Virus record (IMG/VR): IMGVR_UViG_3300021197_001264
Coordinates: 1 to 41,480 of that record
Strand: one strand, 5' to 3'
DNA from: a virus
DNA length: 41,480 nucleotides
Of this stretch, positions 1 to 41,480 are shown piece after piece (the stretch's first letter is position 1; every line of letters begins with the position of its first letter). Under the pieces are notes generated by a model. That model saw only the letters and a list, made by a program, of their open reading frames with translations, was not told the DNA's origin and ran no database searches. The translations under genes and the position numbers were made by a program.

Positions 1-205
1 ACTCCCCAACAGGAAGCACCACGAGTTGTTGGTTGTATGATGCGTTGACGAACGGGCCAGCAGCAGCGTACACGCTGTCACTACCCACCATGTAGATTTC
101 CCATGTGCTTTCGCCTCCATAGGCGTCGGCCTGGAACTCTACGTTTACCCATCCTGTCTGCGCGGTAGCAAACAGTGGCATTAGCATCAACAACAAAGCT
201 CTCAT
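1..205 (-). CDS. Secreted Bacteroidota-type beta-domain protein (5' part only)
   Basis: This gene starts at 205 and runs off the left edge, leaving 68 codons. Its ATG overlaps the holin stop codon (ATGA). The first 16 residues, MRALLLMLMPLFATAQ, form a classic signal peptide with a likely cut after A-T-A. The mature part continues as GWVNVEFQADAYGGESTWEIY, then AAAGPFV and VVLPVGE. This spacing (a strand with D-x-Y-G-x-E-x-x-W-E-I, then GP, then LP-x-G-E) resembles the small beta domain that Bacteroidota exported proteins repeat, which usually continues into a D-S-Y-G-D-G motif; that continuation lies outside the window. The protein should therefore be exported by the host Sec system. Its role could be in lysis, the host surface or superinfection exclusion, but none of these is shown. 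The reading frame and signal peptide are clear; the domain match is from memory. Confidence 0.72.
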   Translation of the reverse strand, partial: MRALLLMLMPLFATAQTGWVNVEFQADAYGGESTWEIYMVGSDSVYAAAGPFVNASYNQQLVVLPVGE

Positions 206-639
206 TTCTTTGATTTCTCTATGGTTCTACCAGCGAAATATGCACCAAAGGCGGTTAACATAAGTATCTCAAGCAAAGATACGTAGGAATCCTTGACGTT
301 AAATGGCCAGTCATCCATGCTATCGGCCACCATGGTCACCATAAACATGCTCATAAGTGCGATCAAAGTCACTGGCCTGATGAGCTTTGCGAGCTTTACA
401 TCGCTACCCATATCAGCCTTCCAGCGCTCTGTTACATTCTCCTGAAACCTCACCTCTGCGTCAATCATGGCTTGAGCTTCTGCAGGGTCTACATCAGGCT
501 CATTACCAAGAAGGTTTTTGACAATACCTAGTGCGCCTTTGTCGGGCAAAGCATCACCCATAATTGTCAGCACGTTTGGTGCCTTTGACTTAAGCCAAGC
601 CCCAAGCTTGGTGTTTTTAATTTTTTCTTGCTTGCTCAT
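202..639 (-). CDS. Holin, GTA-type (holin of 3TMs family-like)
   Basis: This 145-residue protein probably makes the inner-membrane hole that starts lysis. It has a soluble N-terminal half, then an amphipathic stretch ending E-R-W-K-A-D (about residues 70-75), then IRPVTLIALMSMFMVTMVAD (about 87-106) as a membrane segment, and a second hydrophobic segment (about 117-137) before a basic tail TIEKSKK. The order W-x-x-D, then K-x-x-R-P-hydrophobic, then a D at the end of the first helix is the pattern of the gene-transfer-agent holin family. The start is an ATG at 639. It overlaps the end of the giant virion gene by 23 bases and its own stop overlaps the next start, so all three are likely co-translated. 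No endolysin lies next to it; the M15-type peptidase at the right edge is the candidate partner. Confidence 0.7.
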   Translation of the reverse strand: MSKQEKIKNTKLGAWLKSKAPNVLTIMGDALPDKGALGIVKNLLGNEPDVDPAEAQAMIDAEVRFQENVTERWKADMGSDVKLAKLIRPVTLIALMSMFMVTMVADSMDDWPFNVKDSYVSLLEILMLTAFGAYFAGRTIEKSKK

Positions 640-3600
640 AATACTTGTTGAATCTCATTATTAACTGTCTCTCTCTGTCTCTAATCTTCTGAGTCCTTAG
701 AAGCCTTTCGTCATACGGTAGATCTCTTAAATCTTTTTTCTTTGACCTCAAAAACTTCAATTCCTTTAGAGTTGATCTCAATATTTTGTTGGTGCTAGAG
801 CCAATACCCTTGTGTCTTTCCTTGTCAAAAGTATATCCTTCTTTTAGCTCCTTATAAAGAGACTCAAACTCCTGCTGGTTATCCTTAAACTTCTCCATGT
901 CGAAGTACTTATTAGGTTGACCATAAAGGATTCTTGCCAAAGGCACATCACCCGCTTGAATTTGAATGTCTTGATCGTAAAAGAGCTTTGCCTTTAGTTG
1001 CTTGGGGAACTTAAACAAAGATCTGTTGACAAACTGTCCAGCGCCCCCTATGTAGTACTCAAACATGTACCAGAACTTATCTGGATTAAAATCTAAGCCT
1101 CCCGATTTGTACTCGCTACCTCCAGTGGCTTCATTCATCCAACTAAAGAAATCTTGCACTGACTCAGGAGACCTAAACGACAGCTCTGAATCTGGCTTTT
1201 GAGTGCCAAATGGTAGGTTTTCTCCAGTCACGGGTGATCCAAAATATGTTTCATTGACCATAACGTCAACAAAAGGCTTCATCACTGTAGGAACTGCTCC
1301 CTTTCCAACAGACTTAAACAAATCGTCGGACTGTCCAAATGACACTGGAGAGAAAGATGCCATGAATGAATTGAACAAGAACATCATTGCTTCATCAGCC
1401 TCTCGACCTCCGTATGCTGCTTCTGTCATGGCTGTTCCCATATTGGCAAATACATTAAATCCATACGGCATAGGGATCTTGAAGTAATCCTTTCCGTTAG
1501 GGCGCATAATCACTAGGTTGCGCTCTTTAACGTAGTCTGGGATTTTGTCCCAGTAGGGTGTACCGTCTTCGTCTTCGTCAGACATGGCGTACCCCAGCAT
1601 CGTAAGCATTGAGCTAAACAAGCCAAGTCCAGATGCCATCCATTGTGCTGAAGTTATTCTCTGGAAAGCGTTTCTGTCTGTACCATCAGGTCTTTTTTGA
1701 GGTCTGAGGTTAATTAGAGATCGGCCAAGCCTAGCCGTACCCTGGACAGATGCGTTAAAGAACAAGTATACTGCGTTAAGGGTTGGCCCATACTCACCCT
1801 GCTTGTTAAAGTTTACAGTTATGTTCTTGGCTAGCTGAGCTGCTTTTTCTCTTGACACTCCAGACTCTCTTGCAGCGATGTAAGATGCTAGTCTTATGCT
1901 GTTTTCAAAAGCGTCATTGATTCCCTCAATAAACTCTGCAAAGTTTTTAGCCTTTCCAAGAATCTCTTGAGTCTTTGTCTTTCCATCAGTTGCCAACTCA
2001 AGCTCGCTAGCTAGTTGATCTAGTGGCTTAGCGTATGCCCATCCAGTCTTACCCCCGTCGTCCTTAAACTCCTGAAAGTATTTTTCTATTGCTGGGTCGC
2101 CGCCTCGTTGAACTGCGTTCTTTGTTAGAGTCGTAAGGGTCTGTGGAATCAACTTAAATATTCTCTTTACAGTCTTGGCACTGTTAAGCATGCCCCCTTC
2201 TATCTCGGCTTCTGCAGAGGCATTAAAAAGAGCAGATTGAATGTCACGAGAGAAGTTAGATATTACAAACTCAGGGTTTAGTGTGGTAAACGAAGCCCTT
2301 AGCCACTGTGCTGGAGCTCTCAAAGCCCTAACAAAAGCATTGCTGTGGGGAATACCCATGCCCTTTAGGTTTTGAGCGTAGCTGGGGTCGTTAAAGTATA
2401 TAAACTTTTGTCTACCCCCTATTCTTACAGCAACCGCATTCGGAGAGCTTGAATCAATACCTGAGCTAGAATCTAGAATCCTCCAAACCCTTGAGTTAGG
2501 GTTTTCCTTTATTAGATTGTGCAGAGCCTGAAGGGATTCGTTTGTTCTAGCCTTGATATGGACAGATGCGTTCTGTGCTACTACCTGGGCAAGGATGTTT
2601 ACTGCCTTAGACTCTCTACCTTTAGCTCTTTTGGTGGTAGGACCAAATACATTCATGCCTGCCCCTCCAGTAGGGTATGGAGACTTGACTGTTTCGTCCA
2701 TTGACACACCAGACAGAGGCACGTAATTGTCAAACATGTTTTCAAAAGCATTGACCGTTTCTCTAGTTTCTAGACCATAATTTACCATGGTCTCTCTAGT
2801 GTCTTTTTGAATTTCCCTAATCATTTTTACGATTGGGTCTAGGGCCTGCTTGTTTGCTGCTTGAATTATAGCATCTGCTTCAGAGTCTGGCATACCACTA
2901 CCATTTTCTACAGCGCCATTGGATCTTTCAAGGATTAAAGCATTTCTTTCCTTGGCATGCAGGGCGTACAAATATTCAGACACCTCGTCAACCTTTATGC
3001 CTGCTTTTTTCATAGCGGCTGTTATGGCGTCTACTCTTTTGTCTAGCTTGGCCAAATCCTCAGCAGCCTTTCCGTACATAAGCTCTTCTGCCATTTGGAA
3101 ATCTTGACTCTTTCTAATTGGCCCTCGCTGTCTTTCAATATCAGCTTGAATATTAAAAATGTCAACATACTTATCCTGAAGCCTTCTTATCCATTTATTC
3201 TTCCATCTCTGGAAGCCAGACTCTTCTTGTTGAATAAAGGAGTTTTGATTTCTCCTGCCAGATGACAGGCTGTGATCTGTAACGACATCATCGCCAAGTG
3301 TTATCTCAGCCTCAGTGCCATATCCCAGTTGTTTCTTAGCAAACTTAACAATCTTGCCTTCAGCCTGTGCTTTTTTTGTAAATACCTTCTTTTGTGTTTT
3401 GGTTGTTTTGTCTGTGTACTTTGCTTTTGAGTAAGCGCTCTCGACAGGCACAGGCTTAGCCAAGAACTTCATTCTTTCAGCTGAGTTTGACACAATGGCA
3501 TCTGGGAAAGCATCGCTTTTAGTGTCTGAAATGCTAAATGGATTGCCTTCTCCGTATGGCACTTTCATCATAGAGACTACCGATGCTCCAGGAACATCCT

Positions 3601-6600
3601 TCAAAGAAAGGTCTGAAAAGTTATTCTGAATGTACTCCTGTACAAGTACTCCAGATCCAGTCCCTGAAGCCCTCAGTATGTTTTCTTTTATTATTCTTCT
3701 TGCAATCCTGCCTCTGTCGTTAAATGATGTAGCAAAATCATCAAAGTTCTTTACATCACTAATGATTGACGCAAAATCTTCGGCTTCTTGCTCGCTACTT
3801 ATTCCGTCTTTAAGTTTTGACGGGTCTAAACCCTTACTCATTAAGTTAAAAGCCATAGCGCCTTCTGTCCTTCTTGACCTAGACGCATTATAAATGCGAG
3901 TCAAGTCATCCTTAGACATACCCTTAAGGATCTCGTTAATTCGATCTATTCTTTCTTGACCATTAACCTCATTTACGTAATCTAAAACTATCTTAGAGAA
4001 CACTGCTGGATTCCCAGGAAGAGAGGGGATATCAATAGCACCAATCGCAACAACAATAAACCCTTTGGGGTTCTTGCTTTTTTTGTCTTTTTCAATCAGG
4101 GCCGTCATTTTTCTAAAGACCCTATCTCTCATGGCTGGATTTCTGTGAGAGCTAACCACCCTCCCGCCAAAGAACTGCTCTACTTGGGTAAGTATGCCCG
4201 TGCCTACTTGCTTCCCGCTCCTGTCGTATCCAATCAAAATAGATTGGGCGCCGTTAATATCTTTAAGTTCTTGATCCGTAAAGAAAAGTTCCTCGTCAGA
4301 CATATTGGGGAAGGCTTCCCTGACACTCGACTTATATGATTCAGACTGCTCGTCTGTCATAGCCCTTTGACCTCTCCTACCAGAGGAAAGCCTTACGTTT
4401 CCGTTGTTTAAAATGTCTCCCCCTTGAGCCATGAATGATGGCGTCCTTCCTGACATATTTAATATCTCAACAGCTTCAGCCTTTGAAACCTCCTCTAGGC
4501 TAAGACCTGATTCTTTAAGAAGTTGTAGATTTTCGTAAGCTATTTCAAGAACCTCGTCCTGCTCCTCTGCGGTGCGGTTGAACAACATTTCTTTTCTGAA
4601 CTTGCTTAAGTAGCTAAACTTTTCGTCAGCATCTTCAATCTGATTATATTCTTCCCTGTTAAAACCAGGAACCAGAGCCATGCCTTGAAGAGGGTCTATG
4701 CCAGCCCGCTTAAGTATTTCTGCATCTCTTCCTAGATCAAATACTTTTTTCTCTTGAGCCTTTCGATCCCTAGCCTGTCTGGACTGTCTTTCCTGAGATT
4801 TTCTTATGCTTGAAAGCCTTGCATTTTCAGCTCCGTCTATTCTTACAACGTTGCCCTCTCTATCCGTTTTAGGCTTGGGTGGTTTGATCGTGTACTTCTT
4901 GCCATCCTTTATGAAATACATCTGAGTAACCCTTGCTGGTCTGCGACCATTAGAGGTCATGTGGTTGTACCAGTTTCTAAAATGAAAATAGTCGTTTACT
5001 TTAATTTTTTTGCCTCTGCTTCTTTCAAACACTGGTATAGGCTCTCCGATATCTGTGTAAGGGTCCTCGGTGTAAAAGACCTCCGTATCCTTAAGATACG
5101 TAAATTCTGACTTGCGCCTTCCGAATGACATCCTTACGGAGTCTATGTCCTGTGTGTCGTCTTGAGAAAGAACGTCTTCATCAGAAGTGCGAATGCCTTC
5201 TGCATCGGCTAGCATCTGGTCCGTCAACTCCTCAACCCTTCTGTTTTTTTCTTCCTGAGATAAACTCTGGTCAGCCATGATGTCTTTGGCTGTAACCTCT
5301 TGTATGTCAACCTGTTGAGAGGTATCGACATCTCTTCCCTCTGTAGAGGCCTTAACTCTTCTTGCAAACTCTAAGAACTCCTCGTTGTTGTTGATTGCAA
5401 CATCTTTGGTGCCAGAGAACTTAGCAACCATGCTGCTAACAAGAGTTCTAAACTTGTTCAGGAATCCTGGCTTAGACTCAAAAATAGCTGGATTTTCAAC
5501 ATACTTCAAGAGAACACCCATAATGGCTTCTTCTTGAATAGCTGCTTCTCCCTGTTTTTTATACGTTGGGTTGTTTCTAGCAAAGACTATCTCTGATCGA
5601 ATCAGCTGAGCCAACTGTCCTGAGCCCTTTGCTTGAGATGCAAGGTGATTGTATATGGCTCTACGCCCCTTGGCGTCTTTTCCAATGACGTCTCTAAATG
5701 CAGCATGTACAAACTCTTCCGTCACCTCTGAGGCATTAGCGTCAACGGGTATACTTATTACCTTGTTTACGTGATCAACAGCTCCATATCCATCAGCATC
5801 GTACAGCTCTGTGAACTTTTTCCTGCTGTATACACGGAACTTATATCCATCCTTGCTGAGCTTCTTCCCAAGAGAATTGTTAAGCCTGTTGGCTCTAATG
5901 GCTGCTCCAAGACTAATCCTTCCCTCACCCTCGCCAACTTTGCCAACATCCATAATGTCGATAAGTGTGCCTTTACCAAGATCTAAATCTTCTAAGTCAG
6001 GAGCTTTGTCTTCAGGTGTCTTTTCTTCTATTGGCTTTTCTTCTGTAGGCTTTTCTTCTGTGGGCTTCTTGGTTTTTTGTTCAGGCTTCTTCTCAGGAGC
6101 CTTTTCGTTTTGCTCACTTTCGTCAAACAAAGACAGCTGCTGGGCCTCTTCTTTTTGATCTAATGGAGCATTGTCCGCTTCAGACGGTAGATCAGCATTG
6201 TTTCTTTCAAGCTGATTAAGAGGTTGACTTTCTACTTCAGTCTCTTTTTCTGATGCGTCTTGAGCTGAAACTGACTCGTCAGTTCTTGTAAAGTCTGGCT
6301 CCGCTCCTGCCTGATTCTCAACCCTTTGTTTAGCTGCAAACAAAGTTTCATATCTTTTCTCAAGAAAACTTCTTTCTTCTTTTGAAAGGTTTTTGTCATT
6401 GAGTTTGGCTTCTGTGTAAGCCATGTCTCTGTGAATCTTAAGCAATCTTCTTCGGCTACCCTCAGACATCTTGTCAAACGCCCGCATAGATTCATCGTCA
6501 ACCTGCATAAGCCTAGCGGCAAGCATCTGTTGCTCGCTTTCAAGATCTTGTCTAAACGAAGAGTTTGGATCTGCGTCCATCTTCGCTTGGTTTTCAGACA

Positions 6601-8620
6601 TCTTTCTCCTGATGTCGTTCCTCTCTTTTAGCACTGAGTGGTGAGCCTGGAACGAAGCATATCCAGACATTGCAGATGTAGGTCCAGCACCGATAAGACC
6701 AGCTATTCCAGCGTCAAGTACGTTATACCAGTTTATATCTTTTGGGGTTCTACCAAACGCCATATCATCTAGATGGGGCAACGCTTCTTGAAGGAGGCCT
6801 ATTGTAAACTCCTCAAGAAACTCACCGCCGCCTTGTTTTCCAGCAATTTTAAATCCTTCTTTTACTGCCCTCCCTTTTGTCAGCTCAGCAAGCCTTTCTT
6901 TAGATTGCTTCTTTAAATTATTTACTGATTGCTGGAATAATGATTTTCTCCCTGTAGCTAAAGCAACATCCGCTGCACTAAAAACGTCTGACAACAAAGC
7001 TTCTGCGGATCCAATCATTATAGACATGGAGGCCTTTTCTGCAAAGGTCATATCAGCTCTTCCTTCCAGCGTGTTGTAAAATCCACCTCCAGAAGTGCCG
7101 CCAAGAAACCCAAGGTTATAGCCATGTCTTGATTTGGCCGCCCTAAGTGCAGAGTTGGCAGACCTTATGCTAGCAGCTTGTGCTGCAGTTGGCGCACCCA
7201 TCCCAGCTTTTAGTGCTGTTGATTGTGCCGCTTTGGCCTCCATCAAAGGAGCCTTGGTTGCGCCTATCATTCTCATATAGCCCCTAGCGTTACCAAAGGC
7301 TTCGCCCCCCTTCATAGCAAAGGCTTTACGGAATTGATCCGCAGGGACTTCTCCTGCAAACACCCCCTTTATCAATTCAACAAACCCCATCCCAGCAACA
7401 TCTTTGGAAACCCCTCTTGATTGAAGTTCTAGCTGATTGGCTTTGCTGAAAATATCACTAACAACATTAGAGCCCAGCTGCATCGTAGTGAGGACCTCAT
7501 CAATTACATTGTCTTCATTGTCAAACCCAAGGGCCCTATCTATCTCCATTCCAGCATCAGAGGCCATTTTTAAAGCCCCGACAGAACCTGTCGTTAGTCC
7601 AAAAACAAAATCTTGGGTGCGTCCCTTAAAAACATCGGCAGCCAAGCGCCAAACACTACCCAGGTAAGGAATGTTTTCTATTCCACTACCACCATAAAAA
7701 GCATCATATTTGTCTTTTACCTTGGCTGCTTCTTTGTCAATACGATTGTAATACCTTCCAATCTCTGAGTTCTTCCAGTTGAGATCGTTTCTTTCGTAAG
7801 CCTCCGTCAACATGTAATTAAAATCAACCTGAGACTGAGGGTTCAGAGATGATGGCAATCCAAGTGATGCGTTGATTTGATTTCTTTGATCAATAAGGTC
7901 GGACCTGTTGTTTGATAGCTTTTGTCTAACCTGCTTAAGATGGTCTTCCACTGTAAAGGCACCCGAAGCGTAACGAGGTATATCAAAACCAAGATCAGCC
8001 ATGTCACCTCTAAGGCTTTCTGCTGCATCAAAGTCTTCAGCCCTCATTGCCCTTTGATATGCGGTGTTTAGTTCCGCAACTTCTACAATATTTGCTACAC
8101 TCTTGTCGTTGTTTATAGACTCAGAAAGCGCGACAACGTTGTCATCGCCTCTAAGCATAGCATTTTGAAGTATGTCAGGAGCTGAAGTAGATACAGGTGA
8201 CGTAGGGTCATCAATATCATATTGCTCACTTATTTGAGCTAGTTGTTGGCCAAGCTCAAAGCCCTCAGGAGTCGCCTGAGTCTCCTCTCCAGACAGCACA
8301 GTTCCACCCGAAAGCTCGGAACCTGTACCTTTTTTTTTTTGATCTTCAAAAAACTGATCCCTCTCTTCCTTTTCAGCTTCTAGTTGCTCTCTCCTTTTCT
8401 TCTCTGCTTCTATCTGCTTTCTTATCTCCTCCTGCTGCTTTAAAAATTGCTCTCTTTCGACCTCGTAGTCTGAAAGCAAATCAGCCCTTACAGACTCTCC
8501 GTCAAACCCAGAGTCAACCATAATCCCTAGGGCTTGATTTCCTCTGTACCCTGCGTTTTTAAGCCTATCTAGATATTCTCTTTGGCTGAGCTTAGGCGTA
8601 AATGAATCTTGTCCGTTCAT
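617..8620 (-). CDS. Giant multi-domain internal virion protein (large polyvalent protein type)
   Basis: This 2667-residue protein is probably packaged in the head and ejected with the DNA. Residues about 45-95 are a charged coiled coil. Residues about 850-880 are repeats of E-E-K-P-T. Around residue 966 there is VTEEFVHAAF followed later by QEEAIMG, which looks like a zinc-peptidase helix with the first histidine replaced by glutamate. Residues about 2090-2300 match the large polyvalent protein domain of the LPD38 type: NPEFVISNFSRDIQSALF, then a Y-I-A-A-R-E-x-G helix, A-A-x-x-A-K-N-I-T-V-N-F, and FFNASVQGTARLGRS. Three copies of an S-x-G-R-R motif near residues 1162, 1407 and 1781 separate blocks of the protein. 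A TATATTTG promoter sits 24 bases before the ATG. The D-F-D-G-D motif expected of a crAss-type virion RNA polymerase was not seen. The precise biochemical role is unknown. Confidence 0.8.
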   Translation of the reverse strand: MNGQDSFTPKLSQREYLDRLKNAGYRGNQALGIMVDSGFDGESVRADLLSDYEVEREQFLKQQEEIRKQIEAEKKRREQLEAEKEERDQFFEDQKKKGTGSELSGGTVLSGEETQATPEGFELGQQLAQISEQYDIDDPTSPVSTSAPDILQNAMLRGDDNVVALSESINNDKSVANIVEVAELNTAYQRAMRAEDFDAAESLRGDMADLGFDIPRYASGAFTVEDHLKQVRQKLSNNRSDLIDQRNQINASLGLPSSLNPQSQVDFNYMLTEAYERNDLNWKNSEIGRYYNRIDKEAAKVKDKYDAFYGGSGIENIPYLGSVWRLAADVFKGRTQDFVFGLTTGSVGALKMASDAGMEIDRALGFDNEDNVIDEVLTTMQLGSNVVSDIFSKANQLELQSRGVSKDVAGMGFVELIKGVFAGEVPADQFRKAFAMKGGEAFGNARGYMRMIGATKAPLMEAKAAQSTALKAGMGAPTAAQAASIRSANSALRAAKSRHGYNLGFLGGTSGGGFYNTLEGRADMTFAEKASMSIMIGSAEALLSDVFSAADVALATGRKSLFQQSVNNLKKQSKERLAELTKGRAVKEGFKIAGKQGGGEFLEEFTIGLLQEALPHLDDMAFGRTPKDINWYNVLDAGIAGLIGAGPTSAMSGYASFQAHHSVLKERNDIRRKMSENQAKMDADPNSSFRQDLESEQQMLAARLMQVDDESMRAFDKMSEGSRRRLLKIHRDMAYTEAKLNDKNLSKEERSFLEKRYETLFAAKQRVENQAGAEPDFTRTDESVSAQDASEKETEVESQPLNQLERNNADLPSEADNAPLDQKEEAQQLSLFDESEQNEKAPEKKPEQKTKKPTEEKPTEEKPIEEKTPEDKAPDLEDLDLGKGTLIDIMDVGKVGEGEGRISLGAAIRANRLNNSLGKKLSKDGYKFRVYSRKKFTELYDADGYGAVDHVNKVISIPVDANASEVTEEFVHAAFRDVIGKDAKGRRAIYNHLASQAKGSGQLAQLIRSEIVFARNNPTYKKQGEAAIQEEAIMGVLLKYVENPAIFESKPGFLNKFRTLVSSMVAKFSGTKDVAINNNEEFLEFARRVKASTEGRDVDTSQQVDIQEVTAKDIMADQSLSQEEKNRRVEELTDQMLADAEGIRTSDEDVLSQDDTQDIDSVRMSFGRRKSEFTYLKDTEVFYTEDPYTDIGEPIPVFERSRGKKIKVNDYFHFRNWYNHMTSNGRRPARVTQMYFIKDGKKYTIKPPKPKTDREGNVVRIDGAENARLSSIRKSQERQSRQARDRKAQEKKVFDLGRDAEILKRAGIDPLQGMALVPGFNREEYNQIEDADEKFSYLSKFRKEMLFNRTAEEQDEVLEIAYENLQLLKESGLSLEEVSKAEAVEILNMSGRTPSFMAQGGDILNNGNVRLSSGRRGQRAMTDEQSESYKSSVREAFPNMSDEELFFTDQELKDINGAQSILIGYDRSGKQVGTGILTQVEQFFGGRVVSSHRNPAMRDRVFRKMTALIEKDKKSKNPKGFIVVAIGAIDIPSLPGNPAVFSKIVLDYVNEVNGQERIDRINEILKGMSKDDLTRIYNASRSRRTEGAMAFNLMSKGLDPSKLKDGISSEQEAEDFASIISDVKNFDDFATSFNDRGRIARRIIKENILRASGTGSGVLVQEYIQNNFSDLSLKDVPGASVVSMMKVPYGEGNPFSISDTKSDAFPDAIVSNSAERMKFLAKPVPVESAYSKAKYTDKTTKTQKKVFTKKAQAEGKIVKFAKKQLGYGTEAEITLGDDVVTDHSLSSGRRNQNSFIQQEESGFQRWKNKWIRRLQDKYVDIFNIQADIERQRGPIRKSQDFQMAEELMYGKAAEDLAKLDKRVDAITAAMKKAGIKVDEVSEYLYALHAKERNALILERSNGAVENGSGMPDSEADAIIQAANKQALDPIVKMIREIQKDTRETMVNYGLETRETVNAFENMFDNYVPLSGVSMDETVKSPYPTGGAGMNVFGPTTKRAKGRESKAVNILAQVVAQNASVHIKARTNESLQALHNLIKENPNSRVWRILDSSSGIDSSSPNAVAVRIGGRQKFIYFNDPSYAQNLKGMGIPHSNAFVRALRAPAQWLRASFTTLNPEFVISNFSRDIQSALFNASAEAEIEGGMLNSAKTVKRIFKLIPQTLTTLTKNAVQRGGDPAIEKYFQEFKDDGGKTGWAYAKPLDQLASELELATDGKTKTQEILGKAKNFAEFIEGINDAFENSIRLASYIAARESGVSREKAAQLAKNITVNFNKQGEYGPTLNAVYLFFNASVQGTARLGRSLINLRPQKRPDGTDRNAFQRITSAQWMASGLGLFSSMLTMLGYAMSDEDEDGTPYWDKIPDYVKERNLVIMRPNGKDYFKIPMPYGFNVFANMGTAMTEAAYGGREADEAMMFLFNSFMASFSPVSFGQSDDLFKSVGKGAVPTVMKPFVDVMVNETYFGSPVTGENLPFGTQKPDSELSFRSPESVQDFFSWMNEATGGSEYKSGGLDFNPDKFWYMFEYYIGGAGQFVNRSLFKFPKQLKAKLFYDQDIQIQAGDVPLARILYGQPNKYFDMEKFKDNQQEFESLYKELKEGYTFDKERHKGIGSSTNKILRSTLKELKFLRSKKKDLRDLPYDERLLRTQKIRDRERQLIMRFNKYYEQARKN
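5111..5133 (-). other. SxGRR motif copy 1 in giant virion protein (VRMSFGRRKS)
   Basis: Coding for V-R-M-S-F-G-R-R-K-S near residue 1162. Two further copies, V-R-L-S-S-G-R-R-G (about 4375-4400) and H-S-L-S-S-G-R-R-N (about 3250-3276), occur near residues 1407 and 1781. All three sit at borders between blocks of different composition. Confidence 0.6.
8330..8340 (-). repeat. A11 homopolymer inside the giant virion gene
   Basis: The coding strand has eleven A in a row, read as the end of CAA plus three AAA codons (Q-K-K-K, about residue 94-97). One base lost leads to a TAG about 30 codons later; one base gained leads to a TGA slightly sooner. The tract is therefore a possible slippage site that would yield only the N-terminal coiled coil. 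It could also be harmless, or an assembly error. Confidence 0.85.
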
Positions 8621-8644
8621 TTTTTCTTATTTACGGTTTGATTG

Positions 8645-8652
8645 CAAATATA
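8645..8652 (-). promoter_or_regulatory. Bacteroidota-type -7 promoter element TATATTTG
   Basis: TATATTTG on the minus strand fits TAnnTTTG. It lies between the 937-residue gene stop and the giant gene ATG, leaving 24 bases to the start codon. No convincing TTG was seen about 19 bases further upstream. Confidence 0.6.
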
Positions 8653-8656
8653 ATGC

Positions 8657-11470
8657 TTAACGAGTAGAACCAGAGGTAGAATCCCTAACTGCAACCTCAG
8701 ATAGGTTGGCAATTTGAGAGCTGTTAATGTCTTCTTCAAAAGGTCTTCTTAATGAAATCAACCTATCGGCATCATAAGCCGTGACGTTTACTTCATTTGC
8801 CTGATTGCCTCCAAGTATTTTAACGTTTCCGTTATCGTCATACCCAACAAATATTCCAACATGACGTGAATTTGGTCCTGCGCTTCCCTCTATTACAATA
8901 ATGTCTCCAACTTTACCTTCTGATTTATCAACAGGCGTTCCAATAGATTCAAATCTTCTTGCTCTAATAAGGTTGTAATTGTCCTCTCCTCGAACAACAT
9001 CCAGCGTGTCTGCGTGACCAGTGTCTGAAAGAATTTTAGATACAAATGCTGCACACCAAGCTCCGTTTCCTGTAGTCACATCAAGCCTTTCGGCTTCTGA
9101 TTCTCCAATCCATTCTGCCATGATCTCTTGCACGACATCTTTGTTTTCAACCTCGTTAGTCCCTATAAATCTAAGGGCAAGATCAACTGGAGACATTTCA
9201 GATAGCTCTTCTGCGGGTATCTCCATTGGGGAGTTTTGCATTTCTTGGACAACAAGCTCTTCTGACTCTGGTGTTGGCGTTGTTGCCTCTGAATTTATTA
9301 TTTCTTCAGCCGCTGGAGCGTTCGCAACAGCTATGTCCCTCTGTCTTTCCGATGGGTCCCTGACAACTCCTTCATCTTGCCTTTGTTCAACTTCTTCTTC
9401 TGTGGTCGGAATAACTTGAGCAGGACTTGGCTGAGTTGGCTCGACCCCAGGGCCCTGATTGCGGGCTTCTCTAACTTCCTGCCTCGTAGGCTCTTCGGCT
9501 TCAGGCGTTTCGCCCAGCTCTCGCTCCCCTCCCTGAAGGCCTCTTTCTTGCTGTGGTGATTCCTGACCTCGCCTTGGGGCTGGGGTTGGGGCATCTTCAC
9601 CCCTTTGAGATGGACCCTGAGTCCTCAATACAACAGTTCCTAGATCGTTTCTTCTTCTACCGTTTCTATCAAAGAATACAACGTTGTTCCCCTCAACCCT
9701 TGGCAATATACCTACGCCCTCCTCGTTTAAGACTCTGTCTTGCAACGCATTAACCTCTTGACGCACATCCTCTGGGAGGCCTTCTTGAATCTCAGCCGCT
9801 ATCTCAACGTTTCTGTCTGTAGTGGCATTGTCAGTCCCCTCCACGTACTGAGGCACACTAGTTCCAGCGTTTGGATTTTGCTCGGATAAATCTTGGAGCA
9901 AGCTCTGAGACCTTCTAGCCCTGTCGTCCCTAAGAATTGGACCCAAGTCAGGGTTTTGAGTGATGGTGTTGTATATCTCAAGCTCTTGAGTGCCAGGGGT
10001 CGGTGGCTCACCATTAAGATCCGTAAGATATATCGGCTTGTTGACAGTCCTAGACGTCTCAACCATTTGCCCCTGTGGCTCTCCATCCGAATACCCAAAC
10101 TCAGGCTCCATTGTCGTTACCTCGGTACTTACCATAGCCATAAGCCTTCCGTCGGGGCTATACCCTCCTCCTACAATTTTGTATGTGCCGTCGTCACTAG
10201 GCCCAGCTACTGTACTAATAGTTCCGTCCGCATTTGTAGTCCTAGTAGTGCCAGATTGAGTAGCAAGACCAGTGTTCATAGTAATAGGACTGTTAAGCCT
10301 ATTTACGTTATATGGTTGAGACGGTCCAAAGCCAGAGCCAGTATTTGTAACGTTTACGTCTTGGCCAACAGGCACTGCGTATCCGCCCCTTACTACCTTA
10401 TCGCTAAAACCTTCTTCTGAGCTACTTCTTTTGCCGCTATTTGTGTAAAGACCGTCAAAACGACTCAACTCTAAAAATCTCTTTTTTCCCTCATCAACGG
10501 CAACGCTAAAGTCCTTAATCTCAGGACCCTGAGATACATTACCTTGTTGGTCTACAATTTTTTGAAACACTTTAAGGTCTCCTGTTTCGGGATCCTCTTT
10601 TGTTATAAAACTGCCGTCTCTAAAGGCTTTCTTGTCATCATCACTAAAGTGTGTGATAAGGCCTTCATCCTCAAGAGTTCCAAGAAGCTGCAATCTGTGC
10701 GCTTTTCCGTTGTCATTATCCACAAGCACGTTGTCCAAATAGTACTCCTCTGCCCTGCCCTGATTCCATGAGCCGTCTCTAAAGGCAATGGCCGACGATG
10801 TGGCGCTATCCTGAGCCCAGTTGCCCAAGGTGCCTACATCTACCGCATTAGTTCCGTATCTATAAAAATGACTGGGGTCGGCAAACCCTGTAACTTGACT
10901 AAACGGGACTCTTTCACCTGTTGTTGGGTCAATAACAGTCCAGTTGCCGTCTGGCCCTTTTTCAGCGCTACCTTCTTTAAAAACGTTATTTAAGGCCGTG
11001 TTGTGTTGAGCCGCATAATCATCAAGTCCATAGCTAAGCTCCTCTCCAACCCCTAGATCACTGTTCCTGGCGGATCTAGCATTTGGATCTGTAGCAAGCT
11101 TATTTGCCACAGCGTCTTCATCGGACATAGATTCAGCGTGTGTTTTAAACTGACCATAAAGATTTTTAAGCCCCGCTAGCTTTACTTTGGCTTGAGTAGG
11201 GTCTAGCTGCCCACTAGCAATAAGTTGAGACACCTCGTCTACTTCTTGCTGAAATATTTCTGATCCAAACTGACCTATAGCTGACAAATCATAACCTGCG
11301 GCGGTATCTATATCCGTCCGCCGCATCTCTTCAGCCTTTTCAAACCGCCGAGCCATCTCCTTGTCTCGGACGTTCATGGTGGTTGCAACCTGCGTAACCC
11401 CAGTAAGATCTGCCTTTTCTACCTTATCAAACCGCCCAGGTAGTGGTGTTCCTCCAAATAGATTAGACAT
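8657..11470 (-). CDS. Internal virion protein with C-terminal NlpC/P60/CHAP-like peptidoglycan hydrolase
   Basis: This 937-residue protein joins a long virion part to a cell-wall hydrolase. Residues about 1-140 are helical and charged. The middle (about 350-600) is rich in G, T, N and S. Residues about 600-730 are a low-complexity E/P/Q/R linker. The last 170 residues look like the CHAP-like family TIGR02594: N-G-A-W-C-A-A-F-V with the likely catalytic cysteine at 806, a G-D-I-I-V-I strand, and S-R-H-V-G-I-F-V-G-Y with the likely catalytic histidine at 870, then ILGGNQANEVNVTAY. By analogy with T7 gp16 it may open peptidoglycan during DNA entry. The ATG at 11470 overlaps the previous stop by 8 bases, and the following gene has its own promoter. 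The hydrolase assignment is good; the virion location is inferred from context. Confidence 0.75.
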   Translation of the reverse strand: MSNLFGGTPLPGRFDKVEKADLTGVTQVATTMNVRDKEMARRFEKAEEMRRTDIDTAAGYDLSAIGQFGSEIFQQEVDEVSQLIASGQLDPTQAKVKLAGLKNLYGQFKTHAESMSDEDAVANKLATDPNARSARNSDLGVGEELSYGLDDYAAQHNTALNNVFKEGSAEKGPDGNWTVIDPTTGERVPFSQVTGFADPSHFYRYGTNAVDVGTLGNWAQDSATSSAIAFRDGSWNQGRAEEYYLDNVLVDNDNGKAHRLQLLGTLEDEGLITHFSDDDKKAFRDGSFITKEDPETGDLKVFQKIVDQQGNVSQGPEIKDFSVAVDEGKKRFLELSRFDGLYTNSGKRSSSEEGFSDKVVRGGYAVPVGQDVNVTNTGSGFGPSQPYNVNRLNSPITMNTGLATQSGTTRTTNADGTISTVAGPSDDGTYKIVGGGYSPDGRLMAMVSTEVTTMEPEFGYSDGEPQGQMVETSRTVNKPIYLTDLNGEPPTPGTQELEIYNTITQNPDLGPILRDDRARRSQSLLQDLSEQNPNAGTSVPQYVEGTDNATTDRNVEIAAEIQEGLPEDVRQEVNALQDRVLNEEGVGILPRVEGNNVVFFDRNGRRRNDLGTVVLRTQGPSQRGEDAPTPAPRRGQESPQQERGLQGGERELGETPEAEEPTRQEVREARNQGPGVEPTQPSPAQVIPTTEEEVEQRQDEGVVRDPSERQRDIAVANAPAAEEIINSEATTPTPESEELVVQEMQNSPMEIPAEELSEMSPVDLALRFIGTNEVENKDVVQEIMAEWIGESEAERLDVTTGNGAWCAAFVSKILSDTGHADTLDVVRGEDNYNLIRARRFESIGTPVDKSEGKVGDIIVIEGSAGPNSRHVGIFVGYDDNGNVKILGGNQANEVNVTAYDADRLISLRRPFEEDINSSQIANLSEVAVRDSTSGSTR

Positions 11471-12431
11471 CTTGCTTGTTGAATTTCTTGAGTAAAGACT
11501 TCATTTTTTTCATAAGTCCCTTAGCGTCTCCTTTATTGACAAGTCCTTCTATAGAGGTTTGTTGGTTGGGATTAAACACCAATACATTATCGGCATCGCT
11601 CACCATGGCTTCGTCACCAGTCAGCTCTGCCTCTTTAATCCCCGTCTCCTCATCAACCAAAGCCTTTTTGTTTGTCTTGTGGCTAAACTCACCGCCTGTC
11701 ATGTGCACCTCTCCAGGCTTGTTGGCAAACTTGTGTTTACCTCCATCTTCGTTATTAGGCGTGTACTTCTGTTCCTCCATCATAAATGAAAACGGAGCCT
11801 GCGCCGCTGCTGCAATCGCCGCTGACTGTGCTTGAGTTTTAGCCTGTTGTGCTTGAGCCTTAGCAAGAGCCCCTGCATCCATGTCAGCAGCGCCTCTCTT
11901 AAGCTGCATAGACCCAAGAGACTGCATCATAGCCATATTTTTCTCGTCTATACCCTGTTGCGCTTTAGCCACTGCTGTGTCAGCCTTAACTTTTTGCTCC
12001 AAGCCTGCAAGCTCTGCTTTTTGAGCCCCAGCCTCTAAACGATCTAGCTGCTGAGGGATCATAGCCGCTGACCTAGGGTCTCCATACCTGCTGGCCGCCA
12101 AAGCCGACTGCATGCTAGCAGTAGCCCTTTGAGAAGCCGCATCAGAAAACTGCTCAGCCAAGATGCGCTGTTGTTCTGCAGAGTCCCTTACGTCTTGACT
12201 CAAAGAAAGATCGTAATCACCAGACTCAAATTCGCTAATCATCTTGTCGTAAAGAGATTTGCCTTTTTGTTCCTGTCTTTCAGCTGTTCTTTTTGCTTGG
12301 TTAGCCTCCCTTATCTTACCTACTTGCTGCACTCCCTGACCCACAAGCAAAGCTATAGTGACTGGATCGAGAGCTTTAGTAAGTCCTGGGTAGTCAAACC
12401 CAAGTATAATGTTGTATACAAAGTCGATCAT
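11463..12431 (-). CDS. Internal (ejected) virion protein, T7 gp14-like position
   Basis: I place the start at the ATG at 12431 (322 residues). A longer form would need a GTG at 12455 and would put the promoter TATATTTG inside the coding region. Residues about 1-30 are hydrophobic (FVYNIILGF; VTIALLVGQGV) and could enter or cross a membrane. The next 190 residues are an Ala/Gln-rich helical region with many A-K-A-Q and A-A-A steps. The C-terminal part has the conserved phage block T-G-G-E-F-S-H-K-T-N, E-E-T-G-I-K-E-A-E-L-T-G-D-E and F-N-P-N-Q, ending in a basic helix. This layout fits small ejection proteins that build a channel together with larger partners, here the 937- and 2667-residue proteins encoded next. 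Function is inferred from position and composition. Confidence 0.68.
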   Translation of the reverse strand: MIDFVYNIILGFDYPGLTKALDPVTIALLVGQGVQQVGKIREANQAKRTAERQEQKGKSLYDKMISEFESGDYDLSLSQDVRDSAEQQRILAEQFSDAASQRATASMQSALAASRYGDPRSAAMIPQQLDRLEAGAQKAELAGLEQKVKADTAVAKAQQGIDEKNMAMMQSLGSMQLKRGAADMDAGALAKAQAQQAKTQAQSAAIAAAAQAPFSFMMEEQKYTPNNEDGGKHKFANKPGEVHMTGGEFSHKTNKKALVDEETGIKEAELTGDEAMVSDADNVLVFNPNQQTSIEGLVNKGDAKGLMKKMKSLLKKFNKQDV

Positions 12432-12436
12432 AGTTG

Positions 12437-12444
12437 CAAATATA
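12437..12444 (-). promoter_or_regulatory. -7 promoter element TATATTTG, nearly leaderless
   Basis: TATATTTG is followed by only CAACT and then the ATG of the 322-residue gene. If it is a TAnnTTTG promoter, transcription would start at or next to the A of ATG. This spacing also decides the start codon of that gene. Confidence 0.62.
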
Positions 12445-12451
12445 CTTATTA

Positions 12452-13408
12452 TCACTTAGAATGATCTAAGTTTGTTGGTTCATAATTAACGTTTAACGAT
12501 ACAACCTCATAAGGATTTGATCCAAGAAGTATCTCAGCCTGTGCATACTGCCCGCGAGGAGGTGACCCGTTGATGTTTTGAGGTGAAATCTCCAGCAAAG
12601 TATATGTTTGCTTCGGAAGATCTGATACGGTTTGGGGTGTCCCAAAATTGAGGAATGTTAAAAATTTTTTTCCAAAAAAAGTATTATAGGTCTCAGTAAA
12701 TTCTCTTAAGGGGCCAAGAGATGAGTCGTTAAAACTCATTCCTGGACCAAAGTTTGTTATCTCATGATCTAAATCCCCTTCATCATTTGTTGATTGGGCT
12801 TGAAGTGAGTAAAACTTGTTGTCAGCACCCAACAAGATATACTTGCATTTCAAAAATACAGAAGATTGTTTTTGAGAAAGATTAGAATAATTTTCAATGT
12901 TCCAAAACCCCGACATTATTCGCACAACTGGTGGCCCTAATGGATTTGTTTGATTGGCTACGCATATAGCCTTTATATTGCTCCCATCAAGAAGTTTATT
13001 AGACAACCCAATGTGTCCATACATTACCCCTCCCTTGTCTTTTAATCGGCCTAGGCTAAACTGCTTATCGGGGGTGTTGTCTGAGTTAACTACAAAAGTG
13101 TTAAGGCCTTCAATATTGCTTGTTCCTTCTATAGAAAAAGATTTGTAAATCTTATTAGAAGACACCTTGTCATTGAAGGCTACAGACAACCCGCTGCCTC
13201 CAGCTGTGCCGTAAAAGTTAGTCCTTTTTGTTGAGTCAGTGGAGTTGTGCTTCCACAATAAAGAATCCTGTACGGATGAAACAATAGATGCCCCAGAAGA
13301 TGGGGAGGAAAAAAACTTCCTGCCAACGCTCTTCATAAAAGAAGCAAAAAAGCTGTATCTGGTTTTCCAGTACCCACCTTTGTGACTGTATGCTATAGTT
13401 GTAGACAT
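12452..13408 (-). CDS. Conserved tail-associated protein of nozzle neighbourhood
   Basis: This is a 318-residue protein with no membrane segments. Its N terminus reads IAYSHKGGYWKTRYSFFASF, followed by short motifs L-W-K-H-N, N-F-Y-G and SSNKIYKSFSIEGT. The rest is predicted to be mostly beta strands, ending in VVSLNVNYEPTNLD. Similar Y-S-x-K-G-x-W-K-T-R-Y-S-F proteins occur next to nozzle genes in Bacteroidota phages, as far as I recall, where they are taken as tail proteins. Here it starts 9 bases after the 1946-residue nozzle-like gene, so a part in the tail tip or its stabilisation is likely. The exact role is not known. Confidence 0.6.
   Translation of the reverse strand: MSTTIAYSHKGGYWKTRYSFFASFMKSVGRKFFSSPSSGASIVSSVQDSLLWKHNSTDSTKRTNFYGTAGGSGLSVAFNDKVSSNKIYKSFSIEGTSNIEGLNTFVVNSDNTPDKQFSLGRLKDKGGVMYGHIGLSNKLLDGSNIKAICVANQTNPLGPPVVRIMSGFWNIENYSNLSQKQSSVFLKCKYILLGADNKFYSLQAQSTNDEGDLDHEITNFGPGMSFNDSSLGPLREFTETYNTFFGKKFLTFLNFGTPQTVSDLPKQTYTLLEISPQNINGSPPRGQYAQAEILLGSNPYEVVSLNVNYEPTNLDHSK
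12455..12470 (-). other. Short perfect hairpin at the end of the 318-residue gene
   Basis: CTTAGA-TCAT-TCTAAG forms a six-pair stem and overlaps the last codons and stop of the gene. No run of U follows, so it is not a standard terminator. It lies 10 bases before the TATATTTG promoter. Confidence 0.4.
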
Positions 13409-13417
13409 GTTTTTATT

Positions 13418-16400
13418 TTAATTACTATCCCCTTGACCTAAACCACCATCATCATCGCCTCCAACTCCATCATCATCATCATCACCACCGCCCTCGTCTC
13501 CACCTGCGTCAAAGTCCTCAAACCCAGATGCAATTACATTGGGGTCTAAGGATGGTGGGACTGAAAATGCGTCAACGGTACCCCCGAAAGAGCCGAGAAG
13601 TGCCAACAAATCACTTACCGAAACAGAAAGGTCACCATTTACGTCTGCGGCCAAGCCAGGGTTTTGAAGCAAAAAGGCATTATAAATTTGCAAGCCCTGT
13701 TCTTGAGTTAATTGCTCATCTTCAAAAAATGTTTCTATGTCTGCAAAAGTAAATGCAGCGCCAGGGGGGTTGTTAATGATGTATGTATCAACAGCGGCTT
13801 GCTCAAATCCTGCAAGAGCCTCAGGGAAGTCTTGTGGAGTAATAACGCCATCGCCATCAGTGTCCAACGCTTCAAATTGAGACTGCAGGACAGCTTCGTT
13901 GTCCGAGGTAATATCTACATTCTCTTCTCCTGCAGTGAAGCCAGCCTCGTATGCTTGGAGAATGTCCTCGGTGGAGGTGTCAGGATTAGCAGCTACTCCA
14001 GCTGTATATCCATCAAAATAAACGCTATCGTTGTCACCTGTAATATCTACAGAGTCAACGCCATCTTGGAATGCTTGAGAAACATCGACAGAATTAACTC
14101 CTTGCTCATACCCCTCCTGATAATAAGATTGAATATCTACCCCAGCTGCGCCCTCCTCCGCTGCGGCCTCTTCGAAATCAGCAAGTGCTTCTGGAAAGTC
14201 TGATGGTCCAATAACACCATCACCATCGGTGTCATAAGAATCTGCAGCAATGGCAAAACCTTCTGCAACAATCTGCTCGTAATCCTCAAAAGTGAGGTCT
14301 CCGTCGCCAGTCGCATCAAATGTCTCTAATGCCTCGGCAAGGTCAGACCCTAGTCCTTCGCCTCCTGTGGAAAGCACTCCTGCATCAAAGCCATCTGTAA
14401 ACGCCTCAGCAACTAGTTCGGCATTATCGTTTGCGGCTGTTGTTAGCTCATCTACTTGCTCTTGAAGGTCTACAAGAGTCTCTGCAATAACATCAGGCGG
14501 CGGCGGGGGGTCTATTATCTCAAAGTCAAATGTAAAGTCGCTAGCTACTACATCAGCAGGCGCTACAAGGTTTGATCTAGTGGCTGCGCCTGGGGCAGCA
14601 AAAGATGTTAGAGTGTCTGTAACACTAATGATGAACTCCTGTTGGTCTGGATCAAAGCCACCCACAACCTTAAAAGCATCGCCTGCGCTCTCTGCGCTAG
14701 AAAGTATCTCCTCAAAGAAAGACCCCATGCCTTTCTCTGAAATTACATCTATACCAGCGGTAGGACTAAACCTATATACCTCTTTGTTCCTTACAGAGAC
14801 AAAGTAAATAGCACCAGCGGCATTCGTTACTGATTCTGGTACGTCGGTGCCATAAGCACCCGCGTAGTATTTTTCTGACCCTAGAACCTTTGAGGTGGTT
14901 ATTACAGTGTCGTTTCCAAGCGCATCAGAAAGAATGTTTCTTGATACTGGTATGCTACTGCACTTAAGCCTTTGTATGCAGAAGATGCTGTCGCTATAAT
15001 TTACCAAGTAGAATATCTCTCCGTCGTTGGTCTGAAGGTCTTTAAATGGCAGTTTAGCGTCGTTAAACGAGGTGTATCTAACAATGTTAGAGTTAGAGTT
15101 GGACCTATCAGAAAACTTCATAGAGCTGCCCCTAGCGTATTTGTTGGAGCTGCCTGCAGACTCTACATTATCACCGTCTCTTACGGGCTGTTCCTTTTGA
15201 ATAGCAACCCTTGGTTTTCCGTAAGGCAAAACATCAGCCCCAGGGAAAATATCAGTAAAGGCTTTAGACTCAAGGTGGAAAGACCTAAAGTTGGGTGACG
15301 TAGGCTCATCTATAGTGTTTGTTCCGTTTCCTATGAGACCTACAAAAGAGTTCGTGACTTCGTCAAAGTCTTGCATGTTTACTGCAATCTTTCTGAAATA
15401 CACATCACCTTGATCCACAAGTATAGAAAGCGTCTGGTGCTTTGGGACTGCAGGAGTGGTTGTTTCTCTTACCACATTGTATGTCCCTCCAAGCTCATAG
15501 TATATTCTGCTCTCTACCTCTTTTTTCTTTTGAGGACTAAAGATCTCAAAGACACACCTTCTATTCCAGAAGTTTGTGTTGTCATATACCTCTTGAGTTG
15601 TCTGTCCCTCCGATAAAGCCCCAGCCACATCTGAAAAAGAAAATCCAGAAGCCTCAGGGTTGTCTTTTATAATTAAGAATTGACCAGTTTTAGCTGGGTG
15701 AACCTCATCACCATCAACAGTTAGCGGGTTAGAAGTTGGATCGTCACCGAGTGTAACTGTGCCTAGAACCTGAAATTCGTATGGGTCGTTAGGCCTTGGG
15801 TATACAGCATTGGCGTCGTTATTAAAGAAACTAATAATACGCAATCTATCCCCCTCAGAAAAGGTGTAGAGGTCTTTATCTCCGTCAGAGCCCACCGCAC
15901 CAAAAGCCTTTGAGTAAGATATCTCGTTGTTGTGCTGCAAGTGGTTCAGAGACACATATATAACCCCGTTTTCATTATTTGAAGACTTGGGCACAAAGGC
16001 TGCTCCAGATGAGTACTGAACAAAATCAGAAACGGAGTTATTACCCCCGTAAAGGATTTTGTATGTATGGGCCCAGTCGGGAGGAGGTGTAGTGTCATCT
16101 ATATTGATAACTATATTGGCTATCCCTGGGTCTGAAATTTGTCTTACAAAGTGAGATCCCAGCGGTACAGGCTCTCCTGGACGACCTCTTTCGTCGTAAT
16201 AGAGTATTGCAAAGCTATGATCGCAATGTCTTTTAAAAGACCTTCCTACTGCGCTAGATGTTGTAGATGGTGTTGTAAAAGAGAAAGAAGTTCTGCCTAC
16301 TTCTACTTCAGGAACAGTCCTCCCAATAATATCGGCTTTGTCTCCCTCACTAAATTGTTTGTAACTAAAGGCACCGTTAAGCACTGCAGTGGGAGAGTCA

Positions 16401-19258
16401 CTAGTAGAACCTTCAGAAAGAAGGAATTGATCATTATTTCTTCCAGCATACTCTGTTCCGTAAAAGATTCCATACCAGTAGCTTAGACTAAGTCTTCCTC
16501 CCTGATAATTCTGCCTTATATTAACTTCCCCGTCTACAATAGAATATGGGCCTTCAAGTGCTCCAGAGTTGACATACGGGTCCTCTATTCTTAGGATATC
16601 GTTGGTTGAAAAATTCAGATACCCAATAATTTTTTCTTTGAAGATGTTTCTCCCGACCGTGCCTCGATCATCAATGAACTCGTGAGGTCCAAAAGCTTGC
16701 CCCTTAACATTTGTGTACCCAGATAAACCAGGCACAATCCTGTGATCAGAATCTATCTCAGTATTGCCCGAAACAAATAAACCGCCCTCTTCATTAACCT
16801 GTACACCCTGAAATCCACGGAACAAACCTATGTAGTCTGTAGGACCAAAGTCTGGTGCCACTTCAACATTTCCAGAGTTTATAAAACTATGAGGAAGCCC
16901 TGGGTAGTCAAACGTATTTCCTCCGTTATATTCAGCATCGCCAACTTGAGCTTCAGGATTAACCGTTATTGGACCCATTTTGTTTTCTAAAAAGAAAACA
17001 TTCATATCAAGACCAGCCTCTTTTTCTGGAACCTCTGGGGTATCAAACAAGCATATACTTCTTACGGCGTCTTGATTTGCTGCATCGTCTAAAAAATCTT
17101 TGGTAAAGTAAATCCACCCTCTGCTGCCGCTACGAGTGACCCTAGGTATCATAGTAACAGTTTCTACTTGCCTTAGATTGCTTACATGAAGGCTAAACAC
17201 AGGTCCAATATTTATGTCTGTGTCCGATGAAGTCTTTATGGCATTGTTTGTTTTTTGGCTATATCTTAATTGAAAAGTTGCCTGAGCTTTATTTATAGCA
17301 AAGAATCCTGAAGGAGGACAGTTTTCGGAGCCTGAGTAATTATTTTGAGTAAAACAACTCACTACAGTTCTTGCTCTTTTGTCAGAATCAGATATAAAAC
17401 CATATCCGTCGCTTGAGCTCATAAGCTGGTCTATCGAAACCGTAGGTGACTGACCAGCTGCTATTTGAGCAAGCAAATCTAAAGACTCCTGATTAGTGTC
17501 TCCTATGAAAAAGTCAGCCCTTGGCTCGCCTTGAGCGTCTTGATTTCCAAAGAATTGTATCAGAACGTTTTCAATAAATGCTTTTACGTTGCTAGAGCCA
17601 CTTATGTTTTCGGTAATACGAAACTTAGCCCTAAACTTCACAAACTCACTGGGAACAATAAAAGGATTAGATGCGGAGGTTCCAAACTTTATGTTTTGCA
17701 CCACGAGGTCGCCGATGTTGTTGTTTGGGTTTGTAACAGTCCATGATGCGTCAAGCTGGCCAACACCAGCGTTATTTTGAAACACCATAGGGGAATGGTT
17801 TCCGAGACTATTGATGTTGTTACCCTCTATTCCTTTGTAATTTACTGAAGCGCTTTCAGAATCAGGCCTTTCATCACCTAATCCAAAGCCACAGTTTTGA
17901 AAGTTGTGAAAAGATTGAACGCTGTTGTACAGCTCAAAGTTGCCATCAGGCTCAACGGCAAAAGATATGTCGGCTATGCCTCCCTGCGGTAGCTCTGAAG
18001 GCAAGTCAGAAAGATCAAACTGATAAGAAGCCCTTCTGTTAAAAACTTTAGAGTTGTCGTCATAGCTGCTAGATGCTACTAAGTTTTCTCCAATTAAAGA
18101 AACTGTATCGCCAGAATCCTCTAAAAAACAAGGAGTTACAAGCGACTTTATTCCTATGCGTATGTCTACAAAATCTTCTGGGCGAGGGACGTCAACAGTA
18201 GAGAAGCTAGCTTTTACAGCTCCAGTATCGTACCCCTCTTCATAGTTTCCGTATATAAGCCTGTCGTTTATAACTGACTGAGCCTTAGCCTTTCTAGGCA
18301 AGGCGTCATTTAGCTTGTTCTGATCTTCTTCAGGGACACCTGTAAGTACAGAGTCGTTGTAAAAGTCAAATATGAGCTCATCAGCAGCTGCCTTTTCAGA
18401 CACAGTAAAAAAGGAGCCATTGTTCCCTATCCTGACAAGAAGCCTTATTTTTTCTATGTTGCCCGTATAGTTCTCAATAGAGTTTACGGTTTTGGGTATG
18501 GTGACCCTTATAAGGTTTGCTGCCTCTAGGTTAGGGTCTGACAGAGACCCTTGAGAAAGGTATGGCGGTGGCACCGCTACATTAGAGTACGTAGAAATAG
18601 CGCTTTCTTCACCCCCTTTGTATATGCACTGATACGCAAATTGAAAACCCTCTACAGATCTAAAGTTTACGGACTTACCTGAGTCAGCTGTAAACTCCCA
18701 TGTTGGCGGGTGCATAGGCGTCTTCGGGCAGGCCGTTATAAAGTCTATCTTTTTTGCAGCGCTGTCCCCGCTTGCTGGAGCTATACCAGCCTTAAGAGAA
18801 AGTTTTTTGGGCTCGGTGCGACCATCAGTAAAATACAGTATGATGCTTCCGTCGCTATGGTATACTATATCCCCCTTTACAAAATCGTCATGAAGAAACT
18901 GAAAATGCTCCGAGGTGTATACAGCTTCAAAAGAATCTGATGATGTAACCTTGTAAACTCCCTGTTTGCCTGCATTTGTGCAAAAAACAAAAACATAGAC
19001 TTCTGCGTTTACCTCATCGGAAACGCTACCAACAACCCTAAAAGACTCTCCAGCCCCAATAAGAGCAACATCCTGACCCAAGGCATCATTACCCTTTACT
19101 GGCTTTATAACACCTGCATCACCTGTGCCAGAATTAGAAGCTGTCTCTGCATCAAAATCATCAATAGAGATATTGATGGCATTGTACATCTCCGTCTTGT
19201 CTAGAAGCCTTGCATCTTTTGATCTATTAAGCTTCCTTGGGATTATCTTATCTATCAT
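13418..19258 (-). CDS. Giant tail nozzle/muzzle-like protein with C-terminal calcium-loop extension
   Basis: This is a 1946-residue protein. The first 1570 residues are beta-rich with repeated short strands (for example VYVFVFCTNAGKQGVYKV and IILYFTDGRTEPKKLSL), as in T7 gp12-type nozzles and the larger crAss-like muzzle proteins. It directly follows the connector-like genes, which supports a place at the tail end. At about 1580 a P-P-P-P-P hinge leads to a 365-residue extension. It starts with a coiled coil, then has calcium loops at residues 1648, 1676, 1799 and 1872, mixed with repeats of G-(Y/F)-x-x-G and S-V-D-I-T-x-D-N. It ends in a D/G-rich tail. The extension is probably surface exposed and calcium dependent, perhaps for adsorption. 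The ATG at 19258 overlaps the previous stop (ATGA). The nozzle role is inferred from position and fold-like pattern. Confidence 0.7.
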   Translation of the reverse strand: MIDKIIPRKLNRSKDARLLDKTEMYNAINISIDDFDAETASNSGTGDAGVIKPVKGNDALGQDVALIGAGESFRVVGSVSDEVNAEVYVFVFCTNAGKQGVYKVTSSDSFEAVYTSEHFQFLHDDFVKGDIVYHSDGSIILYFTDGRTEPKKLSLKAGIAPASGDSAAKKIDFITACPKTPMHPPTWEFTADSGKSVNFRSVEGFQFAYQCIYKGGEESAISTYSNVAVPPPYLSQGSLSDPNLEAANLIRVTIPKTVNSIENYTGNIEKIRLLVRIGNNGSFFTVSEKAAADELIFDFYNDSVLTGVPEEDQNKLNDALPRKAKAQSVINDRLIYGNYEEGYDTGAVKASFSTVDVPRPEDFVDIRIGIKSLVTPCFLEDSGDTVSLIGENLVASSSYDDNSKVFNRRASYQFDLSDLPSELPQGGIADISFAVEPDGNFELYNSVQSFHNFQNCGFGLGDERPDSESASVNYKGIEGNNINSLGNHSPMVFQNNAGVGQLDASWTVTNPNNNIGDLVVQNIKFGTSASNPFIVPSEFVKFRAKFRITENISGSSNVKAFIENVLIQFFGNQDAQGEPRADFFIGDTNQESLDLLAQIAAGQSPTVSIDQLMSSSDGYGFISDSDKRARTVVSCFTQNNYSGSENCPPSGFFAINKAQATFQLRYSQKTNNAIKTSSDTDINIGPVFSLHVSNLRQVETVTMIPRVTRSGSRGWIYFTKDFLDDAANQDAVRSICLFDTPEVPEKEAGLDMNVFFLENKMGPITVNPEAQVGDAEYNGGNTFDYPGLPHSFINSGNVEVAPDFGPTDYIGLFRGFQGVQVNEEGGLFVSGNTEIDSDHRIVPGLSGYTNVKGQAFGPHEFIDDRGTVGRNIFKEKIIGYLNFSTNDILRIEDPYVNSGALEGPYSIVDGEVNIRQNYQGGRLSLSYWYGIFYGTEYAGRNNDQFLLSEGSTSDSPTAVLNGAFSYKQFSEGDKADIIGRTVPEVEVGRTSFSFTTPSTTSSAVGRSFKRHCDHSFAILYYDERGRPGEPVPLGSHFVRQISDPGIANIVINIDDTTPPPDWAHTYKILYGGNNSVSDFVQYSSGAAFVPKSSNNENGVIYVSLNHLQHNNEISYSKAFGAVGSDGDKDLYTFSEGDRLRIISFFNNDANAVYPRPNDPYEFQVLGTVTLGDDPTSNPLTVDGDEVHPAKTGQFLIIKDNPEASGFSFSDVAGALSEGQTTQEVYDNTNFWNRRCVFEIFSPQKKKEVESRIYYELGGTYNVVRETTTPAVPKHQTLSILVDQGDVYFRKIAVNMQDFDEVTNSFVGLIGNGTNTIDEPTSPNFRSFHLESKAFTDIFPGADVLPYGKPRVAIQKEQPVRDGDNVESAGSSNKYARGSSMKFSDRSNSNSNIVRYTSFNDAKLPFKDLQTNDGEIFYLVNYSDSIFCIQRLKCSSIPVSRNILSDALGNDTVITTSKVLGSEKYYAGAYGTDVPESVTNAAGAIYFVSVRNKEVYRFSPTAGIDVISEKGMGSFFEEILSSAESAGDAFKVVGGFDPDQQEFIISVTDTLTSFAAPGAATRSNLVAPADVVASDFTFDFEIIDPPPPPDVIAETLVDLQEQVDELTTAANDNAELVAEAFTDGFDAGVLSTGGEGLGSDLAEALETFDATGDGDLTFEDYEQIVAEGFAIAADSYDTDGDGVIGPSDFPEALADFEEAAAEEGAAGVDIQSYYQEGYEQGVNSVDVSQAFQDGVDSVDITGDNDSVYFDGYTAGVAANPDTSTEDILQAYEAGFTAGEENVDITSDNEAVLQSQFEALDTDGDGVITPQDFPEALAGFEQAAVDTYIINNPPGAAFTFADIETFFEDEQLTQEQGLQIYNAFLLQNPGLAADVNGDLSVSVSDLLALLGSFGGTVDAFSVPPSLDPNVIASGFEDFDAGGDEGGGDDDDDGVGGDDDGGLGQGDSN
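13421..14520 (-). other. EF-hand/dockerin-like repeat region of the nozzle-like protein
   Basis: Four loops fit the calcium pattern D-x-(D/N/T)-x-D-x-x-x-x-x-x-D: DATGDGDLTFED (14282-14317), DTDGDGVIGPSD (about 14198-14233), DTDGDGVITPQD (about 13829-13864) and DVNGDLSVSVSD (about 13610-13645). The two middle loops are followed by nearly the same helix, F-P-E-A-L-A-(D/G)-F-E. Position 12 is Asp, as in dockerins, rather than the Glu usual in EF hands. Between loops two and three lie copies of G-(Y/F)-x-x-G and S-V-D-I-T-x-D-N. Confidence 0.8.
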
Positions 19259-20136
19259 CAGTACTTAGGTGCCAGTATAAAGTTCTTTCGAATAGTTTTC
19301 AGTGCCTCCTCTTTAGTGAAGTTACTGAGTCTAGCTTTAGCTAGTCTGCGATCGTTATAATATTCGCGTCTAGCTCTGGCCTTTTCGTTTGCTGGGACCG
19401 TTGACTTTCTTTCACAAAGTTTGTAGTACATATAACTCCTTAGGGCCTCCTCAGCATACACGTGTATTACTGGATTGGTAGACCTAGCTTCATCAGCTAC
19501 ATACTCTAAAACAAGCTCGGTAGACCCTGAATCAGTATCCACCTCAATTCTATTTTGGTCAAGGTTTATCCTATACTCTCCAGAAAGGTGACCACCACCA
19601 AGGCCGTACATCCTGCCTATGCCCCCTTGAAACAAATAATTTTCAAAGATAAAATAATCTAGATCACTGCTGCCGCTAGTAGATCCATCAGTAGCTCCTT
19701 TGTCGTCTTCCCTATCAAGGATAATATTAGACGGTATACTAAGAGGCCCCGTAGAGCTATCAGAACTGCCAGTTGTGTTTTTCCTTGAGTAGTTTAGGTT
19801 TTTATTCTGACCCAAAACCCTTAAGACGCCATTATCGTCCACAATTCCGATCTTTAATAGATCCACATAGTCCTCTGGCAACGTAACGGTTCCGTTAGCC
19901 TGAATAGTCCTTTTGATGGATCGTATTCTGCTACTCACGTCAAAGCCAAACTCCCTAATACCACGAAGAGCAATATTCCTAATAGCCGTGTCAGAGACAT
20001 TGCTGGTGTAATCATCGCTGTCCATTGTCACAATAAAGTCATCAATCAGCTGACGAAGAGAGACAAAGTTCATCGTCTCACTGTTGGTTGCGCTACCAGA
20101 TCTTGACCCGCTGTATGTTACGTCTTCAAATGCCAT
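19258..20136 (-). CDS. Head-tail connector / tail adaptor-like protein (T7 gp11-like position)
   Basis: This is a 292-residue protein. After a short S/G-rich leader, it reads FVSLRQLIDDFIVTMDSDDY, then a helix A-I-R-N-I-A-L-R-G-I-R-E-F-G-F-D, then a strand T-V-T-L-P-E-D-Y-V-D-L-L-K-I-G-I-V, then V-L-G-Q-N-K-N-L-N-Y. The C-terminal part has E-Y-V-A-D-E-A-R and a basic helix C-E-R-K...R-A-R-R-E-Y-Y-N. This helix, LP-x-D-Y-hydrophobic and helix order is common in adaptor or gatekeeper proteins between portal and nozzle. Its place after another connector-type gene and before the nozzle-like gene supports this. It overlaps the neighbours at both ends (TAATG with the 275-residue gene, ATGA with the nozzle-like gene). 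Confidence 0.62.
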   Translation of the reverse strand: MAFEDVTYSGSRSGSATNSETMNFVSLRQLIDDFIVTMDSDDYTSNVSDTAIRNIALRGIREFGFDVSSRIRSIKRTIQANGTVTLPEDYVDLLKIGIVDDNGVLRVLGQNKNLNYSRKNTTGSSDSSTGPLSIPSNIILDREDDKGATDGSTSGSSDLDYFIFENYLFQGGIGRMYGLGGGHLSGEYRINLDQNRIEVDTDSGSTELVLEYVADEARSTNPVIHVYAEEALRSYMYYKLCERKSTVPANEKARARREYYNDRRLAKARLSNFTKEEALKTIRKNFILAPKY

Positions 20137-20963
20137 TAGTTGTTTGTTGTTTCAGCAACACCGTACTGCGTTAATACATCGTCTCTCAATCTCACTCCTA
20201 TCATTCTTACAATCTCCCCGACAAGCTCTCTTAAGTAATGTGGTGGAAGCTCAAAGTCTACAGAGCCTGCTTGGTTCTCTATTATGAACCCATCAGAAAT
20301 TTCTGATACCGTATAAATAGGCGTTTCAGGCAATCTGTAATATTTGATATTTATATCAGAAGATATAGTTTGAGGAAAGATGTCAATGTTATCTCCATCA
20401 ATAAGGGCCACAGGAAAATCTTCGGTAGGGGTAGACAGGTTGCTGTTTAAGACCCGCTTTGCTTTTTCTGCATCATATATGATCTCAACAGATGTGTTGG
20501 TATCAAATACATTCATGCTTATAATCCTTGAAAGATCAGAGGGTTTTAAAACACTAGCTACTGATTCTTTAAGAAGAAGAACTGCAAGTCCATCTGCATC
20601 AAAAAGAAGATTTCCGTTTGCATCTGTAGCTTGAATAGGACCTCCTTCTGCATTAAGAACCAAATCGTCGGGGGTTAGAGTTCCATCTTCCCCAAGCTCC
20701 TCCTGACCTACATTTAGGAGGTGGGTTCTTATGAAGTGAGACAGATCCTCCTCGACCATCTTGTAGGCCGACTTATCCCTGCCTGCGTCGCTCCCAGAAC
20801 GTCTCAATCGTGTAGCTAGCTTTAGCTCATTAAACATCTCATTATAGACGTTAAGCTGAGCCACCTCTGCGAGTGTATTAAATACTGCAGGAGTAACAAA
20901 GCCTTTCTGGTCTTTGTTGCAAAGATCTCTCACAATGCTGTATACCACTCCTATTCTTACCAT
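20136..20963 (-). CDS. Conserved connector/ring-type virion protein
   Basis: I place the start at the ATG at 20963 (275 residues: M-V-R-I-G-V-V-Y-S-I-V-R-D). A longer form would begin with a TTG at 20978 and would run through the promoter box. The N-terminal region reads VRDLCNKDQKGFVTPAVFNT, then L-A-E-V-A-Q-L-N-V-Y-N-E-M-F-N-E, a helical block also seen beside adaptor genes in related Bacteroidota phages, as far as I recall. The C-terminal part has I-K-Y-Y-R-L-P-E-T-P and L-P-P-H-Y-L-R-E-L-V-G-E-I-V-R-M-I-G, a pattern typical of small connector proteins. It is probably one ring of the head-tail joint. The function is inferred from neighbours. Confidence 0.6.
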   Translation of the reverse strand: MVRIGVVYSIVRDLCNKDQKGFVTPAVFNTLAEVAQLNVYNEMFNELKLATRLRRSGSDAGRDKSAYKMVEEDLSHFIRTHLLNVGQEELGEDGTLTPDDLVLNAEGGPIQATDANGNLLFDADGLAVLLLKESVASVLKPSDLSRIISMNVFDTNTSVEIIYDAEKAKRVLNSNLSTPTEDFPVALIDGDNIDIFPQTISSDINIKYYRLPETPIYTVSEISDGFIIENQAGSVDFELPPHYLRELVGEIVRMIGVRLRDDVLTQYGVAETTNN

Positions 20964-20967
20964 GCTG

Positions 20968-20975
20968 TAAATATA
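20968..20975 (-). promoter_or_regulatory. -7 element variant TATATTTA, nearly leaderless
   Basis: TATATTTA is followed by CAGC and the ATG at 20963. It differs from TAnnTTTG in the last base. It lies directly after the U tract of a strong terminator, so the connector-nozzle genes can be transcribed independently of the genes before them. Confidence 0.55.
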
Positions 20976-20980
20976 CAAAC

Positions 20981-21007
20981 AAAAAAAAGAGGCCCCGAAG
21001 GGCCTCT
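20981..21007 (-). terminator. Strong intrinsic terminator with UUCG loop
   Basis: On the minus strand AGAGGCCC-TTCG-GGGCCTCT forms a perfect eight-pair GC-rich stem with the very stable UUCG loop, followed by seven or more T. It lies just past the TAA of the 284-residue gene. Confidence 0.93.
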
Positions 21008-21009
21008 CT

Positions 21010-21864
21010 TTACGACAAGCGCTCTAGGCGCTCCTCCAGACTCGATAGTACCGAGGCTCCTTTTTCTGTCAAACAGAACCTAGTCATGACGTCCATTGCG
21101 TCCTGACCAACAGGAATAGATACAATCAGGCTGTTGCTGTCAAACCAGTACACCCCGTCTCTTTTGATCTTGATGATCTGGTAGTCGGCAGCTTGCTGGA
21201 TGTAGCTTCTAGCCATAACCTGAGGGGAGTCAAACGACTCCAAGAAGTCTTGTGGGTTCTTCTTTGCAATACGCAACAGGTTGTAGCGGATCTCAGATAC
21301 AGGAGCGTTGATGTTTACGTTGAAGTAGATAGCCACTGGGAGCAGCTCAGACACCTCCGAGTCTCTTACTTTGTCTACAGCCTCGCTTACAGCAAACTCT
21401 CTTCTAAGCTCCTGCTCAGCCTCTACCTTCTTGTTGACCTCCTTGAAGAGGCCACCGCCTTTGGCGATATTCAAAGGGTGGGCCTCAAGGAACAGGCGCA
21501 GGTTGGGCTTGTTCTTAGGGACGAAGATTCTGCCCTCGTTAAAGATGACAGCCTCTCTGCGAGCGTTGTCGCTTTGCTCATCTACGAAGATAGATGGCTC
21601 GTTGGGGCAGTAACGAATCTCCCGAACAGAGTCCTTCTCTTCGTCATACACGGTGACACCCTTTTGAGGTAGCATAAACACGACACCTCCGTTGCGAGGA
21701 ATCTCAAATTCTTTGTTTGTGTTTACTGTCTCCTTGCGTCTGATAGCTGGCTTCTTAGGCTTAGCTGGAGGCGCTTGAGTGGTTGGTACGGGAGGTATGT
21801 TAGCCTCTACTGTTTCGGCCTTTTTGGGGCGGCCTGCCCGTCTTTTTGTAGCTTGTTCAGCCAT
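21010..21864 (-). CDS. Conserved phage protein with N-terminal AT-hook-like motif
   Basis: This is a 284-residue protein. Residues about 7-15 read K-R-R-A-G-R-P-K-K, the G-R-P core of an AT hook that binds the minor groove of A/T-rich DNA. A Pro/Lys linker follows with a second basic patch K-P-A-I-R-R-K-E. The rest is a folded domain with F-M-L-P-Q-K-G-V, R-Y-C-P-N-E-P-S-I-F-V-D-E-Q, F-N-E-G-R-I-F-V-P and F-L-E-A-H-P-L-N. The C-terminal half is charged and helical. Similar proteins occur in other marine phages, as far as I recall, without a known role. It starts 11 bases after the lectin-like gene and ends in a terminator, so the two form one transcription unit. DNA binding within the head is possible but not shown. 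Confidence 0.62.
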   Translation of the reverse strand: MAEQATKRRAGRPKKAETVEANIPPVPTTQAPPAKPKKPAIRRKETVNTNKEFEIPRNGGVVFMLPQKGVTVYDEEKDSVREIRYCPNEPSIFVDEQSDNARREAVIFNEGRIFVPKNKPNLRLFLEAHPLNIAKGGGLFKEVNKKVEAEQELRREFAVSEAVDKVRDSEVSELLPVAIYFNVNINAPVSEIRYNLLRIAKKNPQDFLESFDSPQVMARSYIQQAADYQIIKIKRDGVYWFDSNSLIVSIPVGQDAMDVMTRFCLTEKGASVLSSLEERLERLS

Positions 21865-21875
21865 GGTAAATTAAA

Positions 21876-23171
21876 TTAAGGTTTGTTATAGAGTGTAAAA
21901 AGATCTTGTGCTAGCTTAGATGCAAAGTCTGTGCCTGGGTCTGAATTTATGACTCCAAAACGAGCGATGCTTTGTTTGCTGAGCGTAGCCAAACCTGCAG
22001 CAAGGTCTCCTGAAGTTCCAAGCCTTTCTATCGTAAGGGGCCCCTCAAGAGGTCCAGATTTTGAGGTGGTAGAAAATGAGCTTGTCTCTGAAGCCAATAG
22101 CTCTGCAATAATTTCCCCAGACCTGCCGTAAACAAAGATGTTGTTGAACTCGTCTCTCCTGACAACAAGAACGTGACATGGTATGTCGTCTGGACTGGCG
22201 GATCCAACAGACATCTGTTGAGGGAAATCTACTGATGTAGCTGATGTAGCTGGCATAGGGGTGCCTGATCCAGCATGCCTGATGCTAATTAGATTTTTTA
22301 CTCTTTGAGTGAGGGACGGTTTGTCATCTGCGGCTCTATCCTCAAGGAGTTTTCCGCTAGGCCCCATAGTCTCTCCAGCTGCATCTCCGTACATGATCTG
22401 GCCGTAATCGTTGTGTAGGCCTGCAGAAGTGTATTGAGTGGAGAATACGATGTACAAGATGTATTCTTCTTGAGCCCTGAAGGTAGGGACCACCATGTGC
22501 TCGGCGGTCAAGAACGTTACAGACTTTGTATTAAGACCTATGTCAGAAGAAGCTGGATCGTTGCAAGCAGGAGTGCTTACGACACTGCTGATGTCGTAAG
22601 CCCCCGACCCTGTACCAGCGTTGGCCCAAGAAGAAACAGTGTCTGTGTTAGCGAATCCTGCAAGGCCTTCATGGTTGAAGTCTATAGTAGGCAACTTCCC
22701 AAAGAAGTTAATACCAGCTATCGTGTTCTGGAACTGTGAGGCTTCGTCTCCTACCGAGATATCTCCACTTACTGTATCTACGGCCAGGGTGGGGACAATG
22801 GTTTTTGTTTTTACCTCCGCGTTAAACTTAGAGGACGTAGAGTTCCCGCCTACGTTGTCGAACCTCATGACGCTTCTGCCAGAGGGGTTTGAGATGAAGT
22901 TTACTATCTGCTCTAGAAGATCGGTCTCATCGCCAACATTGCAAGCAACCTCGATCTTAGTCTTAGGCAAGGACTCCCCTTCTTTAAGGAAGGTAGTCTC
23001 AAATGCAGATGATTCGTTGAATGTGATGACGACAGCCCCTAGCTTGGTAGTAAGCAGGGATACGTTATCAGCTGGCATTGATATCGTAGAGATACCAAAA
23101 CCAGAGTTAGATGTATCATTCCCAGAGGATTGAGACTCCTTTTCTGTTCTAAACAAGAAGAACTTTTTCAT
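21876..23171 (-). CDS. Virion protein with C-terminal LamG/ConA-like (lectin) domain
   Basis: This is a 431-residue protein. After a short leader it has an N-terminal strand-rich part (about 30-130), including V-M-R-F-D-N. From about 155 it resembles concanavalin A/laminin G-type domains: LPTIDFNHEGLAGFAN, then Y-I-L-Y-I-V-F-S-T-Q-Y, P-C-H-V-L-V-V-R-R-D-E, F-V-Y-G-R-S-G-E-I-I-A-E, and a final helix L-A-Q-D-L-F-T-L-Y-N. Such domains bind sugars, so this may be a decoration or host-contact protein. It has its own TATATTTG promoter 16 bases before the ATG, right behind a terminator, so it starts a new transcription unit together with the AT-hook gene. Position after the capsid genes fits a head or neck protein. 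Confidence 0.62.
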   Translation of the reverse strand: MKKFFLFRTEKESQSSGNDTSNSGFGISTISMPADNVSLLTTKLGAVVITFNESSAFETTFLKEGESLPKTKIEVACNVGDETDLLEQIVNFISNPSGRSVMRFDNVGGNSTSSKFNAEVKTKTIVPTLAVDTVSGDISVGDEASQFQNTIAGINFFGKLPTIDFNHEGLAGFANTDTVSSWANAGTGSGAYDISSVVSTPACNDPASSDIGLNTKSVTFLTAEHMVVPTFRAQEEYILYIVFSTQYTSAGLHNDYGQIMYGDAAGETMGPSGKLLEDRAADDKPSLTQRVKNLISIRHAGSGTPMPATSATSVDFPQQMSVGSASPDDIPCHVLVVRRDEFNNIFVYGRSGEIIAELLASETSSFSTTSKSGPLEGPLTIERLGTSGDLAAGLATLSKQSIARFGVINSDPGTDFASKLAQDLFTLYNKP

Positions 23172-23187
23172 TGCATTAAAGATACCG

Positions 23188-23195
23188 CAAATATA
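23188..23195 (-). promoter_or_regulatory. -7 promoter element TATATTTG
   Basis: The context reads TTTTTAC-TATATTTG-CGG, with 16 bases to the ATG at 23171. It lies only 10 bases after the terminator stem of the previous unit. Confidence 0.65.
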
Positions 23196-23205
23196 GTAAA
23201 AAGAA

Positions 23206-23227
23206 AAAGGCCCCCACAGGAGCCTTT
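23206..23227 (-). terminator. Intrinsic terminator after the 242-residue gene
   Basis: AAAGGCTCC-TGTG-GGGGCCTTT forms a nine-pair stem with one G-U pair, followed by TTCTTTTT. It ends the capsid-gene transcription unit. Confidence 0.88.
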
Positions 23228-23248
23228 CTCGTGAATATATTACAAGTA

Positions 23249-23977
23249 TCAGCTATTGTTGATTACCAAGAAGTGAATCTTGCTTGCAGTTGCAGACGTA
23301 TTCCCGCTTGAGTGTGGATTCACCAAACTTATTTTAAAGCTTCCTCCTGCGATTGTATGAACAGCAGCAGCAAGTTGAACATTGTTAGTTGTGTTTTCAT
23401 CTTGCACCGTTATCAGAATTACTGAATCAGCCTGAACTGTTGAATTAGTTACTGTAAATTCAGCATTTGTTGTAGCATTAAGAACAGCCGCTGCTAGTTG
23501 TATTACGCCAGACGTAGCATTGATTTCTACAGCCGTAGTATGATTCGACGCTTGAGTTACAGTCCCTGAATTGGTATGAATAATACCATGATCAGCAGCA
23601 GTAATAACAAAGTCACCATTGGTGGCGACAAAGTTACCAGAACTAGCGGTAATCCCACCCGAAGCACCTGTCACGTTGTGAGTAATGCCTGTAACAGAAG
23701 TAATGTTAGCGTCAATGTAAGCGCTGTTAACGTCATCTGCAATAACAACTACAGACTCTCTTGCGAGAGAAATAGCGTTACCAATAGATGTCATTACAGT
23801 CTTGGCAGTGCCACTAGCAACATCAATAGTAACTTGGCTGACTTCACCTGTGCTTCCATTCATGTCCTCAAAGTTGAGAACAATAGTGTCGGCGTCGGAG
23901 TCGTCTATACCAAGCAAGCGATCTGAAGGCACAATGTATTGTGCGGTAGCAGAATCGGCAAAATATAGATACTTCAT
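23249..23977 (-). CDS. Beta-rich virion (capsid-associated) protein
   Basis: This is a 242-residue protein. The N-terminal part, YLYFADSATAQYIVPSDRLL, is a conserved small-domain start in marine phage virion genes: D-x-x-x-x-x-Y-x-x-P-x-x-x-L-x-G-I, then D-T-I-V-L-N-F-E. The C-terminal half reads A-E-F-T-V-T-N-S-T-V, S-V-I-L-I-T-V-Q, G-G-S-F-K-I-S-L-V-N and H-F-L-V-I, a beta fold widely found in phage structural proteins. Composition is T/S/N/A-rich with hardly any charged residues in the middle. It lies 4 bases after the 159-residue gene and ends at a terminator. A decoration protein of the head is most likely, but a fibre role is possible. Confidence 0.6.
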   Translation of the reverse strand: MKYLYFADSATAQYIVPSDRLLGIDDSDADTIVLNFEDMNGSTGEVSQVTIDVASGTAKTVMTSIGNAISLARESVVVIADDVNSAYIDANITSVTGITHNVTGASGGITASSGNFVATNGDFVITAADHGIIHTNSGTVTQASNHTTAVEINATSGVIQLAAAVLNATTNAEFTVTNSTVQADSVILITVQDENTTNNVQLAAAVHTIAGGSFKISLVNPHSSGNTSATASKIHFLVINNS

Positions 23978-23981
23978 TCTA

Positions 23982-24461
23982 TTAGTTCAAGTGAGTGAAC
24001 ACAAAGTTCAGCTCAATTTCATTATCTCCAGTAACGGTTTGGTCTGCGCAAATTGTAGTGAAGAAAATTGTTCTATTAGAGTCAGTGTATCCTCCAGCAG
24101 CAGCAGCGGCAGTGTGGTCGTTAGAAGTTTCAGCAGAAGTTGCAGTAACAGAGTTAGCGCCATCCTTGCCCTTCAAAAGGAAGAATACAGAGTTGGCAGC
24201 AATCGCAGTTCCTCCATCGAGAAAACCATCTACATTTTTGCAGATCTGATCTCCAGATGTGACAGTGCCAATTTCAAACCCGACATCATCGGCAGAACCA
24301 ATGGTAACATTACCGATAAATCTGCAGATAACATCACTCAAAATAGTCCCAGCTGGTTGATCAACTTCAATCACAACCTCAGAAGCTTGAACAAAAGCAT
24401 CTTTTACAACAACTCTTTTTGCTGCCGTAACAGCTCCAGACCCGTATTTATATGTAGCCAT
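23982..24461 (-). CDS. Small beta-rich virion protein next to capsid gene
   Basis: This is a 159-residue protein. It starts MATYKYGSGAVTAAKRVVVK and continues with an alternating strand pattern, F-E-I-G-T-V-T-S-G-D-Q-I-C, and a C-terminal block T-V-T-G-D-N-E-I-E-L-N-F-V-F-T-H-L. No catalytic motif is visible. It directly follows the major capsid gene and a hairpin, and precedes a second beta-type protein, so a capsid decoration or stabilising protein is the best guess. Confidence 0.6.
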   Translation of the reverse strand: MATYKYGSGAVTAAKRVVVKDAFVQASEVVIEVDQPAGTILSDVICRFIGNVTIGSADDVGFEIGTVTSGDQICKNVDGFLDGGTAIAANSVFFLLKGKDGANSVTATSAETSNDHTAAAAAGGYTDSNRTIFFTTICADQTVTGDNEIELNFVFTHLN

Positions 24462-24482
24462 AATAGTTGTTTTATGAAGCTT

Positions 24483-24507
24483 GAGAGGAGGCCCATTGCC
24501 CCCTCTC
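24483..24507 (-). terminator. Hairpin after the major capsid gene (weak terminator or RNA stabiliser)
   Basis: GAGAGGGGGC-AATGG-GCCTCCTCTC forms a ten-pair stem with one G-T pair, 14 bases after the capsid stop. No T run follows, so it may act as a partial stop or protect the abundant capsid mRNA end rather than terminate fully. Confidence 0.5.
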
Positions 24508-24521
24508 TCACTTCAGGTTAA

Positions 24522-26021
24522 TTATCCCTTGATCAAAACGTGCTGGTTAGCAGCGCGAGTCAACAAACAAGCTTCAGAGCGGTAGTGGAACGTAGCAACG
24601 TCCTTACCTGAATCACCGTTGTTTGTGTGGCCCATAACACCACCACCAGTCACCCAGTGCTCCATCTCTCTGCTGTAGCCATTAGAAGCCTTGTACTTCA
24701 TCTCCAATGCAGGAGCCTTGACGCCAGTACGGGCATCAGCAACAGTAGTCAATGGGCACATAACACCTTGAAACTTGTTTGTGGCGCCCAAGAGCGTAGG
24801 ATCATTCAACAATTTCCAATCGTGCTTGTGGAATGTATATCCACCTCTAGTGAAAGACTTAAAGCCCAACTTGACAGCCATGTCAGCATCGTTGTTAAAC
24901 GCACCGAACTGACCAGCCAAACCAGCAGTCACACCAGTAGCGATACCTCCAGCCAACATGTCGTCGATAGCGAGGTCTTGCTTTCTGTTCAAGTACATAG
25001 CGTACTCGGCAGGAGCGCCTTGCTTGTCCAACTCCAAGATGATATCATCAAACTCAGCGAAAGAGTCGAGAGGGTTAGCGTTAGCATTGCTAACCTGGAT
25101 GCCTCTAGCTTCGAGAGCTGTGATGTAACCTTCAGATCCAGCGATTTGACCATCTCCGCTAGCAGAAGCAGCGTCGAAAGAGCCTCCGAGGTCCATAGTG
25201 ACACCTGCGCCATCAAACTTTTCACCAAACAAAAGGATCATTTCTCTCTTGTCCATAAAGCGCTTGCGAGCCTCTTGCTCTCCGTACATGAACCATCTGT
25301 AATCACCGTTGCCGATATTTACATATCCGATGTTAGTAGCTTGAGATCCATTGACCTGGAAACGATCCTTGACGATAGCGTAAGAATTGATTCTTCTGAT
25401 AACGTCTGGGTTAGAGAAGTTGGTAGGCTGATCGCTACCCTGAGCATGCATGTTGCCCAAGTGGATGAACGTACCACCACCAGAAGTGTCAACCTCATTT
25501 GTGCCAGAGCAAGTAGCTCCGTCAAGTCTTACAAAGCTGTAATCACCTGATTCAGAACCGCCAAAGTCGTTTACGATCAAACGTACACCAGTGACGGAAT
25601 CCATGACCACATCACCTTTTTCAAGAACTGCTCCAGTAGGAGTAGAGATAGATCCAGCTGTTGTGGTATGAGTCAAGTTGGCGGCGGGCAAGTTAAGACC
25701 AGCTCCAGTGGCAGCGCCTGAATCGAGTGCGATATCACCAGTGTATGCAAAAGTCTTGTGGCGTCTGCCTGCTTCGTAAAATTCGACCTGGTCTGAAGCA
25801 CCTGCTGAGGTGACAGCGCCAGTCATTTGAAGGAATCCAGTGATGCCTTGGTCTCCGTAGGCTTCGACCAAAAGTTCACTTACGTCGGGCTTTCCGAGCT
25901 CGTTTGAGGATGCTGCTGCAGCGTTCAAAAGATCGCCGAGAGCGGTGTATTTGTCTGGTGACGTTTGGACATTATATCCAGCTACGTCTACGCCAGAACT
26001 TGGTTGTGCGGCTGTTGCCAT
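24522..26021 (-). CDS. Major capsid protein (HK97-like fold expected)
   Basis: This is a 499-residue protein placed straight after an acidic scaffold-like gene and ahead of decoration-type genes, the normal place for the capsid gene. It is moderately acidic, Gly/Ala-rich and has no membrane or catalytic motif. The N-terminal arm is disordered (residues 1-25). It continues with ELGKPDVSELLVEAYGDQGI, then DQVEFYEAGRRHKTFAYTGD. A helical spine-like stretch YRWFMYGEQEARKRFMDKRE follows at about 240. The C-terminal part has FTRGGYTFHKHDWKLLND and EMEHWVTGGGVMGHTN, the latter like a capsid A-domain loop. Length fits the family. The call rests on context and overall pattern, not on a clear signature motif. 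Confidence 0.8.
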   Translation of the reverse strand: MATAAQPSSGVDVAGYNVQTSPDKYTALGDLLNAAAASSNELGKPDVSELLVEAYGDQGITGFLQMTGAVTSAGASDQVEFYEAGRRHKTFAYTGDIALDSGAATGAGLNLPAANLTHTTTAGSISTPTGAVLEKGDVVMDSVTGVRLIVNDFGGSESGDYSFVRLDGATCSGTNEVDTSGGGTFIHLGNMHAQGSDQPTNFSNPDVIRRINSYAIVKDRFQVNGSQATNIGYVNIGNGDYRWFMYGEQEARKRFMDKREMILLFGEKFDGAGVTMDLGGSFDAASASGDGQIAGSEGYITALEARGIQVSNANANPLDSFAEFDDIILELDKQGAPAEYAMYLNRKQDLAIDDMLAGGIATGVTAGLAGQFGAFNNDADMAVKLGFKSFTRGGYTFHKHDWKLLNDPTLLGATNKFQGVMCPLTTVADARTGVKAPALEMKYKASNGYSREMEHWVTGGGVMGHTNNGDSGKDVATFHYRSEACLLTRAANQHVLIKG

Positions 26022-26034
26022 AATTTCTTAGTTT

Positions 26035-27126
26035 TTAGATTTTAAAAGTCATTTTACCCTTTTGACTGCCCATGATTTGTTTTAGTTGGGAAGTCAAGGG
26101 GTTTGATTGGGGCATCCCCGCCTCCGTAGGAGTCTGAGACTGTACGTTAGCTGCCTTGTCTACCAGAGTGCGCTGACCGTCGCCCAACCCCTGCTTGTAT
26201 GCAGAAGCTACAATAGCGTCGATGTTGTCAACTACAGCCCTGTGAGAAGAAAGCTTATCGTAGTCCCAGTTTCCGTCATCGTTGACGTAGGAGTCGAAGT
26301 ACTCGTCGAGACGAGCATTCTTTTCTTTGAGTTGAGACTTGTATGAATCCTCAAGACCGAAAGTAAAGTTTTTATCACCGCCCAGGTCGAACTCCAACCC
26401 AGTCATCTGATCTACTTCACTTGACATCTTAGAGACCCATGCCTCATCTACAATAGACTCAACTTGATTTGATCTAGCCTCAGGTGCTTGATAGTTAGAT
26501 CGGAGCTCCTCGATCTTTTGTCTTGCACCCTGAGCGTCAACCTTAAGTTGAATCTGGGCAAGGCGAACTTCGTCCTCACTATTGAGGTCTGGGTCCGCCT
26601 TATATTTGCTCTGAACCAACGTATCGAGTTCTTCCGCCGAAAGGCCTGAGTACTCGCTAGCCATGCTAACGCGAATCGCTGTCATATCATCCATCTCGGA
26701 TGGGTTGAGCGATTGATACGCAAACCAATCTTCTGGGCCTCTACCTGTCTCTTCTACAAAACGGGAGATAGCTTCGATACGCTCATCTAGAGCATTTTGT
26801 TGTGGAGCACTAAAGTCATCAAACGAACCCACTTCTCTACCGAGCCGCTCGCTCATGTATGAAAGAACTGCTTGTTCGTAATCAGACTCAGAGTACTCCT
26901 CTGTTTCTTGTGTTGGTGCAGCCTCAGGGTCTACGTATGCAGACTCCTCGTATTGCTGCTGTACAGCTGGCTCTGGTGCTGACTCCGTTACGGGTTCAGC
27001 AACTGGCTCAGTTGTTTCAGGTTGTGTTTCGGCCTGTGGTTGCTGTTCAGCATTCATAGACGCAGAAAGGTCCTCGACGTTGTCGAAGACCTCGAAGCCT
27101 TGGGCTCCAGATGGTTGATTTTCCAT
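26035..27126 (-). CDS. Scaffolding protein
   Basis: This is a 363-residue protein, very acidic and helical, immediately before the capsid gene (13 bases). Residues about 20-90 are low-complexity Q/P/E/T and probably disordered. The remainder has charged helices (SYMSERLGREVGSFDDF, EVRLAQIQLKVDAQGARQKI) with coiled-coil spacing. The C-terminal end, SQLKQIMGSQKGKMTFKI, is basic, as in scaffold proteins that contact the capsid shell through a positively charged tail. No protease motif is visible. Confidence 0.75.
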   Translation of the reverse strand: MENQPSGAQGFEVFDNVEDLSASMNAEQQPQAETQPETTEPVAEPVTESAPEPAVQQQYEESAYVDPEAAPTQETEEYSESDYEQAVLSYMSERLGREVGSFDDFSAPQQNALDERIEAISRFVEETGRGPEDWFAYQSLNPSEMDDMTAIRVSMASEYSGLSAEELDTLVQSKYKADPDLNSEDEVRLAQIQLKVDAQGARQKIEELRSNYQAPEARSNQVESIVDEAWVSKMSSEVDQMTGLEFDLGGDKNFTFGLEDSYKSQLKEKNARLDEYFDSYVNDDGNWDYDKLSSHRAVVDNIDAIVASAYKQGLGDGQRTLVDKAANVQSQTPTEAGMPQSNPLTSQLKQIMGSQKGKMTFKI

Positions 27127-27144
27127 TTATATTAAATTGTTTTA

Positions 27145-27846
27145 TTATCCAAAGAACGCTATAACTTTCCCGTCATTACCATCGTCAGCAGCCTGTATTT
27201 CAATCTTAGATACATTGATATACGCGCTTTCTCCAGCAGCAAGGGAAAGTATTTGCTTTCTGGTAGCAACCTTTAGTGCATAGACGCCAGCAGCCAACTG
27301 CAAATCATCTTCAGCTACAGTAATTGTAATTACTATGCCTGTATCTGTGGTAGCCTCATTAACGTATGAGAAGGTAATAACGTCACCTTCTTCGAGCCCT
27401 GCTCCTTCAGCGTTGACGAGAATGGCGGTAATGTCTCCATCACCATCCGTAGTAATGCCATCAAAAGAAGGCGCGGTAACTCCAGGAGCAGCAGACCCAT
27501 TTCGAGTAACAGTTACCGTACCGCTAGTTCCACCACTAGATTCGCTCGCCGTCAGCCCCAGAACCAAATTGCTTACAGAGTTTATAATGCTTTGGTTTTC
27601 ATCAAGTTTACCAGTATTTCCAGGTGCATGAACGTCGCTTCTGTCATCCCCGTCCTCAGCAATAAATCTAAGAACCTCGTTTTCTGGAGCAAAAATATTT
27701 ACGGCAGTGTCGTGAAGGCTATGAATAGCCTGCCATCTTGCTCCTCCAGGAGGAGAGATAAGCGTATCAGCAACACCAGTAAGGCTTTCGTCTAGTTCAA
27801 CAAGGTTGCCTGCGTACTGTGGCGGTATGTATATCTTAATAGCCAT
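27145..27846 (-). CDS. Beta-rich virion protein, unknown role
   Basis: This is a 233-residue protein. It begins MAIKIYIPPQYAGNLVELDE. The middle has a Ser/Gly/Thr linker (about 105-130) and an Ig-like stretch with L-E-E-G-D-V-I-T-F-S-Y. The C-terminal part reads GVYALKVATRKQILSLAAGE, then S-A-Y-I-N-V-S-K-I-E-I. It has no Cys, no membrane segment and no known active site. It lies 18 bases before the scaffold gene and 10 bases after a pair of related small genes. I expect a head protein; I do not recognise the family. Confidence 0.55.
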   Translation of the reverse strand: MAIKIYIPPQYAGNLVELDESLTGVADTLISPPGGARWQAIHSLHDTAVNIFAPENEVLRFIAEDGDDRSDVHAPGNTGKLDENQSIINSVSNLVLGLTASESSGGTSGTVTVTRNGSAAPGVTAPSFDGITTDGDGDITAILVNAEGAGLEEGDVITFSYVNEATTDTGIVITITVAEDDLQLAAGVYALKVATRKQILSLAAGESAYINVSKIEIQAADDGNDGKVIAFFG

Positions 27847-27856
27847 GTCTTAGTTA

Positions 27857-28264
27857 TTAGGTTCCTCCGTAAGGATTAGCCGAGTTATCGTCTCCGAATA
27901 CACCGTATTCAATCATAGTGTCTACCCTAGTAGCATATACTTCATGCTTCTTGTCTGGGGCGAGAGGTATGAAAGCAAACTGACCTCCACCGATCTTGGC
28001 TACTAGACCTGTGTCAGTATCGTTGTGAACGTAGATGTAGCTTTCAAGCTCTGTCTCAAGATTCTTGATATACAGATAGGCTCTTTCGGAACATTGGTTA
28101 GCGATGTAAACAGCCAGATCGTTAGTGTCTGCAGCTGTACCTTTTACCTTAGCCCTGATCAAAGACCCAGAGTCTACAACAAGGTTAGAGGTTACAGAAA
28201 CACTTAACGGGCTGCTGAGAACACCAGCACTCGAAAGGCTCAATGTTGCTCTTACGCTAGCCAT
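27857..28264 (-). CDS. Small beta-rich virion protein, likely paralogue of next gene upstream
   Basis: This is a 135-residue protein starting M-A-S-V-R-A-T-L-S-L-S-S. It shares layout with the 133-residue protein encoded just before it: an S/T-rich first strand, a central A-Y-L-Y-I-K-N-L-E strand, then G-G-G-Q-F-A-F-I-P, and a final M-I-E-Y-G-V-F-G-D strand. The two genes overlap by TAATG. A head decoration role is plausible; no enzyme motif is seen. Confidence 0.58.
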   Translation of the reverse strand: MASVRATLSLSSAGVLSSPLSVSVTSNLVVDSGSLIRAKVKGTAADTNDLAVYIANQCSERAYLYIKNLETELESYIYVHNDTDTGLVAKIGGGQFAFIPLAPDKKHEVYATRVDTMIEYGVFGDDNSANPYGGT

Positions 28265-28665
28265 TACTCGTCAATAAATAGAGCGTATTCCAATGTCAAA
28301 GCAGTAGAAACGCTTGGAGTAATCTTAATGTCGTTAGTGTCAGCGTTGGCCTCCCATGGGAAGAAAGCCCAGTCGCCTGCGTAAAGCTTACCCATCTGCT
28401 CAGAGTTGATTTCAATAACGAAATGCTCAGTAGCGACAGTGCTTGTGTTCTTCAAGTAGATCTTGTGAGAACCGTTAGCGTAAGCATCTCCATCAAACAA
28501 AATGTATTGAGCAGTTGAAGAAGTGGTTTTTCTACCAACCCCACTTGTTTGGGTGAGACCAGTCAAGGTCCCAGCCTTCGTCAAGGTTGTAGTAGAAGAC
28601 AAAGCCAAAGCATCCCCAGTAAGGTCTGAGCTGGACAGAGTAATAGTTGCGTTTGTTGTAGCCAT
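28264..28665 (-). CDS. Small beta-rich virion protein, likely tandem paralogue
   Basis: This is a 133-residue protein: M-A-T-T-N-A-T-I-T-L-S-S, a central K-I-Y-L-K-N-T-S strand, G-D-W-A-F-F-P-W and a final L-T-L-E-Y-A-L-F strand. Shared order and length with the 135-residue neighbour suggest an old tandem duplication. It is the first gene after a TATATTTG promoter, 22 bases before the ATG, and so opens the capsid-gene unit. Confidence 0.58.
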   Translation of the reverse strand: MATTNATITLSSSDLTGDALALSSTTTLTKAGTLTGLTQTSGVGRKTTSSTAQYILFDGDAYANGSHKIYLKNTSTVATEHFVIEINSEQMGKLYAGDWAFFPWEANADTNDIKITPSVSTALTLEYALFIDE

Positions 28666-28687
28666 CTTTATTGGTTGTTATATGCCG

Positions 28688-28695
28688 CAAATATA
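28688..28695 (-). promoter_or_regulatory. -7 promoter element TATATTTG before the capsid unit
   Basis: The context reads ATGCC-TATATTTG-CGG, 22 bases before the ATG at 28665. The stop of the previous small gene is 4 bases upstream. No TTG element at the usual distance; the upstream region is the poly-Lys coding end. Confidence 0.65.
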
Positions 28696-28699
28696 GGCA

Positions 28700-28909
28700 T
28701 TATTTCTTTTTCTTTTTCTTGCCCTTACCAGCTCTAATCTTAGCGGCTTCACGCTTTCCGAAGGCAGACTTCACACGAGCCATAGCCCAGGCATGCTGAG
28801 ACACCTTGGGCCTGTTGCCAGAGCTCATGTAGGCAGCAAGGCCTCTGCGGTAAACTTCTTTTTGTGCGGCAGACAATCCAGCCATACCACCTTTCTTCAT
28901 AATCTTCAT
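28700..28909 (-). CDS. Small basic conserved phage protein (poly-Lys tail)
   Basis: This is a 69-residue protein reading GLSAAQKEVYRRGLAAYMSS, then G-N-R-P-K-V-S-Q-H-A-W-A-M-A-R-V-K-S-A-F, ending in K-G-K-K-K-K-K-K. The A-Q-x-x-x-Y-x-x-G-L-A-A-Y-x-S-S-G-x-R-P block is frequent in small basic proteins of aquatic phages. Strong positive charge suggests binding to DNA, perhaps within the head. The start overlaps the previous stop by ATGA. Confidence 0.6.
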   Translation of the reverse strand: MKIMKKGGMAGLSAAQKEVYRRGLAAYMSSGNRPKVSQHAWAMARVKSAFGKREAAKIRAGKGKKKKKK

Positions 28910-29052
28910 AGTGCGTCTCTTTCTTTCATAAGCGCATCTAAGTTTTTTGGGTACGGCTTACCTTTTTTGTATATAGCGGCTATCTGCTTGATAAGCTCTG
29001 CTCTGCGTCCAGGGTTCTTACTACCCTTCAGATATTTCTTGTTGATCTTCAT
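28906..29052 (-). CDS. Small basic protein, 48 residues
   Basis: Found by reading the gap. The frame MKINKKYLKGSKNPGRRAEL is open for 48 codons and ends R-D-A-L then TGA. Its ATG overlaps the previous stop (ATGA) and its stop overlaps the next ATG (ATGA), which makes a real gene likely. It is rich in Lys and Arg with one helix, Q-I-A-A-I-Y-K-K-G-K-P-Y-P. The family is unknown to me; it belongs to a run of four small basic genes. Confidence 0.65.
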   Translation of the reverse strand: MKINKKYLKGSKNPGRRAELIKQIAAIYKKGKPYPKNLDALMKERDAL

Positions 29053-29234
29053 CCGTGAGAAGCTATTTTAAATTTAGCTTTTGCAACAGCTCCTGGGTGA
29101 GGCTTGTAGTCTCCCTTCATCAGAAAGTATCTTCCGCGCTCTTCCATCCAGTGGAATCCTTTGGGGGGTTCAACCATCTGCGTCTTAGACGACACTTTAA
29201 GCTTTCCTCCCTTATTGTACTTGACGGTGTTCAT
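29049..29234 (-). CDS. Small conserved phage protein (PPKGFHWM type)
   Basis: I start at the ATG at 29234 (61 residues), which overlaps the previous stop as TAATG, instead of a GTG 6 bases upstream. The sequence has K-Y-N-K-G-G-K-L, then PPKGFHWMEERGRYFLMKGD, then P-H-P-G-A-V-A-K-A-K-F-K-I. This P-P-K-G-F-H-W-M block recurs in marine phages next to other small basic proteins, from memory. Function is unknown. Confidence 0.6.
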   Translation of the reverse strand: MNTVKYNKGGKLKVSSKTQMVEPPKGFHWMEERGRYFLMKGDYKPHPGAVAKAKFKIASHG

Positions 29235-29527
29235 TACCACTTTACTTTGTTTGCCCAGTACGCAGCACTGCTAGGACCTTTGGCGATGTTCTTTCTATGA
29301 CGAGACTTAAACGACTTTCTTTTAGCTTTCATCTTTGCAGACTCCCCAGCCTTGGGCTTGCCAGCTGTACTAGCGCCCTTTTCTCCAAACCTAATAATCT
29401 TAATCCTTCCTCCGACTCTTACGGCTACGACGTGAGACTTCTTTCCAGATGCAGACCTCTTAGGCTTACTTAAGCCAGACAGACCGTACCTCTTTAGTTT
29501 CTTTTTATCGCTTGCGCTTAATGCCAT
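29234..29527 (-). CDS. Small basic protein, RFG...RRKSF..RH type (DUF5872/6321-like)
   Basis: This is a 97-residue protein with 30% or so basic residues. It reads KKLKRYGLSGLSKPKRSASG, then I-K-I-I-R-F-G-E-K-G, then K-R-K-S-F-K-S-R-H, and ends A-A-Y-W-A-N-K-V-K-W. The order R-F-G, then K-x-R-K-S-F-x-x-R-H, then a C-terminal Y-W-x-x-K-x-W is that of a small family shared by many phages and large algal viruses, usually called a structural or DNA-packaged protein. A TATATTCG box is 4 bases before the ATG, so it may be made from a leaderless message. Confidence 0.62.
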   Translation of the reverse strand: MALSASDKKKLKRYGLSGLSKPKRSASGKKSHVVAVRVGGRIKIIRFGEKGASTAGKPKAGESAKMKAKRKSFKSRHRKNIAKGPSSAAYWANKVKW

Positions 29528-29531
29528 AATG

Positions 29532-29539
29532 CGAATATA
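29532..29539 (-). promoter_or_regulatory. -7 element variant TATATTCG, nearly leaderless
   Basis: The context reads ATTAC-TATATTCG-CATT-ATG, one mismatch to TAnnTTTG and 4 bases to the start of the 97-residue gene. Confidence 0.5.
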
Positions 29540-29543
29540 GTAA

Positions 29544-29984
29544 TTATGTAAGTGTCAAAGTGATCGACTTTGAGTCTCGACCATTGACTGCAGTCAGCGT
29601 TATCTGAAAGGGTCCACCTCTGGAAGCCTGAGTCAAATCTCCAAACGATAAGGTGGTGTTGGATCCGATCCCCACCAGTTTAGTATCACCTGCCAGAGCG
29701 GTAGATGAGCTTGTGCCTAACGACATGCTAGTTTTAGATGTGTTCGCGGTGATAGCGCTTGATTGACTAGATGTAATTCCAGTCTTGGCTTTGTTCAATG
29801 CAATCTCAGTTCTCAGATAATCTAACTCGTCCTGCATCTTCTGTATCTGATAGATCATTGCAGCCTCTGCTTCAAAATCCAGAACCTCAAGGTGCTTGCC
29901 GTTATCAAAGTTTGCTTTGATTCTTGCCAAGTTATCGCCAGTCTTGTCGTGTATTGGCTCGTGTTTTCTTGTAGTTAATGACAT
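29544..29984 (-). CDS. Conserved virion-associated protein with coiled coil and Ig-like tail
   Basis: This is a 146-residue protein. The N-terminal part, H-D-K-T-G-D-N-L-A-R-I-K-A-N-F, is followed by a helix MIYQIQKMQDELDYLRTEIA with heptad spacing (about 43-65), suitable for trimer formation. The second half is S/T-rich and strand-forming, ending in G-P-F-Q-I-T-L-T-A-V-N-G-R-D. It follows the fibre gene by 1 base, so it may help fix or assemble the fibre. This role is inferred. Confidence 0.55.
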   Translation of the reverse strand: MSLTTRKHEPIHDKTGDNLARIKANFDNGKHLEVLDFEAEAAMIYQIQKMQDELDYLRTEIALNKAKTGITSSQSSAITANTSKTSMSLGTSSSTALAGDTKLVGIGSNTTLSFGDLTQASRGGPFQITLTAVNGRDSKSITLTLT

Positions 29985-29985
29985 G

Positions 29986-32307
29986 TTATACTGCTGCTAT
30001 TGTTACGTAACCACCGTGAATCTCATTGCCTGAAGCATTGGCAACTTGTAGAAGTAAATAATTAGTTGCGGAGCTAGTGACATCTGTTATGTTGATCTCT
30101 GTGCCTACGTTACCAGTGCCTTTGCTAACACCCGTCTTGGAATCAATTTGAAACTCCCAGCACTCAACCGCGTCTGTGGCAGACCCATTTATCTTAACAT
30201 GTGTTGCCTTAAATCCCGTAGGTATTGGAATTGATACATATAGCAGGTTAGAAGAAAACGACTCTACAAACAGCTCCTCTGAAGCAACACCAGTATCATC
30301 TATCATGGCTGGTCGGCCACCGTCGCTAGGTATAAAATCTCTAGGCAGTATTTTGATTCTTGAAGTCGAACCATGCCAACCGTCCGCACCACCACCAACC
30401 GCTGCAATACGATCGTTGATAGCTGCTGATGTCATAAGGTGACTGTCAGAATCTACAAACTCACCAGCTAGGTCTATATCGTCAACAAGGTGATTGCCAA
30501 CTGAAATACCTGAAGTAGCCTTGAGAACACCCGCTACAGTGGTTATAGATGACGTTCCACTCCCAATGTTTACATCAATCTCATCTTCAGCATCTCCGTC
30601 TACAAGCTCAAGGCCAATCGTCATTTCTCCATCATGAGAAGCAACCTGCAGTCCCAAATGACCGCCCTCTTGTCCGTCAGTTGTCTCTGCTATTTTTCCA
30701 AATATTTGAGCGTAAGCAGTAGCGTTCTGACCAGAGTCTTCTCCTTCCCACCTGACAACACCCAAGGTGTCACCGTCCGCTGGAGCAGCCCCTCTATCTT
30801 TTATGAAAACAAATCTTTGACCTCCAGTGACGTTTGCTTCAGATTTAAGTTCAATTCTAGGGTAACCTCCTGTGGAGCTTGTTAGCTGCAGCGTATCGGC
30901 AGTTGCGTCATAAGTAAGGGCAGACTCTGCCTGTATAGCAGAAGTAGAGTTCCCAGTAAGTACAGCATTAGAGGTAAACGATGTAGCGCCTGTACCCCCC
31001 TTTGAAACTGGGACCTCATCAGAGAGCGTAGATCCAGCAGCAGTAACCGTGATAGGTGCAGTGCCGTCAAAGTTTACTCCGTTGATTGCTCTGGCTGTTG
31101 CAAGTGCTGTAGCTGTTGCAGCATTGTTTAATAGATTTCCACTGTTATCTAGTGTGGCTGTACTACCCATAGTGAGTGTACCAGCTACAGTAGTTACTGA
31201 AGAAGCTCCTAATCCAACAGCAACATCTATTTCATCATTTACACTACCCCCAGTTAAAGTAAGTCCAACTCCTAAATCATCATCATGATTAGCAACGGAA
31301 AACTCCAATATGCCAGACTCTTCACCATCTGTTGCGACGTCAACTTTACCTTGAATTTGAGCGTAAGTTTGTTGTGGTACGTCTTGGTCAGCGTTATCAC
31401 CAATAAATCTAACTCTACCTAATACATCACCACTTGCACCTGCGTCACCTTCATCTGTAATAAAATCCAATGATCCGCCGATGTGAGCAGCTCCACCTGT
31501 ACTTTTTATTAGAATCTGGGGCTTGCTAGCATCACCATCTGTTAATGTAAGTTGCCCAGCATTAAAAGTTAAGTCTGATTCAGATACAATAGATGATGTT
31601 CCATTACCCGTAAGAAGTGAGTTTGATGTAAGAGAAGTAGCGCCCGTGCCGCCTTTTGAAACAGGCACTGTATCTGAAAGCGTAGAGCCAGCAGCAGTAA
31701 CTGTTATAGGTGCGGTACCGTCGAAGTCTACCCCGTTAATAGCTCTTGCCGTAGCAAGCGCCGTAGCTGTTCCAGCATTACCTGTGGTGCTTAGATCTGA
31801 AGCAACGACGAAATCCATATTGCCGCTATCGTCATCATAGGTGACTGCAATGTTTGTCTTTGTTCCTCCTGTCGCAACAAGCGGCCCAGCAATATCCTGA
31901 ACCTGCTCGGTGCTTAGCTGAGTGTTTGTATCAGCAGAAGCAATCGTAACTGTATCGCTTGATGCGTTTGTCGTAATGGTTACGTTAGACCCAGCAGCAA
32001 GAGTGAGGGTGTCATCTACTCCATCAGCAACCACATTGTCCTGACCAGATACAGCTAGTGTAGTAAAGGCATTGGGTGAGGTGCCATCAGACCCAGCGGC
32101 TCCTGTAGCCCCCGTTGCTCCTGTGGCTCCTGTAACACCAGTGTCACCCTTGTCTCCCTTAGGTCCTTTTGAAAGAACATCCAAAGCACTAACAGAGGGA
32201 GATGTAATAGATACAGAGTTTGTCGTAGTAGCAAAAGAAGTCTGGGTAGAACCAGAAACACTTACACTGACTGATGTTCCAGTTGTTGTATTTACTGTTA
32301 AAGACAT
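29986..32307 (-). CDS. Collagen-like phage fibre with tandem 218-residue duplication
   Basis: This is a 773-residue protein. Residues about 47-78 are Gly-X-Y repeats (G-P-K-G-D-K-G-D-T-G-V-T-G-A-T-G), which form a collagen triple helix. Two copies of a unit follow, each starting ALATARAINGV(D/N)FDGTAP and V-P-V-S-K-G-G-T-G-A-T-S. The G-G-T-G-A motif is typical of tail-fibre shafts. The C-terminal domain (about 640-773) reads STSRIKILPRDFIPSDGGRP and V-E-C-W-E-F-Q-I-D, and ends G-G-Y-V-T-I-A-A-V; it is a likely tip. The gene lies between portal and capsid genes, not after the tail genes, so this could be a head fibre or a tail fibre. It overlaps the previous Ig-like gene (TAATG). Confidence 0.75.
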   Translation of the reverse strand: MSLTVNTTTGTSVSVSVSGSTQTSFATTTNSVSITSPSVSALDVLSKGPKGDKGDTGVTGATGATGATGAAGSDGTSPNAFTTLAVSGQDNVVADGVDDTLTLAAGSNVTITTNASSDTVTIASADTNTQLSTEQVQDIAGPLVATGGTKTNIAVTYDDDSGNMDFVVASDLSTTGNAGTATALATARAINGVDFDGTAPITVTAAGSTLSDTVPVSKGGTGATSLTSNSLLTGNGTSSIVSESDLTFNAGQLTLTDGDASKPQILIKSTGGAAHIGGSLDFITDEGDAGASGDVLGRVRFIGDNADQDVPQQTYAQIQGKVDVATDGEESGILEFSVANHDDDLGVGLTLTGGSVNDEIDVAVGLGASSVTTVAGTLTMGSTATLDNSGNLLNNAATATALATARAINGVNFDGTAPITVTAAGSTLSDEVPVSKGGTGATSFTSNAVLTGNSTSAIQAESALTYDATADTLQLTSSTGGYPRIELKSEANVTGGQRFVFIKDRGAAPADGDTLGVVRWEGEDSGQNATAYAQIFGKIAETTDGQEGGHLGLQVASHDGEMTIGLELVDGDAEDEIDVNIGSGTSSITTVAGVLKATSGISVGNHLVDDIDLAGEFVDSDSHLMTSAAINDRIAAVGGGADGWHGSTSRIKILPRDFIPSDGGRPAMIDDTGVASEELFVESFSSNLLYVSIPIPTGFKATHVKINGSATDAVECWEFQIDSKTGVSKGTGNVGTEINITDVTSSATNYLLLQVANASGNEIHGGYVTIAAV
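30490..31775 (-). repeat. Tandem duplication, about 654-base units, in the fibre gene
   Basis: Copy 1 is about 31122-31775 and copy 2 about 30490-31121. The best conserved DNA blocks (about 31632-31784 and 30978-31130) are visibly alike, with mainly third-base changes. The remaining parts align only at protein level, for instance (A/T)-Y-A-Q-I-(Q/F)-G-K and A-(N/S)-H-D-(D/G). Confidence 0.8.
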
Positions 32308-32732
32308 TATATATCTAGGTTAGAAATATCGTCATTAACAATAAACCTTCCTTCTAGAATAGTAGTAGAAACTTCATTTACAATTTGCTGTATATCATAA
32401 AGATATCTTCCTGAACTAACCTTAGACATAATATCGCTTGAAGCAGAAAATGTAGCATTACCGCTGTCGTCAACAGTAACACTAAAGTTTATAGAATTTC
32501 CATCCTTTACCCCCGACTTGCCTTTTGAAGCTGTGCCGATAATCAAAGCTCTTTGTTTAGATGTAGATATTTTTTTGCCTCTTACCTGCATCAAAAACTC
32601 ATACCCGCTTGTACTGAGGGTAATAACATTTCCTGAAGAGTCCTTTAATACAAGGCCAAGGTTAAACGTGTCACCTTTTTTACAGGTGATATCAAGTTTC
32701 TCTGAAACGTCTAGATTTATCTTACTTGCCAT
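32307..32732 (-). CDS. Ig-like protein resembling baseplate BppU N-terminal domain
   Basis: This is a 141-residue protein, all beta. It starts with LDVSEKLDITCKKGDTFNLG, then L-V-L-K-D-S-S-G-N-V-I, Y-E-F-L-M-Q-V-R, and ends G-R-Y-L-Y-D-I-Q-Q-I-V, T-I-L-E-G-R-F-I-V. The K-G-D-T-F, D-x-x-G, and G-x-Y-x-Y-D-(I/L)-x-x order is the signature of the BppU N-terminal Ig-like domain, known from lactococcal and other phage baseplates as an anchor. Here it stands alone in front of the collagen-like fibre gene and overlaps it, so it is probably the anchor between particle and fibre. Confidence 0.65.
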   Translation of the reverse strand: MASKINLDVSEKLDITCKKGDTFNLGLVLKDSSGNVITLSTSGYEFLMQVRGKKISTSKQRALIIGTASKGKSGVKDGNSINFSVTVDDSGNATFSASSDIMSKVSSGRYLYDIQQIVNEVSTTILEGRFIVNDDISNLDI

Positions 32733-35158
32733 TATTGTATGAGTTCACTAATGTTTGTTGGTGCTTGACCTTCTTCTAGCTCCCCTCTAATTCCTTTCCT
32801 TTGAGAGATAAGTTTTGATTGCTTTGAAGCCTGCTTGTCAACCCTATCATCCTTTCTGTCTTCCTTAAGAACCTCTATTTTTTCCTTAAACTCCTTGTCG
32901 TCGGTTTTAAAGCCTAGAGTTGCTTGAGCTCTTATCATCTCAATCTCTTTTCTAAAACCATGCTTTACCTCTTCGAGTTGAGCCTCAAGCTGACTCTTAA
33001 GCTGCAACTCCTGAGCCTTGAGCTGAGCCTCCATTTGGGCCTCTTGCATCCTAGACTGAGAAGCAACCTGTGAAGCCTGAGCTTGTTGCTGAGCCTGCAT
33101 CTGAGAGTTTTGCTGAGCCATATCTTGCTGACGCTTCATTCTTTTTTGACGCCTAACAATAAGAAGCCTTTCTGCTTGATTGATGTCCTTTAGGTCTCTG
33201 ACGGCTATGGCGTCTTCGAGGTCAATTTCTTTTTGAGCCAGGGCCACCTGTATGTTTTGCTCTAAGAAAGCTCTCTCCTCATCCTCCATTTCTTTCTGAA
33301 CCTGAACACCAAAGTTGTACATAGGCAGATCACTAAATGAGCTCAGCACCTTCATGTTTTCCTCACCAATAGCATTCTCATACACAGACATAAGTACAGA
33401 CTCCTGAGGTATAATCTGAATACACTTTACTATGTCTTGGCAAACTTTCTTGTAAAGTACTAACGCTGAGTTAGTTATATCATATATAGCGTTGTTGCCT
33501 GCAGATATAGCTTGTTGCCTAACCCCCACCAAGGCATCCCCCTTTGGAGAGCTTGCATCCATAGCCTCATTGATACCAGTAGTATCTCTTATCAATCTGA
33601 GGTAGTGGTTGTACAAACCAATAAGCTCATTGATGTTTCTTATTGAGTTTCCTATTTCTCTTACTGGAGGATTCTGAAATCCACCCTCTGGGTTTTTGCT
33701 TCTGTAATAGAAGACCCCAGTCTGCTCATAAATATCGTGCAAGTCTAGAGGCTGAAGATCACCGCCCTTACCGAGCTGAACATTCTCCAATCCCTCAATA
33801 TCAATAATCAATCCGTCAGGCTTAGCCTTAGCTATAGCCTGCTGAAGCTTCAAATGAGTTATCTGAAGCATATCAGCAAAGCCTATACAGCTGTCAACCA
33901 TAGACTTAGGCATGTTGTTGTTCAAGTTGGTAGCTACTGGAGAGTAGGACAACCTGCACTTAGATAAGTCATGGACGTTTTTAGGGACGTTGGCAACAAG
34001 TCCGTACTTAAATACTATATCAGTGCCCATAATAAATGACCCCCCATAGAGCATCTCCATTTCCATCTTATGAGACTTTCTCTCAAACACAGATCCAGCT
34101 CTTTCTTTGTATTCAAACCCCTGGTTGTAAAACCCTGTATTACCGTGTCTGTTTTCTTTCTCCTCGAAATACATACAGTCAACTGAAATAAACTCAAAGT
34201 CAAGAATCTGAACCATGTGCTCAGAGTAGGCCTCCATGTTGTTCTTGTTGTCAATGCTGTATCCTGTAGCATCGTAGCCACCAGACTTCTTAGAGGCCAC
34301 CTTCATGACCTTCTTTATGCTCTCTTCATCAAGCTCGTTGCCCGCTATTCTTCTGAGTTCAGATACAGTTATTTCTCTAATATGACCAGCATAGATTACA
34401 TCCTCAAAGAAAGGATCTTCTGTGAAGCTATGCACAAAGTTCAATGGATCTACATAGTCAATCTTAATGCCGTAGTTAGGATCATTGCTCCTTTTGGTAA
34501 CAGCCACCCCTATAGAAGCCAAGTCGTTTACACACCTCCTGTACGCACCGTCATTAAAGTTGCTCCAAGAAAGAGTCATGTTAGTAGCAACCTGAGCCGC
34601 TATTTCTGCATCAGTCTTTATATTGGTGTCCAAAAAGATTTCTGCCTCCTCCAAACTATCAGGAAGCTGATCTGGGTCAACGTCTAGCGTTAGCCCCCCA
34701 GTCATAGTTTTCAGATCTTGGAGGTCCTTTTTTACAGCGACCTGAGTTCTAAGTCTTTTTTTTTCTTTGTTCTTTTCCGAAGAAGACAAAGGGTCTACAG
34801 CCTCAAGATTAGGGTATGGATTTCTAGAAAGGATTTTGTTAACGACAATCCTTACAAACTTTGGTAGTATTGGTACTGGAGTAAAGTCTATATTCAACAA
34901 ACTTCCATCTCCTGAGTTAGGATTAAGAGATGTAAGGAGCTTCTTATATATAGTAGTGTCTTGGGTGCCGTTGGCGTAACTCCTGTTTCTTTTAAATGTT
35001 CCGTTCCTGCTGCCGTGCAACGAGTTTTTGTCTGTCATCTTACCCCACTGCCCCTCGATAGCCTTTGCATAACGCAAGCCATATTTCTTCCCCTGCTTCT
35101 CCATGGGGTTTGCAAGAGGGTTGGGAAATCCAGAAGACGGCTTTGTGCTATTATACAT
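32732..35158 (-). CDS. Portal protein
   Basis: This is an 808-residue protein following the terminase, as usual for a portal. The core (about 60-620) has the alternating pattern of large portals: LLNIDFTPVPILPKFVRIVV, a wing region with Y-V-D-P-L-N-F-V, and the clip/stem helix IRNINELIGLYNHYLRLIRD (about 510-530) followed by T-T-G-I-N-E-A-M-D-A-S-S-P-K-G-D-A-L-V-G-V-R-Q. This last block is common to crAss-like and related portals. From about 670 there is a long coiled coil very rich in Q, A and M, which should form the barrel reaching into the head. TATATTTG is 17 bases before the ATG. The stop overlaps the next ATG (TAATG). Confidence 0.85.
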   Translation of the reverse strand: MYNSTKPSSGFPNPLANPMEKQGKKYGLRYAKAIEGQWGKMTDKNSLHGSRNGTFKRNRSYANGTQDTTIYKKLLTSLNPNSGDGSLLNIDFTPVPILPKFVRIVVNKILSRNPYPNLEAVDPLSSSEKNKEKKRLRTQVAVKKDLQDLKTMTGGLTLDVDPDQLPDSLEEAEIFLDTNIKTDAEIAAQVATNMTLSWSNFNDGAYRRCVNDLASIGVAVTKRSNDPNYGIKIDYVDPLNFVHSFTEDPFFEDVIYAGHIREITVSELRRIAGNELDEESIKKVMKVASKKSGGYDATGYSIDNKNNMEAYSEHMVQILDFEFISVDCMYFEEKENRHGNTGFYNQGFEYKERAGSVFERKSHKMEMEMLYGGSFIMGTDIVFKYGLVANVPKNVHDLSKCRLSYSPVATNLNNNMPKSMVDSCIGFADMLQITHLKLQQAIAKAKPDGLIIDIEGLENVQLGKGGDLQPLDLHDIYEQTGVFYYRSKNPEGGFQNPPVREIGNSIRNINELIGLYNHYLRLIRDTTGINEAMDASSPKGDALVGVRQQAISAGNNAIYDITNSALVLYKKVCQDIVKCIQIIPQESVLMSVYENAIGEENMKVLSSFSDLPMYNFGVQVQKEMEDEERAFLEQNIQVALAQKEIDLEDAIAVRDLKDINQAERLLIVRRQKRMKRQQDMAQQNSQMQAQQQAQASQVASQSRMQEAQMEAQLKAQELQLKSQLEAQLEEVKHGFRKEIEMIRAQATLGFKTDDKEFKEKIEVLKEDRKDDRVDKQASKQSKLISQRKGIRGELEEGQAPTNISELIQ

Positions 35159-35175
35159 CTATGGCTGATTTACCG

Positions 35176-35183
35176 CAAATATA
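35176..35183 (-). promoter_or_regulatory. -7 promoter element TATATTTG before the portal gene
   Basis: TATATTTG-CGG lies between the terminase stop (35189) and the portal ATG (35158). The same TATATTTG-CGG context occurs before the 133- and 431-residue genes. Confidence 0.65.
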
Positions 35184-35188
35184 ACAAA

Positions 35189-37312
35189 TCATCCCCGTAC
35201 CTTATATCGCCTAAAAAACTGACTCTCATTAAAGTTAGACTCTTTCTTTTTCTTCTTTGCTTTTTGAGCTGCAAGAAGGCAAAGTCCAGAACTGATAGTC
35301 AAGTCAAACTTTGTTCTGTTGTTTATTTTAAAGCCAATCCAGTCCTCAAGGGTGTTGTTTAAATACATAGCCCCATACTCGCCCGTCTCTCTGTTTACCC
35401 CAACGTGATCATGTATGTAGTCCTCTATGGCGTGGGCGTGAGCCTGTATCACGTCTTGAGAGTTTGATGGTATCCCCTTTGTCTTGACGTTGACCTTGGA
35501 GTTTGCGCTGAGAAGATGTCTCGGTCTGTCCATTAAGTAGCCATCGTAACCCCTTGATTCAAAGTATCTTGCGATACCGTACTTATTGTTTTCAATTAAC
35601 AAAGGGTAGCCGTAAAATACAGCAGCCATCAAGCAGTCTTCATAGAAGATTTTAGCCAAAGGCGGACGGGACGCATACTCCACAACAAACATGTTGGCAG
35701 GATGCTCCATGTGAAACTTGTTGTATAGGTGTAGCGCACCCTTAGACCCCCGTCCATCGACGGTGGCGTCAAGGTCGTAAGAGTCAACCCCGCCTACCCC
35801 CAGCTCTGCATTGGGCGCTATTCTTTTGTTTCGATCAAACTTCTTTTTGTTTCTCATCTCCACAGGAGGCATCCAAGCTATTTTAAACCTACCCTGGTGG
35901 TCTGGCTTAAATACAACCTCTGTGTCCTGCTGTCCACCCTTCCAAACGAAGTTCCCCCTAACCACTGGGTTTGGGAACAACTCGTCATTATACTGTATCT
36001 GCTCATATATCTTTCCGATATTAAACAAGCTACCGTCAATGCTGTCTCTAAAGGCCTCGTCGGTTGTAAAAGGAAACTGCCTTGTAACCTCGTTGAGTTC
36101 TGAGGGGTCCCCCTTGAGGCTTGACCTTTCGTTCTTTAAAAACGTTTTCGCTCCTGAATCAATAGAATCACCGTCAAGACCATCGACAGCCTCAGAAGGA
36201 TCTTCAATGATTGGACGTCCGTGGATGTCAAAAAAACCTTCAAGAGACTCATAGGCTGGTATAAACAGTCTGTAAAGACCACTCCTGGTTCTACCGTTTG
36301 CATTTCTTTCAGATGGGTTTGAGTCTTGCCAAAGGTCCTTGTATTCTTTACCTCCCTTGTCCATAGGGTTTACAGTGCTACCAACCATTGCCTTGCCTAC
36401 AATCTTTCTACCTACAATCAGGCATGTCCTCTGTATCCTCCATGCGTCTCTAATGTCTGTTGGCTTCTCCCACTTTCCAGCCTCATCAAGGTACATTATA
36501 TGAAGCTTCTCACCATCGTAAGCATTGTTGGTGGTGTTCTTCCAGTTGATCACTGTATTCAAGGCCTCACCTGTCTGAGAGGTCTTGTTATTCTTTGTAA
36601 TCCTTTTACTGGGCTCTCTGAAGGCCAGCTCCATACGAGGGTTGGTTGTACCGTCCTGGATAGGCTTGAAAAAGAATGGGTAGTGCCTAAACATGTACAC
36701 CACCTTCTTCATGAAGATATTCTCTTGCGCGTCTTTACCAGTCTTAGACTGGATGCCAAGAAGTTTATCTTTGACCTGCGTAGCTTCATCAACCAAAACG
36801 GCGGAACAGATATTCGTATACCCGCTCCGCCGACACTTGGTGTACAGCTGCCCTATGCAGCGTGGGTCCGCCTCACACGCAGCCAAATGTAAGAAGATAT
36901 TTCTTTGGAACTCAAGATAGCTAGGGTGACCTATGTCCATCCTGGTCCACTGTAGCATCATATAGTGACGCCCCGTAATATATGTAGGGACACCTGCGTT
37001 GTAAAACCAAAAGCCGTCACGCCTACGGCGAAACTCCTCTTCGATATACGAAGAAAACTTTTGTCGAAACTCCCTAGGCATCTCCCCCCACTCATCCATA
37101 GACTTAATCCTAGACAGCTCCTTTGGCATAGGAATCCTTTCCCACAGCTGCAGGTGGTCTGGACGTCCATGTCCTGCAATTTCTTTTTTGGGAGGCTGAG
37201 CGGGAAGAACAATGAGTAGCCCACCGAGCTCAATACTTTCACCTTTCGTACCCTTGGGGCAAATTGAGACAGCAGGGTCATCATATCCTTCTATGTTTAT
37301 TAGAACGCTCAA
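35189..37312 (-). CDS. Terminase large subunit
   Basis: This is a 707-residue packaging motor. The Walker A region is the deviant form Y-T-K-C-R-R-S-G-Y-T-N (about 157-168). Walker B is L-H-I-M-Y-L-D-E-A (about 268-276). A coupling motif V-G-S-T-V-N follows (about 312). The C-terminal RNase H-like nuclease starts at L-G-V-G-G-V-D-S-Y-D-L-D (about 505), with V-V-E-Y and a late D-G-Y-L-M-D. The block VPTYITGRHYMMLQWTRMDI before Walker A is a hallmark of terminases of this phage type. The start is a TTG at 37312 overlapping the preceding TGA (TTGA), with no ATG near; the next Met lies 62 codons in, already inside conserved sequence. Confidence 0.92.
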   Translation of the reverse strand: MSVLINIEGYDDPAVSICPKGTKGESIELGGLLIVLPAQPPKKEIAGHGRPDHLQLWERIPMPKELSRIKSMDEWGEMPREFRQKFSSYIEEEFRRRRDGFWFYNAGVPTYITGRHYMMLQWTRMDIGHPSYLEFQRNIFLHLAACEADPRCIGQLYTKCRRSGYTNICSAVLVDEATQVKDKLLGIQSKTGKDAQENIFMKKVVYMFRHYPFFFKPIQDGTTNPRMELAFREPSKRITKNNKTSQTGEALNTVINWKNTTNNAYDGEKLHIMYLDEAGKWEKPTDIRDAWRIQRTCLIVGRKIVGKAMVGSTVNPMDKGGKEYKDLWQDSNPSERNANGRTRSGLYRLFIPAYESLEGFFDIHGRPIIEDPSEAVDGLDGDSIDSGAKTFLKNERSSLKGDPSELNEVTRQFPFTTDEAFRDSIDGSLFNIGKIYEQIQYNDELFPNPVVRGNFVWKGGQQDTEVVFKPDHQGRFKIAWMPPVEMRNKKKFDRNKRIAPNAELGVGGVDSYDLDATVDGRGSKGALHLYNKFHMEHPANMFVVEYASRPPLAKIFYEDCLMAAVFYGYPLLIENNKYGIARYFESRGYDGYLMDRPRHLLSANSKVNVKTKGIPSNSQDVIQAHAHAIEDYIHDHVGVNRETGEYGAMYLNNTLEDWIGFKINNRTKFDLTISSGLCLLAAQKAKKKKKESNFNESQFFRRYKVRG

Positions 37313-37455
37313 AAGTAAGGCTGGTTGGACAGGAACTCTAGCCAGTCTAAAACCGTAACTATTCCGTCACCGTCGAGATCATACTGTTTGTTCTCAGTTC
37401 CAAAAGAGTTGTAAAAGCCAGCAACTTCTTGCATGAAGTCAAGAAAGTCCTGCAT
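37309..37455 (-). CDS. 48-residue protein with a single dockerin-like calcium loop
   Basis: Found by reading the gap. The protein starts M-Q-D-F-L-D-F-M-Q-E-V-A-G-F-Y and contains YDLDGDGIVTVLDWLEFLSN. Residues D26, D28, D30, T34 and D37 fall on loop positions 1, 3, 5, 9 and 12, as in dockerin half-domains. It then ends after Q-P-Y-F. Its ATG overlaps the previous stop (ATGA) and its TGA overlaps the terminase TTG start (TTGA), so translation is coupled on both sides. The loop and the helix after it resemble the fourth loop of the nozzle-like protein, D-V-N-G-D-L-S-V-S-V-S-D-L-L-A-L-L. The function is unknown; a small terminase role is not supported by its size. Confidence 0.7.
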   Translation of the reverse strand: MQDFLDFMQEVAGFYNSFGTENKQYDLDGDGIVTVLDWLEFLSNQPYF

Positions 37456-37637
37456 CAGTATACTTGACCCCACCTGTTTCTTTTGAAACTAGGTGCGCCT
37501 GTTTTAGGGTTTTTAATGTCCATGTGCTTTCCGCATGGGCATTGGATCTGGTGTTGAGCTTTGTCGTCAACAAACCTAATGGTTACACCAGTTTTATCCT
37601 CTTCGTGATCTCCGCACTCGCAAATGTAAGTAGCCAT
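37455..37637 (-). CDS. Small zinc-ribbon-like protein
   Basis: This is a 60-residue protein with C6-x-C8 and C33-P-C35 pairs (ICECGDHEE and Q-C-P-C-G-K-H-M), spaced as a small zinc ribbon, with His residues close by. The C-terminal part N-P-K-T-G-A-P-S-F-K-R-N-R-W-G-Q-V-Y is basic and could contact DNA or RNA. It starts 2 bases after the previous stop and its own stop overlaps the next ATG. Not assigned to a named family. Confidence 0.68.
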   Translation of the reverse strand: MATYICECGDHEEDKTGVTIRFVDDKAQHQIQCPCGKHMDIKNPKTGAPSFKRNRWGQVY

Positions 37638-37639
37638 AA

Positions 37640-37771
37640 TTATCGTCCTTGTGAAGCATAAGGCTTCTTGTAGTTAATTGAATTTTTGTTTTTAGACGCC
37701 TTAGTCTTAGCATGTACACCCTTGCGACGAACACGCTTTTTTTTGTACTCCGATACTTGAATCTTAGCCAT
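37640..37771 (-). CDS. Small, strongly basic conserved phage protein, 43 residues
   Basis: Found by reading the gap. It reads MAKIQVSEYKKKRVRRKGVH, then A-K-T-K-A-S-K-N-K-N-S-I-N-Y-K-K-P-Y, ending Q-G-R. The K-K-R-x-R-R-K-G-V-H-(A/S)-K-T-K and N-Y-K-K-P-Y blocks recur in short proteins near terminases of marine phages, from memory. Very high charge suggests nucleic-acid binding. It starts 19 bases after tRNA-Arg, and the next gene starts 2 bases after its stop. Confidence 0.7.
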   Translation of the reverse strand: MAKIQVSEYKKKRVRRKGVHAKTKASKNKNSINYKKPYASQGR

Positions 37772-37790
37772 TGGTTTGAATTTAATTTAG

Positions 37791-37864
37791 TACACCCGCA
37801 GGGACTCGAACCCCGAACCCTCGCCTTAGAAGGGCGATGCTCTATCCAGTTGAGCTACAGGTGC
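37791..37864 (-). tRNA. tRNA-Arg (anticodon UCU)
   Basis: A 74-base cloverleaf is complete: acceptor GCACCTG/CGGGTGT, D stem GCTC/GAGC, anticodon stem TCGCC/GGCGA with loop CTTCTAA, T stem CGGGG/CCCTG with loop TTCGAGT. The anticodon TCT reads AGA. The 3' CCA is not encoded. It lies 4 bases after a protein gene and 19 bases before the next, inside an operon. Confidence 0.95.
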
Positions 37865-37868
37865 AGCT

Positions 37869-38096
37869 CTACCTACTGCGTCTCCGCCTAGGTCTATTGT
37901 TTGCTCTGTTTTTAGATTCCGACTGAGGCTTGGTTTTGTCAGACGTGCCGACGTGCGCGTTATCGAGACCATCACCGTTGCCATAAACCCCAAGGCGTCT
38001 AGCTATACGGTTAAGAGCAGCCCTGTACCTCTTGGCTTTACCGCCCTTTCCGTACTTGGCATACTCCTTCTTGTAGTCTCTCTTTTGAAGCTTCAT
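37869..38096 (-). CDS. Small conserved basic phage protein with YGNGDG motif
   Basis: I start at the ATG at 38096 (75 residues). A longer frame would run through the promoter and the 3' end of a tRNA. The sequence reads MKLQKRDYKKEYAKYGKGGK, then Y-R-A-A-L-N-R-I-A-R-R-L-G-V-Y-G-N-G-D-G, D-N-A-H, and S-E-S-K-N-R-A-N-N-R-P-R-R-R-R-S-R. The Y-R-A-x-L-N-(R/K) and Y-G-N-G-D-G-x-D-x-(A/S)-H blocks are common in small proteins of many phages and often sit near terminase genes. The role is unknown; the basic tail suggests nucleic-acid binding. The gene lies between two tRNA genes. Confidence 0.7.
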   Translation of the reverse strand: MKLQKRDYKKEYAKYGKGGKAKRYRAALNRIARRLGVYGNGDGLDNAHVGTSDKTKPQSESKNRANNRPRRRRSR

Positions 38097-38100
38097 GATA

Positions 38101-38108
38101 CAAATATA
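38101..38108 (-). promoter_or_regulatory. -7 promoter element TATATTTG, nearly leaderless
   Basis: TATATTTG lies 8 bases after the end of tRNA-Ile and 4 bases (TATC) before the ATG at 38096. It could start transcription of the 75-residue gene, tRNA-Arg and the terminase operon. Confidence 0.62.
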
Positions 38109-38116
38109 GTAAATTG

Positions 38117-38190
38117 TTGGGGCGGTGGGACTTGAACCCACGACTTCCTGTGTATAAGACAGACGCTCTAACCAACTGAACTACGCCCCA
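38117..38190 (-). tRNA. tRNA-Ile (anticodon UAU), identity tentative
   Basis: The cloverleaf is complete: acceptor TGGGGCG/CGCCCCA, D stem GTTC/GAGC, anticodon stem TCTGT/ACAGG (one T-G pair) with loop CTTATAC, T stem GTGGG/CCCAC with loop TTCAAGT. The anticodon TAT would read AUA. The U1-A72 end pair is unusual for tRNA-Ile, so the amino-acid identity is less sure than the structure. The 3' sequence is ACA, so CCA is not encoded. Confidence 0.88.
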
Positions 38191-38239
38191 GTTGATAAGC
38201 CCTTTTTGCGTAGAAGGCCGCCTGACGAAAACCAACAAC

Positions 38240-38383
38240 TCAGTCTTCTTCTTTTTCGTTCCAGGAATCCTCCCAAAACTTGTAATCTGTTTTATTGTGT
38301 TGCCATACTATTTCTTTCCAATCATTTAGAGAACCTTTCAGCGAAACCTCCGCTGTAGTCTCTTGTCTCTTCGATTGACCCAT
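38240..38383 (-). CDS. Possible 47-residue overlapping gene
   Basis: This frame starts at an ATG at 38383 inside the 3' end of the 96-residue gene (62-base overlap, other frame) and runs to a TGA at 38240. The part beyond the overlap reads LNDWKEIVWQHNKTDYKFWE, then D-S-W-N-E-K-E-E-D. Four Trp and a well-charged composition look like a real protein, and otherwise this stretch before tRNA-Ile would be empty. The true start may be later. No known family. Confidence 0.5.
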   Translation of the reverse strand: MGQSKRQETTAEVSLKGSLNDWKEIVWQHNKTDYKFWEDSWNEKEED

Positions 38384-38612
38384 TGGTAGATAAATCTTTT
38401 ATCATTTGCTCTAATCGCTGTCTTTCAACGATTAACTCCTTACAGTCCGTAGCTGTCTGTTTAATAGACTGAAGCTCGGCTTTACGCGCACTTCCGTTGA
38501 TGTCTGGATCTACAGGCTTCTTGATTTCGTCAATCATATTGTCTATAGCCGACTCCATAGATGACATCAAGCGCTTGGCAGCAGAGATGGTTGTAAACTT
38601 AGCCTTCGACAT
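38322..38612 (-). CDS. Small coiled-coil protein; possible small terminase subunit
   Basis: This is a 96-residue, almost fully helical protein: TISAAKRLMSSMESAIDNMI, then a second helix K-A-E-L-Q-S-I-K-Q-T-A-T-D-C-K-E-L-I-V-E-R-Q-R-L-E-Q-M-I. Its length and position ahead of the large terminase would suit a small terminase, but no helix-turn-helix is visible, so I give this only as an option. The start overlaps the end of the GroES-like gene by 14 bases. Confidence 0.6.
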   Translation of the reverse strand: MSKAKFTTISAAKRLMSSMESAIDNMIDEIKKPVDPDINGSARKAELQSIKQTATDCKELIVERQRLEQMIKDLSTNGSIEETRDYSGGFAERFSK

Positions 38613-39195
38613 ACATGATGTCTTCTGCCCTGACTCTGAAATACTTTACTCCTTCGATGGTTATCCCATAGTCTCTGTTCTTCTTAATCCCCACAATATC
38701 GCCAGCACCGACGCCAAGCTCGTCAAGCCAAGGAGCATCGAAAGCAATGCAAGCTTTTCGAACGGGAGATTCTGTAAGCTTGACAACCTCGATAATATCG
38801 CTTTGTTCTGCTGGGTCGGGCTCTTCTTCGATAGGGGTAAGCAACGCCCAACCGCCGAGGGTATATATGTGTCCACTTTTTGAACTCTTGTAAGCAATCG
38901 CTTGATTGTTGATCGTGTGTTCTGGATCATACCTTACGAGATAATGATTGTCGTGGCCAGTCAACACTTGGCCTTCATTGAGTACAACGAGGTGGTGAAA
39001 GTAAAGGGTGTCACCCTCTTCCACTCCTGTGTCGTGTTTTAGAGGGGATGCCACAACGGGCCCCTCTGTGATCCTGTGTTTAAACTCGCTGCCTTCGAAC
39101 CTAGTGTCGATAAACAGCTCCATACCACCATCCGTGGTAATTGTGTCGTTGATCTGTTTTTCAAGTTCAACAACAAATAAATCAAGAGTTTTCAT
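38599..39195 (-). CDS. GroES-like co-chaperonin with two similar halves
   Basis: This is a 198-residue protein, twice the GroES length. The first half has F-K-H-R-I-T-E-G-P-V-V-A-S-P, then V-E-E-G-D-T-L-Y-F-H-H-L-V-V, matching the GroES pattern of a G-x-V-x-x-x-G strand followed by (V/G)-G-D-x-(V/L)-x-(F/Y). The second half repeats this: G-G-W-A-L-L-T-P-I, R-K-A-C-I-A-F, GVGAGDIVGIKKNRDYGITI, and E-G-V-K-Y-F-R-V-R-A-E-D-I-M-Y-V, as in the C-terminal I-D-G-x-x-Y-x-x-(M/V)-x-x-x-D-I of GroES. By analogy with T4 gp31 it could work with host GroEL to fold the capsid protein. The call is from pattern only; partner binding is not shown. Confidence 0.55.
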   Translation of the reverse strand: MKTLDLFVVELEKQINDTITTDGGMELFIDTRFEGSEFKHRITEGPVVASPLKHDTGVEEGDTLYFHHLVVLNEGQVLTGHDNHYLVRYDPEHTINNQAIAYKSSKSGHIYTLGGWALLTPIEEEPDPAEQSDIIEVVKLTESPVRKACIAFDAPWLDELGVGAGDIVGIKKNRDYGITIEGVKYFRVRAEDIMYVEG

Positions 39196-39203
39196 TTAGT
39201 TAA

Positions 39204-39491
39204 TTAGTAGCCTCCCCCGCTGCTGCTCCCTGTAGACGGAGGCGGAGAGGAAGGCCTGGTTGATTGAATTTTTTGTCTATTTAATTCCTGTCCTCTAAGC
39301 TGTTGCTGAAGGCTACTAATCCTTTGGGCCACAGAAGAGTTAATCGGGCGCAACTTTTGATGAAATGTGGGTACGTGTCTGGGACCAACCATTGCCCCAT
39401 TAGAAACGTGAATATGATACCTACCTCTATATCTTCTTCCTCCAGGTAGGACAAACTCAGATCCGTCAGTAGATAAGTTATTAAAGGTCAT
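39204..39491 (-). CDS. Small conserved phage protein with YHxH and MVGxxH motif
   Basis: This is a 95-residue protein. Its N-terminal part reads E-F-V-L-P-G-G-R-R-Y-R-G-R-Y-H-I-H, then N-G-A-M-V-G-P-R-H, then a helix with L-Q-Q-Q-L. The C terminus is P/S/G-rich and disordered. The G-x-Y-H-x-H-x(3-4)-G-x-x-M-x-G-x-x-H order is common in small virion-linked proteins of marine phages, and its His residues could bind a metal. Role unknown. Its ATG overlaps the stop before it (ATGA). Confidence 0.6.
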   Translation of the reverse strand: MTFNNLSTDGSEFVLPGGRRYRGRYHIHVSNGAMVGPRHVPTFHQKLRPINSSVAQRISSLQQQLRGQELNRQKIQSTRPSSPPPSTGSSSGGGY

Positions 39492-39727
39492 CAGAACTTA
39501 CAATCGTATTCTACAATACAGGGCATCTCGTCTACGCTCTTCCATAGAACCTGAGAGTCCTGCTGCTGCAAATATACAAGATATCTCTTCTTGTTGTACC
39601 TGTGAAGGTGCTCATCATCAACAACAATAGCAGAAACATTTCCGTCTCCAGCTCTCATCCCCACATAATAGGCCATGGCATCCTTGGGATCTTTCCCAAT
39701 GATAATTTTTCTAATAAGTCCTTGCAT
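39491..39727 (-). CDS. Small conserved phage protein (GKDPKDAMAYYVG type)
   Basis: This is a 78-residue protein. It starts MQGLIRKIIIGKDPKDAMAY, then Y-V-G-M-R-A-G-D-G-N-V-S-A-I-V-V-D-D, and ends V-L-W-K-S-V-D-E-M-P-C-I-V-E-Y-D. I recognise this I-I-I-G-x-D-P-K-x-A-M-A-Y and L-W-K-S-x-x-x-M-P-x-x-(I/V)-E-Y-D pattern from other marine phages, without a known function. It starts 1 base after the previous stop. Confidence 0.62.
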   Translation of the reverse strand: MQGLIRKIIIGKDPKDAMAYYVGMRAGDGNVSAIVVDDEHLHRYNKKRYLVYLQQQDSQVLWKSVDEMPCIVEYDCKF

Positions 39728-39728
39728 T

Positions 39729-40046
39729 TTAATTTAATGATATGCCAAGTCCTGAGATAAGGTCATCAAGATCTATATCATCTTCAGTGATTGGCGGTGT
39801 GTAAGAATCAGTCATAAAGTCTTTAATTATATCAAGCTCCCCGTCGCTTTGTATGTTGTAGTGAAAGAAGGCTTTCATGTTGCTCGTTTCGTCATCAAAG
39901 GGCTCAAGCAGCCCGATAACAAAAGAGGATATAACCTTATCGTCAAGGTCATACTTGGCAACCAACTCGTTTATAGAGTAGGCGATCTCTTGCATTTCGA
40001 ACCAGAACCCTTCTTCTTCCATACCTTTGTATTGATCCATATCCAT
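39729..40046 (-). CDS. Small acidic conserved protein, divergent to the winged-helix gene
   Basis: This is a 105-residue acidic protein: EEEGFWFEMQEIAYSINELV, then A-K-Y-D-L-D-D-K-V-I-S-S-F-V-I-G-L-L-E-P, then F-H-Y-N-I-Q-S-D-G-E-L-D-I-I, and an acidic C terminus D-D-I-D-L-D-D-L-I-S-G-L-G. It has no membrane segment. Its ATG is 6 bases from the ATG of the plus-strand gene, so its promoter must lie inside that gene; TACCTTTG at 40110-40117 is a candidate. Met3 or Met9 could be used instead of Met1. Function unknown. Confidence 0.6.
   Translation of the reverse strand: MDMDQYKGMEEEGFWFEMQEIAYSINELVAKYDLDDKVISSFVIGLLEPFDDETSNMKAFFHYNIQSDGELDIIKDFMTDSYTPPITEDDIDLDDLISGLGISLN
40022..40029 (+). 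promoter_or_regulatory. Candidate -7 element TACCTTTG for the plus-strand gene
   Basis: TACCTTTG fits TAnnTTTG and lies 23 bases before the ATG at 40053, inside the divergent gene. No well-placed TTG was seen upstream. Chance within coding sequence is possible. Confidence 0.4.
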
Positions 40047-40052
40047 AATTAA

Positions 40053-40475
40053 ATGCCTAAAAGTTTAGTATCTAAAAAGAAGCTCTTCCGTGACTTCTCT
40101 CACCTCAACCAAAGGTACGTAAAAAACAACTACCTCAAGAGGTTGAGAACCAGCATGATAGGCTTCTGCGAGAAGAAAGACGTTTTTGAGAGGGAAATGC
40201 TTTTTATGCTTTGGGCCTATGACTTAGAGTTCTTTACGCTAAAGTACGCATCAAAAGACTTTAAGTACTCAGAAAAGAAACTAGCAGAGAGACTTGTGTA
40301 CCCTTTGGCCAACGAAGGGTATATATACAAGCACTTTGACAAGATGACTCCATCAACAAAGCTGGAGGATCACTTGTTTAGAGAAGAAACAAAGTACAAC
40401 TACCGCGTAAGATATGCCCTAACGCAAAAAGCCCGCTTGTTAGTGCAGGCTTTTTACAGAGAGCTAGAAGATTAA
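40053..40475 (+). CDS. Winged-helix (MarR-like) protein, the only plus-strand gene
   Basis: This is a 140-residue protein. After a basic leader (about 1-35) comes a helix with E-R-E-M-L-F-M-L-W-A-Y-D-L-E-F-F-T, then KYASKDFKYSEKKLAERLVY (a helix-turn-helix-like pair), then P-L-A-N-E-G-Y-I-Y-K-H-F-D-K as the first wing strand and Y-N-Y-R-V-R-Y-A-L-T-Q-K-A-R-L-L-V-Q-A-F-Y-R as strand plus last helix. The G-Y-I-Y and A-L-T-x-K-(A/G)-R-x-(L/M) spacing fits MarR-like winged helices. It could regulate late genes. It is divergent from the 105-residue gene (6 bases between starts), and its TAA shares a TTAA with the TAA of the opposite 163-residue gene. Confidence 0.65.
   Translation: MPKSLVSKKKLFRDFSHLNQRYVKNNYLKRLRTSMIGFCEKKDVFEREMLFMLWAYDLEFFTLKYASKDFKYSEKKLAERLVYPLANEGYIYKHFDKMTPSTKLEDHLFREETKYNYRVRYALTQKARLLVQAFYRELED
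40110..40117 (-). promoter_or_regulatory. Candidate promoter TTG-N18-TACCTTTG for the minus-strand genes
   Basis: TACCTTTG on the minus strand is preceded by TTG with 18 bases between, close to the Bacteroidota -33/-7 layout. It lies 63 bases before the ATG at 40046 and inside the plus-strand gene. The same eight bases occur at the opposite candidate (40022-40029). Confidence 0.45.
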
Positions 40476-40963
40476 ACGCTAGCTACAAAGACTTCTATAT
40501 CTACGTCAGCGTTATTGTCGTTGACAGCAATGATGCTTTCAAGATCTACCAAGCTTCCAAGAGCTGTAGCGGCTTCATCATCGTCGTCAACAGCTGCAAT
40601 ACCAACAGCCTTACCCAACAAGAAGCTTTTTCCAGCCTCTAAAAGAATACTAGCCTGAGTGCTAGCAGCTGCTCCGCCGTTGGCAGCGAGCTGCAAAGAA
40701 AGGTGTACACTGTTGGTAGAGTCAAGGTTGGTTACTCTGATGTACTTGACATCGTCGTCATCTATAGCGCTGTCAGCTGTGGTGACAGCTGTTCTAAAGT
40801 TGGCTATGGTGGTTTGTGTGGCTGTGCTACCTCCGTCAGCGGGCAGGCTTACAACACGCTGCATAACCTGAGTTATAGACTCAACGTCCATTGTTATCTC
40901 GCTACCCCTTTCTCTTCCGTTGAGGGTTACGCTTTCGTTTATAGTTACCGTTAGAGTTGCCAT
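40472..40963 (-). CDS. Small beta-rich virion-like protein
   Basis: This is a 163-residue protein starting MATLTVTINESVTLNGRERG, with I-T-Q-V-M-Q-R-V-V-S-L-P, then D-D-D-V-K-Y-I-R-V-T-N-L-D-S-T-N-S-V-H-L-S-L-Q-L, and L-E-A-G-K-S-F-L-L. The T-V-T-I-N-E-x-(V/I)-x-L-N-G start and the N-x-D-x-x-N-x-V-x-L strand are frequent in small structural proteins of marine phages, where the strand pattern suggests a capsid decoration fold. Its ATG overlaps the stop of the 43-residue gene (TAATG). Confidence 0.6.
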   Translation of the reverse strand: MATLTVTINESVTLNGRERGSEITMDVESITQVMQRVVSLPADGGSTATQTTIANFRTAVTTADSAIDDDDVKYIRVTNLDSTNSVHLSLQLAANGGAAASTQASILLEAGKSFLLGKAVGIAAVDDDDEAATALGSLVDLESIIAVNDNNADVDIEVFVASV

Positions 40964-41094
40964 TATCCGCTACAGCTTTCGCAATCCTCTGGAGAGTCCA
41001 GGTTGCAGGTTATCTCGCCAGATTCAATCTTGGCCTCTTGTTTTTTCAGCTTGTCTTGATCCAAGAAACTGATGTCGTCAAATTCGTCTTCCAT
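40963..41094 (-). CDS. Small acidic protein with three cysteines, 43 residues
   Basis: Found by reading the gap. It reads M-E-D-E-F-D-D-I-S-F-L-D-Q-D-K-L-K-K-Q-E, then I-T-C-N-L-D-S-P-E-D-C-E-S-C-S-G. Cys30, Cys38 and Cys41 are clustered at the C terminus. The ATG is 2 bases after the peptidase stop and its TAA overlaps the next ATG, so the gene is tightly packed in the operon. Family unknown. Confidence 0.68.
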   Translation of the reverse strand: MEDEFDDISFLDQDKLKKQEAKIESGEITCNLDSPEDCESCSG

Positions 41095-41096
41095 AG

Positions 41097-41480
41097 TTAT
41101 AGTGCTTTTCCAAATATTACTTTATAGTACGTCTGCCCCTCATCATCACGACAAGCCTTGAGGCACCGACCACGATTAACGCCATCATAAACATAAGAGA
41201 CGTGAACCCAATCAGGATTGTCTTCAGTACCAAACTCCCAAATGAGCTGATCAAACTCCAGATTCTCACGGATATACTCGAAGATCTCAGAGTTCTTACA
41301 CTTGCCGTATACGTCTGCATCAAGGTCGAGTGCTCTACCCTCCACATGCTGACTACGAACTGAGCCGCCGATCGCAACATTGAGATCAGCCGAACGATAC
41401 CCGCTCGACACGAATATAGGACACTTGAAAGCGTCCCTAAGAGGTTGAAATACGTGCTCTGCAATCGCCTTGAGATTTCC
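41097..41480 (-). CDS. Peptidase M15-type endolysin (D-Ala-D-Ala-cleaving), 5' end outside window
   Basis: The frame is open to the right edge, giving 127 residues. It reads F-Q-P-L-R-D-A-F-K-C-P-I-F-V-S-S-G-Y-R-S, then LNVAIGGSVRSQHVEGRALD, then E-F-D-Q-L-I-W-E-F-G and P-D-W-V-H-V-S-Y. S-G-Y-R-S, S-Q-H-x-x-G-x-A-x-D and W-V-H-V-S are the hallmarks of the M15 zinc peptidase family; the two His and the Asp would bind zinc. It should cut peptidoglycan stem peptides and, given no signal peptide in view, probably serves as the endolysin that follows the holin. The GTG at 41411 is not a start because the conserved sequence continues upstream of it. Confidence 0.88.
   Translation of the reverse strand, partial: GNLKAIAEHVFQPLRDAFKCPIFVSSGYRSADLNVAIGGSVRSQHVEGRALDLDADVYGKCKNSEIFEYIRENLEFDQLIWEFGTEDNPDWVHVSYVYDGVNRGRCLKACRDDEGQTYYKVIFGKAL

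Follow-up and report, generated by a model that had tools for sequence, protein, structure and literature searches.

The window analysed here, a 41-kb virus record taken over its full 41,480 nucleotides, raises the question of why a tail protein should end in a long acidic extension carrying calcium-type loops. A sequence-only reading of the locus had described a 1946-residue tail nozzle with a C-terminal extension of EF-hand- or dockerin-type loops behind a PPPPP hinge. The ORF (13418-19258, reverse strand) and the hinge (residues 1584-1588, window positions 14495-14509) are as it claimed, and Pfam, PHROGs and the homologues agree with its description. The protein matches phrog_14478 (virion structural protein, 1.3e-67), and its GenBank homologues found by tblastn are structural proteins of the Cellulophaga phages phi19:3 and phi38:1 and of the Flavobacterium elemo phages. 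Also among the tblastn matches is phi13:2, which the phicrAss001 structure paper (PMC10172136) uses as outgroup when analysing the crassviruses. In several of the homologous phages the gene comes after terminase, portal and other structural genes, and upstream of it in the window lie terminase, portal, capsid-type and tail-fibre-type matches. By the homology of its body (residues 1-1545, the end at about 1545 being set by profile mapping) to known muzzle and virion structural proteins, the window protein is a crassvirus-type muzzle, as the tail-tip protein is named in the phicrAss001 structure paper (PMC10172136), and the window phage, a marine one, is related to the crAss phages of the gut. 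Homology to the structure in PMC10172136 would make the window muzzle a hexamer positioned at the tail tip, and the isolated relatives and shared modules point to a Flavobacteriales host, nearly all other relatives being metagenomic contigs. Sequence searches of the PDB with the whole window muzzle, the phi38:1 muzzle and the second-chain profile described below matched no muzzle; among the PDB comparisons it was found by fold comparison only. Downstream of the muzzle genes lies a 937-residue protein (8657-11470, reverse strand) with a C-terminal CHAP domain (1.7e-6) that matches phrog_1259, baseplate hub/tail lysozyme, at 2.8e-22.

The muzzle is divided between two ORFs, the ATG of the second starting 9 bases past the stop codon of the first (Table 1). 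Pfam PF25729 (crAss_MUZ_C) matches this next ORF weakly (0.046, below cut-off; 0.012 for its counterpart in the relative L002); a custom profile firms up the assignment in both (2.7e-9 and 1.5e-9, respectively), and a clade profile matches the second chains at 1e-25 to 1e-164. For the AlphaFold model of the second chain (47 alignment rows, mean pLDDT 66, pTM 0.61) the top two matches in the PDB are residues 1198-1371 of the phicrAss001 muzzle (7qol_P and 7qok_A, Z 8.8 and 8.6), the next best, unrelated match scoring Z 5.6. As judged from this predicted fold, the second chain is confirmed as the missing C-terminal domain of the muzzle, apparently supplied in trans. The separate downstream ORF is found in 53/53 complete muzzles of the window's clade. 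Outside it, phi19:3 carries PF25729 on its own gene, gp121 (1.5e-19), and ctfjg026 has the domain two genes downstream, while PF25729 is fused at the muzzle end in phi38:1 (1.1e-18) and elemoF (4.6e-18). Where the fused chain reads KEYVMHEKGVFTTAYSN, the split muzzles run QQEFIISV, arm and stop before resuming at MSTTIAYSHK, the second chain opening with MSTTIAYSHKGGYWKTRYSF. The break falls in one turn, short in several fused relatives, from which the arm also departs and which, on the nozzle fold, would join two propeller strands. Four unsplit muzzles (L014, L016, L018 and L027) carry insertions at the exact turn where the window muzzle is split. The extension had been called unusual, which understates the case: in the clade variable arms at this point are the rule, and the muzzle is divided there.

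Table 1. Muzzle chains, arm features and stand-alone dockerin-like protein of the window
Feature	Position in window	Strand	Basis or remark
First chain of split crassvirus-type muzzle (tail nozzle)	13418..19258	-	1946 aa; phrog_14478, homologues, profile
Second muzzle chain, 318 aa, C-terminal domain in trans	12452..13408	-	Profiles, AlphaFold fold match
C-terminal arm, aa 1546-1946, acidic	13421..14623	-	Profile-mapped body end, composition
PPPPP hinge, then predicted long helix (aa 1588-1625)	14384..14509	-	Sequence; model
EF-hand loop 1, DATGDGDLTFED, aa 1648	14282..14317	-	Pattern; EF-hand_1 stretch
EF-hand loop 2, DTDGDGVIGPSD, aa 1676	14198..14233	-	Pattern; Pfam search of arm
Pattern match only, DITGDNDSVYFD, aa 1738	14012..14047	-	Not regarded as a calcium site
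EF-hand loop 3, DTDGDGVITPQD, aa 1799	13829..13864	-	EF-hand_7 pair 9e-13, EF-hand_1 4.8e-11
Terminal dockerin-like module, aa 1833-1898	13565..13762	-	Half Dockerin_1 match, clade alignment, model
Asp/Gly-rich tail, aa 1911-1946	13421..13528	-	Sequence; pLDDT 48-53
Stand-alone dockerin-like protein, 54 aa	37309..37473	-	Stop codon overlaps terminase gene start

The arm comprises 401 residues, 23% of them Asp or Glu and one Lys or Arg; the end at 14520 previously given for the region is out of frame, the in-frame arm reaching 14623. Lys and Arg are absent from residue 1562 to the protein end, a run of 385 residues, the next longest such run in the window being 141. That second most extreme run lies in a 242-residue protein (23249-23977, reverse strand) with 2.5% Lys+Arg. 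Across the 52 clade arms of at least 60 residues, mean Lys+Arg is 2.7% in the arm against 7.8% in the body and is lower in the arm in 52/52 members, and arm length in the clade varies from 33 to 1034 residues. The structure model of the window arm is weak overall (mean pLDDT 65, pTM 0.27) and better in the terminal module; the helix after the hinge (model residues 5-42) has block pLDDT 71-92. The arm middle changes completely between close relatives. The arm of the closest relative in which it is complete (L002/L179, 77% identical over 647 tree columns) has helical repeats and lacks the window's three EF-hands, and that of L191 is of different, Lys/Arg-poor sequence. Three clade arms match ASH, an Ig-like family, and five carry a GCTDPxAxNYDPxA repeat resembling repeats of Flavobacteriales proteins. 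The window arm alone has no match in annotated phages (tblastn) or in IMG/VR, so its EF-hand part is without a close viral relative in those two sets. A literature search on dockerins in phage tails or virions and on marine muzzle relatives, covering titles and abstracts and subscription papers poorly, found no such arm described.

The loop pattern D-x-[DNT]-x-D-x6-D matches at residues 1648, 1676, 1738, 1799 and 1872, with a trivial extra match at 1926 in the Asp-rich tail. The five matches outside the tail compare with a shuffle mean of 0.13, and five were reached in 0/20,000 composition-preserving shuffles; the four loops of the sequence-only reading are evidently those at 1648, 1676, 1799 and 1872. 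At 1738 the hydrophobic residue of position 8 is replaced by Ser and there is no family match; this site belongs to a G-x-x-x-G..SVD(I/V) repeat, where pLDDT is <50. The arm holds three EF-hand_1 stretches at the arm-search threshold, one of them loop 1, where EF-hand_7 also gives a weaker, sub-threshold match (14267-14350). The best EF-hand_7 match strengthens from 9e-13 in the whole protein, where it scores 48.8 bits against a curated Pfam cut-off of 30, to 5.6e-16 in the arm. Two loops are followed by the near-identical helices already remarked on, DFPEALADFEEAA (residue 1687) and DFPEALAGFEQAA (residue 1810). The repeats at 1676 and 1799 are identical at 20/33 residues and 60/99 bases with 11 synonymous codon differences, and by this degree of identity in protein and DNA the two units are an old duplication.

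Conservation among homologues, on which the calcium-loop claim had been staked, divides the four loops. The Asp residues of the first three are not conserved, these EF-hands having no counterpart in the arms of the four complete relatives nearest to the window, whereas those of the fourth are, and the dockerin-type hand recurs. The family assignment divides likewise: Asp at position 12 had been read as the dockerin choice throughout, but Pfam classes the first three loops as EF-hands and the dockerin reading stands for the last only, as a half match. The predicted structure places helices on the flanks of all four loops, giving the helix-loop-helix expected of them, with confidence in the terminal module only (pLDDT 76-91, against 56-83 outside it). 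Fold comparison with the arm gives weak matches, mostly to EF-hand proteins (best Z 5.8), as does Foldseek, whose best E of 0.7 is not significant.

The terminal module consists of a degenerate first hand followed by DVNGDLSVSVSD-LLALLGSFG, with the loop of residue 1872 at 13610-13645. Its match to Dockerin_1 (PF00404) covers profile positions 30-52 of 57, at 0.034 in the whole protein and 0.0048 in the arm, and misses the cut-off (14.8-17.5 bits against 22.9); having one intact hand, it lacks the two tandem hands of Dockerin type I. Two tandem hands are present in the modules of L223, L231 and L209, and L223 and L231 exceed the Pfam Dockerin_1 cut-off, L223 that of the GC-type dockerin too. 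The GC-type dockerin family NF041540 has no match in the window, and its cut-off is passed by 5/48 clade records. In the model the module (residues 251-310) has block pLDDT within the range given above, and in the clade alignment Asp1, Asp12 and the Leu residues are conserved. A profile of this alignment finds solved dockerins, namely CelD 1clc and 4cj0 (5e-4) and 2y3n (1e-3). A strict terminal-hand pattern occurs in the last 150 residues of 21/48 non-redundant arms (shuffle mean 0.016, maximum 1) and in 0/487 pieces of the body, and a looser one in 29/49, several other arms having degenerate forms by eye. L190, L192, L193 and L194 carry the module on the second chain in place of the muzzle arm, and L199 carries it on both. 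Some arms, for example those of L222 and L234, have no recognisable module, and some clade members have none on either chain. On the body tree there are about ten gains or losses of the module, its distribution is more clustered than in any of 500 shuffles, and none of the five members of the window's own clade lacks it.

In a scan of 84,980 bacterial and archaeal species, each represented by one genome, the matches listed for the same module came mostly from uncultured organisms, largely from marine Flavobacteriales and Crocinitomicaceae, followed by Planctomycetes. Among the matches listed, the C-terminus can be read in 80 module ORFs, most of which belong to MAGs of Flavobacteriales and Planctomycetes; the module lies at most 10 residues from the stop in 59 of the 80, and a crude test finds a signal-like N-terminus in 49/54 of the listed ORFs. 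In uncultured marine Flavobacteriales (L260-L339) many secreted proteins end in C-P-x-D-x-N-G-D-G..DLLxFLxxFGxxC, often preceded by NYDxxAxxDDGSC repeats. This ending looks like a C-terminal anchoring signal with no classical cohesin to match. GC-type dockerin matches number 8-32 per genome in 19 Flavobacteriales genomes picked for having the motif. The Cohesin family is matched in 0/26 phage records and in 1/19 of these dockerin-bearing genomes; the cohesin-type contact proposed for the arm thus found no backing, but an unrelated receptor is still compatible with these data. A simple pattern for T9SS-type tails is absent from the dockerin-bearing host ORFs among the matches listed (0/80), and the same Flavobacteriales genomes carry many T9SS-type tails on other proteins.

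Viral sequences also have the module inside other ORFs, in mid-protein, and as free-standing proteins of about 50 residues. The window and several of its relatives possess a free mini-dockerin gene. The window's 54-residue protein finds muzzle arms of relatives by tblastn, and its counterpart at the same place in the phage L187 is 87% identical, with 23 synonymous versus 7 non-synonymous codon differences; the protein is a possible partner. A second free mini-dockerin family of 53-66 residues, MWSTYIMDLLLLL..DFNGDGFI..DFL..LSQQPP, occurs in five related phages (L254, L256, L257, L258 and L259), with no terminase match within the surrounding 3.5 kb. About 25 other viral contigs (L095-L175) encode nearly identical dockerin-like proteins of 49-50 residues, MTIDIYYLLSWLAYFG..DLNGDGYVTIADLLEFLTLFGTTI, some of them adjoining a second copy of 41-50 residues with a PPPY motif.

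What, then, is the arm for? We lean, with slightly better than even confidence, towards a calcium-stabilised adsorption arm at the tail tip that docks by its terminal module. The split muzzle consists of two chains, the 1946-residue body with its long acidic arm and the 318-residue product of the next gene, which would complete the C-terminal domain. If it is hexameric like the phicrAss001 muzzle, six arms would hang at the tail tip, where the crassvirus muzzle is located (PMC10172136). Along each arm the proline hinge, helix, three EF-hand loops and dockerin-like hand would follow in that order, and calcium in seawater would be expected to load the loops, keeping an arm free of basic residues folded. 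The terminal module would most likely dock on a surface protein of marine Flavobacteriales, perhaps the receptor to which dockerin-like anchors at the C-termini of host proteins bind, with the variable middle setting reach and specificity and the terminal module being the part kept across the clade. The divided muzzle, the loops, the recurring terminal module and its presence in secreted proteins of Flavobacteriales are observed; the hexameric state, loading with calcium, position of the arm at the tip, docking and identity of the host are proposed. Counting against the proposal are the curated dockerin cut-offs that the window module does not reach, its missing flanking cysteines, the lack of a cohesin partner in the genomes searched, arms such as those of L222 and L234 without a recognisable module, and the weak arm model. 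A stronger form of it, in which the tail tip mimics the host's C-terminal dockerin-like anchor and so plugs into a receptor for host proteins, we hold to be unlikely; under such mimicry the free mini-dockerin protein would act as a competitor or adaptor.

EF-hands commonly work in pairs, and the terminal module might instead be a joint inside the virion, pairing with a neighbouring arm, the second chain or the 54-residue protein and so aiding assembly of the two-chain muzzle or holding its arms together. The four phages with the module on the second chain, as though the two chains were interchangeable carriers, and the free mini-dockerin gene are in keeping with a joint, which we regard as possible if on the doubtful side. 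It fits poorly with the clade members in which neither chain has a recognisable module, with L199, which has one on both, with the variable distance at which the arm is attached, and with phi19:3, whose muzzle is split too without the clade module and with a Big_9/cadherin-like domain. Linkers held by calcium are common among secreted proteins of marine organisms, and the loops could also be scaffolding of this kind taken from host genes, with binding elsewhere in the arm and no specific docking. Such a role would suit an arm middle that is wholly different between close relatives and a module that also turns up mid-ORF in other viral proteins; yet the module is mostly near the C-terminus and is the sole part kept over the deep tree, as filler need not be, and we consider scaffolding distinctly unlikely. 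That the loops are chance products of low-complexity acidic sequence, as the Asp/Gly-rich residues 1911-1946 with their one trivial pattern match might suggest, or that the arrangement is an assembly artefact, is improbable in the extreme. Both are refuted, the former by shuffles of the same composition, which never give the observed count, and by family matches down to 5.6e-16, the latter by the recurrence of module and split in dozens of independent contigs.

The context, a split muzzle and a recurring module, is a stronger finding than the loops themselves. If the adsorption-arm proposal is true, marine crAss-like phages place fast-changing host-contact modules on the free end that the muzzle split creates, in a turn where unsplit relatives accept insertions too. 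It would also offer a way into an uncharacterised anchoring system that abundant marine Flavobacteriales possess with almost no classical cohesin, and should the arms mimic the anchor, phage arms that copy it could serve as bait to capture the anchor's receptor.

Several known systems resemble parts of this arrangement. Like EF-hand pairs (PF13499), the window's three loops read D-x-[DT]-G-D-G with a hydrophobic position 8 and score over the curated cut-off; they differ in having Asp at position 12, where Glu is usual, in the 28 residues that separate the first two loops and in belonging to a phage tail protein. With the GC-type dockerin NF041540 and Dockerin type I (PF00404) the terminal module has in common a calcium-type loop and DLLxFLxxFG helix near the C-terminus, but the flanking cysteines of the host GC-type version are missing in the window. 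The cellulosome offers the cohesin-dockerin pair, of which the clade module profile finds the dockerins of cellulosomal enzymes, whereas the phages gave no cohesin match, nor did most of the Flavobacteriales genomes with dockerins that were searched. For the muzzle itself the reference is phicrAss001 gp44 (7qok, 7qol; PF25729), to which the window muzzle is homologous by family and position and whose residues 1198-1371 the 318-residue downstream protein is predicted to resemble in fold, although the C-terminal domain is a separate gene in the window. The fused muzzles of phi38:1 and elemoF lack the 401-residue arm that the window's first chain carries. A parallel in organisation is the Cellulophaga phage phi19:3 (Baltivirus), an isolated, cultivable phage with a split muzzle, divided at the same place as that of the window into a body (gp120; L005 9001-13842) and a MUZ_C chain (gp121). 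Its body is 24% identical to the window body over the aligned third, and its first chain has an extra domain at the same position as the window arm, there of the Big_9/cadherin-like and not the EF-hand/dockerin type.
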